DNA from: an uncultured Eubacteriales bacterium
Lineage (GTDB): Bacteria > Bacillota > Clostridia > Peptostreptococcales > Anaerovoracaceae
Direction: 5' to 3'
DNA: 45,869 nucleotides
NCBI GenBank assembly: GCA_902763505.1
Contig: CACWSO010000018.1
Location: 1-45,869, forward strand
Below are positions 1-45,869 of the stretch, in pieces. The notes below the pieces were generated by a model. That model was given only the letters and a program-made list of their open reading frames with translations. It made no database searches and was not told where the DNA came from. The translations under genes and the position numbers were made by a program. The first letter of the stretch is position 1, and each line of letters opens with the position of its first letter.

Positions 1-103
1 CAAGCTGATCACACCGATCGCGATCGAAGAAGGACTGAGATTCGCTATCAGAGAAGGCGGCAGAACAGTAGGATCCGGCGTTGTAACTGAAGTTATCGAA
101 TAA
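1..103 (+). CDS. tuf: Elongation factor Tu, C-terminal end (partial)
   Basis: The frame starting at base 2 reads [20 protein letters not shown] and then [13 protein letters not shown] before TAA at 101-103. This is the signature end of the beta-barrel domain 3 of EF-Tu, the GTPase that delivers aminoacyl-tRNA to the ribosome. The rest of the gene lies left of the window. A strong terminator follows 20 nt downstream, so it ends its transcription unit. Confidence 0.95.
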
Positions 104-123
104 TTACAGATTACGCATATAAC

Positions 124-158
124 AAAAAGCGTTGGAGCATAAGCTCCGACGCTTTTTT
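124..158 (+). terminator. Intrinsic terminator after tuf
   Basis: AAAAGCGTTGGAGC pairs with GCTCCGACGCTTTT around a short ATAA loop (one G-U pair) and is followed by a T run. It closes the tuf unit. It may also work on the minus strand because an A run precedes the stem. Confidence 0.9.
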
Positions 159-210
159 ATTGCTTTTGTCTGCGCTGCTTTTGCAGCAGCATTATTGGGC
201 TGCAGCTGTG

Positions 211-1689
211 TTATTTACTGAACTGGATGGAGTCGCTTCCCAGCTGCTCCTGATTGCTCTTGTTGTAGATTTTGAACGACAGTGTTCCCTCCTGTGCAAA
301 CAGCGGAACAGGGTAGGAGAAGCGGGCGTAGCCCTTTGAGCCGGATTTCCAGCCCGTTCCTATCATATCGGTCTGACGTGCTCCCGAAGGCCAGGTCGCA
401 TCGTAGTAGATGTCGAGCGTTTCTCCCGGAGGGCCTCCGCTTACGGATACGTGGAAGTATACGGTGTCGGCTCTGCTGGCGGTTCCGATATCGTTGGAAT
501 AATCATCCGGGCTCAGGTTAGCAACGATATTGAAATGCCAAGCATAGTACTCGTTATATATTTCGTCAACACCTTCATAGCCGATCTCATGAAGTTCGGC
601 GAGATACTTTTCGAATTTTTCACCGCCGTCGGATTTGTGAGATTTCACATATTCATACTTGGCTTTGTTGATTTTGTCGGAAAGGTCGTCGCCGCCCTCG
701 ATGGCGGACGCTTTGCCGTAAAACCGCAGCGCGCGCTCATAGCTTTCGCTTTCAAGGCTCTGATCTCCGGCCGTAACATAGCTGTTCCGAAGGAATTCAT
801 TCATGTCCTTCGAACAGACAGGAATATTATTCTGTATGCTTTCCGCGGCAGCCTTTGCAGTAGCCGCTGCTTCTTTTTCCATGTTTGGTTTTATGATGTA
901 GAAGTAGGAATAGAGACCTGCTGCCGCTCCGAGGATCACGATGACTGCAATGGCGATGATCAGTTTGGCTTTCGTCGAAAGCTTGTTTTCTTTCACCTCA
1001 ACGTCAGTATACGAAACATCCATTCCCTCATATTTCCCCGGTTCATCACCAGGCTCATGCAGGAAGAACAGGGCTCTGAGCAGATCACGCTCCAAACCGC
1101 AGTTTGAACAGGAGTCACCTTTGTTCAGCTGGCCGCAGGTGCAGTACCAGTGGTCGCCTTGCTCCTTGAACCAGTATTTCGGCTTGGTAGGATTGGATGA
1201 CATCTTCTCAATGACTTCCTCATAGTTGTCCATGATGTCATCATACTTCTCGTCATTAGGAAGCAAAGGCTGGAGAGCGAAACCGCTGCTCGCAGGTTCA
1301 CTGCCGTCGCTGTCCTCACCGTCGTAATACTCCTGATCAGGTTCCGGCGCAGGGACGGAGTCAGCGCCGTAGTCCGGCACATAATCCGGCTCTGGTTCTG
1401 CAGAGTAATCCGGTTCCTCATACGTGTATTCCGGTTCAGGATCGACCGGGCCGAAGTCGCGGACAGCATTCAGGGCATCGTAACTGTGAGTACGGCTCAT
1501 CTGCTCACGGCCGTGGGCGTCTTTTTGAAGCCGGGCCATATCTTCCAGATCCGCTGCACTCTGGGTGTTGCGGTTCACCGGCGCTTCACCGCGGTCGTAT
1601 CCTTCCGAGCCTTTGGTGATTTCGTCCAGTTCCCCCTGTGATAAAGTCTCCGTCGAGAACATTTTTTCCCTGAATTTTCTGCCTTTCAT
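211..1689 (-). CDS. Zinc-ribbon, single-pass membrane protein of unknown function
   Basis: The 492-aa protein has an acidic, low-complexity N-terminal half rich in Pro-Glu-Tyr-Asp (about residues 75-130). A zinc ribbon follows at about 175-200 (CTCGQ...CSNCG, two CxxC pairs), then one strongly hydrophobic helix at about 243-268 preceding a charged segment. The C-terminal half looks like helical repeats followed by a beta-rich domain. The topology is probably ribbon inside, C-terminal domain outside. I recognise no family with a known function; a ribbon plus one helix plus an extracytoplasmic domain is a common layout in Firmicutes envelope proteins. ATG 1689 lies only 9 nt from a -10 box and has no ribosome site. 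An internal ATG at 1662 (Met10) behind AGGGAAAA is the alternative start. Divergent from hypF. Confidence 0.75.
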   Translation of the reverse strand: MKGRKFREKMFSTETLSQGELDEITKGSEGYDRGEAPVNRNTQSAADLEDMARLQKDAHGREQMSRTHSYDALNAVRDFGPVDPEPEYTYEEPDYSAEPEPDYVPDYGADSVPAPEPDQEYYDGEDSDGSEPASSGFALQPLLPNDEKYDDIMDNYEEVIEKMSSNPTKPKYWFKEQGDHWYCTCGQLNKGDSCSNCGLERDLLRALFFLHEPGDEPGKYEGMDVSYTDVEVKENKLSTKAKLIIAIAVIVILGAAAGLYSYFYIIKPNMEKEAAATAKAAAESIQNNIPVCSKDMNEFLRNSYVTAGDQSLESESYERALRFYGKASAIEGGDDLSDKINKAKYEYVKSHKSDGGEKFEKYLAELHEIGYEGVDEIYNEYYAWHFNIVANLSPDDYSNDIGTASRADTVYFHVSVSGGPPGETLDIYYDATWPSGARQTDMIGTGWKSGSKGYARFSYPVPLFAQEGTLSFKIYNKSNQEQLGSDSIQFSK

Positions 1690-1698
1690 ACCACTTAT

Positions 1699-1727
1699 AT
1701 TATAGCAACGGCAAAATCACCAAACAA
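1699..1727 (-). promoter_or_regulatory. Extended -10 promoter of the zinc-ribbon gene
   Basis: On the minus strand TTGTTT (1727-1722), a 17-nt spacer and TATAAT (1704-1699) are preceded by TGC, giving TGCTATAAT. Only 9 nt separate the -10 from ATG 1689, so the predicted transcript would start within about 2 nt of the start codon. Confidence 0.7.
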
Positions 1728-1769
1728 TAAAAGAAACCTTACAATTTGATAAGACTTCCAAGGCCGTCA

Positions 1770-1778
1770 TGGTATAAT
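1770..1778 (+). promoter_or_regulatory. Extended -10 promoter of hypF, leaderless type
   Basis: TGGTATAAT ends 6 nt before ATG 1785. I see no convincing -35 at standard spacing, as expected for an extended -10 promoter. Initiation about 7 nt downstream would place +1 on the A of the start codon. No ribosome site is present between. Confidence 0.7.
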
Positions 1779-1784
1779 AAACCC

Positions 1785-4154
1785 ATGGACAATATGAATA
1801 AGATGATAATGGAAAACAATACAGAACAGATAACAGAGCGCATAAGGCTTTGGGGAATCGTCCAGGGAGTCGGGTTCCGGCCTTTTGTTGCAAAGATTGC
1901 GGACAGGCTGTCCATGAAGGGCGAAGTGCTGAACATCGGAGGACTTGTCGACATTACCGTAACGGATGCCGAGGAACGGATCAACCGGTTTATTGCGACT
2001 CTCGTTGAAGAGAAACCAGGCCCTTCTGAAATTGTGCATATCAAGAGGCAAAGGCTGCCGCATCAGGAGTTCAGCCAATTCACAATTATAAAGAGTGATG
2101 AGGGTGATGACGAGGCCGCTATGATTCCGGCGGACCTTGCGATCTGCCCGGACTGTCTCAGAGAGCTCTATGAAGAAGATAATCCGCGTCATCTGCATCC
2201 TTTCATCAGCTGTCAGTTGTGCGGTCCAAGATATACGATTATCGATAGAATCCCTTACGACAGAGACAATACATCGATGATTGATTTTCCGATGTGCGAT
2301 TTCTGCGAAGGGGAGTATACGGATTTGCATGACCGTCGTCATCACGCTCAGACCATATCCTGTCATACCTGCGGACCGAAGCTGATCTGGAAGGACGCTG
2401 ACGGGGTCTTTGAATCAGATGAGGATAGAAACAGCGATGCAGTGATTCTGGACAAGGCAGCCGGAGTACTGAAAGCCGGCGGAGTCATCGCTTTCAAGTC
2501 TGTCGGTGGGTACAATCTGGTGGCGGATCCTTTTAACGACGATGCCGTCGCAAAGCTCAGAGAAATCAAAGACAGAGAGAACAAACCATTTGCCGTGATG
2601 TTCCGCAGTATTGACGAAATACGGGAATACTGCAATGTGAACGAAACAGAAGAAAAACTCCTGCAGTCTTCCGCCCGTCCAATCATACTGCTTGAGCACA
2701 GACTGCACGAACTGGAAGAGGCAAAAAACACAGACCCGAATAAGGAGCGGTCATTTACAGATCTCAAACGAAGCAGATTCATTGGGTCATTTCTTCCGAG
2801 CTTCGCAGCGCAGTATATGCTGCTGGATCGTATCAGTCCGCTGATCTTCACGAGCGCCAACCCATCGGATATGCCGATGATCAAAGATGAGAATGAGATC
2901 GACAGCTTTTGCGCCAGAGTTGGCAAGGTGGACGGCATTCTCTACAATCTGCGGAGAATCAACGTGCGCGTCGATGATTCCGTCGTGCGCGTCATAGACG
3001 ATCAGCCGCAGATGATCAGGAGAAGCAAAGGCTACGCGCCGGTGCCGCTCTACCTCAGCGCTGGTAGCAAGGATGATGAGTCGAAGTTCAGCCTGCTCGC
3101 TTGCGGCGGACAGCTGAAGAATTCCTTTGCGCTGACGAAGGGTCCCTTCGCTTATGTGAGTCAGTACTTCGGCGATATGGACACCGTCGAAAATCAGCAG
3201 ATCTATGAAGAGAATATCAAACGCATGGAGGACCTGTTCCGAATCAGACCGCAGGCAGTGGTCTGCGACATGCATCCGCTCTATCAGCCGACACTCTACG
3301 CCGAGAAGTATGCCGAAAAGAATGGACTGCCTTTGCTGAAGGTACAGCATCATCATGCGCATACAGCTTCTGTGATGGCCGAAAACAACCTGGAAGGTCA
3401 AGTCATAGGCGTTGCCTTTGACGGCACAGGATATGGAACAGACGGAGCGATCTGGGGCGGAGAATTTCTGCTCTGCGAAGGCGGAGAATTCAAGCGCATG
3501 GCGCATCTGAAATATGTGGATATGATCGGTGGGGATTCCTCCATGAAGGATGCGCGCAGATCAGCCCTGAGTTATATGGCTGCCTATCAGAATGGTTATC
3601 TGGATCCGGATGCAAAAGCAACCAAAACAGATGCGGAAGGCGCGGCGGAAATCTGCGTGGACATCTCCGACATCATCGAGTTCGGAGCGGCACAGATTGC
3701 AGGGTGTCCGGACAGCCTGCTGATACTAAAGGCGCTGGAAAACGGAATCAACGCGATCAGAAGCTCGAGTATGGGACGTCTTTTTGACGGCGTGTCTGCA
3801 CTTTTGGGCATCAAGGATTACAACGACTATGAAGGGCAGTGCGCGATCATGCTCGAGGATGCTGCTGCCTTTGCACTGAAGAATCCGGGCGCGGACAAAG
3901 CATCCGATCTGGCGCTTTCCTTCCACGAGAGAATCATAAGAATGATCACCGAGCAGTGTGTTGCAATCAGAGAGAAGACAGGAGCGCGGCAGGTGGCGCT
4001 GACAGGGGGAACGTTCCAGAACAAGATCCTGATGGAAGGCGTTTTGAAGGAGCTGCGCGAAAGAGACTTCGATGTCTATTACAACATCAGCGTCAGCCCG
4101 AACGATGGTGGAATAGCCCTCGGGCAGGCCTTTATCGGCATGCATATCATATAG
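1785..4154 (+). CDS. hypF: Carbamoyltransferase HypF, [NiFe]-hydrogenase maturation
   Basis: HypF transfers the carbamoyl group of carbamoyl phosphate (with ATP) to the C-terminal Cys of HypE, the first step in making the cyanide ligands of the NiFe active site. The 789-aa chain shows all expected parts: an acylphosphatase-like domain (VQGVGFRPF, about 26-34), paired zinc fingers from Cys121 (CPDC, CQLC, CDFC, CHTC), a YrdC-like domain (about 200-390), and a Kae1-like C-terminal domain with HHHAH at 522-526 and FDGTGYGTDGAIWGGEF. I chose ATG 1785 because a TATAAT box sits just upstream; a TTG at 1746 would lie inside the promoter. Met4, Met7 and Met9 are further possible starts, but none has a ribosome site. 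hypA and hypCDE are 13-21 kb away; no hypB is visible. Confidence 0.95.
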   Translation: MDNMNKMIMENNTEQITERIRLWGIVQGVGFRPFVAKIADRLSMKGEVLNIGGLVDITVTDAEERINRFIATLVEEKPGPSEIVHIKRQRLPHQEFSQFTIIKSDEGDDEAAMIPADLAICPDCLRELYEEDNPRHLHPFISCQLCGPRYTIIDRIPYDRDNTSMIDFPMCDFCEGEYTDLHDRRHHAQTISCHTCGPKLIWKDADGVFESDEDRNSDAVILDKAAGVLKAGGVIAFKSVGGYNLVADPFNDDAVAKLREIKDRENKPFAVMFRSIDEIREYCNVNETEEKLLQSSARPIILLEHRLHELEEAKNTDPNKERSFTDLKRSRFIGSFLPSFAAQYMLLDRISPLIFTSANPSDMPMIKDENEIDSFCARVGKVDGILYNLRRINVRVDDSVVRVIDDQPQMIRRSKGYAPVPLYLSAGSKDDESKFSLLACGGQLKNSFALTKGPFAYVSQYFGDMDTVENQQIYEENIKRMEDLFRIRPQAVVCDMHPLYQPTLYAEKYAEKNGLPLLKVQHHHAHTASVMAENNLEGQVIGVAFDGTGYGTDGAIWGGEFLLCEGGEFKRMAHLKYVDMIGGDSSMKDARRSALSYMAAYQNGYLDPDAKATKTDAEGAAEICVDISDIIEFGAAQIAGCPDSLLILKALENGINAIRSSSMGRLFDGVSALLGIKDYNDYEGQCAIMLEDAAAFALKNPGADKASDLALSFHERIIRMITEQCVAIREKTGARQVALTGGTFQNKILMEGVLKELRERDFDVYYNISVSPNDGGIALGQAFIGMHII

Positions 4155-4183
4155 TTGACAAAACCTTAATAATTCGTTATACT
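4155..4183 (+). promoter_or_regulatory. Sigma-A promoter of the fatty-acid operon
   Basis: TTGACA (4155-4160), a 17-nt spacer and TATACT (4178-4183) form a near-consensus promoter directly after the hypF stop. The transcript would start near 4190, giving about 78 nt of leader before acpP. Confidence 0.85.
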
Positions 4184-4219
4184 TATTGACAGTTAGATAA
4201 TTTAATCATTTGAGCATCT

Positions 4220-4237
4220 AATCAAGAATGCTTGATT
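4220..4237 (+). promoter_or_regulatory. Candidate operator in the fab operon leader
   Basis: AATCAAG-AATG-CTTGATT is a perfect 7+7 bp inverted repeat about 30 nt downstream of the predicted +1. Its size and AT content suit a MarR-family dimer, and a MarR-type gene closes this operon (10062-10526). The repeat differs from the streptococcal FabT box (TTTGA-N3-TCAAA), so the assignment is inference. A weak RNA stem-loop is the alternative. Confidence 0.4.
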
Positions 4238-4267
4238 TTAATTGTTGTAAACAAGGAGGAAATGAAA

Positions 4268-4489
4268 ATGTTATTTGATCAGATTGCGGCTATCGTAGCA
4301 GAACACCTGGATTGTGATGTTGAGGAAATCAAAAGAGAGTCAACTTTCGAATCACTGGGAATCGATTCACTGGATGCAGTTGAACTGGTTATGAAGATCG
4401 AAGAAGAGCTCGGCGTTCAGATGGACCTCGACAGAGATCTGGAAACTGTTGATGAGCTCATCAAGTTCGTAGAAGAAAAGATGAACTAA
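4268..4489 (+). CDS. acpP: Acyl carrier protein
   Basis: The 73-aa acidic protein carries growing acyl chains on a phosphopantetheine attached to Ser34 in the motif GIDSLDAVELV. It is the shared substrate carrier for the fab enzymes that follow. Two ATGs compete: 4262 is only 2 nt from AAGGAGG, while 4268 has the ideal 8-nt spacing and gives the usual ACP N-terminus (MLFDQIAAIVAEHL), so 4268 is chosen. It is the first gene of the operon and is separated from fabK by a strong hairpin. Confidence 0.96.
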   Translation: MLFDQIAAIVAEHLDCDVEEIKRESTFESLGIDSLDAVELVMKIEEELGVQMDLDRDLETVDELIKFVEEKMN

Positions 4490-4516
4490 TAACAATATTG
4501 AATAAATAAGAAACTG

Positions 4517-4545
4517 AATTGACGGCCGTTTTATGGCCGTCAATT
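4517..4545 (+). repeat. Intercistronic hairpin between acpP and fabK
   Basis: AATTGACGGCC pairs perfectly with GGCCGTCAATT across a 7-nt loop. There is no T run after it, so it is not a standard terminator. It could stabilise the acpP message against 3' decay, serve as a processing site, or act as a partial terminator, any of which would give more ACP than fab enzymes. Confidence 0.7.
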
Positions 4546-4576
4546 AGCAATGTGCAAAAAGCATGGAGAACAGATT

Positions 4577-5521
4577 ATGAAAAGAGGAAGAATCGCTGAA
4601 ATGCTGGGAATCGAATATCCGATTTTCCAGGGCGGCATGGCATGGATCGCAGACGCTGATCTCGCAGCTGCTGTATCAAATGCAGGAGGCTTAGGAATCA
4701 TCGCTGCAGGAAACGCTGATGCGGATTACGTAAGGGGTCAGATTAGAAAGGCGAAGGAACTCACCAACAAACCATTCGGACTGAACATCATGCTTCTGAG
4801 TCCTTTCGCAGATGAGATCGCACAGATCGTTGTGGATGAGGGCGTGCAGGTTGTCACCACCGGCGCAGGAAATGCAGGCAAGTATATGAGCCTCTGGAAT
4901 GAAGCCGGCGTGAAAGTCATCCCTGTTGTTCCATCTGTAACCTTTGCCAAAATGGCGGCAAGAACCGGTGCCTTTGCAGTCATCGCAGAAGGCGGAGAAA
5001 GCGGCGGCCACATTGGAGAACTGGCCACGATGACACTGGTTCCTCAGGTATGCGACGCAATCGATCTGCCTGTTATCGCAGCAGGCGGTATCGCTGACGG
5101 ACGCGGTATTGCTGCAGCGCTTGCTCTGGGAGCAGAAGCAGTGCAGCTGGGAACAAGATTCCTCTCAGCAACAGAGTGCAATATCCATGAGAATTATAGA
5201 AGCAAAGTCTTCAAGGCAGGAGATACCGCGACTGTCGTAACAGGCAGAAGACTGGGACATCCTGTAAGAAGCATCAAGAACCAGTTCGCCAGAGAGTACG
5301 GAAAGATTGAGTACACAGATATTTCCGACGAGGAACTGGATCAGTTTGCAGCAGGCAGACTGCGTATGGCAGTCGTAGAAGGCGATGAGAAGAACGGATG
5401 CTTCCTGGCAGGTCAGAGCGCAGGTATGGTCACGAAAGAACAGACATGCGCGGAAATCATCGCAGACCTCATGCAGGATGCAGATAGAGTATTAGGAGAT
5501 CTTAAAAAATGGGAAAAATAG
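4577..5521 (+). CDS. fabK: Enoyl-ACP reductase II (FMN-dependent)
   Basis: This 314-aa enzyme belongs to the FabK / nitronate monooxygenase-like FMN barrel family. FabK reduces trans-2-enoyl-ACP with NAD(P)H in the last step of each elongation cycle. Visible signatures are the N-terminal YPIFQGGMAWIA, the GGESGGHIG flavin-phosphate motif (about 139-147), AAGGIADGRGIAAALALGA and the GTRFL motif. ATG 4577 has GGAG 8 nt upstream; the earlier in-frame ATG 4550 has none. Its end overlaps fabD by 13 nt. FabK replaces the triclosan-sensitive FabI in many Firmicutes. Confidence 0.94.
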   Translation: MKRGRIAEMLGIEYPIFQGGMAWIADADLAAAVSNAGGLGIIAAGNADADYVRGQIRKAKELTNKPFGLNIMLLSPFADEIAQIVVDEGVQVVTTGAGNAGKYMSLWNEAGVKVIPVVPSVTFAKMAARTGAFAVIAEGGESGGHIGELATMTLVPQVCDAIDLPVIAAGGIADGRGIAAALALGAEAVQLGTRFLSATECNIHENYRSKVFKAGDTATVVTGRRLGHPVRSIKNQFAREYGKIEYTDISDEELDQFAAGRLRMAVVEGDEKNGCFLAGQSAGMVTKEQTCAEIIADLMQDADRVLGDLKKWEK

Positions 5522-6429
5522 CTTTTGTATTTGCAGGTCAGGGTGCCCAGAGTCCGGGCATGGGCAAAGACGTTTATGATGCAGTTCCGGCTGCACGCGA
5601 AGTATTTGCCAAGGCCGACGCAGTAAGACCGGAAACCAGCGCGCAGTGCTTCGAAGCGGATGCAGCCGAGCTGATGCAGACAAAGAATACGCAGCCTTGC
5701 GTATATACAGTGGATCTGGCTATGGCCGCAGCTCTGGAAGCAGAAGGTATCCACGCCGACATGGCAGCCGGATACTCTCTGGGAGAACTGGCAGCGCTTA
5801 CCTATGCAGGCGCCATGACAATTGAAGAAGGAACAAGAGTCGTAAGCGAGAGAGGTAGACTGATGCAGATCGCGTCAGAGGCTCATGAGACTGGGATGGC
5901 CGCAGTTCTGAAGCTGCCTGATGAGAAGGTAGAAGAAATCTGCAGCAAGTACCCGGATCTTTATCCGGTCAACTACAACAGTGACGGACAGGTTTCTGTA
6001 GCAGGCGATAAGGAACAGATCAAGGCGATGGCTGAGGACGTCAAGGCCGAGAAAGGTCTGGCGAAGATCCTCGACGTCAGCGGCGCGTTCCATTCACCAT
6101 ACATGAACCAGGCGGCGGAAGATTTCAGCAAGTTCCTGGAAGATGCTGAAATCGGAGAAGTAAACATTCCGGTTTACTCAAACCGCACAGCCCTTGCATA
6201 TGAGGGTGACTACAAACAGCTTCTGGTAGAGCAGATCATCAATCCTGTATATTGGAAGAAACTCGTCAGAAACATGATCGATGAAGGCGTTGATACATTC
6301 ATCGAGCTCGGACCTGGCAAGGCGCTGACTTCCATGATCACCAGAATTTCAAAGGATGTAAAGATGTATCGCGTAAGTGATATGGAAACTCTTCAGAAGA
6401 CACTGGAAGGAGTGAAGAACAATGGGTAA
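5509..6429 (+). CDS. fabD: Malonyl-CoA:ACP transacylase
   Basis: FabD moves malonyl from CoA to ACP, providing the two-carbon donor. The 306-aa protein begins IAFVFAGQGAQSPGMG, has the nucleophile Ser90 in GYSLGE (His of the usual GHSLGE replaced by Tyr) and catalytic His195 in SGAFHSPYM. It overlaps fabK by 13 nt and fabG by 8 nt, indicating tight translational coupling. Confidence 0.95.
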   Translation: MGKIAFVFAGQGAQSPGMGKDVYDAVPAAREVFAKADAVRPETSAQCFEADAAELMQTKNTQPCVYTVDLAMAAALEAEGIHADMAAGYSLGELAALTYAGAMTIEEGTRVVSERGRLMQIASEAHETGMAAVLKLPDEKVEEICSKYPDLYPVNYNSDGQVSVAGDKEQIKAMAEDVKAEKGLAKILDVSGAFHSPYMNQAAEDFSKFLEDAEIGEVNIPVYSNRTALAYEGDYKQLLVEQIINPVYWKKLVRNMIDEGVDTFIELGPGKALTSMITRISKDVKMYRVSDMETLQKTLEGVKNNG

Positions 6430-7150
6430 AACAGCAGTCGTTACAGGCGGAGGATCCGGTATCGGCAGACAGACAGCGCTGAAGCTCGCAGCTGACGGGG
6501 CTGACATCGTCATCATCCACATGGATCCGGAAGAAAAAGCAGCTGAGGTCGTCAAGGAAATCGAAGCTTTTGGCGTTAAGGCAAAAGCAATACGCATGAA
6601 TGTAGCAGACTTCGAAGCTGTCAAAGAAACGGTAGCAGCCATCGTTGAGGAATTCGGAAGCATCGATATTCTCATCAACTGCGCAGGTATCACAAGAGAC
6701 GGTCTCATCGCAATGATGAAAGAAGAAAACTTCGACGCTGTTATCGGAGTCAATCTTAAGGGAACGTTCAACATGATCCGCCACTGCACACCTGTATTCA
6801 TGAAGCAGAGAAGCGGATGCATCGTAAACGTATCATCTGTATCAGGACTCATTGGAAATCCTGGACAGGCAAACTACAGCACCTCAAAGGCCGGCGTTGT
6901 TGGTCTTACCAAGTCAACAGCGAAGGAACTGGTTGGAAGAGGCGTTCGCTGCAATGCAGTTGCCCCTGGATTCATCGCAACTGATATGACAGCGAACCTC
7001 AGCAAGAACAATAAGCTGGTCGACATGATTCCGATGAAGAGAATGGGAACGGCAGAAGAAGTTGCTGACCTGATCTTCTTCCTGGCATCTGATGCGGCAA
7101 GCTATATTACCGGTGAAGTCATCAAAGTTGATGGCGGAATAGCAATGTAG
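6422..7150 (+). CDS. fabG: 3-oxoacyl-ACP reductase
   Basis: FabG is an NADPH-dependent short-chain dehydrogenase that reduces 3-oxoacyl-ACP. The 242-aa protein has the TGGGSGIG nucleotide motif at 8-15, NCAG, and the catalytic set Ser139, Tyr152, Lys156 (YSTSK). The C-terminus GEVIKVDGGIAM is typical of FabG. It starts 8 nt before the end of fabD. Confidence 0.94.
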   Translation: MGKTAVVTGGGSGIGRQTALKLAADGADIVIIHMDPEEKAAEVVKEIEAFGVKAKAIRMNVADFEAVKETVAAIVEEFGSIDILINCAGITRDGLIAMMKEENFDAVIGVNLKGTFNMIRHCTPVFMKQRSGCIVNVSSVSGLIGNPGQANYSTSKAGVVGLTKSTAKELVGRGVRCNAVAPGFIATDMTANLSKNNKLVDMIPMKRMGTAEEVADLIFFLASDAASYITGEVIKVDGGIAM

Positions 7151-7159
7151 GAGAAACAA

Positions 7160-8401
7160 ATGGATAGAAAAGTAGTAGTAACCGGAATGGGTGTCATCTC
7201 ACCTGTAGGCAATGACATTGATACATTCTGGAACAACATCATCTCAGGCGTGAACGGAATCGGACCGATCACCAGATTCGACACGACTGATTACGCAGTA
7301 AAAATCGGTGCGGAAGTCAAGGATTTCGACCCTTCCCAGTACATGGAAAAGGGCGACATCAGGAGATCCGACCACAATGTGCACATGGCGGTTGCAGCAG
7401 CAACACAGGCATTTGAGGACAGCGGCATCGAAGGACAGTATGAGCCTGATAGAGCAGCAGTATACTTCGGCTCCGGTATCGGCGGCATCGAGACTTTTGA
7501 AAACACGTTCGAAAAGCTGATGGAGAAGGGACCGAGATTCGTATCACCATACTTCATTCCAATGATGATTCCGAATATGGCTGCAGGTACGATCGCAATC
7601 AGATATGGCATGAGAGGCCCTGCGCTTCCTTCCGTATCCGCATGCGCATCCGGAACAAACGCCATCGGCGAAGCGCTCCGTCTCATCAGACACGGATACG
7701 CTGATGTCGTCATCACAGGCGGAACAGAAGCTGCGCTGACTCGTTCCAGCGTGGCAGGATTCATCAAAATGCAGGCGCTCAATCTGACAGACGATGTGAA
7801 CAGAGCCAGCCTTCCATTCAATAAGGAAAGAGGCGGCTTCGTCATCGGCGAAGGCGCAGGCGCTCTGGTCGTCGAGAGTGAAGAGCACGCTAAGGCGAGA
7901 GGCGCTAAGATCTACGCTGAGCTGGCAGGATACGGTTCCACTTGTGACGCGCATCACATGACGGCACCTGACCCTGAAGCAAAGGCAGGATCAAAGGCAA
8001 TCAAGGATGCTTATGAAGAATGCTGCAAAGAGGGCATCATAGATCCGGCAAGGGTTTATGTAAATGCTCACGGAACAGGCACACCGCTCAACGATAAGTC
8101 CGAGACCATCGCACTGAAGAAGGTATTCGGCGATGACGCTTACAAGCTGACGATCAGCTCCACAAAGTCCATGACAGGACATATGTTGGGCGGCACAGGC
8201 GCAGTTGAAGCGATTGCTTCCATTCTTACAATCAGAAACGGCATCGTACCTCCGACAATCAATCTGGATGTTCCGGATCCGGAGTGCGATCTTAACTACA
8301 CACCGAATGTTGCAGCGGAAGGTGCGTTTGACTGTGCTCTCTCCACTTCCCTCGGATTCGGCGGTCACAATGCATGTATAGGATTTAAGAAATATGAATA
8401 A
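7160..8401 (+). CDS. fabF: 3-oxoacyl-ACP synthase II, first copy
   Basis: FabF condenses malonyl-ACP with acyl-ACP during elongation. The 413-aa thiolase-fold protein has the KAS II triad Cys162 (SACASGTN), His304 (NAHGTGTPLND) and His341 (TGHMLGGTGAVE). GGAG lies upstream of ATG 7160. Its stop overlaps the start of fabZ. A second paralogue follows two genes later. Confidence 0.95.
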   Translation: MDRKVVVTGMGVISPVGNDIDTFWNNIISGVNGIGPITRFDTTDYAVKIGAEVKDFDPSQYMEKGDIRRSDHNVHMAVAAATQAFEDSGIEGQYEPDRAAVYFGSGIGGIETFENTFEKLMEKGPRFVSPYFIPMMIPNMAAGTIAIRYGMRGPALPSVSACASGTNAIGEALRLIRHGYADVVITGGTEAALTRSSVAGFIKMQALNLTDDVNRASLPFNKERGGFVIGEGAGALVVESEEHAKARGAKIYAELAGYGSTCDAHHMTAPDPEAKAGSKAIKDAYEECCKEGIIDPARVYVNAHGTGTPLNDKSETIALKKVFGDDAYKLTISSTKSMTGHMLGGTGAVEAIASILTIRNGIVPPTINLDVPDPECDLNYTPNVAAEGAFDCALSTSLGFGGHNACIGFKKYE

Positions 8402-8840
8402 AGAAGAATTAATGACAATACTGCCTCACAGAGACAATATGCTGCTCGTGGAGGAGGCTGAAGTTGTAACAGAAACAGATAAAGACGGCAATGAGAAAAA
8501 GGTTTCTCACGGCAAGTACCATGTTCGCGGCGATGAGTTTTTCCTGCAGGGACACTTCCCGGGAAATCCTATCGTGCCTGGCGTCATCCTCTGCGAGATG
8601 CTGGCCCAGTCTTCCTGCGTGCTTCTGCAGGACGCAATGGAGGAAGGTATGGTATCACTGTTTACAGGTCTCAAGGACGTGAAGTTCAAAACACCTGTAA
8701 AGCCGGGAGACACATTCGAGTCAAAGTGCGAGCTCACCAGAGCGATGCCGCCGTTCTATTTCGCCAAGGGCGAAGGACGTGTAAACGGCAAGGTAGCTGT
8801 CAAGGCTGAGTTCTCATTTGCGCTTGTTAAGGAGAAATAA
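8394..8840 (+). CDS. fabZ: 3-hydroxyacyl-ACP dehydratase
   Basis: The 148-aa hot-dog-fold dehydratase converts 3-hydroxyacyl-ACP to trans-2-enoyl-ACP. It begins with the FabZ motif LPHR (10-13) and has catalytic His54 (GHFPGNPIVPG) and Glu68 (ILCEMLAQ). It overlaps fabF by 8 nt and shares one base with the next gene (TAATG). Because it pairs with a second KAS gene, a FabN-like role (dehydratase plus isomerase for unsaturated acids) is possible but not readable from the sequence. Confidence 0.92.
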   Translation: MNKEELMTILPHRDNMLLVEEAEVVTETDKDGNEKKVSHGKYHVRGDEFFLQGHFPGNPIVPGVILCEMLAQSSCVLLQDAMEEGMVSLFTGLKDVKFKTPVKPGDTFESKCELTRAMPPFYFAKGEGRVNGKVAVKAEFSFALVKEK

Positions 8841-10060
8841 TGAATAAGAAACTGGTTATAACCGGCATGGGCGCAGTTACTCCTATCGGCATAGGAGTGG
8901 CTGAGTACTGGGACAATCTGATGGCCGGTAAAACAGGAATTGATTACATTACAACAATTGATGCGAGTGATCTGCCGATCAGATTCGCCGGAGAAGTCAG
9001 TGACTTCAAAGCAAAGGATTTTATCCCGCGCAAAAAAGCAGGCGAGATGGACCGCTTCATGCAGATGGCTTATGTTGCCGCGAATGAGGCGCTGTCTGAG
9101 ATTGAGATCGACCCTTACAGAACAGGTATTACGGTAGGAACCGCCCTCAACGGAATCAGAACGATCACAGAAACAGAGAGATCATATCAGGGTTCCGCAC
9201 TGAAGAGAGTAGGTCCGAGATTTCTTCCGAAATCCCTCGGCAATGTCTGCGCATCACAGATCGCAATCGAACACGATCTGCATGGTCCAAGCATGACGCT
9301 GAACACGGCCTGTGCATCCGGAGGCGATGCGATTTCACTGGCTGCAATGATGCTTCAGTCTGATTTCGCGGATATGATGGTTGCAGTAGGCGCTGAATCA
9401 GCAACGGAGCCGATCCTGATCCAGTCACTGGCTTCCGCGAAAGCGCTCAGCACCAGGAATGATGAGCCGCAGAAAGCGTGCAGACCATTTGACATCGACA
9501 GAGATGGCTTCGTCATCGGAGAGGGCGCGGGAGCTATCGTCATCGAGACAGAGGAGCATGCAAAGGCAAGAGGTGCGAAAATTTACGCAGAACTGGCAGG
9601 ATGCGGCAACAATACGGACGCCTATCATCCAGTCACGCCTCGTCCGGATGGAGAAGGCGAGATTCTTTGTATGAAGCAGGCGATTGAAATGGCCGGAATC
9701 AATCCTTCCGATATCGGATATATCAATTCCCACGGCACAGCGACGATCAAGGGTGACGTGGCTGAGACAGATGCAGTAAAGAATGTGTTCGGAGACGCAG
9801 TAAAGAATCTCGTCCTGAATTCGACCAAAGGTGCGACAGGGCATATGATGGGCGCCGGCGGCATTACAGAAGTCATCACATGCATTAAGAGCATTGAGAC
9901 AGGTCTGATTGCGCCGACACTCAATCTGGAGAATCCGGATCCTCTGTGCGATCTGAATTATGTATCAAAAGTAACCGTTAAGGAACTTGAGTATGCAATG
10001 TCCAACGCCTTCGGATTCGGCGGACAGAACTCAAGTATTATCGTTGGAGCGTACAAATAG
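8840..10060 (+). CDS. fabF: 3-oxoacyl-ACP synthase II, second copy
   Basis: This is a 406-aa second KAS II in the same operon. The triad is complete: Cys158 (NTACASGGDA), His298 (NSHGTATIKGD) and His335 (TGHMMGAGGITE). The His298 loop differs from the classical HGTGTPLND of the first copy, so the two probably differ in chain preference. Position directly after fabZ (1-nt overlap) resembles fabN-fabO of enterococci, where the KAS elongates the unsaturated intermediate; that parallel is inference. Confidence 0.92.
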   Translation: MNKKLVITGMGAVTPIGIGVAEYWDNLMAGKTGIDYITTIDASDLPIRFAGEVSDFKAKDFIPRKKAGEMDRFMQMAYVAANEALSEIEIDPYRTGITVGTALNGIRTITETERSYQGSALKRVGPRFLPKSLGNVCASQIAIEHDLHGPSMTLNTACASGGDAISLAAMMLQSDFADMMVAVGAESATEPILIQSLASAKALSTRNDEPQKACRPFDIDRDGFVIGEGAGAIVIETEEHAKARGAKIYAELAGCGNNTDAYHPVTPRPDGEGEILCMKQAIEMAGINPSDIGYINSHGTATIKGDVAETDAVKNVFGDAVKNLVLNSTKGATGHMMGAGGITEVITCIKSIETGLIAPTLNLENPDPLCDLNYVSKVTVKELEYAMSNAFGFGGQNSSIIVGAYK

Positions 10061-10061
10061 T

Positions 10062-10526
10062 ATGAGTGATTATACCAGCAAGTTAAGTGCCATTTTGACA
10101 GAGGCATATCATAATGCGCTCCTTGCTGAGGAGACCAAGAGAAAGTACAGCAGCGGGAATTTCACGTTCAGAGACAGAAACGCTGTCACTTTCATATTGG
10201 GCTTCAGAAACGGAACCAATATCAGCAGTGTGGCGGATTACCTGAAGATCACGAGACCTTCTGCAACTATGACGATCAAGAAGTTAGAAAAAAACGGTCT
10301 TGTCGAGAGGAAGGTGGATCCTTCAAATCACAGAAATGCTATCGTCAAAGTGACGCGAAAGGGCAGAATATATGCCCGTTATCAACAGACTTACATCGAG
10401 GAAATGGCCGAGACACTCGGCGAGGATATGTCAGAAGAAGAAAAGGAGGCTCTGCTCAGTGGACTGAGGAAGCTGAACCAGTTCTTCGCTGACACGATTG
10501 AGAAGTCGAATGAAAAACACAAATAA
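10062..10526 (+). CDS. MarR-family regulator, probable fatty-acid operon repressor
   Basis: The 154-aa protein has a MarR winged helix-turn-helix: NISSVADYLKITRPSATMTI as helix-turn-helix, then the wing KNGLVERKVDPSNHRNAIVK, with long terminal dimerisation helices. FabT, a MarR protein that uses acyl-ACP as corepressor, sits at the front of fab operons in lactic acid bacteria. Here the gene is the last cistron, one base after the second fabF stop. ATG 10062 is preferred; longer in-frame extensions run back into fabF. The likely target is the operon's own promoter region. The FabT name is withheld because orthology cannot be tested here. Confidence 0.85.
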   Translation: MSDYTSKLSAILTEAYHNALLAEETKRKYSSGNFTFRDRNAVTFILGFRNGTNISSVADYLKITRPSATMTIKKLEKNGLVERKVDPSNHRNAIVKVTRKGRIYARYQQTYIEEMAETLGEDMSEEEKEALLSGLRKLNQFFADTIEKSNEKHK

Positions 10527-10552
10527 AAAATGTGCCGCAAGGCACATTTTTT
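10525..10552. terminator. Bidirectional terminator between the fab operon and trpB
   Basis: AAAAAATGTGCC-GCAA-GGCACATTTTTT is a perfect 12-bp stem with a tetraloop, A-flanked on one side and T-flanked on the other. It serves the converging fab and trpB transcripts. Confidence 0.92.
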
Positions 10553-10574
10553 ATTGCGCTTACTACGCAGAGTA

Positions 10575-11948
10575 TTATGCAATCGGTGGAAGTGTTTCAA
10601 AGTACTTCTCCAGTTCTTCGTCCGTTGGAACATAGTCGTCCATGATGCCGTCGTGGTACTTTTCGTAGGCGACCATATCGAAGTAGCCGGTTCCGGTCAG
10701 GCCGAATACGATGGTCTTTTCCTCACCTGTTTCAATACACTTCTTGGCTTCGTCGAGAGCGACTTTGATTGCATGGGAACTTTCCGGAGCCGGGAGAATC
10801 CCCTCAACTCTTGCGAACTCTTCCGCAGCTGCAAATACTTCTGTCTGAGGCACAGCGATGGCTTCCATAAGGCCGTCATCGTAGAGCTGTGAGAGAACAG
10901 GGCTCATACCGTGGTATCTGAGACCGCCTGCGTGGTTCGGCGCAGGAATAAATCCGCTGCCCAGAGTGTACATCTTAGCAAGAGGGCAAACCTGACCAGT
11001 GTCGGCAAAGTCATATGCGTATTTTCCTCTTGTGAAGCTTGGACAGGATGCAGGTTCAACGGCAACGATGCGATAGTCTGCGTTGCCTTTGATCTTTTCA
11101 CCCATGAACGGCGCGATGAGTCCGCCGAGGTTGGAACCGCCGCCGGCGCATCCAATGACCATATCAGGGACGATACCGTATTTGTCCAGAGCTGCCTTCG
11201 TTTCCAGACCGATGATGGACTGGTGGAGCAGCACCTGATTGAGCACGCTTCCCAGCACATATCTGTAGCCTGGTGTTGAAGTTGCAACCTCTACGGCTTC
11301 GGAAATGGCGCAACCGAGGCTGCCTGTTGTGCCCGGATGTTCTTCGAGAATCTTCTTTCCAATCTGGGTCGTCTCAGAAGGAGATGGCGTGACGGAAGCG
11401 CCGTAAGTGCGCATCACTTCTCTTCTGAAAGGCTTCTGTTCATAGGACACCTTGACCATGAAGACTTTGCAGTCAAGATCGAAATAAGAACAAGCCATCG
11501 AGAGGGCAGTACCCCACTGACCGGCTCCGGTCTCTGTCGTCACACCTTTGAGCCCCTGCTGCTTGGCGTAGTATGCCTGCGCAATGGCGGAGTTCAGCTT
11601 GTGGCTTCCGCTTGTGTTGTTTCCTTCGAACTTGTAGTAGATTTTTGCAGGAGTACCCAGCTTCTCTTCAAGACAGTATGCCCTGACAAGGGGTGAAGGA
11701 CGGTACATCTTGTAGAAGTCCCGAATCTCCTGCGGGATTTCAATAAACGGATCGGTATTGTTCAGCTCCTGCTTGCAGAGCTCTTCGCAGAATACAGGCG
11801 AGAGGTCCTCCAAGGTCATCGGCTGATGTGTTCCCGGATGGATGAGAGGGGCGGGCTTGTTGATCATGTCCGCCCTCAGGTTGTACCATGCCTTCGGCAT
11901 CTCATTTTCTTCGAGGTATATCTTATAAGGGATTTCTTTCGTAGTCAT
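10575..11948 (-). CDS. trpB: Tryptophan synthase beta-chain-like protein (TrpB2 type)
   Basis: This PLP enzyme condenses indole with L-serine to give tryptophan. The 457-aa length, N-terminal extension and motifs mark the TrpB2 subgroup. Lys117 in GSHKLNSA is the PLP Schiff-base lysine, ETGAGQWG is the substrate carboxylate loop, and GCAGGGSNLGG is the phosphate loop. No trpA or other trp gene is adjacent, which fits a stand-alone enzyme using free indole. The 5' region is about 380 nt long and encodes a tandem-Trp leader peptide and terminator (12134-12364), so expression is probably induced by tryptophan shortage. AGAAAGGAACC lies before ATG 11948. Confidence 0.92.
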   Translation of the reverse strand: MTTKEIPYKIYLEENEMPKAWYNLRADMINKPAPLIHPGTHQPMTLEDLSPVFCEELCKQELNNTDPFIEIPQEIRDFYKMYRPSPLVRAYCLEEKLGTPAKIYYKFEGNNTSGSHKLNSAIAQAYYAKQQGLKGVTTETGAGQWGTALSMACSYFDLDCKVFMVKVSYEQKPFRREVMRTYGASVTPSPSETTQIGKKILEEHPGTTGSLGCAISEAVEVATSTPGYRYVLGSVLNQVLLHQSIIGLETKAALDKYGIVPDMVIGCAGGGSNLGGLIAPFMGEKIKGNADYRIVAVEPASCPSFTRGKYAYDFADTGQVCPLAKMYTLGSGFIPAPNHAGGLRYHGMSPVLSQLYDDGLMEAIAVPQTEVFAAAEEFARVEGILPAPESSHAIKVALDEAKKCIETGEEKTIVFGLTGTGYFDMVAYEKYHDGIMDDYVPTDEELEKYFETLPPIA

Positions 11949-12077
11949 TGTATCGGTTCCTTTCTGTTATAGAAACAAAGTCTTGCTTTGCTTTATGCGT
12001 TGGTTTGTTTGTAATAATATATTTCCAATATGGTGTTTAGGTTGGTATTGCTGTCGGCTTTTGTTTTACTAAATGGT

Positions 12078-12122
12078 TCATTTTCCGGCGCAGGTGCGCC
12101 ATGTTTTCGTATATCTCATCAT
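12078..12122 (-). CDS. Possible second short leader ORF (14 aa)
   Basis: Just after the attenuator terminator, AGGAGAACAAA precedes ATG-ATG and a frame reading MMRYTKTWRTCAGK, stop at 12080-12078. It has one Trp codon. Its end overlaps a small hairpin (GGCGCA/TGCGCC). It would be transcribed only on readthrough. The good ribosome site is the main support; it may be chance. Confidence 0.3.
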   Translation of the reverse strand: MMRYTKTWRTCAGK

Positions 12123-12133
12123 TTTGTTCTCCT

Positions 12134-12172
12134 AAATAAAAGAGCGGCTCCAGTTCAACCTGTGCCGCTTTT
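12134..12172 (-). terminator. Attenuator terminator upstream of trpB
   Basis: On the minus strand AGCGGC pairs with GCCGCT, with inner CAG/CTG pairing, followed by CTTTTATTT. It lies between the Trp leader peptide and trpB, so it must be bypassed for trpB expression. A competing pairing is possible between GGCCTGTTAGC (12234-12224) and GCACAGGTT (12165-12157), 9 pairs with a 2-nt bulge and two G-U pairs. Segment 12234-12224 can alternatively fold on itself with GCTGAGG just downstream. Confidence 0.8.
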
Positions 12173-12241
12173 GTTCTGTAATGATATGTATTACTTATCA
12201 GTTGGTTCAGATCCTCAGCATATGCTAACAGGCCTTACATC

Positions 12242-12304
12242 TTAGATTGTAAAGCTGCTGCACCACCAATATCCGTTTATCATGATTCTTGAAATCGTCA
12301 TCAT
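12242..12304 (-). CDS. Tryptophan leader peptide (20 aa, tandem Trp)
   Basis: AGGAG (12313-12309) precedes two ATGs (12304 and 12301); the second has the better 7-nt spacing. The frame encodes MMTISRIMINGYWWCSSFTI and stops at TAA 12244-12242. Tandem TGG codons 13-14 (12268-12263) recall trpL of enteric bacteria. The stop lies 7 nt before a segment able to pair with the terminator's 5' arm. A ribosome at the stop codon would mask that segment and permit termination; one stalled at the Trp codons would leave it free. Confidence 0.8.
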   Translation of the reverse strand: MMTISRIMINGYWWCSSFTI

Positions 12305-12335
12305 AACTCTCCTGAAAAGTATTCTTTATGGGGAT

Positions 12336-12364
12336 AAAGTAACACAGCAGATTATCCTTGTCAA
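12336..12364 (-). promoter_or_regulatory. Promoter of the trp leader / trpB unit
   Basis: TTGACA (12364-12359), a 17-nt spacer and TACTTT (12341-12336) on the minus strand. Transcription would start near 12329, about 25 nt before the leader peptide start. It diverges from the DMT promoter about 35 bp away. Confidence 0.8.
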
Positions 12365-12396
12365 GAAAAAGTTTTTAAGGTGTTTACGTTGACGGG

Positions 12397-12405
12397 TGAT
12401 ATAAT
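12397..12405 (+). promoter_or_regulatory. Extended -10 promoter of the DMT gene, leaderless type
   Basis: TGATATAAT ends 7 nt before ATG 12413. There is no ribosome site in the interval and no clear -35 at standard spacing. Confidence 0.65.
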
Positions 12406-12412
12406 AACTGAC

Positions 12413-13297
12413 ATGAAGCAGGAACGATTCAGCAGATGGCCCGAGGCCCTGATCATCATGCAGTCCATCATTTATGGGTTTGGTGATCCCATATCAAAGA
12501 TCGCATTTGAGGTAACGCCGGTCTATACGATGATGTCGGTTCGCTATTTGATTGCCTTTGTTGTCTGCGCTATTCTTTTCCGCAAAAGAATCATGGAGAC
12601 ACTTAGGACAGTGCCGGTCAGAATGTGGCTGATTCCGGGCATGTGCATTGGGCTGAGCTACCTTCTGAACAATGTGGCGCTGTCGATGACGGATGCGACG
12701 TCCGTCGCGTTTCTCCGGTCGCTGTCGGTGGTTATGACACCTGCTTTCGCCTTTCTCCTGTACCGCACCAACTACAAATGGCAGATGATCCTGATTCAGG
12801 TGATGGTATTGCCCGGCATGTATTTGCTGTGCGTACGCGGCGGATTATCCGGCTTCGGCATCGGTGAGATCATTGCGCTGGCAGCCGCGGCACTGATGGC
12901 CGGTGCACTGGTCTTCAGCAAGAACTATCTCGATGTGGTCGACCCGGCCAGCATGACATCACTGCAGGCGGGGTGCTCCGCTGTCCTTGCGCTGATCGGG
13001 TGCATCTGTTTCGAAGGAGGACTGCGGCTGGAAACGACGACAGGAACCGCCTGGCTGATTATTCTCTATCTGGCGATCACATGCACGTTCCTCGGCTATC
13101 TGATGCAGAACCTGGCGCTCACGAAGATATCCGACCGTGCAGTTGCGCTGCTGCAGAGTCTCTGTCCGGTCATGACGGCAGTGTTTGCGCTGCTTTTGCT
13201 TGGAGAAAAGCTCTCAGCAGGGGGCATCGCAGGCGCGGTAATTATTGTGATCTGTATTGCGGCAGGAGCTATCATAAGAGAGGAGCCTGATGTATAA
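12413..13297 (+). CDS. EamA/DMT-family membrane transporter
   Basis: The 294-aa hydrophobic protein has about ten transmembrane helices in two homologous halves, with the EamA pattern PISKIAFEVTPVYTMMSVRYLIAF in the first half and ALTKISDRAVALLQSLCPVMTAVFALLLLGEKL in the second. Such proteins usually export small metabolites, often amino acids or nucleosides. The substrate is not readable; location between two aromatic amino-acid leader systems is suggestive only. ATG 12413 is chosen over an upstream in-frame start at 12380, which would lie upstream of the -10 box. The stop overlaps the putative -10 of the next gene. Confidence 0.85.
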   Translation: MKQERFSRWPEALIIMQSIIYGFGDPISKIAFEVTPVYTMMSVRYLIAFVVCAILFRKRIMETLRTVPVRMWLIPGMCIGLSYLLNNVALSMTDATSVAFLRSLSVVMTPAFAFLLYRTNYKWQMILIQVMVLPGMYLLCVRGGLSGFGIGEIIALAAAALMAGALVFSKNYLDVVDPASMTSLQAGCSAVLALIGCICFEGGLRLETTTGTAWLIILYLAITCTFLGYLMQNLALTKISDRAVALLQSLCPVMTAVFALLLLGEKLSAGGIAGAVIIVICIAAGAIIREEPDV

Positions 13298-13319
13298 TGT
13301 TGCCGGGAGGAAATTTATT

Positions 13320-13955
13320 ATGAAACGTTGCGTCATCGTTGGAGGAGCCGGAATAGAGCGGTATGACCTGGTGCGGAAGGCGCTGCACAGGGATGATTTT
13401 TTTGTATTCTGCGACAGCGGCCTGAAACACATGCCGGGGCTCGGTGTGAAACCGGATCTCATCGTAGGGGATTTTGATTCCTGGGAAGACCCGCACATGG
13501 ACGTGGAAACCATCGTGCTCCCTGCAGAAAAAGATGATACGGACACCTTCTTCGCGGCGAAGGAAATGGTAAAGCGCGGTTTCGATGCATTCCTGCTGGT
13601 AGGCGTTATCGGGGCGCGTCTCGATCACACCCTGGCGAATCTATCGATTCTTCTGATGCTCGACGAAGCGGACAAAGATGCAAAGGCAATCGACGACTAT
13701 TCTGAGATGGAAGTTATTTCTGCAAAGGCAGGAAAAACGGGAAGGGCATCCATTGAAGATTCCTTCTCATTCTTCTCCTTGCTGAATATTACAGGAACAG
13801 CAGAGGGTATTTCGATTCGGAACGCCAAGTATCCTCTGGAAGATGGGAAGGTGGACTGCAGCTACCAGTATGCGGTCAGTAACGAGGTCCTGTCCGGAAA
13901 GACTGCTGAAGTATCTATTGCAAAAGGCAGATTGCTGCTCATCAAAGACTATTGA
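13320..13955 (+). CDS. thiN: Thiamine pyrophosphokinase
   Basis: The enzyme converts thiamine and ATP to thiamine pyrophosphate and AMP, allowing use of salvaged thiamine. The 211-aa protein has the expected motifs: CDSGLKHM (31-38), GDFDSW (50-55), EKDDTDTFFA (70-79) and GARLDHTLANL (98-108). GGGAGG at 13305-13310 is 9 nt before ATG 13320, which decides the start over ATG 13290. A TATAAT overlaps the stop of the DMT gene (13293-13298), so it may have its own promoter. Confidence 0.93.
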   Translation: MKRCVIVGGAGIERYDLVRKALHRDDFFVFCDSGLKHMPGLGVKPDLIVGDFDSWEDPHMDVETIVLPAEKDDTDTFFAAKEMVKRGFDAFLLVGVIGARLDHTLANLSILLMLDEADKDAKAIDDYSEMEVISAKAGKTGRASIEDSFSFFSLLNITGTAEGISIRNAKYPLEDGKVDCSYQYAVSNEVLSGKTAEVSIAKGRLLLIKDY

Positions 13956-13985
13956 TAAAAATTCGCAACAGATTATAAAAATGTG

Positions 13986-14014
13986 TTGACAGCTTTTGGC
14001 AAGTGTGTTAGTTT
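13986..14014 (+). promoter_or_regulatory. Promoter of the Tyr/Phe leader
   Basis: TTGACA (13986-13991), a 17-nt spacer and TAGTTT (14009-14014). The -10 is weak but the -35 is perfect. The transcript would begin near 14021, about 45 nt before the leader peptide. Confidence 0.65.
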
Positions 14015-14065
14015 GGTTTATGTAATTAAAGTGCTGCAACCTGAAATTGCAGACAGGAGAGCCAA

Positions 14066-14164
14066 ATGAGTAAGAGAATCAACATCGCAAACGAATATTA
14101 CTACTTTTATTTCGGCTTTACTGGCGTGGACAGTAAGGTTAATTTGCGATGCTGGAATGATTAG
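14066..14164 (+). CDS. Tyr/Phe-rich leader peptide (32 aa)
   Basis: AGGAG (14055-14059) sits 6 nt before ATG 14066. The frame begins MSKRINIANE, continues YYYFYFGF (residues 11-18; seven of eight codons are Tyr or Phe) and ends LRCWND with TAG at 14162-14164. The density of aromatic codons recalls pheL and pheST leader peptides. The aromatic run lies 4 nt after one RNA arm (14083-14091), and the end of the frame overlaps the complementary arm (14143-14151), exactly as required for ribosome position to choose the fold. Confidence 0.88.
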   Translation: MSKRINIANEYYYFYFGFTGVDSKVNLRCWND

Positions 14165-14227
14165 CTTATTTGGAGGAACTAGTTAAGTTTGAAGCGTCAC
14201 AGGTTAACCTGAGGCGCTTTTTCTTTT
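14083..14227 (+). promoter_or_regulatory. Ribosome-mediated attenuator (Tyr/Phe)
   Basis: Three alternative pairings can be read. Segment 1 (14083-14091, CATCGCAAA) is perfectly complementary to TTTGCGATG (14143-14151). Segment 2 (14136-14152, AGGTTAATTTGCGATGC) pairs at 16 of 17 positions, three of them G-U, with segment 3 (14194-14210, GCGTCACAGGTTAACCT). Segments 3 and 4 form the terminator. Stalling on Tyr/Phe codons at 14096-14119 covers segment 1, freeing 2 to pair with 3 and opening the operon. Reaching the stop at 14162 covers segment 2 and lets the terminator form. Confidence 0.85.
14192..14227 (+). terminator. Attenuator terminator upstream of the symporter gene
   Basis: AAGCGTC and GGCGCTT (one G-U) enclose an A/A mismatch and the palindrome CAGGTTAACCTG. 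The run TTTCTTTT follows. It is 47 nt upstream of the symporter start and has no gene ending in front of it other than the leader peptide. Confidence 0.9.
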
Positions 14228-14273
14228 CGGGGTTTATTATTTATATTATTCGTTATAGAGAAAGGAATTATTT

Positions 14274-15833
14274 ATGAACATCACAACAGTGCTGACCTTA
14301 GTGCTTATCATCATCTTCTTTGCAGTGATGATCACGATAGGCATAAGGACAAGAAGACACGCCAGAAGCGTGGCAGGATTCGTCCTTGGTTCCAGATCCG
14401 TAGGCCCGTGGCTGAGTGCTTTTGCATTCGGTACTTCATACTTTTCGGCAGTTATCTTCGTAGGATATGCCGGACAGTTCGGATGGAACTTCGGAATCGC
14501 TTCCACATGGATCGGTCTGGGAAACGCCTTTATCGGCTCACTCCTCGCATGGCTGATTCTCGGAAGACGTACCAGGATCATGACACAGCATCTGGACAGC
14601 CGTACGATGCCTGATTTCTTCGGATCAAGATTCGGATCTCAGAGACTCAGAGTTGCGGCATCCGTTATTACATTCGTCTTTCTGATCCCGTATACAGCAT
14701 CTCTGTACAACGGACTTTCAAGACTCTTTGCCATTGCATTTCCTGGACTTGACTATGCAGTCTGCGTTGTCGTTATGGCAGTACTGACCTGCGTCTATGT
14801 AGTTCTCGGAGGCTACATGGCGACGGCAACCAATGACTTCATCCAGGGCTGCATCATGTTGATCGGCATTGTTGCGGTCATCCTGGCAGTACTGCATGAC
14901 AATGGTGGTCTGAACGCCGCAATGGAGACACTGGCTACGGGAGAAAACGGAGGATGGCAGTACACAGCATTTCTTGGCGCAGATCCAGGATTCCTGTTCT
15001 TCGTCATCATGCTGACATCCCTGGGAACCTGGGGACTGCCGCAGATGGTCGGAAAATTCTACGCCATCACAAACGAAGATGCAATCAAGAAGGGAACTGT
15101 TATTTCAACATTCTTTGCCCTGATTGTCGCAGGCGGATGTTACTTCCTCGGAGGTTTCGGCAGACTGTATGATATAGATGTAGAAGCAGAAGGATTCGAC
15201 GCAGTCATCCCAAGCATGCTTTCAACAGTTTCACCGATTATTATCGGTATCATCATCGTGCTGGTTTTATCCGCATCCATGTCCACGCTGTCATCATTGG
15301 TGCTGACAAGTTCATCCACGATTACACTGGACTTTATCGGACCGCTGAAGAAGAATCCTATTGACGAGAGAAAGAAAGTCGTCATCATGCGTGTATTCAT
15401 CGTCATATTTGTCATCATCTCAGCAATCATAGCAATCAAGCAGGCACATGCGAAGAGCCTCTTTATTGCACAGATGATGGGTATTTCATGGGGCGCGCTG
15501 GCAGGGTCCTTCCTGGCACCGTTCCTGTATGGGCTGTACACGAAGCACGTTTCCAAGGTGGCCGTTGCCTGCTGCTTCATATGGGCTACCTGCCTTGAGA
15601 TTCTGCAGCTGTTCATCTCTCTTGGAATGCTCGATGTTTCAGGAAGCGCACTGCTGGGATTCGTGTTCAGAAATTCGCTCTACTCAGGTGTATTCGCCAT
15701 GGTTGGAGGGCTCATCATTGTACCGATCGTCACAGCGCTCAGCGCCAGGGCGATTCCAAAGAATACAGATGAGATATTCAGCTGCTACGAGTCAAAGCGG
15801 ACAGTTGGAATCACAGACAATCTGGGTAAATAG
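14274..15833 (+). CDS. Sodium:solute symporter (SSS family)
   Basis: The 519-aa protein has about 13 transmembrane helices and the SSS core: VAGFVLGSRSVGPWLSAFAF, GTSYFSAVIFVGYAG with the small-residue sodium-site pattern, then GWNFGIASTWIGLG. It resembles PutP/PanF-type carriers. The substrate is not readable. Control by a Tyr/Phe leader and co-transcription with phenylacetate-CoA ligase argue for aryl acetates (phenylacetate, 4-hydroxyphenylacetate) or aromatic amino acids. AGAAAGGAATT lies before ATG 14274. The stop is 48 nt before paaK. Confidence 0.88.
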   Translation: MNITTVLTLVLIIIFFAVMITIGIRTRRHARSVAGFVLGSRSVGPWLSAFAFGTSYFSAVIFVGYAGQFGWNFGIASTWIGLGNAFIGSLLAWLILGRRTRIMTQHLDSRTMPDFFGSRFGSQRLRVAASVITFVFLIPYTASLYNGLSRLFAIAFPGLDYAVCVVVMAVLTCVYVVLGGYMATATNDFIQGCIMLIGIVAVILAVLHDNGGLNAAMETLATGENGGWQYTAFLGADPGFLFFVIMLTSLGTWGLPQMVGKFYAITNEDAIKKGTVISTFFALIVAGGCYFLGGFGRLYDIDVEAEGFDAVIPSMLSTVSPIIIGIIIVLVLSASMSTLSSLVLTSSSTITLDFIGPLKKNPIDERKKVVIMRVFIVIFVIISAIIAIKQAHAKSLFIAQMMGISWGALAGSFLAPFLYGLYTKHVSKVAVACCFIWATCLEILQLFISLGMLDVSGSALLGFVFRNSLYSGVFAMVGGLIIVPIVTALSARAIPKNTDEIFSCYESKRTVGITDNLGK

Positions 15834-15881
15834 ACAGGACCCGGTATTATTGATACAGTAACACCAAGGAGTTAATGAATT

Positions 15882-17189
15882 ATGACTACTTATTATCAGA
15901 AAGAAATAGAGACCGCGCCGCGTGAGGAAATCATCAGAATCCAAAACGAAAAGCTCCGCAAGCAGGTCAAACATGTATATGAAAACGTACCCTATTACCG
16001 AAATCTGATGGAAGAGAAGGGGCTGACGCCTGATGACATTCAAACCATTGAGGATATCAAGAAACTGCCGTTCCTCTCAAAAGCTGATTTGAGAGAATCC
16101 TATCCCTACGGATTGCTGGCTGTGCCTTTGAACGACTGTGTACGAATCCATTCCACCTCAGGAACTACGGGAAAACGCGTCGTCGCATTCTACACACAGC
16201 ATGATATCGATCTGTGGGAGGAGTGCTGCGCCAGAGCTATCGTGGCAGCAGGCGGCAGTGAAGAGGATGTTGTTCAGGTATGTTACGGATACGGGCTGTT
16301 CACAGGGGGGTCCGGATTGCATGGCGGCTCACACAAAGTGGGATGCCTCACACTGCCGATGTCATCTGGTAACACAGAGCGCCAGATTCAGTTCATGATG
16401 GACCTCAACTCTACCATCATCTGCTGCACACCTTCCTATGCGGCGTTCATCGGAGAATCTCTCGCAGAGAGAGGATATAAGCCGGAGGACAACAAGCTCA
16501 AGGCAGGTATTTTCGGAGCAGAACCTTGGACAGAGGAGATGCGTCAGAGTATCCAGAAGAGCCTGGGAATCAAGGCGTACGATATCTATGGATTAACGGA
16601 AACCAGCGGTCCGGGCGTTGCCTTCGAATGTGAAGCACAAAACGGTATGCACATTAATGAAGACCACTTCTACGCAGAGATCATCGATCCGGATACAGGC
16701 GAAGTGCTGCCGGAAGGATCTAAAGGCGAACTGGTATTCACAGCATTGGACAAAGAAGCGTTCCCGCTTTTGCGTTATCGTACTCGTGACATTTGTGTGC
16801 TCAGCCGTGAAAAGTGCTCATGCGGTCGTACTCATGTGAAGATGACCAAACCGATGGGAAGAAGCGATGACATGTTGATTATCCGCGGCGTCAATGTATT
16901 CCCGAGCCAGATCGAGACAGTGCTCCTGAACGAGGGATACACGCCGAATTATCAGATTGAAATCGGACGTAAGAACAACACAGATACCCTTGATATCTAT
17001 GTTGAGGCAGATCCATCGAAGATATCCGATAAGATTGCCGATATCCAGGATATGGAGAGCGGACTGGCGTCAGCGATGCGTACGATGCTTGGCATCGGAC
17101 CTAAGATTCACCTTGTGCCGCCTAAATCGATTACAAGAAGTGAAGGTAAGGCAGTAAGGGTTATCGATAATCGTAAACTGCATGATTAA
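15882..17189 (+). CDS. paaK: Phenylacetate-CoA ligase family protein
   Basis: The AMP-forming enzyme activates phenylacetate or related aryl acids to CoA thioesters. The 435-aa protein has the P-loop-like STSGTTGKRV (91-100), YGLTETSGPG, the hinge region RYRTRDICVLS, and the GRSDDMLIIRGVNVFPSQIE motif with the downstream C-terminal subdomain typical of PaaK. A CSCGRTH cluster matches the family. In anaerobes these ligases commonly neighbour indolepyruvate/arylpyruvate ferredoxin oxidoreductases; none is in the window. AAGGAG precedes ATG 15882. It shares the operon with the symporter upstream and the ACT protein 12 nt downstream. Confidence 0.93.
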   Translation: MTTYYQKEIETAPREEIIRIQNEKLRKQVKHVYENVPYYRNLMEEKGLTPDDIQTIEDIKKLPFLSKADLRESYPYGLLAVPLNDCVRIHSTSGTTGKRVVAFYTQHDIDLWEECCARAIVAAGGSEEDVVQVCYGYGLFTGGSGLHGGSHKVGCLTLPMSSGNTERQIQFMMDLNSTIICCTPSYAAFIGESLAERGYKPEDNKLKAGIFGAEPWTEEMRQSIQKSLGIKAYDIYGLTETSGPGVAFECEAQNGMHINEDHFYAEIIDPDTGEVLPEGSKGELVFTALDKEAFPLLRYRTRDICVLSREKCSCGRTHVKMTKPMGRSDDMLIIRGVNVFPSQIETVLLNEGYTPNYQIEIGRKNNTDTLDIYVEADPSKISDKIADIQDMESGLASAMRTMLGIGPKIHLVPPKSITRSEGKAVRVIDNRKLHD

Positions 17190-17201
17190 GGAGGAACAGA
17201 A

Positions 17202-17606
17202 ATGGCTATTACACAATTATCAATCTTCCTGGAGAACAAACCGGGAACGCTGCACGAGACTGTAAAGCGTATTTCAGAGGCTGGTGTCAATATCCGCGCA
17301 ATGACCATTGCGGAAGTAAGGGACTTCGGCATACTGAGAATCATCGTATCAGATGTAGAAAAGGCCATGGCAGTTCTGCAGGACGATCACATTATCACGA
17401 CGACAGAAGTTGTTTCTGCAGTCATGGAAGATAAGGCAGGAGCGCTTTATGACATACTCCAGGCGCTCGAATCAGCAAATGTAAACATTGAATACATGTA
17501 TGCGTACACAGGTGAGGTCACCGGAAGCGCGAACGTCGTATTCCGTGTTGATGACATCGAAGGGGCTGAAGCGAAGCTGAGAGAAGCAGGCGTACAGGTG
17601 CTGTAG
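17202..17606 (+). CDS. Tandem ACT-domain protein, PaaK-associated
   Basis: The 134-aa protein is two ACT domains in a row (about 4-66 and 70-132), the first opening LSIFLENKPGTLHETVKRISEAG and the second VMEDKAGALYDILQALESANV. ACT domains bind amino acids and regulate enzymes allosterically. This small type is a frequent partner of paaK in anaerobes; its ligand is not established to my knowledge. The position after a Tyr/Phe-controlled PaaK suggests feedback by an aromatic amino acid. AGGAGG precedes ATG 17202. Confidence 0.9.
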   Translation: MAITQLSIFLENKPGTLHETVKRISEAGVNIRAMTIAEVRDFGILRIIVSDVEKAMAVLQDDHIITTTEVVSAVMEDKAGALYDILQALESANVNIEYMYAYTGEVTGSANVVFRVDDIEGAEAKLREAGVQVL

Positions 17607-17618
17607 CAAATATCTACA

Positions 17619-17960
17619 TTACTCGATTTCGATTGTGTCAATGTAGAACTCGCTGCCGACTTCAGATTTTTCACCCTGGCCGCCGCAGTATGGGCATTCA
17701 AAGGTGAAGGGCTGTTTTTTGAACAGTTCGCCGCATTTGGTGCAGCGGAGTTTCGGTTCAACTTTAACAAATTCAAGAGAGGCGCCCTCGCAGAGGGTGC
17801 CTTCTGCTATGATGCCGAAATAGGTCTGGATGGCTTCTCCGACATAACCGGAGTAGTCACCGATGACCATGTTGACTTTGAGAACGCGGCTGCCGTTGTT
17901 TTCACGGCAGAACCGGTCGGCTGTTTTTACGATTTGTTCTGTGATTGGTAGTTCATGCAT
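17619..17960 (-). CDS. hypA: Nickel chaperone HypA
   Basis: HypA delivers nickel to the hydrogenase large-subunit precursor, normally with the GTPase HypB. The 113-aa protein begins MHE, whose His2 is the nickel ligand, and has a structural zinc site at Cys73, Cys76, Cys89 and Cys92. His2 fixes the start at ATG 17960. There is no ribosome site upstream, and an extended -10 ends 6 nt before ATG, so the message is probably leaderless. It converges with the ACT gene (12 bp between the stops). Confidence 0.95.
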   Translation of the reverse strand: MHELPITEQIVKTADRFCRENNGSRVLKVNMVIGDYSGYVGEAIQTYFGIIAEGTLCEGASLEFVKVEPKLRCTKCGELFKKQPFTFECPYCGGQGEKSEVGSEFYIDTIEIE

Positions 17961-17966
17961 AACGAT

Positions 17967-17975
17967 ATTATATCA
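17967..17975 (-). promoter_or_regulatory. Extended -10 promoter of hypA, leaderless type
   Basis: TGATATAAT on the minus strand ends 6 nt before the ATG of hypA. The -35 region is poor. It diverges from the perfect promoter at 17985-18013. Confidence 0.75.
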
Positions 17976-17984
17976 CAGAAACCA

Positions 17985-18013
17985 TTGACACACACTTGTG
18001 GAAAAAGTATAAT
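17985..18013 (+). promoter_or_regulatory. Perfect consensus sigma-A promoter of the NSS transporter
   Basis: TTGACA, exactly 17 nt, then TATAAT: all twelve positions match the sigma-70/A consensus. Transcription would start near 18020, about 60 nt before the coding start. Confidence 0.93.
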
Positions 18014-18082
18014 ATTTGAGTTCATTATATTGTGTATAATCACAAATCGGTATTATTATTTTTTAGAGAGGAAGTGTTTAAT

Positions 18083-19576
18083 TTGAGAGCACAATGGAAC
18101 AGCAAACTAGGTTTCATACTCGCTGCTATCGGTTCCGCGGTAGGTCTTGGTAATCTGTGGAGATTCCCATATATCGCAGCAACCAACGGTGGCGGCGCAT
18201 TCATTTTCCCGTACCTGTTTGCCATTCTCACAGCTGGTATTCCTATTCTTATTCTGGAATACACATTAGGGAAAACCTACAGATCAGGTGCTCCTGGTAC
18301 ACTGGCGAGAATCAACACGAAGTTTGAGTTCCTCGGCTGGTTCCAGGTATTGATTTCATTCCTGATCACCGTTTACTATTTCGCAATCGTAGTATGGGTA
18401 CTCTGCTACATCGGCAAGGCGTTCGGTTGCACCTGGGGTGATGATACATCCGGATCATTCTTCTCGGGAACACTGGAGATCACTGACAGCATCACAGATG
18501 TTGGCGGTATCAATCCGGGACTGCTTGCTCCATTCTTCATCGTATGGATCGTTGTAGCAATTATCATGTACGGCGGTATCAACAAGGGCATCGACATTGC
18601 ATGTAAGATCTGTCTGCCGATTCTGCTGCTTTGCGTAGTTGTCATCTTCTTCAGAGGAATCACACTGCCGGGCGCTATCGATGGTATTGCTTACATGTTC
18701 ACACCTGATTGGAGTGCAATCGCCAAGCCGGATGTTTGGGTAGCTGCGTATGGACAGGTATTCTTCAGCTTATCCATCGCATTCGCAATCATGATCAGTT
18801 ACTCATCATACCTGCCTAAGGAAGAAGACGTTGTCAACACTGCGTTCCTGACTGCATGCACGAACCATGGATTTGAGATCTTCGCCGGCATCGGCATCTT
18901 CTCCATCATCGGTTACATGGCATACGCTCAGAACTGCGGCGTAGAAGACGTTGCTGCAGCAGGCGTTGGTCTGGCATTCGTTGTATTCCCAACCGCAATC
19001 AGCACACTGCCTGCACTGAACTCACTCTTCGGAGTACTGTTCTTCGTATCACTGTTCACAGCAGGTATCACTTCACTGATTTCCATCATCCAGGCTGTTA
19101 TCACAGGCGTACAGGACAAGTGGGAACTGTCACACACAAAGGCAGTTACAATGGTTCTGATCCCTGCATTCATCGTATCATTCCTGTTTGTCACAAGAGC
19201 AGGTCTGTACTTCCTGGATCTGGCGGACTACGTTGCAAACAACATCGGCATCGTAGCCAGCGGCGTTATCGAAGTTGTCCTGATCGGCTGGTTCTTCAAG
19301 CCTGAAAAGATCAGAGCAGCTGCTAACGAGTACTCCAACTTCAGCATTGGTAAATGGTGGATTTGGTGTCTGAAGATCGTCACTGTAATCGTACTCGGCT
19401 ACACGACGATTTCCAACCTGATTACTTACTTCAGAGATGGATATGATGTATATCCGCTTTGGATCGGCGTCATCTTCATTCTGTTCCTGGTAATCGGCAC
19501 ATTCGTTTTGACTATGGCCAAGGGCAAACCAAGCTTCTACAAGAAGCCGGATGATGCTCCTGGATATGATGACTAA
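18083..19576 (+). CDS. Neurotransmitter:sodium symporter family transporter
   Basis: The 497-aa protein has about 12 transmembrane helices and the NSS signature AQWNSKLGFILAAIGSAVGLGNLWRFPY, in which the GNLWRFPY helix forms the substrate and sodium sites. Bacterial members import amino acids (Met, Ala, Tyr, Trp, Leu). The companion small subunit downstream points to the MetP type. The family N-terminus places the start at TTG 18083, 11 nt after AGAGG; earlier in-frame codons give an atypical extension. A perfect consensus promoter suggests high expression. Confidence 0.93.
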   Translation: MRAQWNSKLGFILAAIGSAVGLGNLWRFPYIAATNGGGAFIFPYLFAILTAGIPILILEYTLGKTYRSGAPGTLARINTKFEFLGWFQVLISFLITVYYFAIVVWVLCYIGKAFGCTWGDDTSGSFFSGTLEITDSITDVGGINPGLLAPFFIVWIVVAIIMYGGINKGIDIACKICLPILLLCVVVIFFRGITLPGAIDGIAYMFTPDWSAIAKPDVWVAAYGQVFFSLSIAFAIMISYSSYLPKEEDVVNTAFLTACTNHGFEIFAGIGIFSIIGYMAYAQNCGVEDVAAAGVGLAFVVFPTAISTLPALNSLFGVLFFVSLFTAGITSLISIIQAVITGVQDKWELSHTKAVTMVLIPAFIVSFLFVTRAGLYFLDLADYVANNIGIVASGVIEVVLIGWFFKPEKIRAAANEYSNFSIGKWWIWCLKIVTVIVLGYTTISNLITYFRDGYDVYPLWIGVIFILFLVIGTFVLTMAKGKPSFYKKPDDAPGYDD

Positions 19577-19591
19577 GAAGGAGGTAACACA

Positions 19592-19813
19592 ATGAGCGCA
19601 AGTGCAATCATTATGATGCTGATCGCATGCATCGGACTGTGGGGCGGTATTGCTGTTTCTCTCGTCATCATGATGAAGAGCAACAGAAAGAAGGCCGAAG
19701 CTGCAGGCGGAACAGATTCTTCATTTGCTAAGGAATGGGCTGATGCAGAAATGCTCCCTGACGAAGACGAACGCAGAAGAGAGCAGGCACAGAAAATTCT
19801 GGACCGCAAATAA
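19592..19813 (+). CDS. NSS transporter small subunit (MetS type)
   Basis: The 73-aa protein has one N-terminal transmembrane helix (MSASAIIMMLIACIGLWGGI onward) followed by a charged cytoplasmic tail. It matches the methionine/alanine importer small-subunit family, required with MetP in Corynebacterium. AAGGAGG precedes ATG 19592, 15 bp after the transporter stop. Confidence 0.88.
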   Translation: MSASAIIMMLIACIGLWGGIAVSLVIMMKSNRKKAEAAGGTDSSFAKEWADAEMLPDEDERRREQAQKILDRK

Positions 19814-19826
19814 TAAAATCAGAAAC

Positions 19827-19856
19827 AAAAGCACGCCGGAAACGGCGTGCTTTTTC
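19827..19856 (+). terminator. Intrinsic terminator after the NSS pair
   Basis: AAAAGCACGCCG-GAAA-CGGCGTGCTTTTT is a perfect stem with a GAAA tetraloop and a T run. Confidence 0.95.
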
Positions 19857-19869
19857 TATGCAGAATTTG

Positions 19870-19878
19870 TGCTATAAT
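19870..19878 (+). promoter_or_regulatory. Extended -10 promoter of the histidine kinase gene
   Basis: TGCTATAAT directly after the preceding terminator; about 45 nt of leader before ATG 19930. Unlike the leaderless set, this gene has a ribosome site (AGGTGG). Confidence 0.65.
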
Positions 19879-19929
19879 AGTAATTGTAAGAATCTGCGCA
19901 AAGCGAAAGCATTGATGATAGGTGGAACA

Positions 19930-22599
19930 ATGGTAAAGAATGATATACGGAAGGGCATGGGCAAAAAAGGCACGCTGATTGCATTTGGCGGCATTATGCT
20001 GGTCATGCTGATTCTCGTACTCGGAACGATTTGGATGGGGCATACCGCAAAGAAGAATGCAGATGAATCTGTCAAGGTGGTCAGCCATTTGTATTTGGAT
20101 GAGCTGGCAGGCCGCCGTGAGCAGGTTGTCTCGGATAATCTGAAGGGACGAGTCTTCGATATGCAGACCGCCCTTGAGATGATGGGCGAAGAAGACCTGA
20201 TTGATGAGGAACATCTGCAAGCATACCAAGCCAAGATGAAGAAGTACTTCCGCCTGGAGAAGTTCGCCTTTGTGGATGAAGACGGCGTGATTTACACATC
20301 AAAAGGGCAGCAGAATGATATCGGCACATACGCCTTTGATTATCATTCGATTGAAGGCGCTGACATATCGATCAAAGACCTGGATGAGAAGAACAAGTCC
20401 GTCATTATCGCTGAGCCTGTTGAGCTGTCTCTAGAGGGCAAGAAACTGGTTGCCTGCTTTGAGGAAATCAGCATGGAAGAAATGCTCGCTGGCGTATCTA
20501 TGCAGTCTCAGGAAAGCGATGCAACGTTCTCAAATATCTATACCCAAAGCGGTGTTGCGCTGACGAACCAGATCCTGGGCGGACTCGCCGTAGAAGATAA
20601 TTTGCTGGAGGCTATGTCACACGCTGATTATGATGAGGGATATTCTTACGAGAAGGTTTGTGATGATTTTGCGAATCTGAAACAAGGGGAAGCCTCTTTT
20701 ACATATAACGATATTTATGAAACACTGAGTTATGTTCCCATCGAGGGGACAGACTGGATGCTGACGTATCTGATCCGGGAAAGTGTCATCAGTGATAAAG
20801 TAGGCTCTTTGTCGCAGGGAATCATAACCAGAAGCGTCCTGATGTCTATTCTGACGATACTGATTATGCTTGCAGTTCTCTTATTTGTCCTTCGGCAGAA
20901 CAGAAGGAACACAGAACTGCTGCTTGCGAAGGAGGCTGCAGATGCGGAGGCAAGAACACGTCAGGAGGAACTGGATTACAGAATCTCTGTACAGAAGAAG
21001 CTGGAGGAACAGAGCCAGATGCTGAGCGACGCCCTCGGCGCAGCGGAGGAGGCGAACAAAGCCAAGACAGCATTCCTGTCAAATATGAGCCATGAGATTC
21101 GTACACCGATGAACGCTATCATCGGGCTGGACAATATCGCGCTGAATGATCCTGAAACACCGGAAAAGACCAAGGAATATCTCGAGAAGATCGGGGATTC
21201 CGCAGATCATCTGCTGGGACTCATTAACGATATTCTGGACATGTCCCGCATTGAATCCGGAAGACTTGTAATGCGGAATGAAGAGTTCTCCTTTCAGAAG
21301 CTGCTGGAAGGTATCAATACTATGTTCAGCAGCCAGTGCGCAGACAACGGGCAGGATTACCAATGCCACATCAACGGCCATATCGACGAGTATTATGTCG
21401 GCGACAGCATGAAACTGAAGCAGGTGCTGATCAACATCCTCGGCAATGCTGTTAAGTTTACGCCGGAAGGCGGCAAAGTGGAACTGGAGGCAGAGAAGAA
21501 GGCGGAATACGAAGGACAGACCACACTGCAATTTAGGATTTCAGACACCGGCATCGGAATGAGTGAAGAATTCCTGCCGCATATTTTCGACGCATTTGCA
21601 CAGGAGGATTCGTCTTCGACAAACAAATACGGAAGCTCCGGACTCGGCCTCGCAATCACAAAGAGCATCGTGGAAATGATGAACGGCAACATTCAGGTCG
21701 AAAGTGAGAAGGGCAAAGGCACCGTATTCACCGTTACGGTCACTCTGATGAATTCAGAACGGTCGTCAGGGAACATCGATTTTGATGTCGATCCACAGAA
21801 AATGTGTGTCCTGATCATCGATGATGATCCGATTGCATGCGAACATGCCAAGTTGGTACTGGGAAAGGCAGGGATTTCTTCGGAGATTGCCGAGTCCGGT
21901 AAAGAAGCAATCGAAATGGTGCAGCTGCGTAGTGCGCGTATGAATCCGTACAATCTCATTCTGGTCGACTGGAAGATGCCGGAGATGGATGGTGTTGAAA
22001 CATCCCGCAGGATACGCGAAATTGTTGGCGGTGAGTCAGCAATCATCATCCTGACAGCGTATCGATGGGAAGACGTGCTGGAAGAAGCGCTGCAAGCCGG
22101 CGTCGACAGTTTCCTCTCAAAACCGTTGTTCGCTCCGACGGTAATTGAAGAATACAAGAGCGCCATGACCAAGAAGGGAATCGTCATCGACAATGAAAAG
22201 GTCAAGGCTGATTTGGAAGGACGTCATATCCTGCTGGCAGAGGATGTACAGGTGAATGCGGATATTATGATGATGGTACTTCAGACACGGCAGATAGATG
22301 CGGATCTGGCTGAAAACGGAAAAATCGCTGTAGAAAAGTTTGAATCCCATGAGCCGGGATACTACTCTGCGATTCTGATGGATATGCGTATGCCTGAAAT
22401 GGACGGTCTGGAAGCGACGCGTACAATTCGCGCAATGAATCGCCCGGATGCAAAGAACATCCCGATTATCGCGCTGACGGCGAATGCCTTTGATGAGGAT
22501 GTGCAGAAGAGTATGCAGGCAGGTCTCAACGCTCATCTAAGCAAACCGGTCCAGCCGGATATTCTCTTTGAGACATTAGAGAATCTGATAGAAGAGTAG
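19930..22599 (+). CDS. Hybrid sensor histidine kinase with two receiver domains
   Basis: The 889-aa membrane kinase has a transmembrane helix near 15-37 and a large extracytoplasmic sensor to about 295, probably Cache-like (not proven). A second helix lies near 300-320, followed by a coiled coil. HisKA has phospho-acceptor His388 in NMSHEIRTPMNA; the ATPase domain has NILGNAVKFTPEGG, DTGIGM and GSSGLGLAI. Two receivers follow: the first with IIDDD and Asp680 (LVDWKMPEMDG), the second with Asp818 (LMDMRMPEMDG). There is no HPt or output domain and no response regulator beside it. ATG 19930 has AGGTGG 5 nt upstream. Confidence 0.92.
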   Translation: MVKNDIRKGMGKKGTLIAFGGIMLVMLILVLGTIWMGHTAKKNADESVKVVSHLYLDELAGRREQVVSDNLKGRVFDMQTALEMMGEEDLIDEEHLQAYQAKMKKYFRLEKFAFVDEDGVIYTSKGQQNDIGTYAFDYHSIEGADISIKDLDEKNKSVIIAEPVELSLEGKKLVACFEEISMEEMLAGVSMQSQESDATFSNIYTQSGVALTNQILGGLAVEDNLLEAMSHADYDEGYSYEKVCDDFANLKQGEASFTYNDIYETLSYVPIEGTDWMLTYLIRESVISDKVGSLSQGIITRSVLMSILTILIMLAVLLFVLRQNRRNTELLLAKEAADAEARTRQEELDYRISVQKKLEEQSQMLSDALGAAEEANKAKTAFLSNMSHEIRTPMNAIIGLDNIALNDPETPEKTKEYLEKIGDSADHLLGLINDILDMSRIESGRLVMRNEEFSFQKLLEGINTMFSSQCADNGQDYQCHINGHIDEYYVGDSMKLKQVLINILGNAVKFTPEGGKVELEAEKKAEYEGQTTLQFRISDTGIGMSEEFLPHIFDAFAQEDSSSTNKYGSSGLGLAITKSIVEMMNGNIQVESEKGKGTVFTVTVTLMNSERSSGNIDFDVDPQKMCVLIIDDDPIACEHAKLVLGKAGISSEIAESGKEAIEMVQLRSARMNPYNLILVDWKMPEMDGVETSRRIREIVGGESAIIILTAYRWEDVLEEALQAGVDSFLSKPLFAPTVIEEYKSAMTKKGIVIDNEKVKADLEGRHILLAEDVQVNADIMMMVLQTRQIDADLAENGKIAVEKFESHEPGYYSAILMDMRMPEMDGLEATRTIRAMNRPDAKNIPIIALTANAFDEDVQKSMQAGLNAHLSKPVQPDILFETLENLIEE

Positions 22600-22604
22600 T
22601 CTTC

Positions 22605-22633
22605 TTTACGAACACGCGCAAACATGTTAGAAT
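22605..22633 (+). promoter_or_regulatory. Promoter of the ybaK-hypCDE operon
   Basis: TTTACG (22605-22610), 17 nt, TAGAAT (22628-22633) preceded by TGT, an extended -10. It starts 5 nt after the kinase stop codon. Confidence 0.65.
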
Positions 22634-22655
22634 GCGCTTTGTGTGGAGGTAACAA

Positions 22656-23144
22656 ATGGCAATTGATAAAGTAAGAGAATATTTCCGTCAGTTCGGAATG
22701 GAAGACAGAGTGATGGAGTTTGACGTTTCCAGCGCTACCGTTGATCTGGCAGCGGAAGCAGTCGGCGTAGAAGGCGCACGTATCTGCAAAACCATGTCAT
22801 TTCTCAAACCGAATGGCGAAGGGGCCATTCTCGTGCAGATGGCAGGCGATGGAAGAATCAACAATAGAAAGTTCAAGGATCAGTTCGGGTTCAAAGCGAA
22901 AATGCTGAAGCCGGATGAGGTGCTGGAATACACAGGTCACGCCATTGGTGGCGTTTGCGCCTTTGCGATAGAGCGTGATGATGTGGATGTGTACTGTGAC
23001 GAAACACTGAAGCGGTTTGAAACAGTATTTCCTGCCTGCGGATCTGACAACAGCGCCATCGAACTGACCTGTGATGAAATATATAAGTATTCCAATGCGA
23101 TCGGCTGGGTGGACATCTGCAAGCTGCCGGAAGAGGAGGCGTAG
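22656..23144 (+). CDS. YbaK/EbsC-family aminoacyl-tRNA deacylase
   Basis: The 162-aa single-domain protein belongs to the YbaK/ProX-like family, which clears mischarged aminoacyl-tRNAs in trans. Recognisable segments are CKTMSFLKPNGEGAILVQMAGDGRINNRKFK and GHAIGGVCAFAIERD. Whether it acts on Ala-, Cys- or other tRNA-Pro cannot be told. GGAGG lies 6 nt before ATG. It leads an operon with hypC, 3 nt downstream of its stop, though no functional link to hydrogenase maturation is known. Confidence 0.85.
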   Translation: MAIDKVREYFRQFGMEDRVMEFDVSSATVDLAAEAVGVEGARICKTMSFLKPNGEGAILVQMAGDGRINNRKFKDQFGFKAKMLKPDEVLEYTGHAIGGVCAFAIERDDVDVYCDETLKRFETVFPACGSDNSAIELTCDEIYKYSNAIGWVDICKLPEEEA

Positions 23145-23147
23145 ATT

Positions 23148-23363
23148 ATGTGCGTCGCAATTCCCGGAAGAGTCGCTGAAATAAACGGAAGTACAGCCAA
23201 GGTGGACTTCAACGGAAACCTTGTTAACGTGAATATCGGACTGGTGGAGCCTAAGATCGACCAGTATGTTCTGGTGCACGCAGGCTGCGCTATTGAAGTC
23301 ATGGAGAAGGAACAGGCACAGGAGATCATCGATCTCTTTGCCGATCTGGAGGCGATGGCGTGA
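23148..23363 (+). CDS. hypC: Hydrogenase maturation chaperone HypC
   Basis: HypC carries the Fe(CN)2CO unit with HypD and delivers it to the hydrogenase large subunit. The 71-aa protein starts MCVAIPGRV, with the essential Cys2, and has the OB-fold pattern DYVLVHAG-like (DQYVLVHAGCAIEVM). Cys2 fixes the start. GAGGAGG precedes it. The stop overlaps hypD by one base. Confidence 0.95.
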   Translation: MCVAIPGRVAEINGSTAKVDFNGNLVNVNIGLVEPKIDQYVLVHAGCAIEVMEKEQAQEIIDLFADLEAMA

Positions 23364-24424
23364 TGGAAATCACACAGGTAATTGAGTATCTCAAAAACTA
23401 TGACGGAAGACAGCTGAAGCTGATGGAAGTTTGCGGCACTCACACTGCCGCAATTTTTAAGAACGGCATCCGTGACTTGATTTCACCGAAGATCAAGCTG
23501 ATATCGGGTCCGGGATGCCCCGTATGCGTGACGCCGACCGCCTTTATCGACAAATGCGTTGCGTATGCAAAGGCACTGAACTGCGAACTGCTGACCTTTG
23601 GTGATATGATGAAAGTGCCGGGTACAGCAGGCAGTCTCTCAGAGAATAAAGCTGCGGGAGAAGATGGCGCAAAAGCAAACATCACCATCATGTACTCGCC
23701 GCTGGAAGCCATTGAAAAGGCAAAAGCAAACCCGGAAATCACCTATGCCGTCGCAGCAGTAGGCTTTGAAACTACAGCGCCGACATACGCGCTGCTGGTC
23801 AAAGAGGCGGCCAGACAGGGTGTTGAAAACATCAGGCTCGTAACCGCCCTCAAAACGGCGATACCGGCACTGAGATGGATCTGTGAGAATCAGAACGATA
23901 TCGATGGGTTTATTTGTCCGGGACATGTCAGTGTCATCACAGGAGTCCATGTTTATGATCAGCTGGCTGAGGACTATCACAAGCCTTTCGTTGTTTCCGG
24001 CTTTGAGGCAGAGCACATTCTCGCAGCGATTTACAGAATCGTGAAGCAGATTGAAGCGGGAGAGGGCCGTGTAGAGAACATGTATCCGAACGCGGTGAAA
24101 GAGGATGGCAACCCGAAAGCGCTGCAGGCGATTGAAGAAGTATTCACATCTGGAGCAGCTGTCTGGAGAGGCCTTGGCCCCATCGATGGGTCAGGACTCT
24201 ATCTAAAGGATGAATATGAGGTCTATGACGGCGGGAGCCGCGGACTTGATGACGATATGGAACTGCCGGAAGGCTGCAGATGCGGCGACGTTATCACTGG
24301 CAGAATCAATCCGGACCAGTGTCCGATGTTTGCAGGAGGAAGCTGTACTCCAATGGATCCATTCGGGCCATGCATGGTTTCCAGCGAAGGATCCTGCGGA
24401 ATCTGGTACAGGAATAAACACTAA
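23363..24424 (+). CDS. hypD: Hydrogenase maturation protein HypD
   Basis: HypD is the iron-sulfur scaffold on which the Fe(CN)2CO cofactor is assembled. The 353-aa protein has MEVCGTHT, GPGCPVCVTP, and the C-terminal cysteine-rich region (CRCGDVITG, QCPMFAGGSCTP, GPCMVSSEGSC). ATG 23363 follows GGAGG at 23348-23352; a GTG three bases earlier is less likely. Confidence 0.95.
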   Translation: MEITQVIEYLKNYDGRQLKLMEVCGTHTAAIFKNGIRDLISPKIKLISGPGCPVCVTPTAFIDKCVAYAKALNCELLTFGDMMKVPGTAGSLSENKAAGEDGAKANITIMYSPLEAIEKAKANPEITYAVAAVGFETTAPTYALLVKEAARQGVENIRLVTALKTAIPALRWICENQNDIDGFICPGHVSVITGVHVYDQLAEDYHKPFVVSGFEAEHILAAIYRIVKQIEAGEGRVENMYPNAVKEDGNPKALQAIEEVFTSGAAVWRGLGPIDGSGLYLKDEYEVYDGGSRGLDDDMELPEGCRCGDVITGRINPDQCPMFAGGSCTPMDPFGPCMVSSEGSCGIWYRNKH

Positions 24425-24458
24425 TCAGGCGGTGGGAAACTGCCAATCGGAGGAGAAA

Positions 24459-25439
24459 ATGAAGATCACAATGGCGCATGGCAGCGGCGGCAAGTCCTCT
24501 GCCCAGCTCATGAAAGATATATTCGGAAAACATTTCAGCAACGATGTACTGAACAAGATGGAAGACGCAGCAGTGCTGGACATCCCGGGGCGCATTGCCT
24601 GCAGTACAGATTCATTTGTTGTGACGCCGCTGGTATTCAAAGGCGGCGACATCGGCAAACTCTGCGTTTGCGGTACAGTGAACGATCTTCTGATGATGGG
24701 AGCACAGCCGAAGTATCTGACATGCGGATTCATCATGGAAGAGGGGCTCGATACAGAACTGCTGGATCAGCTCGTCGCATCCATGGCAGCCCAGGCAAGG
24801 GAAGCCGGCGTCATCATCGCGGCAGGAGATACCAAGGTCGTTGAAGGAAACGGCGGTCTCTACATCAATACAACGGGAATCGGTCTGATTCCGGAAGGAC
24901 GCGATGTGAGCAGCGCAAACTGCAGAGAAGGAGACGTGATTCTCTGCTCCGGAAATCTGGGAGATCACCATGCGTGCATTCTGAGCCACAGAATGGAAAT
25001 CGAAAACGATATCGTCAGCGACTGCGCAGCACTGAATGATGTGGTCGGCGCACTGTTTGACGCAGGAATAAATGTCAGGACCATGCGCGATGTAACCCGC
25101 GGAGGTCTTGGTACCGTCATCAATGAAATCGCGGAGAGTTCATCCTGCAAGATTGAACTGGATGAGGAAGCTATTCCTGTCAGCCCTCAGGTGAAAGGGT
25201 TTTCAGATATCTTAGGACTGGATCCGCTCTATATGGGCAATGAAGGAAAGATGATTGCAGTGGTTCCGGCAGAACAGGCAGAAGCGGCACTGGCCGCCAT
25301 GCGTTCCACGGAACACGGCAAAGACGCAGCCCTGATCGGTCGCGTTCTGGATGGGGAAGGCGCCTTCATTAAGACGCATCTTGGCGCAACACGCAGATTC
25401 GACGTACTTTATGGAGAAGGGCTGCCGAGAATCTGTTGA
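24459..25439 (+). CDS. hypE: Hydrogenase maturation protein HypE
   Basis: HypE dehydrates the S-carbamoyl group that HypF places on its C-terminal Cys to thiocyanate, the cyanide donor. The 326-aa PurM/SelD-like ATPase begins MAHGSGGKSSAQLM and ends in the diagnostic PRIC tail, so it is complete and functional-looking. AGGAG before ATG 24459 decides the start against a long in-frame extension that overlaps hypD. Confidence 0.95.
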   Translation: MKITMAHGSGGKSSAQLMKDIFGKHFSNDVLNKMEDAAVLDIPGRIACSTDSFVVTPLVFKGGDIGKLCVCGTVNDLLMMGAQPKYLTCGFIMEEGLDTELLDQLVASMAAQAREAGVIIAAGDTKVVEGNGGLYINTTGIGLIPEGRDVSSANCREGDVILCSGNLGDHHACILSHRMEIENDIVSDCAALNDVVGALFDAGINVRTMRDVTRGGLGTVINEIAESSSCKIELDEEAIPVSPQVKGFSDILGLDPLYMGNEGKMIAVVPAEQAEAALAAMRSTEHGKDAALIGRVLDGEGAFIKTHLGATRRFDVLYGEGLPRIC

Positions 25440-25458
25440 CTTGACGCTTGTCGGAGAA

Positions 25459-25641
25459 TCAAAATCGGCGCATGTTCATCAGGCCGATGAGGGCGAGGAT
25501 GATGCCGATGATCATGCAGGCGTAGGCGCTCATCTCTGAGTGGCCCGGAAAGTACCCGGTCTTGTAGGCGATTCCGATGACCGTAATCATCATGCCGCCG
25601 CCGGCTAACAATATATATGCAAGTCTTTTTCCGTAATTCAT
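25459..25641 (-). CDS. Small two-helix membrane protein
   Basis: The 60-aa protein has two transmembrane helices (about 8-26 and 37-55) separated by a short loop, ending NMRRF. AGGAG 7 nt before ATG 25641 lies inside the end of deoC, 4 bp away, so it is co-transcribed with deoC. Function unknown. Confidence 0.75.
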   Translation of the reverse strand: MNYGKRLAYILLAGGGMMITVIGIAYKTGYFPGHSEMSAYACMIIGIILALIGLMNMRRF

Positions 25642-25645
25642 AGTG

Positions 25646-26314
25646 CTACTCCTGTTCGAATTCTGTAAGAATTGCTGCAGTGGCGCTGCAGCCAAGACGG
25701 TCAGCGCCCGCATCAATCATGGCGCGCGCATCATCTAATGTACGAATACCGCCGGAGGCTTTGATCTTGAGGTCATCGCCGACGGTTTTTTTCATGAGCG
25801 AAACTGCATGGACCGTAGCGCCTCCGCTGGAGAATCCGGTGGACGTTTTCATAAAGTCAGCGCCGGCATTCCGGGCGGATTCACATGCCCGGATGATTTC
25901 ATCATCCGTCAGAAGGCAGGTCTCAATAATCAGCTTCAGAACAGCACCGCTCTCATGGCACATCTCAGTGATGGTGTACACTTCATCTTCGACATAAGCC
26001 CAGTTTCCTGCCTTTGCATTGCCGATATTCATGACGAGATCGATTTCATCGGCGCCGTCTTCAAGGGCCAGCTGTACTTCGTACGCTTTGGCATTCGTTG
26101 ACATGGCGCCCAGAGGGAACCCTGCAACGGCAGCGACTTTTACGTCGGATCCGGCCGCGTCGATGAAGCGGCGGACGGAACGCACATGACATCCGTTTAC
26201 GCAGACAGCGGCAGTGCCTAGAGCGACAGCCTCACTGACGACTTTCAGGATATCCTGTGGCATCGCATCGGGTTTTAACAGAGTGTGATCGAAATATTTG
26301 CTGAATTTATCCAT
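25646..26314 (-). CDS. deoC: Deoxyribose-phosphate aldolase
   Basis: DeoC cleaves 2-deoxyribose-5-phosphate to glyceraldehyde-3-phosphate and acetaldehyde. The 222-aa TIM barrel has FDHTLLKPDA, Schiff-base Lys156 in FMKTSTGF, and Lys185 in KIKASGGIRT. AGGAGG lies 11 nt before ATG 26314. It diverges from the GNAT gene through a shared palindromic promoter. Confidence 0.95.
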   Translation of the reverse strand: MDKFSKYFDHTLLKPDAMPQDILKVVSEAVALGTAAVCVNGCHVRSVRRFIDAAGSDVKVAAVAGFPLGAMSTNAKAYEVQLALEDGADEIDLVMNIGNAKAGNWAYVEDEVYTITEMCHESGAVLKLIIETCLLTDDEIIRACESARNAGADFMKTSTGFSSGGATVHAVSLMKKTVGDDLKIKASGGIRTLDDARAMIDAGADRLGCSATAAILTEFEQE

Positions 26315-26332
26315 AGTAACCGTTGCCTCCTG

Positions 26333-26348
26333 TGGTACAATTGTACCA
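26333..26348. promoter_or_regulatory. Symmetric bidirectional promoter deoC / GNAT
   Basis: TGGTACAATTGTACCA is a perfect 16-bp palindrome. Each strand carries TGGTACAAT, an extended -10. On the plus strand it ends 6 nt before the GNAT ATG (the A is its last base). On the minus strand transcription would start near 26333, just upstream of the deoC ribosome site. The palindrome could equally be an operator. Confidence 0.7.
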
Positions 26349-27019
26349 TGAAACCTGAGATTAAAGAACTGCACAAATTAACAGAAGAAGAGATGGCCGG
26401 CGCCTATGAAATGATGTGCCGTTCCTTCCGGAATTATCCGAAACTCATCGGCACATTCCCGGACTGGGATGACCGTCAGGCGGCTATCGAAATGGTGCTG
26501 CGTTATTACGGAGCCTTTGATTTCAAATACGGCAGCGCCTATAGCCTGGATGAGACAATCAGTGAAGTGCTGATGATCATGTACTCAGAGGAAGTGGACT
26601 ATTCCGATGAGCGTCTTGCGGCGGCCGGCTGTGACAGCGAGGAATTCAGATGCGCGGCTTCTCGGCTGAGCGAGGAAAACATAAAACGCTGGTGGGATTT
26701 CTTCGAGGAACTGGACAGAACGGAAGCCGAATTGGAAACCATACCTGAGCAGTATCTGTACGCGGATTTTCTCTGCGTCAGCGAGGAGGTCCAGGGACAG
26801 GGAAGAGGGTCGAAGATCATTCAGGCAGCATGCCGGTTTGCGGATGAAATCGGTCTGCCGCTGATGCTCTTCACCAACGGCGCGGAGGATATTCGTTTTT
26901 ATCAGAAGAACGGATTCAGAATCATCGGCGTCACCAGATCCGAGGAGTTCGGGCTTGAGAACACCTATGTGATGTACGAACCGGAGCACGGAGAACAGGG
27001 AGCATCCAATGAAGAGTGA
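26348..27019 (+). CDS. GNAT-family N-acetyltransferase
   Basis: The 223-aa protein has the acetyl-CoA binding motif A, VSEEVQGQGRGSKIIQ (about 149-164), and motif B-like FYQKNGFRIIG. GNAT enzymes transfer acetyl from acetyl-CoA to amines; the substrate is unknown. ATG 26348 is chosen since it follows the promoter; no ribosome site exists. It overlaps ylmH by 11 nt. Confidence 0.85.
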   Translation: MKPEIKELHKLTEEEMAGAYEMMCRSFRNYPKLIGTFPDWDDRQAAIEMVLRYYGAFDFKYGSAYSLDETISEVLMIMYSEEVDYSDERLAAAGCDSEEFRCAASRLSEENIKRWWDFFEELDRTEAELETIPEQYLYADFLCVSEEVQGQGRGSKIIQAACRFADEIGLPLMLFTNGAEDIRFYQKNGFRIIGVTRSEEFGLENTYVMYEPEHGEQGASNEE

Positions 27020-27812
27020 CGACATGCTCCTCGCACGCCTGGAAGATAAAATTCAGCAGGCGTCCGATAACTACATGCTGACGGCAGGCGATTTCCTCGA
27101 TATGCATCAGCGAAAGATCGCTTCCGACTACTGCAAAAGCAGGAAGCTTCCGGTCAAGCACCTGTTCTACGGCGGATACGAAGATGCGGAACGCTGCATG
27201 CCGGTGTTTTTGCCTGACTATATTGAGATGCCGGATGCATCCGATGGCTGGCAGGTACCGGAAGAAGTATCAGACCTTTTGCGTATCGTCAGGGTGACTG
27301 CACCGAAGGGCGGGCGCATCCTGACACACAGAGACTATCTGGGTTCTCTTCTGGCTCTTGGGCTGGACCGGGAAGTAACAGGCGATATCCTCGTTCATCA
27401 GCCGGATGAGAAGACGGGCGGCGGTGCTGATATTATTGTTGAAACAGGCATTGCGCAGTTCATCGAGATGAATTATGATAAGGCAGGACGAACGAATCTG
27501 ACCGTAGAAATTCTGCCGATTGACAGACTCGAAACCGGTGAGCAGAATATTGTGCAGAAGCACGACACAGTGGCGTCTCTGAGGCTTGACAACATCGTTT
27601 CGTCTGCCTTTGCATTATCGAGAGCAAAGGCGGCAGAAGCCATTCGGCGGGGCATCGTTTCGGTCAACAGCATGGAAGCGCTCAAAGTGGACCAGGAGAT
27701 CACGGAAGGCGATCGGATCGTCCTGCGGGGCAAAGGCAAAGTTGTTCTGGCAGAAACGGGCGGCAGGAGCCGCAAGGACAGAATCATCGTAACGTTCCAT
27801 ATTTACAAATAA
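27009..27812 (+). CDS. ylmH: YlmH-type S4-domain RNA-binding protein
   Basis: The 267-aa protein has the YlmH layout: an alpha/beta N-terminal domain, a middle ribosome-linked region (THRDYLGSLLALGLDREVTGDI), and a C-terminal S4 RNA-binding domain from about 195 (LRLDNIVSSAFALSRAKAAEAIRRGIVSVN begins it). YlmH binds ribosomes and has been linked to rescue of stalled 50S-nascent chain complexes. It usually lies in the sepF/divIVA cluster; here it follows a GNAT gene. Confidence 0.88.
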   Translation: MKSDDMLLARLEDKIQQASDNYMLTAGDFLDMHQRKIASDYCKSRKLPVKHLFYGGYEDAERCMPVFLPDYIEMPDASDGWQVPEEVSDLLRIVRVTAPKGGRILTHRDYLGSLLALGLDREVTGDILVHQPDEKTGGGADIIVETGIAQFIEMNYDKAGRTNLTVEILPIDRLETGEQNIVQKHDTVASLRLDNIVSSAFALSRAKAAEAIRRGIVSVNSMEALKVDQEITEGDRIVLRGKGKVVLAETGGRSRKDRIIVTFHIYK

Positions 27813-27847
27813 ACTGCGCGGACAGCGCGGAGAGTGAGGGTGATGAG

Positions 27848-28726
27848 ATGAAAATCCCGGAGATATATAAGAAAAAGAGAGCGGAAGGAAAGCCTGTATT
27901 TTCGCTGGAGGTCTTCCCGCCGAAGCGCAAAAGCAACAGGGATTCCATTTATGAAGCTGTTGAGATCCTCAAGGTGACAGAGCCGGATTTTATCAGCGTG
28001 ACATACGGCGCCGGAGGAAGCGTCGCAGACTTTTCGACTTGCGAGATCGCATCGAACATCAAAAAAGAGTATAAGATAGAGACATTAGCACACCTGACAT
28101 GCATCAACTCAAGCCAGGAAGACGTCAAGACCATGATACAGATGCTCAGGGATGCGAAGATCGAAAACATCATGGCTTTGCGCGGCGACATCGTTCCGGG
28201 CGAGGACATCAAGCGGGAATTCGCACACGCTAATGAACTGGCCATCGAGATACAGAGAAAATCCAGAGGCGAACTGGAAATTATGGGAGCATGCTACCCG
28301 GAAGGACACTATGAAGCCAACTCTCTTGAGGAAGATATCCAGAATCTGAAGTACAAGATCGGCGCAGGCGTCAGAGTGCTGATTTCGCAGCTGTTCTTTG
28401 ATAACTACAAATTCTGCAGTTTCCTGGAACGGGTCAGAGAAGATGGTATCCATGTTCCGATTTCCGCCGGCATCATGCCGATTGTCAAAGCGAAGCAGAT
28501 CGAAAAGACAGTGCAGCTTTCCGGTGCAAGTTTGCCGCATGATTTCACAGAGATGATCGCCCGCTACCAGCATGAGCCGAAAGCCCTGTATGAGGCTGGT
28601 ATCGAGTATGCAGTAGGGCAGTGCCGTGATCTGATCGCACGTGGTGTTGACGGCGTTCATATTTACACCATGAACGATCCGAAGGTAGCGGTCAGAGTGC
28701 ACGAGGGAATCAAGGATCTGTTATGA
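27848..28726 (+). CDS. metF: Methylenetetrahydrofolate reductase
   Basis: MetF reduces 5,10-methylene-THF to 5-methyl-THF, the methyl donor for MetH encoded 3 kb downstream. The 292-aa flavin TIM barrel has FSLEVFPPK, VTYGAGGS, LAHLTC, ALRGD, YPEGH and QLFFDN in order. It overlaps the next gene by ATGA. Confidence 0.94.
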   Translation: MKIPEIYKKKRAEGKPVFSLEVFPPKRKSNRDSIYEAVEILKVTEPDFISVTYGAGGSVADFSTCEIASNIKKEYKIETLAHLTCINSSQEDVKTMIQMLRDAKIENIMALRGDIVPGEDIKREFAHANELAIEIQRKSRGELEIMGACYPEGHYEANSLEEDIQNLKYKIGAGVRVLISQLFFDNYKFCSFLERVREDGIHVPISAGIMPIVKAKQIEKTVQLSGASLPHDFTEMIARYQHEPKALYEAGIEYAVGQCRDLIARGVDGVHIYTMNDPKVAVRVHEGIKDLL

Positions 28727-29205
28727 GAATTTTTGTCGTGAGCGATACTCACGGTGATCTGAAAAATGCAATAGAACTATACGACAGGGCCCTGGAAGGA
28801 GGGCCCGTTGATTTCATCATCCATTGCGGTGATTTTTACAGCGATGGTGTAAGGCTGTCTGAACTATATGGACAGAGGGTCTTTGCTGTGCACGGCAACT
28901 GCGATGGCGGCTGGGGCGAGGAGTTTAAGGTCGCCCAGACGCCGGCGGGGAATATCCTCGTCATCCACGGGCACAATGAGGATGTGGGATTCTCCCTGGA
29001 AAGCGCTGAATATCTGGCGCGCCGTGAGAAATGCACGGCGGTCTGCTTCGGACACACCCATAGAGCAGTGATTGAAGAGAGAAATGGCATCCTGTTCGTA
29101 AACCCTGGCAGTACCCGGCGGCCGCGTGAGATGAACAGCAAAGGCTCCGCGGCGGTGATGACGGCAGACGGGGATGGTTTTGCTGCATCGATCTCGTATC
29201 TGTAA
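28723..29205 (+). CDS. YfcE/MJ0936-type metallophosphoesterase
   Basis: The 160-aa protein has the full dimetal phosphodiesterase motif series: SDTHGD (7-12), HCGDF, VHGNCD, VIHGHN, FGHTHR and NPGSTRRPR. Such enzymes hydrolyse small phosphodiesters; the natural substrate is uncertain. Start overlaps metF (ATGA). Confidence 0.9.
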   Translation: MRIFVVSDTHGDLKNAIELYDRALEGGPVDFIIHCGDFYSDGVRLSELYGQRVFAVHGNCDGGWGEEFKVAQTPAGNILVIHGHNEDVGFSLESAEYLARREKCTAVCFGHTHRAVIEERNGILFVNPGSTRRPREMNSKGSAAVMTADGDGFAASISYL

Positions 29206-29248
29206 GATGTTATCTGCGAGACGTTTTATTGATTTTGCGGCATACAGG

Positions 29249-29278
29249 AAAACGCGCTGAAATGGCGCGTCTTTTTTT
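29249..29278 (+). terminator. Intrinsic terminator after the metF operon
   Basis: ACGCGC pairs with GCGCGT around TGAAATG, followed by C and seven T. Confidence 0.88.
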
Positions 29279-29321
29279 GTGTTTTCAGTAAATTAAAGCG
29301 CACGTAAACCCCTATATGTAG

Positions 29322-29327
29322 TATAAT
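29322..29327 (+). promoter_or_regulatory. Probable -10 of the HerA-metH operon
   Basis: A TATAAT hexamer lies 50 nt before ATG 29377 and downstream of the preceding terminator. No good -35 is evident. A strong ribosome site (AGGAGG) precedes the gene. Confidence 0.5.
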
Positions 29328-29376
29328 GTATTCGTATATTTATGCGTGAAACAGGGAGTACTCAGGAGGTACTGTT

Positions 29377-30990
29377 ATGAACGATAATGGGAAGATTTAT
29401 TTCGCGAAAAAAGGCCCGGAAGAAAGACCTGATGAGAAGATATATCTGAATCCATCGATGGCCAATAGGCATGGATTCATCGGCGGTGCGACAGGTACCG
29501 GAAAGTCAGTCACACTGAAAGTTCTGGCAGAGTCTTTCTCAGATATGGGAGTGCCGACATTCTTCTCAGATGTTAAGGGAGATATGGCCGGAATCGCTGT
29601 GCCAGGTGAGGACAACGAAGGCATGCAGAAGCGTCTCGACCGCTTTGATATCAGAGATCAGTTCCAGTACAGAGGATTCCCGGTAACCATATACGATATC
29701 TACGGTGAAAAGGGCATTCCGCTCAGAACGACGGTCAGCGAGATGGGACCGCAGCTCATGGCACAGATTCTGGATCTGAACGATACACAGTCAGACTTGC
29801 TGGCTGTTTCCTACAAGATCGCAGATGATCAGCAGATGCTGCTCATAGACACGAAGGATCTGAAGTCCATGCTCACGTACATTTCAGAGAATGCGGCGGA
29901 TTTTGAGATGGAGTACGGCCATATCACAAAGACATCCATGGCGACGATCATCCGATCCATCGTAGCGCTGGAAGCAGAAGGAGCAGACAGGTTCTTCGGA
30001 GAACCTGCCATCAACATCACAGACTTCTTCACCCTCGGCCCTGACGGCAGAGGCATGGTCAACATTCTGGATGCAGAGACCCTGATCAGCAAGCCGAAAC
30101 TCTATTCCGCGTTCATGCTGTATCTGCTCAGCGAGCTCTTTGAGATCCTCCCTGAAGTGGGAGATCTGGAGAAGCCGAAGATGGTCTTCTTCTTTGATGA
30201 AGCGCACTTGTTGTTCAACAACGCATCGAAAGCGCTTCTGGAGAAGATCCAGCAGGTTGTGAAGCTGATACGTTCCAAGGGTATCGGACTCTTCTTCATT
30301 ACACAGAGCCCTGGCGACATTCCGAGCGCAGTCATGGCGCAGCTGGGCAACAAGATCGAGCACGGTCTGCACGCGTACACGCCGGCAGAGCAGAAAGTCG
30401 TGAAGGCTGCGGCGGATTCCTTCAGAGAGAATCCTGATTTCGACACTGAGGACGTACTGAAGAATCTGGGCACAGGAGAAGCGGTCGTTTCCACACTGGA
30501 CGAGAACGGCGCGCCTTCCGTAGCCGAGTATGCTTACATACTTCCGCCTGAGAGCTCCATGAGGGCCATCTCCGATGAGACAAGAGACAGGCTGGTCAAA
30601 GAGTCCCTGCTGTACACCAAGTACGGGACCATGGTGGATCCGGATTCCGCGTATGAGATTCTGGCAAGGATGAAAGCCCAGGTCACAGAAGCTCAGGAAC
30701 AGGCTGCAGCACTGGCCGCACAGCAGAAACAGGAAGAGAAAGAAGCCAAGGAACAGGCAAAGGCCGAAGAGAAAGCCCAGAAGGAAGCTGAAAAGGAAGC
30801 CGCGAAGAAAGAAAAAGAAGTGAACAAGATCAAGACCAACGTGGCCAAGACAACAGGCAGCTCTGTGGGCAGAGAAGTTGGCAAGATCGTCGGAGAAGCA
30901 GTGCTCGGTAAGAAAGGAAGAACAATCTTCGGCAATATCGGTTCAACTATAGGAAGAAATATTATGGGAACGCTCACCAAGAATAAGTAA
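29377..30990 (+). CDS. HerA-like ATPase (DUF853/YjgR family)
   Basis: The 537-aa FtsK/HerA-type ATPase has Walker A GATGTGKS (37-44) and Walker B MVFFFDEAHLLF with Asp274-Glu275, followed by FFITQSPGDIP. The C-terminal 100 residues are a Lys/Glu/Ala/Gln-rich coiled coil (about 435-490) ending in a Gly-rich tail (GRTIFGNIGSTIGRNIMG). The family is widespread; its cellular role is poorly defined. It is 29 nt upstream of metH. Confidence 0.9.
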   Translation: MNDNGKIYFAKKGPEERPDEKIYLNPSMANRHGFIGGATGTGKSVTLKVLAESFSDMGVPTFFSDVKGDMAGIAVPGEDNEGMQKRLDRFDIRDQFQYRGFPVTIYDIYGEKGIPLRTTVSEMGPQLMAQILDLNDTQSDLLAVSYKIADDQQMLLIDTKDLKSMLTYISENAADFEMEYGHITKTSMATIIRSIVALEAEGADRFFGEPAINITDFFTLGPDGRGMVNILDAETLISKPKLYSAFMLYLLSELFEILPEVGDLEKPKMVFFFDEAHLLFNNASKALLEKIQQVVKLIRSKGIGLFFITQSPGDIPSAVMAQLGNKIEHGLHAYTPAEQKVVKAAADSFRENPDFDTEDVLKNLGTGEAVVSTLDENGAPSVAEYAYILPPESSMRAISDETRDRLVKESLLYTKYGTMVDPDSAYEILARMKAQVTEAQEQAAALAAQQKQEEKEAKEQAKAEEKAQKEAEKEAAKKEKEVNKIKTNVAKTTGSSVGREVGKIVGEAVLGKKGRTIFGNIGSTIGRNIMGTLTKNK

Positions 30991-31019
30991 TCCAATCAAG
31001 TGAGTGGGGAAGAGATAAC

Positions 31020-33596
31020 ATGAACACAAAAAGAACCAGAACAATCATATTGGACGGCGGCATGGGGACCATGCTCCAGGCCAGGGGAATGAAAGCAGGC
31101 GAGGATTCGACTGCCTTTGCATACCGCAATCCTGATATTTTAGAAGATGTCGCAAGGCAGTACATCGAGGCGGGATCACAGGTCGTCTACACACCGACCT
31201 TCAATCTGACCAGAGACAAGGTGGCAGGTTTGGGAGAGACGGTTGAATCCCTGTGTCTGAAACTGACCGCACCGGCGCGCAAGCTCCGCGAGGAGTACGC
31301 AGGCAAAGGCAAAAGCGTCCTGATGGTCTTCGATATGGGACCGCAGGGAGAACTTGTGGAACCCCTTGGAAGACTGACCTTCGAGGACGCCTACGAGTTC
31401 TATGCGCTGCAGGCGAAGGCTGCTGTGGCATGTGATGCGGATGCTGTCACCATTGAAACGATGACAGACATCTACGATACAAAGGCAGCCGTACTGGCGG
31501 TAAAAGAGAATACAGACCTTCCGCTTATGGTTACGATGACTTTCGAACAGAACGGACGGACGTTCCTGGGGACAGGCCTTGAGAACATGGCGATGATTCT
31601 GGAAGGACTCGGTGCAGATGCCATCGGTATCAACTGCTCTCTTGGGCCGGCACAGATTCTGCCGCTCATCGAGGAGCTGATGTCCTATACGAATCTGCCG
31701 GTCATCGCGAAGCCGAATGCAGGGTTACCTGATCCGGCAACAGGTGAATACGACATCGACGCAGCTGAGTTCATTGAAATCATGAAACAGTATGTGGACG
31801 CGGGCGTTGCCATGGTCGGCGGATGCTGCGGTACAACGCCGGATTACATCAGAGGTGTCGCTCAGTACGTTGCGGAAGTGTCCGAGAAGCAGACCGATAT
31901 CGAAGAGGGAATCGGTCTTTATACAGGGGAACACTTCCGTCGTCCGAGAGGTCCGCTCAGTGAGGCGATTGCAGAAGCGCACAGGCCGCAGGACTTCTCT
32001 CTGAAGAGCTTATTCGGTTTGGAGAAACCGCAGAAACCGCTGAAGGTCTGCAGTGCCAGCAAGGTGGTCACCGTTGATCACGTGACGGTTATCGGCGAGC
32101 GTCTGAACCCGACAGGAAAAAAGAAACTGAAAAATGCGCTCATCAATAAGGACTTCGATTACGTCATCGATCAGGCCATGAAGCAGATCGATGCGGGAGC
32201 GGAGATTCTGGATGTGAACGTAGGTGTTCCGGGTATCGATGAAGCAGCGCTCATGCCCGAATTGATCAAGAAACTTCAGGCAGTGACAAATCTGCCTTTG
32301 CAGATAGACTCATCCAATGCGGATGCTATTGAAGCGGCTCTCCGCGTCTACAACGGCAAGCCGATCGTGAACTCCGTAAACGGCGATGAAGAGGTCATAG
32401 ACCGCATTCTTCCGATCGTAAAGAAATACGGTGCAGCGGTCATCGGTCTGACACTGGACAGCAGAGGAATTCCAGCCACCTGCGAAGAGCGTTTTGAAAT
32501 CGCCCAGCGCATACTGGCGAAGGCACAGGAATACGGCATTCCGCGTGAAGATGTGATCATTGACTGTCTTACGCTGACAGCATCTGCTCAGCAGAAGGAG
32601 GTCGATGAGACGCTGAAGACCGTCTGCATGGTCAAGGAACAGCTGGGACTGGCGACGGCTCTGGGTGTGTCCAACGTAAGCTTCGGGTTGCCTTTGCGCC
32701 CTGTCGTCAACAGGACTTTTATGACGATGGCATTGGAAAACGGACTGGACCTTCCGATCATCAATCCGAACGATGAAGATATGATGGCTTCCATCTACGC
32801 CTTCAACGTCCTCAAGAACAGGGACGAGGGTGCGGCGGCCTACATTGAACGATACAAAGACGCAGCTGCGAAAACCACATCAACCACACGTGGGGCAGCA
32901 GAACCATCCGGTGCAAAAGCAGCAGCTTCCGGTTCCGGCAGGACAGGGGAGGAAGCAGTTGCCTACGCCATCGAAAACGGTCTGGAAGGAGATGCCGCAA
33001 AAGCAATCGAAAACCTGCTCAAGACGAAGGATCCGCTGGACATTGTCAATCAGGATCTGATTCCTGCACTCGACAGAGTCGGCAAAGGATTCGAGAGAGG
33101 GGAAGTGTTCCTGCCGTCCATGCTGCAGGCTGCCCAGGCAGCTCAGGTCGGATTCGATGTGATCAAAAAACGCATGGAAGAGGCCGGCGTCAGAGGTGAA
33201 AACGCAGGCGATGTCGTGATTGCTACCGTGAAGGGCGACATCCACGATATCGGCAAGAACATCGTCAAAGTCATCATGGAGAACTATGGATTCAATATGA
33301 TCGATCTGGGGCGGGATGTGCCTGTTGAGGATGTGGTCGAAAAAGTGCGCTCTGAGGGAATCCGCCTCGTAGGACTCTCGGCACTTATGACGACAACATT
33401 GGCTAGCATGGAGGAGACCATCAAGGCCATCAAGGAAGAAGATCCTACGGTGAAGGTCATGGTGGGAGGCGCCGTTCTGACGGAAGATTATGCATATAAA
33501 ATGGGAGCGGATTTCTACTGCAGTGATGCGATGAAATCTGTGGAAGCAGCACAGAAAGTGTTCGAGGAACTGGTGCTGGGAATGGAGGAAAAATAG
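31020..33596 (+). CDS. metH: Cobalamin-dependent methionine synthase, short form
   Basis: MetH transfers the methyl of 5-methyl-THF via cob(I)alamin to homocysteine. The 858-aa protein has the homocysteine domain with zinc ligands Cys206, Cys269 and Cys270 (GGCCGT), a pterin-binding domain (VIGERLNPTGKKKLKNAL, about 358 on), and the cap and B12 domains with the axial histidine His742 in DIHDIG. It ends after the B12 domain, so the AdoMet-binding reactivation domain of long MetH is absent. A low-complexity Ala/Thr/Ser/Gly linker (about 620-645) joins the pterin and B12 halves. Confidence 0.95.
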   Translation: MNTKRTRTIILDGGMGTMLQARGMKAGEDSTAFAYRNPDILEDVARQYIEAGSQVVYTPTFNLTRDKVAGLGETVESLCLKLTAPARKLREEYAGKGKSVLMVFDMGPQGELVEPLGRLTFEDAYEFYALQAKAAVACDADAVTIETMTDIYDTKAAVLAVKENTDLPLMVTMTFEQNGRTFLGTGLENMAMILEGLGADAIGINCSLGPAQILPLIEELMSYTNLPVIAKPNAGLPDPATGEYDIDAAEFIEIMKQYVDAGVAMVGGCCGTTPDYIRGVAQYVAEVSEKQTDIEEGIGLYTGEHFRRPRGPLSEAIAEAHRPQDFSLKSLFGLEKPQKPLKVCSASKVVTVDHVTVIGERLNPTGKKKLKNALINKDFDYVIDQAMKQIDAGAEILDVNVGVPGIDEAALMPELIKKLQAVTNLPLQIDSSNADAIEAALRVYNGKPIVNSVNGDEEVIDRILPIVKKYGAAVIGLTLDSRGIPATCEERFEIAQRILAKAQEYGIPREDVIIDCLTLTASAQQKEVDETLKTVCMVKEQLGLATALGVSNVSFGLPLRPVVNRTFMTMALENGLDLPIINPNDEDMMASIYAFNVLKNRDEGAAAYIERYKDAAAKTTSTTRGAAEPSGAKAAASGSGRTGEEAVAYAIENGLEGDAAKAIENLLKTKDPLDIVNQDLIPALDRVGKGFERGEVFLPSMLQAAQAAQVGFDVIKKRMEEAGVRGENAGDVVIATVKGDIHDIGKNIVKVIMENYGFNMIDLGRDVPVEDVVEKVRSEGIRLVGLSALMTTTLASMEETIKAIKEEDPTVKVMVGGAVLTEDYAYKMGADFYCSDAMKSVEAAQKVFEELVLGMEEK

Positions 33597-33986
33597 ATGT
33601 TCAATGGAAGATATGGAATGGATGAGCTGGGCAGATTCATGCTCATCGTATCAGCAGCGCTTATGGTGCTGAATATATTTGTAGAAATCAGAGCACTGTG
33701 GGTGGCGGCTGTCATCCTGCTGATCCTTGTGTACAGCAGAGCATTCTCCAGATTCTACGATAAGAGAAGAGCAGAAAACATGAAGTATCTGGAGATGAAG
33801 AGCAAGTTCACGTCGGGAAAGACAGGCGGCGGAGGGTTCAGCAAGCCTGGCAGCAGACCGAAGAATGACGGCAAGCGTGTTCTCATCTGTCCATACTGCA
33901 AAGAAAAACTGAGAGTTCCTGTCGGCGCAGGAAAGATCAAAATAAACTGTCCTCATTGCCACAATCAGTTTGAGGAAACAGTATAA
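33597..33986 (+). CDS. Small zinc-ribbon membrane protein
   Basis: The 129-aa protein has a hydrophobic hairpin of probably two helices (about 12-46), a basic linker and a C-terminal zinc ribbon (CPYCKEKLRV...CPHC). It begins on the base after the metH stop with GGAGG upstream. Function unknown. It recalls the ribbon-plus-membrane layout of the gene at 211-1689. Confidence 0.82.
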   Translation: MFNGRYGMDELGRFMLIVSAALMVLNIFVEIRALWVAAVILLILVYSRAFSRFYDKRRAENMKYLEMKSKFTSGKTGGGGFSKPGSRPKNDGKRVLICPYCKEKLRVPVGAGKIKINCPHCHNQFEETV

Positions 33987-33989
33987 CAG

Positions 33990-34015
33990 CAGTTTAGAAA
34001 CAGTTACGTAAACTG
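33990..34015 (+). repeat. Inverted repeat upstream of glnA
   Basis: CAGTTTA and TAAACTG are perfect 7-nt arms with a 12-nt spacer, between the zinc-ribbon stop and the glnA ribosome site. It does not match the GlnR box (TGTNA-N7-TNACA). It may be a small hairpin or a regulator site. Confidence 0.35.
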
Positions 34016-34028
34016 AAAGGAGAATACT

Positions 34029-35465
34029 ATGTTTAATTCAGTTGCAGAAGTCCAGAAATTCATCAAGGAATATGACGTGAAGATGGTCGACTTCAAGATG
34101 GTCGATTTGGAGGGAAGATGGAGGCATCTGTCCATCCCTGTAGAGCGTTTCACAGAAGACACCATGGTCGAGGGTATTGGTTTCGACGGATCGAATTACG
34201 GCTATGCTCCGATCGAAAAGTCGGACATGGTCTTCATCCCGAATCTGAAGACAGCGATCTTCGACAAGTTTTCAGAGATTCCGACCATCACAATGATGGG
34301 CGACGTATTCGTCATCGATGAGCCGGAAAACAGACCGTTCAATCAGTATCCGAGAAACGTTTCCCTGGCTGCGGAGAGATACATGAGAGAGCAGGGCATC
34401 GCGGATCAGATGATCGTAGGACCGGAATTTGAATTCTACCTCTTCGACAGAGTCGCCTATCAGGTCAGAGAAGAATCCGTATTCTGTGAGGTCGATACGA
34501 AGCAGGCTGAGTGGAATTCTGCAATGGAAGACGACATCAGAAACAAGGGATATCAGGTCGGCCGTAAAAAGGGTTACCACGCAGACATCCCGCAGGATAT
34601 TACATATAACTCCAGAGCCAAGATGTGCATGACCATGGAGGACTGGGGCATCAAAGTCAAGTACCACCACCACGAAGTAGGCGGCCCGGGACAGGTTGAG
34701 ATCGAAGTTGAGCTCGGCGAGATGACAGAAATGGCTGACGCAGTCATGGCGACGAAGTACATCATCAAGAATACAGCTGTGGAAGATGACAGAACTGCAA
34801 CCTTCCTGCCGAAGCCGATCTATGATGAAGCGGGATCCGGTCTGCACGTGCATATGCATCTGTTCAAAGACGGCAAACCACTCTTCTACGACGAGAATGG
34901 TTACTCTGGACTATCCGAGCTGGCACTCTGCTTCATGGGCGGACTGCTCAAGCATGCGAGAAGCCTGTGCGCATTCACCAATCCATCGACCAACTCCTAC
35001 AAGAGACTGGTTCCTGGATTCGAGGCACCGGTTACGATTGGTTTTGCAACAGCAAACAGAAGCTCTGTTATCAGAATTCCTGCATACGCAAAGGCACCGG
35101 ACAAGAAACGTTTCGAACTGAGAAACCCGGACGGCACGGCAAATCCTTACTACGCATTTGCAGCGATTCTGATGGCAGGTATCGACGGCGTGAAGAACAA
35201 AATCAACGCCATGGATGGCGGATGGGGTCCATACGACTTCAACCTCTATGATCTGACCGAGGAGCAGAAAAAAGAAGTCAAGGCGTTGCCGAGGAGTCTC
35301 ATGGATGCACTCGATGCACTGAAGGAAGATCACGACTATCTGACAGCAGGCGGTGTGTTCCCACAGGAACTGATCGACCTGTGGATCGAAAAGAAAAAGG
35401 CGGACTACCAGAAGGTTCACTCGATTCCACATCCGGCAGAATTCTCGCTTTACTATGACCTGTAG
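34029..35465 (+). CDS. glnA: Glutamine synthetase, type I
   Basis: The enzyme makes glutamine from glutamate, ammonia and ATP. The 478-aa protein has VEGIGFDGSNYGYAPIEKSD, VGPEFEFYLFD, the substrate site GSGLHVHMHLF, NPSTNSYKRLVPGFEAP, and the C-terminal RNPDGTANPYYAFAAILMAG. The adenylylation-loop tyrosine motif of enteric enzymes is not evident, as expected for the GSI-alpha group, which is controlled by feedback. AAAGGAG precedes ATG 34029. Confidence 0.94.
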   Translation: MFNSVAEVQKFIKEYDVKMVDFKMVDLEGRWRHLSIPVERFTEDTMVEGIGFDGSNYGYAPIEKSDMVFIPNLKTAIFDKFSEIPTITMMGDVFVIDEPENRPFNQYPRNVSLAAERYMREQGIADQMIVGPEFEFYLFDRVAYQVREESVFCEVDTKQAEWNSAMEDDIRNKGYQVGRKKGYHADIPQDITYNSRAKMCMTMEDWGIKVKYHHHEVGGPGQVEIEVELGEMTEMADAVMATKYIIKNTAVEDDRTATFLPKPIYDEAGSGLHVHMHLFKDGKPLFYDENGYSGLSELALCFMGGLLKHARSLCAFTNPSTNSYKRLVPGFEAPVTIGFATANRSSVIRIPAYAKAPDKKRFELRNPDGTANPYYAFAAILMAGIDGVKNKINAMDGGWGPYDFNLYDLTEEQKKEVKALPRSLMDALDALKEDHDYLTAGGVFPQELIDLWIEKKKADYQKVHSIPHPAEFSLYYDL

Positions 35466-35534
35466 AGCGCAGAATCATAACGACAGAAAGATAATACTAC
35501 TAGAGATATAGATTACGACAAATAAAGATAGTTA

Positions 35535-36791
35535 ATGGGTAAAATACTGAACAGCGGATACGGCGCGATCTTCGGGACATACTGGATCATCTACGCAGTT
35601 GTCAGCAGCTTCGCGTCCGTGTTTATGCTGGCAAAAGGATATACAAATTCACAAATCGGAGTAACGTTGGCTGTGGCAAATGTGCTTGCAGTCATCATGC
35701 AGCCGCTCATCGCGGATTTCGTGGACCGGTCAAAGAGACTGGACGTTATCGGCACGACCGAAATCATGACCATCTGCATGATGGTATTCACCATCGGCAT
35801 GTTCACGTTTAAGGGCGGCAGTCTGGGACTCTGCGTGGTGTTCGTGCTGCTGATTGCGTTCCATACCGTATTGCAGCCATTGTTCAACTCTCTGGCTTTC
35901 CGGCTTGAGGAGGCAGGTGTATCCATCAATTTCGGCATCGCCAGATCCGTCGGTTCGCTGGCCTACTCGATTTTCGTCGCCATTTTCGGCACGATCGTCG
36001 AACATTTTGGAATCAACGTTATGCCAATCGCAAGTGAGATTTCCTGTCTGATGCTCATTGCAAGTCTTGCCTTCACGGGGTATTACTTCAACAAAGGCAA
36101 GAAGCAGGCGCCGCAGCGCAAAATCGAAGGGGCGACAGTTGAGGAACCAGTAGAAAAAGAAACGGAAGTGACAGCGGAGGCGGAAGAGTCAATCGTAGAG
36201 GAAGAGGAAATCAACCTCGTTCAGTTCATCAGAAGAAACAAGATGTTCTTCATCATGAATCTTGGTGTCCTGGGCATCTACTTCAGCAATGCAGTACTGA
36301 ACAATTATATGGCGCAGATCTGTGACGGCGTCGGCGGAAGTACAGAGGATATGGGTCGTATCCTCGGCGTGATGGCATTTCTGGAGATACCGACCATGGT
36401 GTTCTTCAAGCAACTGAGGGACAGATTCTCCTGTCAGTTCCTGCTGAAGATCGCAGCCATAGGATTCACGGTGAAAATCGCCATCTGCTGGCTGGCGAAT
36501 TCCGTCATCATGCTGTACATCGGACAGTTGTTCCAGCCTGTTTCCTTCGCGCTCTTCCTCCCGGGGATGGTTTACTTCTCGGATGAGATGATGAGTAAGG
36601 GCGAAGCGGTCAAGGGGCAGGCGCTGTTCACAACCATGATAACAATTACAACCATATTCGCGACTCTGTGTGGCGGAATGATATTGGATGCAAGCGGCTC
36701 GAAGATGCTGACTTTCGTTTCGACACTTCTGACAGCAGCGGGAGCATTGGTTATCATATTCGCAGTCGACAGGGTAAAAAGCAATAAGTAA
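35535..36791 (+). CDS. MFS transporter, nucleoside/sugar permease-like
   Basis: The 418-aa protein has 12 predicted transmembrane helices in two halves, split by an acidic cytoplasmic loop of Glu/Val/Thr (about 195-230). The layout resembles the LacY/NupG-like MFS_1 group. The substrate is unknown. The ribosome site before ATG 35535 is weak. The 69-nt gap after glnA shows no terminator. Confidence 0.8.
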   Translation: MGKILNSGYGAIFGTYWIIYAVVSSFASVFMLAKGYTNSQIGVTLAVANVLAVIMQPLIADFVDRSKRLDVIGTTEIMTICMMVFTIGMFTFKGGSLGLCVVFVLLIAFHTVLQPLFNSLAFRLEEAGVSINFGIARSVGSLAYSIFVAIFGTIVEHFGINVMPIASEISCLMLIASLAFTGYYFNKGKKQAPQRKIEGATVEEPVEKETEVTAEAEESIVEEEEINLVQFIRRNKMFFIMNLGVLGIYFSNAVLNNYMAQICDGVGGSTEDMGRILGVMAFLEIPTMVFFKQLRDRFSCQFLLKIAAIGFTVKIAICWLANSVIMLYIGQLFQPVSFALFLPGMVYFSDEMMSKGEAVKGQALFTTMITITTIFATLCGGMILDASGSKMLTFVSTLLTAAGALVIIFAVDRVKSNK

Positions 36792-36823
36792 CAATCCATC
36801 ATTTATCGAGAAGGAGGTTTCAA

Positions 36824-37564
36824 ATGTACGAGGAACTTACTGAAATAATCAAAGGAAGTGACAATATCGTTTTCTTCGGCGGTGCAGGCGTATCAACGGA
36901 GAGCAATATCCCGGACTTCAGATCGGAAGCAGGACTCTACAGCGCCCAGTCCAACTACGGCATGTCACCGGAGCAGATGCTGTCTCACAGCTTCTTCGTG
37001 AGAGATACGGAGACCTTCTTTGACTACTACAAAAACAACCTGATCTATACGGATGCGGAGCCGAATGACGCTCACAAGGCGCTGGCGAAGCTGGAAGAGA
37101 TGGGAAAACTCAAAGCTGTCGTGACCCAGAACATAGATGGGCTCCACCAGAAAGCAGGAAGCAAAACAGTCTATGAACTGCACGGTTCCGTTCTCAGGAA
37201 CAATTGCATGCACTGCGGAACCTACTATGATCTTGACTATATTATGGATCCGGAGCATTGTGACGGACTCATTCCGAAGTGTGAAAAGTGCGGCGGTGTT
37301 GTAAAACCGGACGTCGTCCTTTACGAAGAAGCGCTCGATGAGTATCAGATCAATGGAGCGGTAGACGCCATCAGAAAGGCGGATGTTCTCATCATCGGAG
37401 GAACATCCCTCGTGGTGTATCCGGCAGCCGGATTTATCAATTACTTCAGAGGAAGCAAGCTTGTACTCATCAACAAAAGCAGTACATCTTTTGACAACAG
37501 GGCAGACCTCGTAATACATGACGCCATCGGAAAAGTAATGAAAGAGGCGGTGAATGGACTCTAA
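36824..37564 (+). CDS. NAD-dependent protein deacylase, Sir2 family
   Basis: The 246-aa sirtuin removes acyl groups from lysines using NAD. It has GGAGVSTESNIPDFRS (19-34), TQNIDGLH (101-108), catalytic His120, structural zinc Cys128, Cys131, Cys153 and Cys156, and GGTSLVVYPAAGF. AGAAGGAGG lies before ATG. Its end overlaps terC by 11 nt, implying one operon with metal-export genes. Confidence 0.94.
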   Translation: MYEELTEIIKGSDNIVFFGGAGVSTESNIPDFRSEAGLYSAQSNYGMSPEQMLSHSFFVRDTETFFDYYKNNLIYTDAEPNDAHKALAKLEEMGKLKAVVTQNIDGLHQKAGSKTVYELHGSVLRNNCMHCGTYYDLDYIMDPEHCDGLIPKCEKCGGVVKPDVVLYEEALDEYQINGAVDAIRKADVLIIGGTSLVVYPAAGFINYFRGSKLVLINKSSTSFDNRADLVIHDAIGKVMKEAVNGL

Positions 37565-38534
37565 AGAGGACTCCAACACGACTGGCAGAAGAATATGGGA
37601 AGCAATCTGGCAGTATAAGTGGCTCTACTTCTGGATCCTTATGGCATGCCTTTTTGGCGTGGTCATTTACTTCTGGCAGGGAGCTTCACAGGCCATTGAT
37701 TACTTCAGCGGATATCTGATTGAGCTGAGTCTTTCCGTGGACAACCTGTTCGTATTCCTGCTGATCTTCATCAGCTTTGGAATCAATGAACATGCACAGC
37801 ACAAAGTGCTCAACTACGGAATCGCCGGTACGATCGTGCTCAGATTCCTTTTCATATTCGTGGGTATTTCGCTGATCAACATGTTTGAATGGCTTCTCTG
37901 GGCTTTCGGCGCGCTGCTTGTGATCAGCGGCGTCCGGATGTTCCGGAAAGACGATGATGAGGATGACCCGAGGGACGGTGTGATCTATAAGATGATCGCC
38001 AAGTTCCTGCCTATGAGCGCTGACTTTGAAGGCGAAAAGTTCATTGTGGACAACGATGGGACCAATTACGACAAGTCCAGCCTGCTTTCCAAGAGAGCGA
38101 AAAAGCTGTGCACGCCGCTTATGGTGGTGATGGTCCTGCTGCTGTTCTCGGATATTATTTTTGCAATCGACTCTGTTCCTGCCGTCATATCCATGACGCG
38201 GGATCTGTTTATCGTATACACATCGAATATGTTCGCGGTGATGGGACTGAGGCAGATGTTCTTTGTCCTGGAACACATGCATGAGAGATTCCAGTACGTT
38301 AAGTACGGGGTAGCTGTCATCCTGATGTTCACTGGCGTGAAGATGCTCCTCGACATATTCGATATCCACATCCACAATCTCATTTCCATAGCAGTCATTC
38401 TGGTGCTGCTGGTAGCGAGCATTATCGCTTCGGTCATCGTATCGAGTCGCACAAAGACAGAAGACAAGGCGGATAAACTTGAAAAGAAGAAAGAGATTGA
38501 AGATGCATTTGAGGAGCTGGATAAGGAATCATGA
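37554..38534 (+). CDS. TerC-family membrane protein
   Basis: The 326-aa protein has about nine helices and the TerC signatures ELSLSVDNLFVFLLIF and SDIIFAIDSVPAVISMTRDLFIVYTSN, with the conserved Asp/Asn pairs. TerC proteins have been implicated in manganese export and in metal loading of secreted enzymes. The following gene, a MntP homologue, supports manganese as substrate. The C-terminus is a charged helix. Confidence 0.92.
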   Translation: MDSKEDSNTTGRRIWEAIWQYKWLYFWILMACLFGVVIYFWQGASQAIDYFSGYLIELSLSVDNLFVFLLIFISFGINEHAQHKVLNYGIAGTIVLRFLFIFVGISLINMFEWLLWAFGALLVISGVRMFRKDDDEDDPRDGVIYKMIAKFLPMSADFEGEKFIVDNDGTNYDKSSLLSKRAKKLCTPLMVVMVLLLFSDIIFAIDSVPAVISMTRDLFIVYTSNMFAVMGLRQMFFVLEHMHERFQYVKYGVAVILMFTGVKMLLDIFDIHIHNLISIAVILVLLVASIIASVIVSSRTKTEDKADKLEKKKEIEDAFEELDKES

Positions 38535-39148
38535 CCTGGGGAATACCATTCTATTTTAACAGCATACTTCTGGGCGTCGGACTGGCCATGGATGCGTTCA
38601 GTGTATCCATTGCAGATGGACTTCTGGAACCGGACATGAGAAGAGGCAGAAGATGGACCATTGCAGGAACCTTCGCCTTCTTCCAGTTCATCATGCCTGT
38701 GATCGGATGGTTCTGCGTACATGCCCTGGCGTCCCGTTTTGCGATGTTCCAGAAAGCGGTACCGTGGATCGCTCTCGTGCTGCTTTTGTATATCGGCGGC
38801 AAGATGCTCATTGAGAGCATTCAGCAGATTCGAGAAAAAAGGAATGAAAACAGTATTGTTTCAGAAACGGTTGCTGCAACGGCGCGGCTTACAGCACCGA
38901 CACTGCTTTTGCAGGGAATCGCAACGGCAATCGATGCGCTGTCTGTTGGTTTTGCAATATCCGGTTACGGTTGGATACAGGCGTTGGTATGCGCAGTTAT
39001 CATTGCAGTCGTGACCTATTTCATCTGTACCATAGGACTTCACATCGGAAGAAAGGCGAGCGAAAAGCTATCCGGCAAGGCAGGAATACTGGGAGGATGC
39101 ATTCTCATATTCATAGGAATTGAGATTTTCATAAGAGGAATTGTTTAA
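38531..39148 (+). CDS. mntP: Manganese efflux pump MntP
   Basis: The 205-aa protein has six helices in two inverted halves with MDAFSVSIADG (20-30) and ATAIDALSVGFA, the metal-binding acidic motifs of the family. MntP exports Mn2+. It overlaps terC by ATGA and the next gene by one base. No yybP-ykoY riboswitch is visible because the gene is internal to an operon. Confidence 0.93.
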   Translation: MTWGIPFYFNSILLGVGLAMDAFSVSIADGLLEPDMRRGRRWTIAGTFAFFQFIMPVIGWFCVHALASRFAMFQKAVPWIALVLLLYIGGKMLIESIQQIREKRNENSIVSETVAATARLTAPTLLLQGIATAIDALSVGFAISGYGWIQALVCAVIIAVVTYFICTIGLHIGRKASEKLSGKAGILGGCILIFIGIEIFIRGIV

Positions 39149-40128
39149 TGGGCAAGAATGAGTATGACGTACCCAAAATAAGTTTATATGCAGCGGGTAT
39201 CGCGTTCACGCTATCAATTGGGTTTTCCTTCTTCGGAATCAAACAGTGCGTTCCTTATGCGGATACACTGACCATTCTCTGCTACAGATATGTGGCAGCG
39301 CTCATCAGCGTCGCGCTGTGGATCGGTATCGCAAAGGCATTAGGAAGATACCCGAAGGCAGAGCCGGGAAGACCGAAAGGAAAACTCTACATGACGGCTG
39401 CTTTTTATGTCGCTTTCATGATTTTGCAGATTCTGTCGATGTTCTTCGCGACTTCCATTGAAGGAGCTATCGTCTTCGCCATGTCACCAATCTTCGCCAA
39501 GATCATCGGAAGGATCGTTTTGGGCGAGCGGTCCACCAGACTGCAGATGCTCTTTATCGTCATGACCGTGACAGCCCTGATTGTGCTGATCATTCTGAAT
39601 GCGACAGACATCACACTGAATGTCACCGGCCTCATTATCATGACGGTTGCGACGATTTTCATGGGCTGTCAGAATGTCTCGGCAAGATATATCCGTGGCG
39701 TCTTCCGGCCGATCGAAATCACAGCGACCATAGCGGTGGGAGGATCGATTATTTTCATCGGAGCGTCCATCGTGCGGGCGATGTATACTGGTGACTGGAA
39801 TGCACTGATCGAACCGTTGAAACATCCGGATTTCGTGATTTGGGTTTCCTTCCTCGGTGTGTTCTGCATCCTGCTCTCCGCCCAGTTCATGGCATATATG
39901 CTGGCACATATGGAAATCATTCAATCGACGGTATTCAGCAGCGCATCCACTCTGGTATCAATCATAGCAGGAGCGCTGATACTGGGAGAGCCGCTGCGGT
40001 GGTATCATTTTATATGCGGCGCCATTATTCTAGCCGGTGTCGTCGGCTTGATGTTGGCTCCGGCAAAAGCAGAAAACGCAGGTAAATCATTAGAAGATGA
40101 TATGAATAAAGAACAAAAAGGAGAATAA
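39148..40128 (+). CDS. EamA/DMT-family membrane transporter
   Basis: The 326-aa protein has ten helices in two EamA halves (ISLYAAGIAFTLSIGFSFFG; MAYMLAHMEIIQSTVFSSAS then LILGEPLRWYHFICGAIIL). The cytosolic C-terminus is charged. Substrate unknown. TAATG overlap with mntP puts it in the same operon. Confidence 0.85.
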   Translation: MGKNEYDVPKISLYAAGIAFTLSIGFSFFGIKQCVPYADTLTILCYRYVAALISVALWIGIAKALGRYPKAEPGRPKGKLYMTAAFYVAFMILQILSMFFATSIEGAIVFAMSPIFAKIIGRIVLGERSTRLQMLFIVMTVTALIVLIILNATDITLNVTGLIIMTVATIFMGCQNVSARYIRGVFRPIEITATIAVGGSIIFIGASIVRAMYTGDWNALIEPLKHPDFVIWVSFLGVFCILLSAQFMAYMLAHMEIIQSTVFSSASTLVSIIAGALILGEPLRWYHFICGAIILAGVVGLMLAPAKAENAGKSLEDDMNKEQKGE

Positions 40129-40130
40129 CA

Positions 40131-41333
40131 ATGAGAGGATCATTCACGTACTGCAATCCGACCAAACTGTATTTCGGCAAAAACGCCCTCAAAAATCTGG
40201 CTGGGGAACTTGAACAATACGGACCGAATGTGCAGCTGATCTACGGCGGCGGTTCCATCAAGAAGAATGGCATCTATGATGAGGTCGTAGACGTGCTCAC
40301 AGCATGCGGCAAGACGATCGTAGAAGACGGCGGCGTCATGCCGAATCCGACGGTAGACAAACTTCGTGAAGGCGTGCAGATCGCCCGCGATCACAATGTC
40401 GACCTGCTGCTGGCTGTCGGCGGCGGTTCCTGCTGCGACTACGCAAAGGCTGTATCAGTTTCCATCAACTGCGATGACGATCCTTGGGAGAAGTACTATG
40501 TGCGCTTTGAAGAACCGGATTGCGAAATCGTGCCGGTGGGATGTGTGCTGACCATGGTGGGAACCGGATCTGAAATGAACGGAGGAGCCGTCATCACCAA
40601 CCATGAGACAAAACAGAAGATCGGGCATGTCTTCGGAACGGAAGTCATGCCGAAGTTCACTGTGCTGAATCCTGTCTATACACTGAGCCTGCCGCACTAT
40701 CAGATGGTAGCCGGCATATATGATATCTTCAATCACATCTGTGAGCAGTATTTCAGCGGGGCAGATGACAATGTAAGCGATTATCTGAGCGAAGGACTGA
40801 TGCGGTCTCTGATTCACAGTTCACGCATTGCCAATGTAGATTCCCAGGATTACGAAGCCCGCTCCAATATTATGTGGACGGCGACATGGGCACTCAACAC
40901 ACTGCTTTCAAGAGCCAAAACCACAGACTGGATGGTACACATGCTGGGACAGGCGGCCGGCGCACACACCGACGCGACACATGGCATGACATTGGCAGCA
41001 GTTTCACTGCCGTATTACAGATACCTAATCCAATCGGCAGCAGGGGAGGATGCAGGTCCGACAGGCGAAGCATGCATCGCCAAATTCGCCCGCTTCGCTA
41101 CGGAAGTATGGAAAGTCAGTCCGGATGGACGCAGTGAGGAAGAGCTTGCCTATGCAGGACTGGAAGCATTGGAGAGCTGGATGAAAGAACTTGGGCTCGT
41201 GATGAATCTGACCGAGCTCGGCGCCAGTGAGGATATGGTGGAAGGCATCGCAGACAGCACGATTATCCTGAAGGGCGGATACAAAGTCCTCACAAAAGAT
41301 GAGGTAGCAGAGATTCTCAGACAGAGTCTGTAA
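40131..41333 (+). CDS. Iron-containing alcohol dehydrogenase
   Basis: The 400-aa protein belongs to the BdhA/YqhD branch, which interconverts aldehydes and alcohols with NAD(P)H. It begins FTYCNPTKLYFGKNAL and has VGGGSCCDYAKAV at the nucleotide site (family usually GGGSxxD), VLTMVGTGSEMNGGAVI, and the metal ligands in YDIFNHICEQ and HMLGQAAGAHTDATHG. AAGGAG is upstream of ATG 40131. It precedes a DDAH-like gene. Confidence 0.92.
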   Translation: MRGSFTYCNPTKLYFGKNALKNLAGELEQYGPNVQLIYGGGSIKKNGIYDEVVDVLTACGKTIVEDGGVMPNPTVDKLREGVQIARDHNVDLLLAVGGGSCCDYAKAVSVSINCDDDPWEKYYVRFEEPDCEIVPVGCVLTMVGTGSEMNGGAVITNHETKQKIGHVFGTEVMPKFTVLNPVYTLSLPHYQMVAGIYDIFNHICEQYFSGADDNVSDYLSEGLMRSLIHSSRIANVDSQDYEARSNIMWTATWALNTLLSRAKTTDWMVHMLGQAAGAHTDATHGMTLAAVSLPYYRYLIQSAAGEDAGPTGEACIAKFARFATEVWKVSPDGRSEEELAYAGLEALESWMKELGLVMNLTELGASEDMVEGIADSTIILKGGYKVLTKDEVAEILRQSL

Positions 41334-41352
41334 AATAGAAAGGAGACAGAAT

Positions 41353-42126
41353 ATGTTTACTAGAGCAATTACAAGAAAACCATGCCGCGCGCTGATCGAC
41401 GGAATCACAACCGCGATGTTCGGGGAAGGCACTCCGGACTACGATCTGGCGGTGCAGCAGCATGACAACTACATCAAAACACTGAGAGACCTGGGGCTGG
41501 AAGTTCTGGACCTGGCAGCAGATGAGAGATTCCCGGACTCCTGTTTCGTGGAAGATCCGGCTGTTGTGATGCCGGAGTGTGCCATCATCACAAATCCGGC
41601 GACTGACTCCAGAAACGGTGAAAAGTTTGAAATCGTCGACGCCATCAAGCAATTCTACAAGGATGATCAGATCTTCCACATTGAGGCGCCGGGCACCATG
41701 GAAGGCGGAGACGTCATGCTCGTTGACAAGCACTTCTATGTCGGCCAGTCAGACCGCACCAATGCGGAGGGTTTCAAGCAGTTCGCTGATATCGTGGGAC
41801 AGTTCGGATACGAAGCAACGGCAGTCCCCGTTACAGAGGGACTCCATCTGAAGGACTTCGTCATCTATCTGGAGAAGGGCAACATGCTCGTTTCCCCGAA
41901 GATGAATGAAGAGCCTGCTTTCGCGGAGTATACAAAGTTCGTCATTGATCCGGATGAACTCTACGCCATCAACAGCATGAACATCAACGGCACTGTCCTC
42001 GTTCCGGAAGGATTCCCGAAGACCCTGAAGATCATCGAGGATCTGGGTTATCCTACCATTGTTCTGAACAACAGCGAGTTCAGCAAAATCGACGGCAGCC
42101 TGACCTGCCTGTCATTGAGATTTTAA
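41353..42126 (+). CDS. Dimethylarginine dimethylaminohydrolase / arginine deiminase-like
   Basis: The 257-aa guanidine-modifying enzyme has FPDSCFVEDPAVV, GTMEGGDVM, the catalytic His in EGLHLKDFVIYL and the nucleophile Cys252 in GSLTCLSLRF at the C-terminus. DDAH-type enzymes release citrulline from (methyl)arginine. Substrate specificity cannot be read from the sequence. AAAGGAGA precedes ATG 41353. Confidence 0.9.
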   Translation: MFTRAITRKPCRALIDGITTAMFGEGTPDYDLAVQQHDNYIKTLRDLGLEVLDLAADERFPDSCFVEDPAVVMPECAIITNPATDSRNGEKFEIVDAIKQFYKDDQIFHIEAPGTMEGGDVMLVDKHFYVGQSDRTNAEGFKQFADIVGQFGYEATAVPVTEGLHLKDFVIYLEKGNMLVSPKMNEEPAFAEYTKFVIDPDELYAINSMNINGTVLVPEGFPKTLKIIEDLGYPTIVLNNSEFSKIDGSLTCLSLRF

Positions 42127-42161
42127 TAGAGTTGTTAGTGTGATTTTAATGGATTGCATCC

Positions 42162-42200
42162 TTGCATCTGCAACGCTTTGTGTTATAATAAGCGTTGCAG
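42162..42200 (+). promoter_or_regulatory. tRNA-Ala promoter with inverted repeat around the -10
   Basis: TTGCAT (42162-42167), 16 nt, TATAAT (42184-42189), and the mature tRNA starts at 42205. The arms CTGCAACGCTT (42168-42178) and AAGCGTTGCAG (42190-42200) are perfect 11-bp inverted repeats flanking the -10. TTGCATC is also directly repeated just upstream. Confidence 0.8.
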
Positions 42201-42204
42201 GCAT

Positions 42205-42280
42205 GGGGTATTAGCTCAGCTGGGAGAGCGCCAGGTTCGCAATCTGGAGGCCAGGGGTTCGATCCCCCTATGCTCCACCA
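42205..42280 (+). tRNA. tRNA-Ala, anticodon CGC
   Basis: The 76-nt cloverleaf can be folded by eye. Acceptor GGGGTAT pairs with ATGCTCC and has the alanine identity pair G3-U70. The D arm is GCTC/GAGC, the anticodon stem CCAGG/TCTGG holds TTCGCAA with CGC at 42238-42240, the T arm is AGGGG/CCCCT, and the 3' CCA is encoded. Its 3' part is the probable integration site of the element that follows. Confidence 0.95.
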
Positions 42281-42285
42281 TGTAC

Positions 42286-42320
42286 GGAACGTTGAAATTT
42301 CAACGTTCCTTCGTCTTTTT
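42286..42320 (+). terminator. Terminator after tRNA-Ala
   Basis: A perfect 24-nt palindrome (42286-42309, beginning GGAACGTTGAAA) is followed by TTCGTCTTTTTT. It begins 6 nt after the CCA end, so it may be carried by the inserted element. Confidence 0.9.
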
Positions 42321-42383
42321 TGGAATGGATTTTCAGATAAGTAACTGCATTTTGGTAACAGTTTTGGTAACACTTTTCGATTT

Positions 42384-43763
42384 TTACGCAATTTCTTGCG
42401 TCTTTTTGGTAACACTTCCACCTCTGAGTGCGGCAGAAATGGTTGCTGGATCAGGCAGTCCATCACGTCTTCCGTAATAAGATTTCATAATGACTGCCGG
42501 TGTATTTCCGGCCAGATTCGCGATCTGGGCCAGTGTAAGATCGGAATGATCTACCATCGCGGTGATCCAGGTTTTGCGGAACACATACATGCGATGTTCG
42601 GGAAGACCGGCCTGTTTGCACATTTTTTTCATGCAGCGGTTCGCATGGCTGTAATCCACAGGATGATCATTGATGGAAAACAGATGATCCGATTCTATCC
42701 CTAGTTCTTTCTTGATACGCTTCACTTCATCAAGGATGGCCAAAGCTTCATCCGTCAGCGGAACCACTCGTGAGATCTTGTAATTCTTCAGCCAGTTCTT
42801 GATCTTATAGACCTTCTCCCCGGTTTCCGGGTCTTTCGAGTCCTCTGAGTAAGCATAGAACCTTCTCACATGCAGGCCGTCTTTCATGACATCCTTGTGC
42901 TTCAGTTCAAGCAGCTCGCCGATCCTCAGTCCGACTTCCCTCTCAAAGAGAAACATCAGATATGTCAGCGGACGTTCGGTCTGCTTATCGTTCATCAGAT
43001 CTCTTGCAGCGACCTCTATCTTTGCCAGTTCCTCATCTGTCAGAGTGATGATTCCCTCCTGATTATCGTCTTCGTCCTCTTCCGAGTTTGCTGCCTTTTC
43101 CTTTGCCTTTCTGGCTTTCATTCCCTCGATCTTTGTGTTTCTGGACACGTTATACTGCACGATATCGCGCGCGATAGCCTTGTCCAGTATCTCATTCACG
43201 ATAGCCTTGACATTGTAGAAATGTCCAACCTTGCATCCTGGCTTTCCGTCGGTCCCATTGAGCAACCGCAATGCCCATGTTTTGATAATATCGACGTTCA
43301 GTTCCTTGATCGGCGTATCTACAAGCTGCTCACAAGGTTCGATGTCGTTGCGCCATTTTGATTCGATCGATATGATCGTACTTGCCTCCTGAAGCTGCTT
43401 TTTCTCCTCAAGCCAGATCGGATACAGCGACCTGATGGTTACGGTTTCGAGGACCTTTTTCGTGCCTTCGACTCCGAAATAGTTCAGATTCAGAGCACGC
43501 TCCATGTCTTCAAGATAGGTCTTCGCAATCGCTTTCTTCTTCCCATCTGGTGTTGTGATTTTCGTACGCCATCTGCCGTCGGAGCTCTGCGTGATCGGCG
43601 CTGTATGGACTTTGCTGAACATTGCCTGCAGTTCATCCCGTTTCTTTTCTTCTTCAGTTTTTTTCGCTTTCATTATCACCTCCCTTGCCTGTGTCTCCGT
43701 AATTATACCATCTTCAACCATTCCCTGTAACTCCGGTCTTAAACTCCAATCTATTTTTTTCAT
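42384..43763 (-). CDS. Tyrosine recombinase / integrase
   Basis: The 459-aa integrase has an N-terminal arm-binding and SAM-like core-binding region, then a catalytic domain with Arg280 (VGLRIGELLEL), Arg396 (YVFRKT) and the tyrosine in MKSYYGR (429/430). The usual His residues of HxLR and LGH are replaced by Tyr393 and Asn420, so the active site is divergent. A Glu/Asp-rich insert lies at 228-236. AAAGGGG precedes ATG 43763. Its 3' end faces the tRNA about 100 bp away. Confidence 0.92.
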   Translation of the reverse strand: MKKIDWSLRPELQGMVEDGIITETQAREVIMKAKKTEEEKKRDELQAMFSKVHTAPITQSSDGRWRTKITTPDGKKKAIAKTYLEDMERALNLNYFGVEGTKKVLETVTIRSLYPIWLEEKKQLQEASTIISIESKWRNDIEPCEQLVDTPIKELNVDIIKTWALRLLNGTDGKPGCKVGHFYNVKAIVNEILDKAIARDIVQYNVSRNTKIEGMKARKAKEKAANSEEDEDDNQEGIITLTDEELAKIEVAARDLMNDKQTERPLTYLMFLFEREVGLRIGELLELKHKDVMKDGLHVRRFYAYSEDSKDPETGEKVYKIKNWLKNYKISRVVPLTDEALAILDEVKRIKKELGIESDHLFSINDHPVDYSHANRCMKKMCKQAGLPEHRMYVFRKTWITAMVDHSDLTLAQIANLAGNTPAVIMKSYYGRRDGLPDPATISAALRGGSVTKKTQEIA

Positions 43764-43787
43764 AGCTTTCCCCTTTAAAATTCAAAA

Positions 43788-43816
43788 CCCCTGTGAGAAA
43801 TGGATTCCCACAAGGG
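43788..43816 (-). terminator. Possible terminator between relaxase and integrase
   Basis: On the minus strand CCCTTGTG pairs with CACAGGGG (one G-U) across a 13-nt loop, followed by TTTTGAATTTT. The T run is imperfect, so it may only attenuate readthrough from the mob genes into the integrase. Confidence 0.4.
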
Positions 43817-43837
43817 TGTCTCGATACCGTATTCTTT

Positions 43838-45205
43838 TTATCTTGTTTCGTGCTCCTGCTTCTTTGTTTTCCGCCTCTGATCCTTGCCCTGAGCGGCGTA
43901 TTCTCTGGTCACATCCTCCCGGATCTGCTCCGCCCGGTCCAGGATCTGACCGGCGGTTTTCTTATCCGTTCGAAGCGTTTTGATTTCCGCCGTCAGGCTG
44001 TCCCGCATTTGCCGAAGCCCGGTGAGCTCATCCTGGTCATGACATCTTCGCATCCTGTTGCGGATCTTCTGCCGTTCATCGCAAAGGCTGGTGATGCGTT
44101 CATCGCATCTGTCGATCAGTGCTTTCACGTCATCTTCTGTGCTGAGATGTTCTTTGGCCAGGAGCCGTGCATGCCGTGAATATTCGTCGCATTTGCGCAT
44201 CGCCGCTTTCATTTCGGGTGTCATCGGCTGATAATGATTTCGCTTCGGCCAGTAGCCGAGAAGATACAGATAGTGCAGATACAAAGCGAACAATCCTGTG
44301 ATTTTCTGCTTTGGTTTCGGGCTTCGTGTATGGATCCTCTTTGGCTGAAATCTCATGCCGTTCCCATACATGAACCGGTAATAGTTTTCTCTGGTGCTGA
44401 GGTCATTTTCACAGACCCTCGCATAGATCTTCTGCGGTTCATACTCTGGTCCAAGCTGATAAAGTCTTGTAGGTCTGCCGCCATAAACAGAACAGATCAC
44501 TGGGTATTTCCGGTTTGCGTCCGCACGGATCCGGTAGCCCTTCTTCCGGAGAACAGCCTCGAACATCTCCATATTTGTGCTTGCAGAGACTGCATCATCG
44601 ATTGCCCAGCGCATCAGATTGTATCTGGTCGCTTCGCCATTTTTCTCCGCGAAATAGATCTGCCGCGGCGTTCTGCCTCCGGGCCGTTCAATCACGGACA
44701 GTTCGTGCTCCCTGCATAGTTCATCGGAAGTCTGCCGCAGCTTCCGGTAAGCAGCTTTGTTGTCATTGAACTTCTTTCCGTCAACGAAGGAGACAGAGTT
44801 TACGATGAAATGATTGTGCAGATGCTCTTTGTCAAGATGTGTCGCGACCAGCACCTGATACCGGTCGCCCCAGAGTTTTTCGGCAAGTTCGACGCCGATC
44901 TGATGACACATCTGCGGCGTGACCTCACCCGGTTTGAAGCTCTGATACGCATGATAGGCTACATTGCCTCCGGTCTTTCCGAAAGACTCCTTAACTGCCA
45001 TCATCTCTTCAAAGGCGGTGTCTGCATCGCACCGGATGCCGGTGGTGAGATAGACTTTTTCATCACCGAATCCCGTTTTTTCTCCGTTGACTGCGTACCC
45101 GATGGAGGCTTTCAGGTCATCATATTCTGTTTTCTCCGGATTCGAAGCATATTCCGTGACCCGTCTCAAACTGTCCTTGATCGGCCATATCTTAGTCGTT
45201 GCCAT
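43838..45205 (-). CDS. Relaxase / mobilization nuclease
   Basis: The relaxase nicks DNA at oriT and pilots the strand during conjugative transfer. The 455-aa protein (start ATG 45205 behind AAAGGAGT; a longer in-frame start at 45241 lacks this) has the metal-binding histidine cluster HLDKEHLHNH (His123, 128, 130, 132), matching the pfam Relaxase family, probably MOB-P. The C-terminal third is a charged coiled coil. It overlaps mobC by 14 nt. Confidence 0.93.
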   Translation of the reverse strand: MATTKIWPIKDSLRRVTEYASNPEKTEYDDLKASIGYAVNGEKTGFGDEKVYLTTGIRCDADTAFEEMMAVKESFGKTGGNVAYHAYQSFKPGEVTPQMCHQIGVELAEKLWGDRYQVLVATHLDKEHLHNHFIVNSVSFVDGKKFNDNKAAYRKLRQTSDELCREHELSVIERPGGRTPRQIYFAEKNGEATRYNLMRWAIDDAVSASTNMEMFEAVLRKKGYRIRADANRKYPVICSVYGGRPTRLYQLGPEYEPQKIYARVCENDLSTRENYYRFMYGNGMRFQPKRIHTRSPKPKQKITGLFALYLHYLYLLGYWPKRNHYQPMTPEMKAAMRKCDEYSRHARLLAKEHLSTEDDVKALIDRCDERITSLCDERQKIRNRMRRCHDQDELTGLRQMRDSLTAEIKTLRTDKKTAGQILDRAEQIREDVTREYAAQGKDQRRKTKKQEHETR

Positions 45206-45554
45206 CTGATGATACTCCTTTCTTTCCAGCCTTTTTGACATCGTAGTTTGCCATCAGAAGCAGCCAGATCCGGTTCATGATGTCTCTGAGTTCCTGCAGC
45301 TCATGGATATATTTTTCCTGCAGTGCAGCGTCTTCACTTGGCACCAGTTCGCTCAACAGCCGGCGGAATTTCCGGTCAAGACTGACCATTTCTTCATAGA
45401 TTTCTCTCTTCGGAAGCTCTTTTGGCTCATGCTCCATCGCCAGTTTCCGGAGATATTCTGATACTGTCAGGTTGCATCGTCCGGCGTTTTCGGTGATCGT
45501 TTTCTTCTCTGATTCCGTTACTCTGATGTTGATCCCTGTATTTCGTTCCCTCAT
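45192..45554 (-). CDS. mobC: Mobilization accessory protein MobC
   Basis: The 120-aa protein begins with a ribbon-helix-helix-like segment (INIRVTESEKKTITENAGRC, then LTVSEYLRKLAMEHEP) and continues as a helical bundle, as in MobC relaxosome proteins that bind oriT and help the relaxase. Translationally coupled to the relaxase by a 14-nt overlap. Confidence 0.88.
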   Translation of the reverse strand: MRERNTGINIRVTESEKKTITENAGRCNLTVSEYLRKLAMEHEPKELPKREIYEEMVSLDRKFRRLLSELVPSEDAALQEKYIHELQELRDIMNRIWLLLMANYDVKKAGKKGVSSDGND

Positions 45555-45557
45555 TTT

Positions 45558-45764
45558 TTAACCTGCCTTTCCTGTTAATTTGTTGTTCGATCGAATCAAT
45601 TTCTGCCGGAAAGTTCCCGGGGTCATAGGGGCGGGAGGCCCCAATCCGGTGTATGGCCGGGGCCGGTTTACCGGGCCGGCTACACCGGCGGCGATACATC
45701 GCCTATGCTCGCTACATTCGTAGACATACTTCTCACGGCAATACATTTCGTGGCCATACCTCAT
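45558..45764 (-). CDS. Possible small ORF spanning the oriT region
   Basis: A 68-aa frame begins by an ATGA overlap with the stop of the upstream partial gene and ends just before mobC. Its composition follows the GC-rich repeats, so it may be incidental. The ATGA coupling is the only support. Confidence 0.25.
   Translation of the reverse strand: MRYGHEMYCREKYVYECSEHRRCIAAGVAGPVNRPRPYTGLGPPAPMTPGTFRQKLIRSNNKLTGKAG
45619..45703. other. Candidate origin of transfer (oriT)
   Basis: Three nested or adjacent inverted repeats lie just upstream of mobC: GGGGC/GCCCC (45628-45642), CCGGTGTA/TACACCGG (45646-45688) with inner GCCGG/CCGGC, and GGCGAT/ATCGCC (45690-45703). The stretch is much richer in GC than its surroundings. 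Position upstream of mobC-relaxase is the usual place for oriT. The nick site is not identified. Confidence 0.6.
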
Positions 45765-45868
45765 GTGCGCTCACCGCCCTTTGCGAGAATCTGCTTCGCC
45801 TTCGCAACGGATTCATCCCAGGTCTCCTGCGGCTCTTCAACCGGAGCATTGTTCTCGGGCTCTGGTTG
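45761..45868 (-). CDS. C-terminal end of an element-encoded protein (partial)
   Basis: The minus-strand frame entering at the right edge reads QPEPENNAPVEEPQETWDES and then VAKAKQILAKGGERT, stop TGA at 45763-45761. The Pro/Glu-rich linker followed by an amphipathic helix looks like genuine coding sequence. Its family cannot be named from 35 residues. Confidence 0.6.
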   Translation of the reverse strand, partial: QPEPENNAPVEEPQETWDESVAKAKQILAKGGERT

Positions 45869-45869
45869 G

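Follow-up and report, generated by a model that had tools for sequence, protein, structure and literature searches.

Two adjacent gene groups in the window, the whole 45,869-nucleotide stretch of DNA analysed here, most likely form a single salvage regulon for aromatic amino acids, in which each group is controlled by its own leader peptide and transcription attenuator; we put the probability of this reading at roughly three in four. Judged by their sequences, the two groups probably rebuild Trp, Tyr and Phe from breakdown products, in an uncultured bacterium that is probably gut-dwelling. Salvage is well supported on genetic grounds, and from these we infer the transport and flux described below.

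In the proposed mechanism, control is ribosome-mediated. When charged Tyr-tRNA (and Phe-tRNA) is short, a ribosome would stall on the YYYFYF codons of the leader and cover RNA segment 1, upon which segment 2 would pair with segment 3 and transcription would read through. With good charging, the ribosome would get to segment 2 and the terminator would form. The Trp leader would work likewise for trpB2, the product of which is expected to join free indole with serine to give Trp. The symporter would bring in an aryl acid, e.g. 4-hydroxyphenylacetate or phenylacetate, which would be activated by PaaK and by a second ligase encoded elsewhere under a Tyr T-box, carboxylated to the arylpyruvate by one of three unlinked iorAB-like oxidoreductases, and completed to Tyr or Phe by a transaminase. 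In this lineage the leader attenuators occupy the place that T-boxes hold in many relatives, and the two are copies of each other with re-coded leaders. The first-pass annotation had named both leaders with their terminators, trpB2, the symporter, the PaaK-type ligase and the tandem ACT protein, and scans, folds and profile searches bore out all of them.

The Tyr/Phe leader

14066..14164, + strand: Tyr/Phe leader peptide MSKRINIANEYYYFYFGFTGVDSKVNLRCWND, with an AGGAG ribosome site and YYYFYF codons at 14096-14113
14083..14091, + strand: segment 1 of the Tyr leader, CATCGCAAA, which matches the reverse complement of segment 2 exactly over the 3' part of the latter
14137..14151, + strand: segment 2 of the Tyr leader, GGTTAATTTGCGATG, invariant in 9/9 genomes
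14193..14218, + strand: terminator hairpin (segments 3 and 4), AGCGTCACAGGTTAACCTGAGGCGCT, followed by a T-run; segment 3 is the antiterminator partner of segment 2

With a ribosome site, a run of cognate codons and a terminator, the Tyr/Phe leader has the parts of an attenuator and is predicted to act as one. It is kept in all nine genomes that were aligned, the tenth clade genome (G237) lying outside the alignment, which settles for this leader the conservation in relatives that the first-pass annotation had proposed to check. The helix formed by segment 1 is 98.8% paired over the nine sequences, with one mismatch, in G215, and because it is almost invariant it offers little covariation. Segment 2 is retained in G203 and G229 although their reading frame stops ahead of it. 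When the RNA was folded with a stall on the Tyr codons and an end at segment 3, an 11-bp helix between segments 2 and 3 was predicted in 9/9 genomes, and in eight of the nine (the exception being G228) this helix still gives the best fold when the RNA extends to the T-run. When segment 2 was masked, the terminator folded in 9/9 genomes. In these models the Tyr leader clearly has a mutually exclusive terminator and antiterminator, together with a protector hairpin. The attenuator model was built from the nine close sequences.

The Trp leader and trpB2

10575..11948, - strand: trpB2, stand-alone gene for a TrpB-like PLP enzyme, matching NF009057 and TIGR01415
12078..12122, - strand: second conserved mini-ORF, MMRYTKTWRTCAGK, between the Trp terminator and trpB2
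12142..12170, - strand: intrinsic terminator of the Trp attenuator, a hairpin of -15.3 kcal/mol, then a T-run from 12141 down
12233..12239, - strand: segment 2 (TGTAAGG) of the Trp attenuator, pairing with segment 1 at 12248-12254 according to alignment and fold
12242..12304, - strand: Trp leader peptide MMTISRIMINGYWWCSSFTI, with an AGGAG ribosome site and Trp codons at 12263-12268

The trpB2 product passes both curated TrpB2 models (NF009057, 684.8 bits against a cut-off of 366; TIGR01415, 586.9 against 518.85), and its top-scoring solved chain is 6hul_B, tryptophan synthase beta chain 1. None of the genes scanned is a trpA-like neighbour of trpB2. The putative Trp attenuator also has all the expected parts, i.e. 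ribosome site, cognate codon run and intrinsic terminator, and the letters directly 3' of its hairpin (12170..12142) are TTTTATTT. The leader is kept in nine of the ten clade genomes, the one analysed here included, and is cut by a contig end in the tenth, G237, while the terminator is present in 10/10 aligned genomes. Up to the T-run, the terminator is the best predicted fold in 9/9 genomes and the antiterminator is the lowest-energy fold in none of the nine; with the RNA ending at segment 3, pairing of segments 2 and 3 is predicted in about 6/9. Compared with the Tyr leader, these models thus make a weaker case for alternative hairpins in the Trp leader. The mini-ORF MMRYTKTWRTCAGK was found in seven loci including its own, with an eighth (G237) in the alignment, and is missing from G203 and G229.

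T-boxes at the same genes in relatives

Fifty relatives had trpB2, and of the 29 loci outside the clade that were read, 23 carry a T-box with the specifier UGG (Trp). The bulge base is C in 21/23. Against Rfam these elements score under the gathering threshold, yet E is at most 6.6e-10 in 13 of the 15 searched. For L145 and L252, which come from the same genome, the pattern reads TTC; by eye, L145 is UGG. Upstream of the symporter, 22 T-box cores among the 80 named loci read UAC (Tyr), 18 found by pattern and four by eye (two of the latter less sure); UAC was also read upstream of the symporter in five loci above the Rfam gathering score, and the symporter relative in L030 is among the carriers of a Tyr T-box. 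At the two modules in the window, no T-box (RF00230) was found by pattern or at the gathering score, a threshold under which the trpB2 T-boxes of relatives fall. In the same genome, the second ligase gene (C15) is preceded by an element of 87.4 bits against the RF00230 gathering score of 93. With an E value of 1.6e-19, a UAC specifier, the core and a terminator, we call it a Tyr T-box.

The T-boxes of relatives confirm, by a predicted different mechanism, the same amino acid for each module. The earlier proposal that the modules answer to charging of tRNA-Trp and of tRNA-Tyr/Phe is strongly supported by these T-boxes of the same specificity together with the conserved leaders.

The symporter, the ligase and the ACT protein

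14274..15833, + strand: sodium:solute symporter (SSS), proposed aryl-acid importer (PF00474, 169.5 bits; gene neighbourhood)
15882..17189, + strand: PaaK-type aryl-CoA ligase (TIGR02155, 527.9 bits; solved chain 2y27)
17202..17606, + strand: tandem ACT protein (ACT_8; PF19571, 83.1 bits)

The ligase scores below the TIGR02155 cut-off of 646.3 bits for PaaK equivalogs and is therefore filed as a PaaK-type ligase only; its top-scoring solved chain is the phenylacetate-CoA ligase 2y27 (E 7.3e-128). The tandem ACT protein is the sole PF19571 match in its genome (G000); as the first-pass annotation suggested, it might add feedback on PaaK. The symporter matches the Pfam SSF model PF00474 and reaches the cut-off of none of the NCBIfam models listed.

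In 31 of the 80 symporter loci, the fetched stretch also holds PaaK, ACT, IorAB, ligase or trpB2 genes, and in 25 the symporter adjoins such a gene on one strand. The available stretch is without any salvage gene in 49/80 loci; among the 45 loci that span 12 kb or more, this holds for 26. The commonest neighbour counted is an acyl-CoA ligase (>50% identity), in 20 of the 80 loci, followed by PaaK in 16, ACT in 15 and IorA in 14. In several lineages the symporter gene is grouped with ligase and iorAB genes, and relatives have clusters of ligase, ACT and iorAB genes.

The symporter might instead import tyrosine or other aromatic amino acids themselves, in which case PaaK-ACT would share the operon by chance and the regulon would serve amino-acid uptake. 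We regard this as unlikely. The symporter T-boxes read UAC, leaders of symporter-only genes are almost pure Tyr, and control that is mostly by Tyr alone also fits a tyrosine importer. In addition, the protein is related to PutP-type symporters; against the PutP equivalog model TIGR02121 it scores 185.8 bits, under the cut-off of 515.5. However, its commonest neighbours handle acids and not amino acids, and G072 has trpB2, this acyl-CoA ligase and the symporter in a row on the same strand, preceded by a Trp T-box (specifier UGG; 64 bits, below the gathering score). Both points speak against amino-acid import.

Pathway genes elsewhere in the genome

Complete de novo operons, which would speak against salvage, were not found: in this 96.5% complete MAG, of which the unassembled part may hold absent genes, there is no match to prephenate dehydratase (PF00800) or to a chorismate-binding enzyme/anthranilate synthase (PF00425), and prephenate dehydrogenase (PF02153) gives matches under the cut-off only. 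DAHP synthase and a chorismate synthase fusion are still present, thus part of the de novo route remains. Three iorAB-like pairs are encoded, unlinked to the ligase and symporter. Two of the three IorA copies pass TIGR03336 (657.8 and 680.0 bits; cut-off 650.9) and the third, at 546.5, fails. Of the beta subunits only one, beside the first IorA copy, passes a curated cut-off (255.5 versus 230).

The first-pass annotation had proposed that indole and aryl acetates are turned into Trp, Phe and Tyr. The gene set fits this, given the three iorAB-like pairs, the undetected de novo branch genes and the clustering of the symporter; flux and transport are what we infer from it. It is very unlikely that the ligase and oxidoreductases run oxidatively, with Tyr and Phe fermented to aryl acetates for a gain of ATP. 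In PMC13285125, IOR-type enzymes together with kinases or ligases are linked to the oxidation of aromatic amino acids by Peptostreptococcales, and AMP-forming IA ligases are named as well, but the clusters described in its section 2.7 carry a phosphotransacylase and kinase or an ADP-forming ligase, whereas this genome has a PaaK-type ligase in the window. Moreover, starvation-type control, with readthrough at low charged tRNA, has the wrong sign for degradation.

Position and conservation of the leaders

Each leader RNA folds better than 200/200 dinucleotide shuffles (z -3.92 and z -3.57). A search of the two strands of the window for short ORFs that have a ribosome site plus either WW or at least three aromatic residues in six gave seven ORFs, of which only the Trp and Tyr/Phe leaders are followed by a terminator. 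A promoter/terminator consensus scan lists neither attenuator terminator, probably since this simple scan accepts only hairpins with an uninterrupted stem and 3-8 bases in the loop. A stricter leader scan of 80 related loci (1,777,082 strand-bases) gave ten hits, all of them directly 5' of a symporter (6), acyl-CoA ligase (3) or trpB2 (1) gene; these loci had been picked for the symporter and include near-duplicates, so the hits show position and not an independent rate. In other loci (1,877,148 strand-bases), four of 22 leader hits precede unrelated or unidentified genes. These four are what could be said for the leader ORFs being chance occurrences before genes that are constitutive or otherwise controlled, an explanation that conservation (synonymous changes and invariant RNA segments in the alignments), the position of 10/10 hits before salvage genes and the same-amino-acid T-boxes of relatives make extremely unlikely.

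In the stretches of the same genome that hold iorAB, no aromatic leader plus terminator was found, and in a family sample of 30 symporter loci only the locus in the window had one. Ten of ten iorA-first operons and five of six paaK-first ACT operons in relatives are without aromatic leader and terminator within 800 bases upstream (L081 has them), thus leader control is not universal.

A proposed leader code, and duplication

The amino acids of the leader tend to follow the content of the operon, with exceptions: W for trpB2, Y for symporter or ligase-symporter, F for paaK, Y and F for symporter-paaK-ACT, and Y, W and F where the four genes share one operon. The attenuators of Tyr and Trp are paralogues, and the leader clade forms a single branch of the tree (support 100/100). 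Leader residues may be a readable code for the aromatic amino acid that a transporter or ligase of uncharacterised function provides. The symporter family occurs in many rumen and gut MAGs, and the leader code would make its substrates directly testable.

It is an even bet whether aromatic metabolism as a whole is served, in this gut clostridial family, by one duplicable class of leader-peptide attenuator. In this reading, related leaders would stand 5' of the genes for DAHP synthase (accompanied by tyrA-like genes), the aryl-acid symporter, PaaK, TrpB2 and an enzyme similar to tyrosine phenol-lyase/tryptophanase. Re-coding to Y, F, W or mixtures would report the amino acid that the operon can supply, and the class would replace T-boxes in some lineages. 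If induced by starvation, the lyase may run backwards, from phenol to Tyr.

Relation to known systems

The trp and phe attenuators of enterobacteria consist of leader peptides with cognate codons, segments 1-4 and an intrinsic terminator. The modules described here are alike in leader codon runs, segments and terminator, and differ in the genes controlled (stand-alone trpB2, symporter, PaaK, ACT), in belonging to a clostridial gut lineage, and in that the two leaders are related by duplication. Methanogens and rumen bacteria carry out reductive carboxylation of aryl acids via a PaaK-type ligase and IorAB. The iorAB-like genes are common to that route and this genome, but neither the ligase nor the symporter is linked to iorAB here, and the two have an attenuator of their own. 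The synthesis of aromatic amino acids from aryl acetates by rumen bacteria is an old observation, for which our findings suggest a genetic basis. In the literature searched, we found no report of a leader peptide or T-box controlling aryl-acid salvage.

TrpB2 of Thermococcus kodakarensis is cited in PMC11085991 for indole salvage; the candidate salvage enzyme here is of the same subfamily and is, in contrast, encoded by a single orphan gene that follows a Trp leader, in a MAG of gut-type Clostridia. Histidine genes of Firmicutes can be controlled by ribosome-mediated His-leader attenuators in lineages whose relatives rely on T-boxes or a repressor (PMC9413887). These likewise stand in the T-box place, and the sections of that paper available to us note no re-coded duplicate pair. 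The parts of the system are thus of known kinds, and leaders replacing T-boxes have a precedent in histidine. In relatives, T-box riboswitches (RF00230) that sense the same amino acids lie at the corresponding positions 5' of the trpB2 and symporter genes; they bind tRNA directly, whereas the modules here are predicted to use translation of a leader peptide. T-box and leader peptide are two unrelated RNA sensors that are found at the same genes without a change of amino acid, and both sensor types occur side by side in one genome for what would be one regulon.

Two conserved leader peptides precede the probable aromatic salvage genes

The window (C18:1-45869, where C18 is contig CACWSO010000018.1) belongs to a MAG of 2.29 Mb and 96.5% completeness, G000. 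The first-pass annotation had claimed two leader peptides, one preceding trpB2 and the other the symporter, and both were found, each with a ribosome site and a terminator. The gene order, with two further features, is:

trpB2 (minus strand)
EamA transporter
thiamine diphosphokinase
symporter
PaaK-type ligase
ACT_8 protein
12122..12078, minus strand: second conserved mini-ORF with ribosome site, between the Trp terminator and trpB2
17985-18013: perfect sigma-70 consensus promoter (TTGACA, 17, TATAAT) ahead of an SNF-family transporter at 18032

Among named contigs, L161 (JAFRKJ010000061.1, from a goat-jejunum MAG) is nearest and comes from a very near relative, since its symporter is 100% and its TrpB2 98% identical to those of G000.

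Conservation of the leaders in relatives, a check proposed with the original claim, was borne out in the clade of ten close genomes that includes G000. The Tyr leader was present in all nine genomes aligned, and the Trp leader in nine of ten (G000 and eight others); the contig of the tenth genome, G237, begins within the Trp leader region, and the Tyr set is the nine without it. The peptide YYYFYFGF was kept across these nine, with the variant YYWFYFGF in G199, while its codons varied synonymously (TAT/TAC and TTT/TTC). The RNA segment GGTTAATTTGCGATG was invariant in the nine, including G203 and G229, whose peptide stops before the segment. The Trp leaders read GYWW or AYWW plus SFT. The mini-ORF upstream of trpB2 has the rough consensus MxYTKxWRxRAG, occurs in 8 of 10 aligned genomes (it is missing from G203 and G229), and may be a second control peptide.

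Predicted folding of the attenuators

In the Tyr leader, segment 1 (CATCGCAAA) lies immediately 5' of the Tyr codons and is the reverse complement of TTTGCGATG within segment 2, and segment 2 (AGGUUAAUUUG) can form an 11-bp pairing with CAGGUUAACCU in the terminator region. A stall was modelled by predicting folds with the ribosome footprint removed. The antiterminator was then predicted in 9/9 genomes for RNA ending at segment 3, and in 8/9, the exception being G228, for RNA up to the T-run; when segment 2 was masked, the terminator was predicted in all nine. In a small inner hairpin, one pair shows a compensatory change, from U-A to C-G, in 3/9. The predicted folds of the Trp leader clearly showed a strong protector hairpin and the terminator. 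The antiterminator was weaker there, appearing in about six of nine genomes with RNA ending at segment 3, and in none as the best fold to the T-run. Stall-and-switch is the textbook model of attenuation, and by analogy we infer that it would operate at these leaders.

T-boxes at the same genes in other genomes

In relatives outside the clade, trpB2 is usually preceded by a T-box. The gene was detected at a strict threshold in 51 of 99 family genomes, and among the best 29 relatives' loci, which were read, 23 carried a UGG specifier and a T-box core (pattern scan or reading). The bulge base was C in 21 of these 23, which fits the G73 discriminator of tRNA-Trp. Rfam in E-value mode found T-boxes in 13 of the 15 trpB2 loci given (57.6-87.4 bits, all below the gathering score of 93) and none in L102 and L118; the pattern scan found none in L125, L126 and L130, and L103 had a T-box by Rfam, yet no specifier by pattern. 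Several trpB2 T-boxes with a Trp specifier have bulge base T instead of C (L127, L128 and same-genus L141, L142 and L147, among others), which would need a tRNA-Trp with A73.

At the symporter, T-boxes exceeded the gathering score in L013, L014, L028 and L030 (20 loci given) and L081 (14 loci given), and the specifier of all five, read from alignments, was UAC. The 80 named symporter loci held 23 T-box cores at most 320 bases upstream of the gene; one, in L166, was dropped because it falls within trpB2 and lacks a terminator. The remaining 22, several of them near-copies of each other, gave UAC in 18 cases by a pattern seeking UAC only, and in four by eye (L183 and L184, and with less certainty L206 and L236, where extra bases adjoin the codon). 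The second ligase of G000, on contig C15, is 69% identical to the G072 ligase and is preceded by a Tyr T-box (87.4 bits, E 1.6e-19, below the gathering score), so a single regulon uses both a T-box and leaders. A 296-aa ORF 3' of this ligase on the same strand (L282:5075-5965) perhaps encodes a membrane transporter, judging from its sequence. In G015, trpB2 is followed by a Tyr T-box (L122:2944-3189).

In a tree of 59 TrpB2 proteins (40 labelled T-box, 9 leader and 10 neither), all nine leader rows grouped with the truncated G237 on a single branch with support 100/100, the bootstrap not having settled. Its four nearest rows, of which two have a T-box, joined at an unsettled fork. A leader may have replaced the T-box at trpB2. 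Since the same genus has other trpB2 copies that are placed elsewhere in the tree, trpB2 could possibly have moved horizontally together with its leader. Both sensors occur on the symporter within one genus: a Tyr T-box in G068 (L013) and a leader in G212 (L263).

An attenuator family and its peptide composition

Among 30 symporter loci of the family sample, only that of G000 had a leader of this type, and in relatives' ACT operons leader and terminator were missing from 10/10 iorA-first and 5/6 paaK-first loci; the leader form is therefore a minority solution. At E <= 0.01, R1, a covariance model built on the Tyr leader minus its terminator, hit 25 of the 349 family genomes at 27 places: the nine sequences of the model itself, two trpB2 Trp leaders (G203 and G229) and 16 others. 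Fifteen of the 16 others were aromatic-rich peptides (the L265 peptide was left out), and 15 had a terminator-like hairpin 3' of the match (exception L270); L272, L273 and L275 had no ribosome site by pattern. In the named loci (45 of 80 given), R1 also matched L171 (E 0.047) and L177 (E 0.095). Genes downstream of the 16 were:

L262: PaaK
L263: symporter
L264, L267, L269: DAHP synthase behind a Tyr/Phe-rich leader, confirmed
L266, L268, L270, L276, L277: the same, by similar start
L265, L271: tryptophanase-subfamily enzyme, scored
L272, L273, L275: the same, by similar start
L274: contig ends, no downstream gene seen

By eye, tyrA-like ORFs come next after DAHP synthase in L264, L266 and L277. 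The tryptophanase-subfamily enzyme scored higher with the tyrosine-phenol-lyase model than with either tryptophanase equivalog model, below all three cut-offs. In L271, L272, L273 and L275, from another genus (g82), a YYYYYY leader and terminator precede this enzyme, which is the wrong sign for a degradative lyase unless the enzyme runs towards Tyr.

The Tyr and Trp attenuators of G203 aligned with a score of 117.7, against a shuffle mean of 65.2 (sd 6.9, maximum 91.1, 1000 shuffles), and the alignment beat all 300 mononucleotide shuffles in each of eight genomes (8/8; G205 lay outside the set). As these direct alignments exceed all shuffles, the two attenuators are paralogous.

Leader residues tended to match the content of the operon in cases that are few and partly related; the L168 leader and one of those in L081 came from a looser scan or from inspection by eye. 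The trpB2 leaders have WW or WWW. Tyr runs lead a symporter without adjoining paaK, or ligase-symporter (L168, L170, L175, L176, L177). Phe runs lead PaaK where another gene lies upstream of it and no symporter precedes it, in L262 (Y0 F7, downstream side outside the stretch seen) and L081 (F9 and F12, in two tandem leaders). Symporter-paaK-ACT leaders mix Y and F, and L171, with all four genes in the operon, has RYWFWFYF. This leader, MNTRNTAANRYWFWFYFTM (L171:5828-6001), holds all three aromatic residues and precedes symporter-paaK-ACT-trpB2 with a terminator of -22.8 kcal/mol. There are exceptions: trpB2 leaders contain one Y and one F too, and the G199 leader has W though its operon lacks trpB2. 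In L163 and L263, the gene 3' of the symporter lies outside the stretch seen. The mixture rule fails for T-boxes, each of which reads one codon: in G072, trpB2-ligase-symporter stands behind a Trp T-box, and in L169 an operon that includes paaK stands behind a Tyr one.

Symporter neighbourhood and metabolic context

TrpB2 indole salvage is already known (cited in PMC11085991), and PMC13285125 discusses IOR-linked kinases and ligases in aromatic fermentation. For histidine, PMC9413887 provides a precedent, attenuation by leader peptides in Firmicutes lineages that lack T-box or repressor control. No report of aryl-acid salvage under leader-peptide or T-box control was found in the open-licence literature, a search that would miss subscription-journal reports. 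We consider the parts ordinary and the regulatory arrangement new and unusually legible.

One or more genes of the salvage set (PaaK, ACT_8, IorA/B, trpB2, or the ligase at >50% identity) occurred in 31 of the 80 named symporter loci, and in 19 of the 45 that span 12 kb or more; in 25/80 such a gene was adjacent to the symporter on the same strand. Orders included:

L169, L181: ligase-symporter-iorA-iorB-paaK-ACT
L189: symporter-ligase-iorA-iorB-paaK-ACT
L171: symporter-paaK-ACT-trpB2
L166: trpB2-symporter-paaK-ACT
L221, L240: iorAB, symporter, paaK, paaK, ACT (Prevotella-labelled MAGs; record names can be wrong)

The order iorA-iorB-paaK-ACT was seen in 10 of 20 stretches fetched from relatives.

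Searches of G000 found neither PDT nor a chorismate-binding enzyme, and PDH_N reached only 20.5 bits (cut-off 26.5); the PDT, chorismate-binding and PDH searches were each positive in 14/14 control genomes. The genome has DAHP synthase. The proposed look for iorAB turned up three iorAB-like pairs, two of their alpha subunits above cut-off, and a second PaaK-type ligase adjoins one pair. This gene set fits a need for salvage, short of proof of auxotrophy. G000 also encodes an 861-aa fusion of chorismate synthase, chorismate mutase, shikimate dehydrogenase and shikimate kinase domains (L098:6697-9282).
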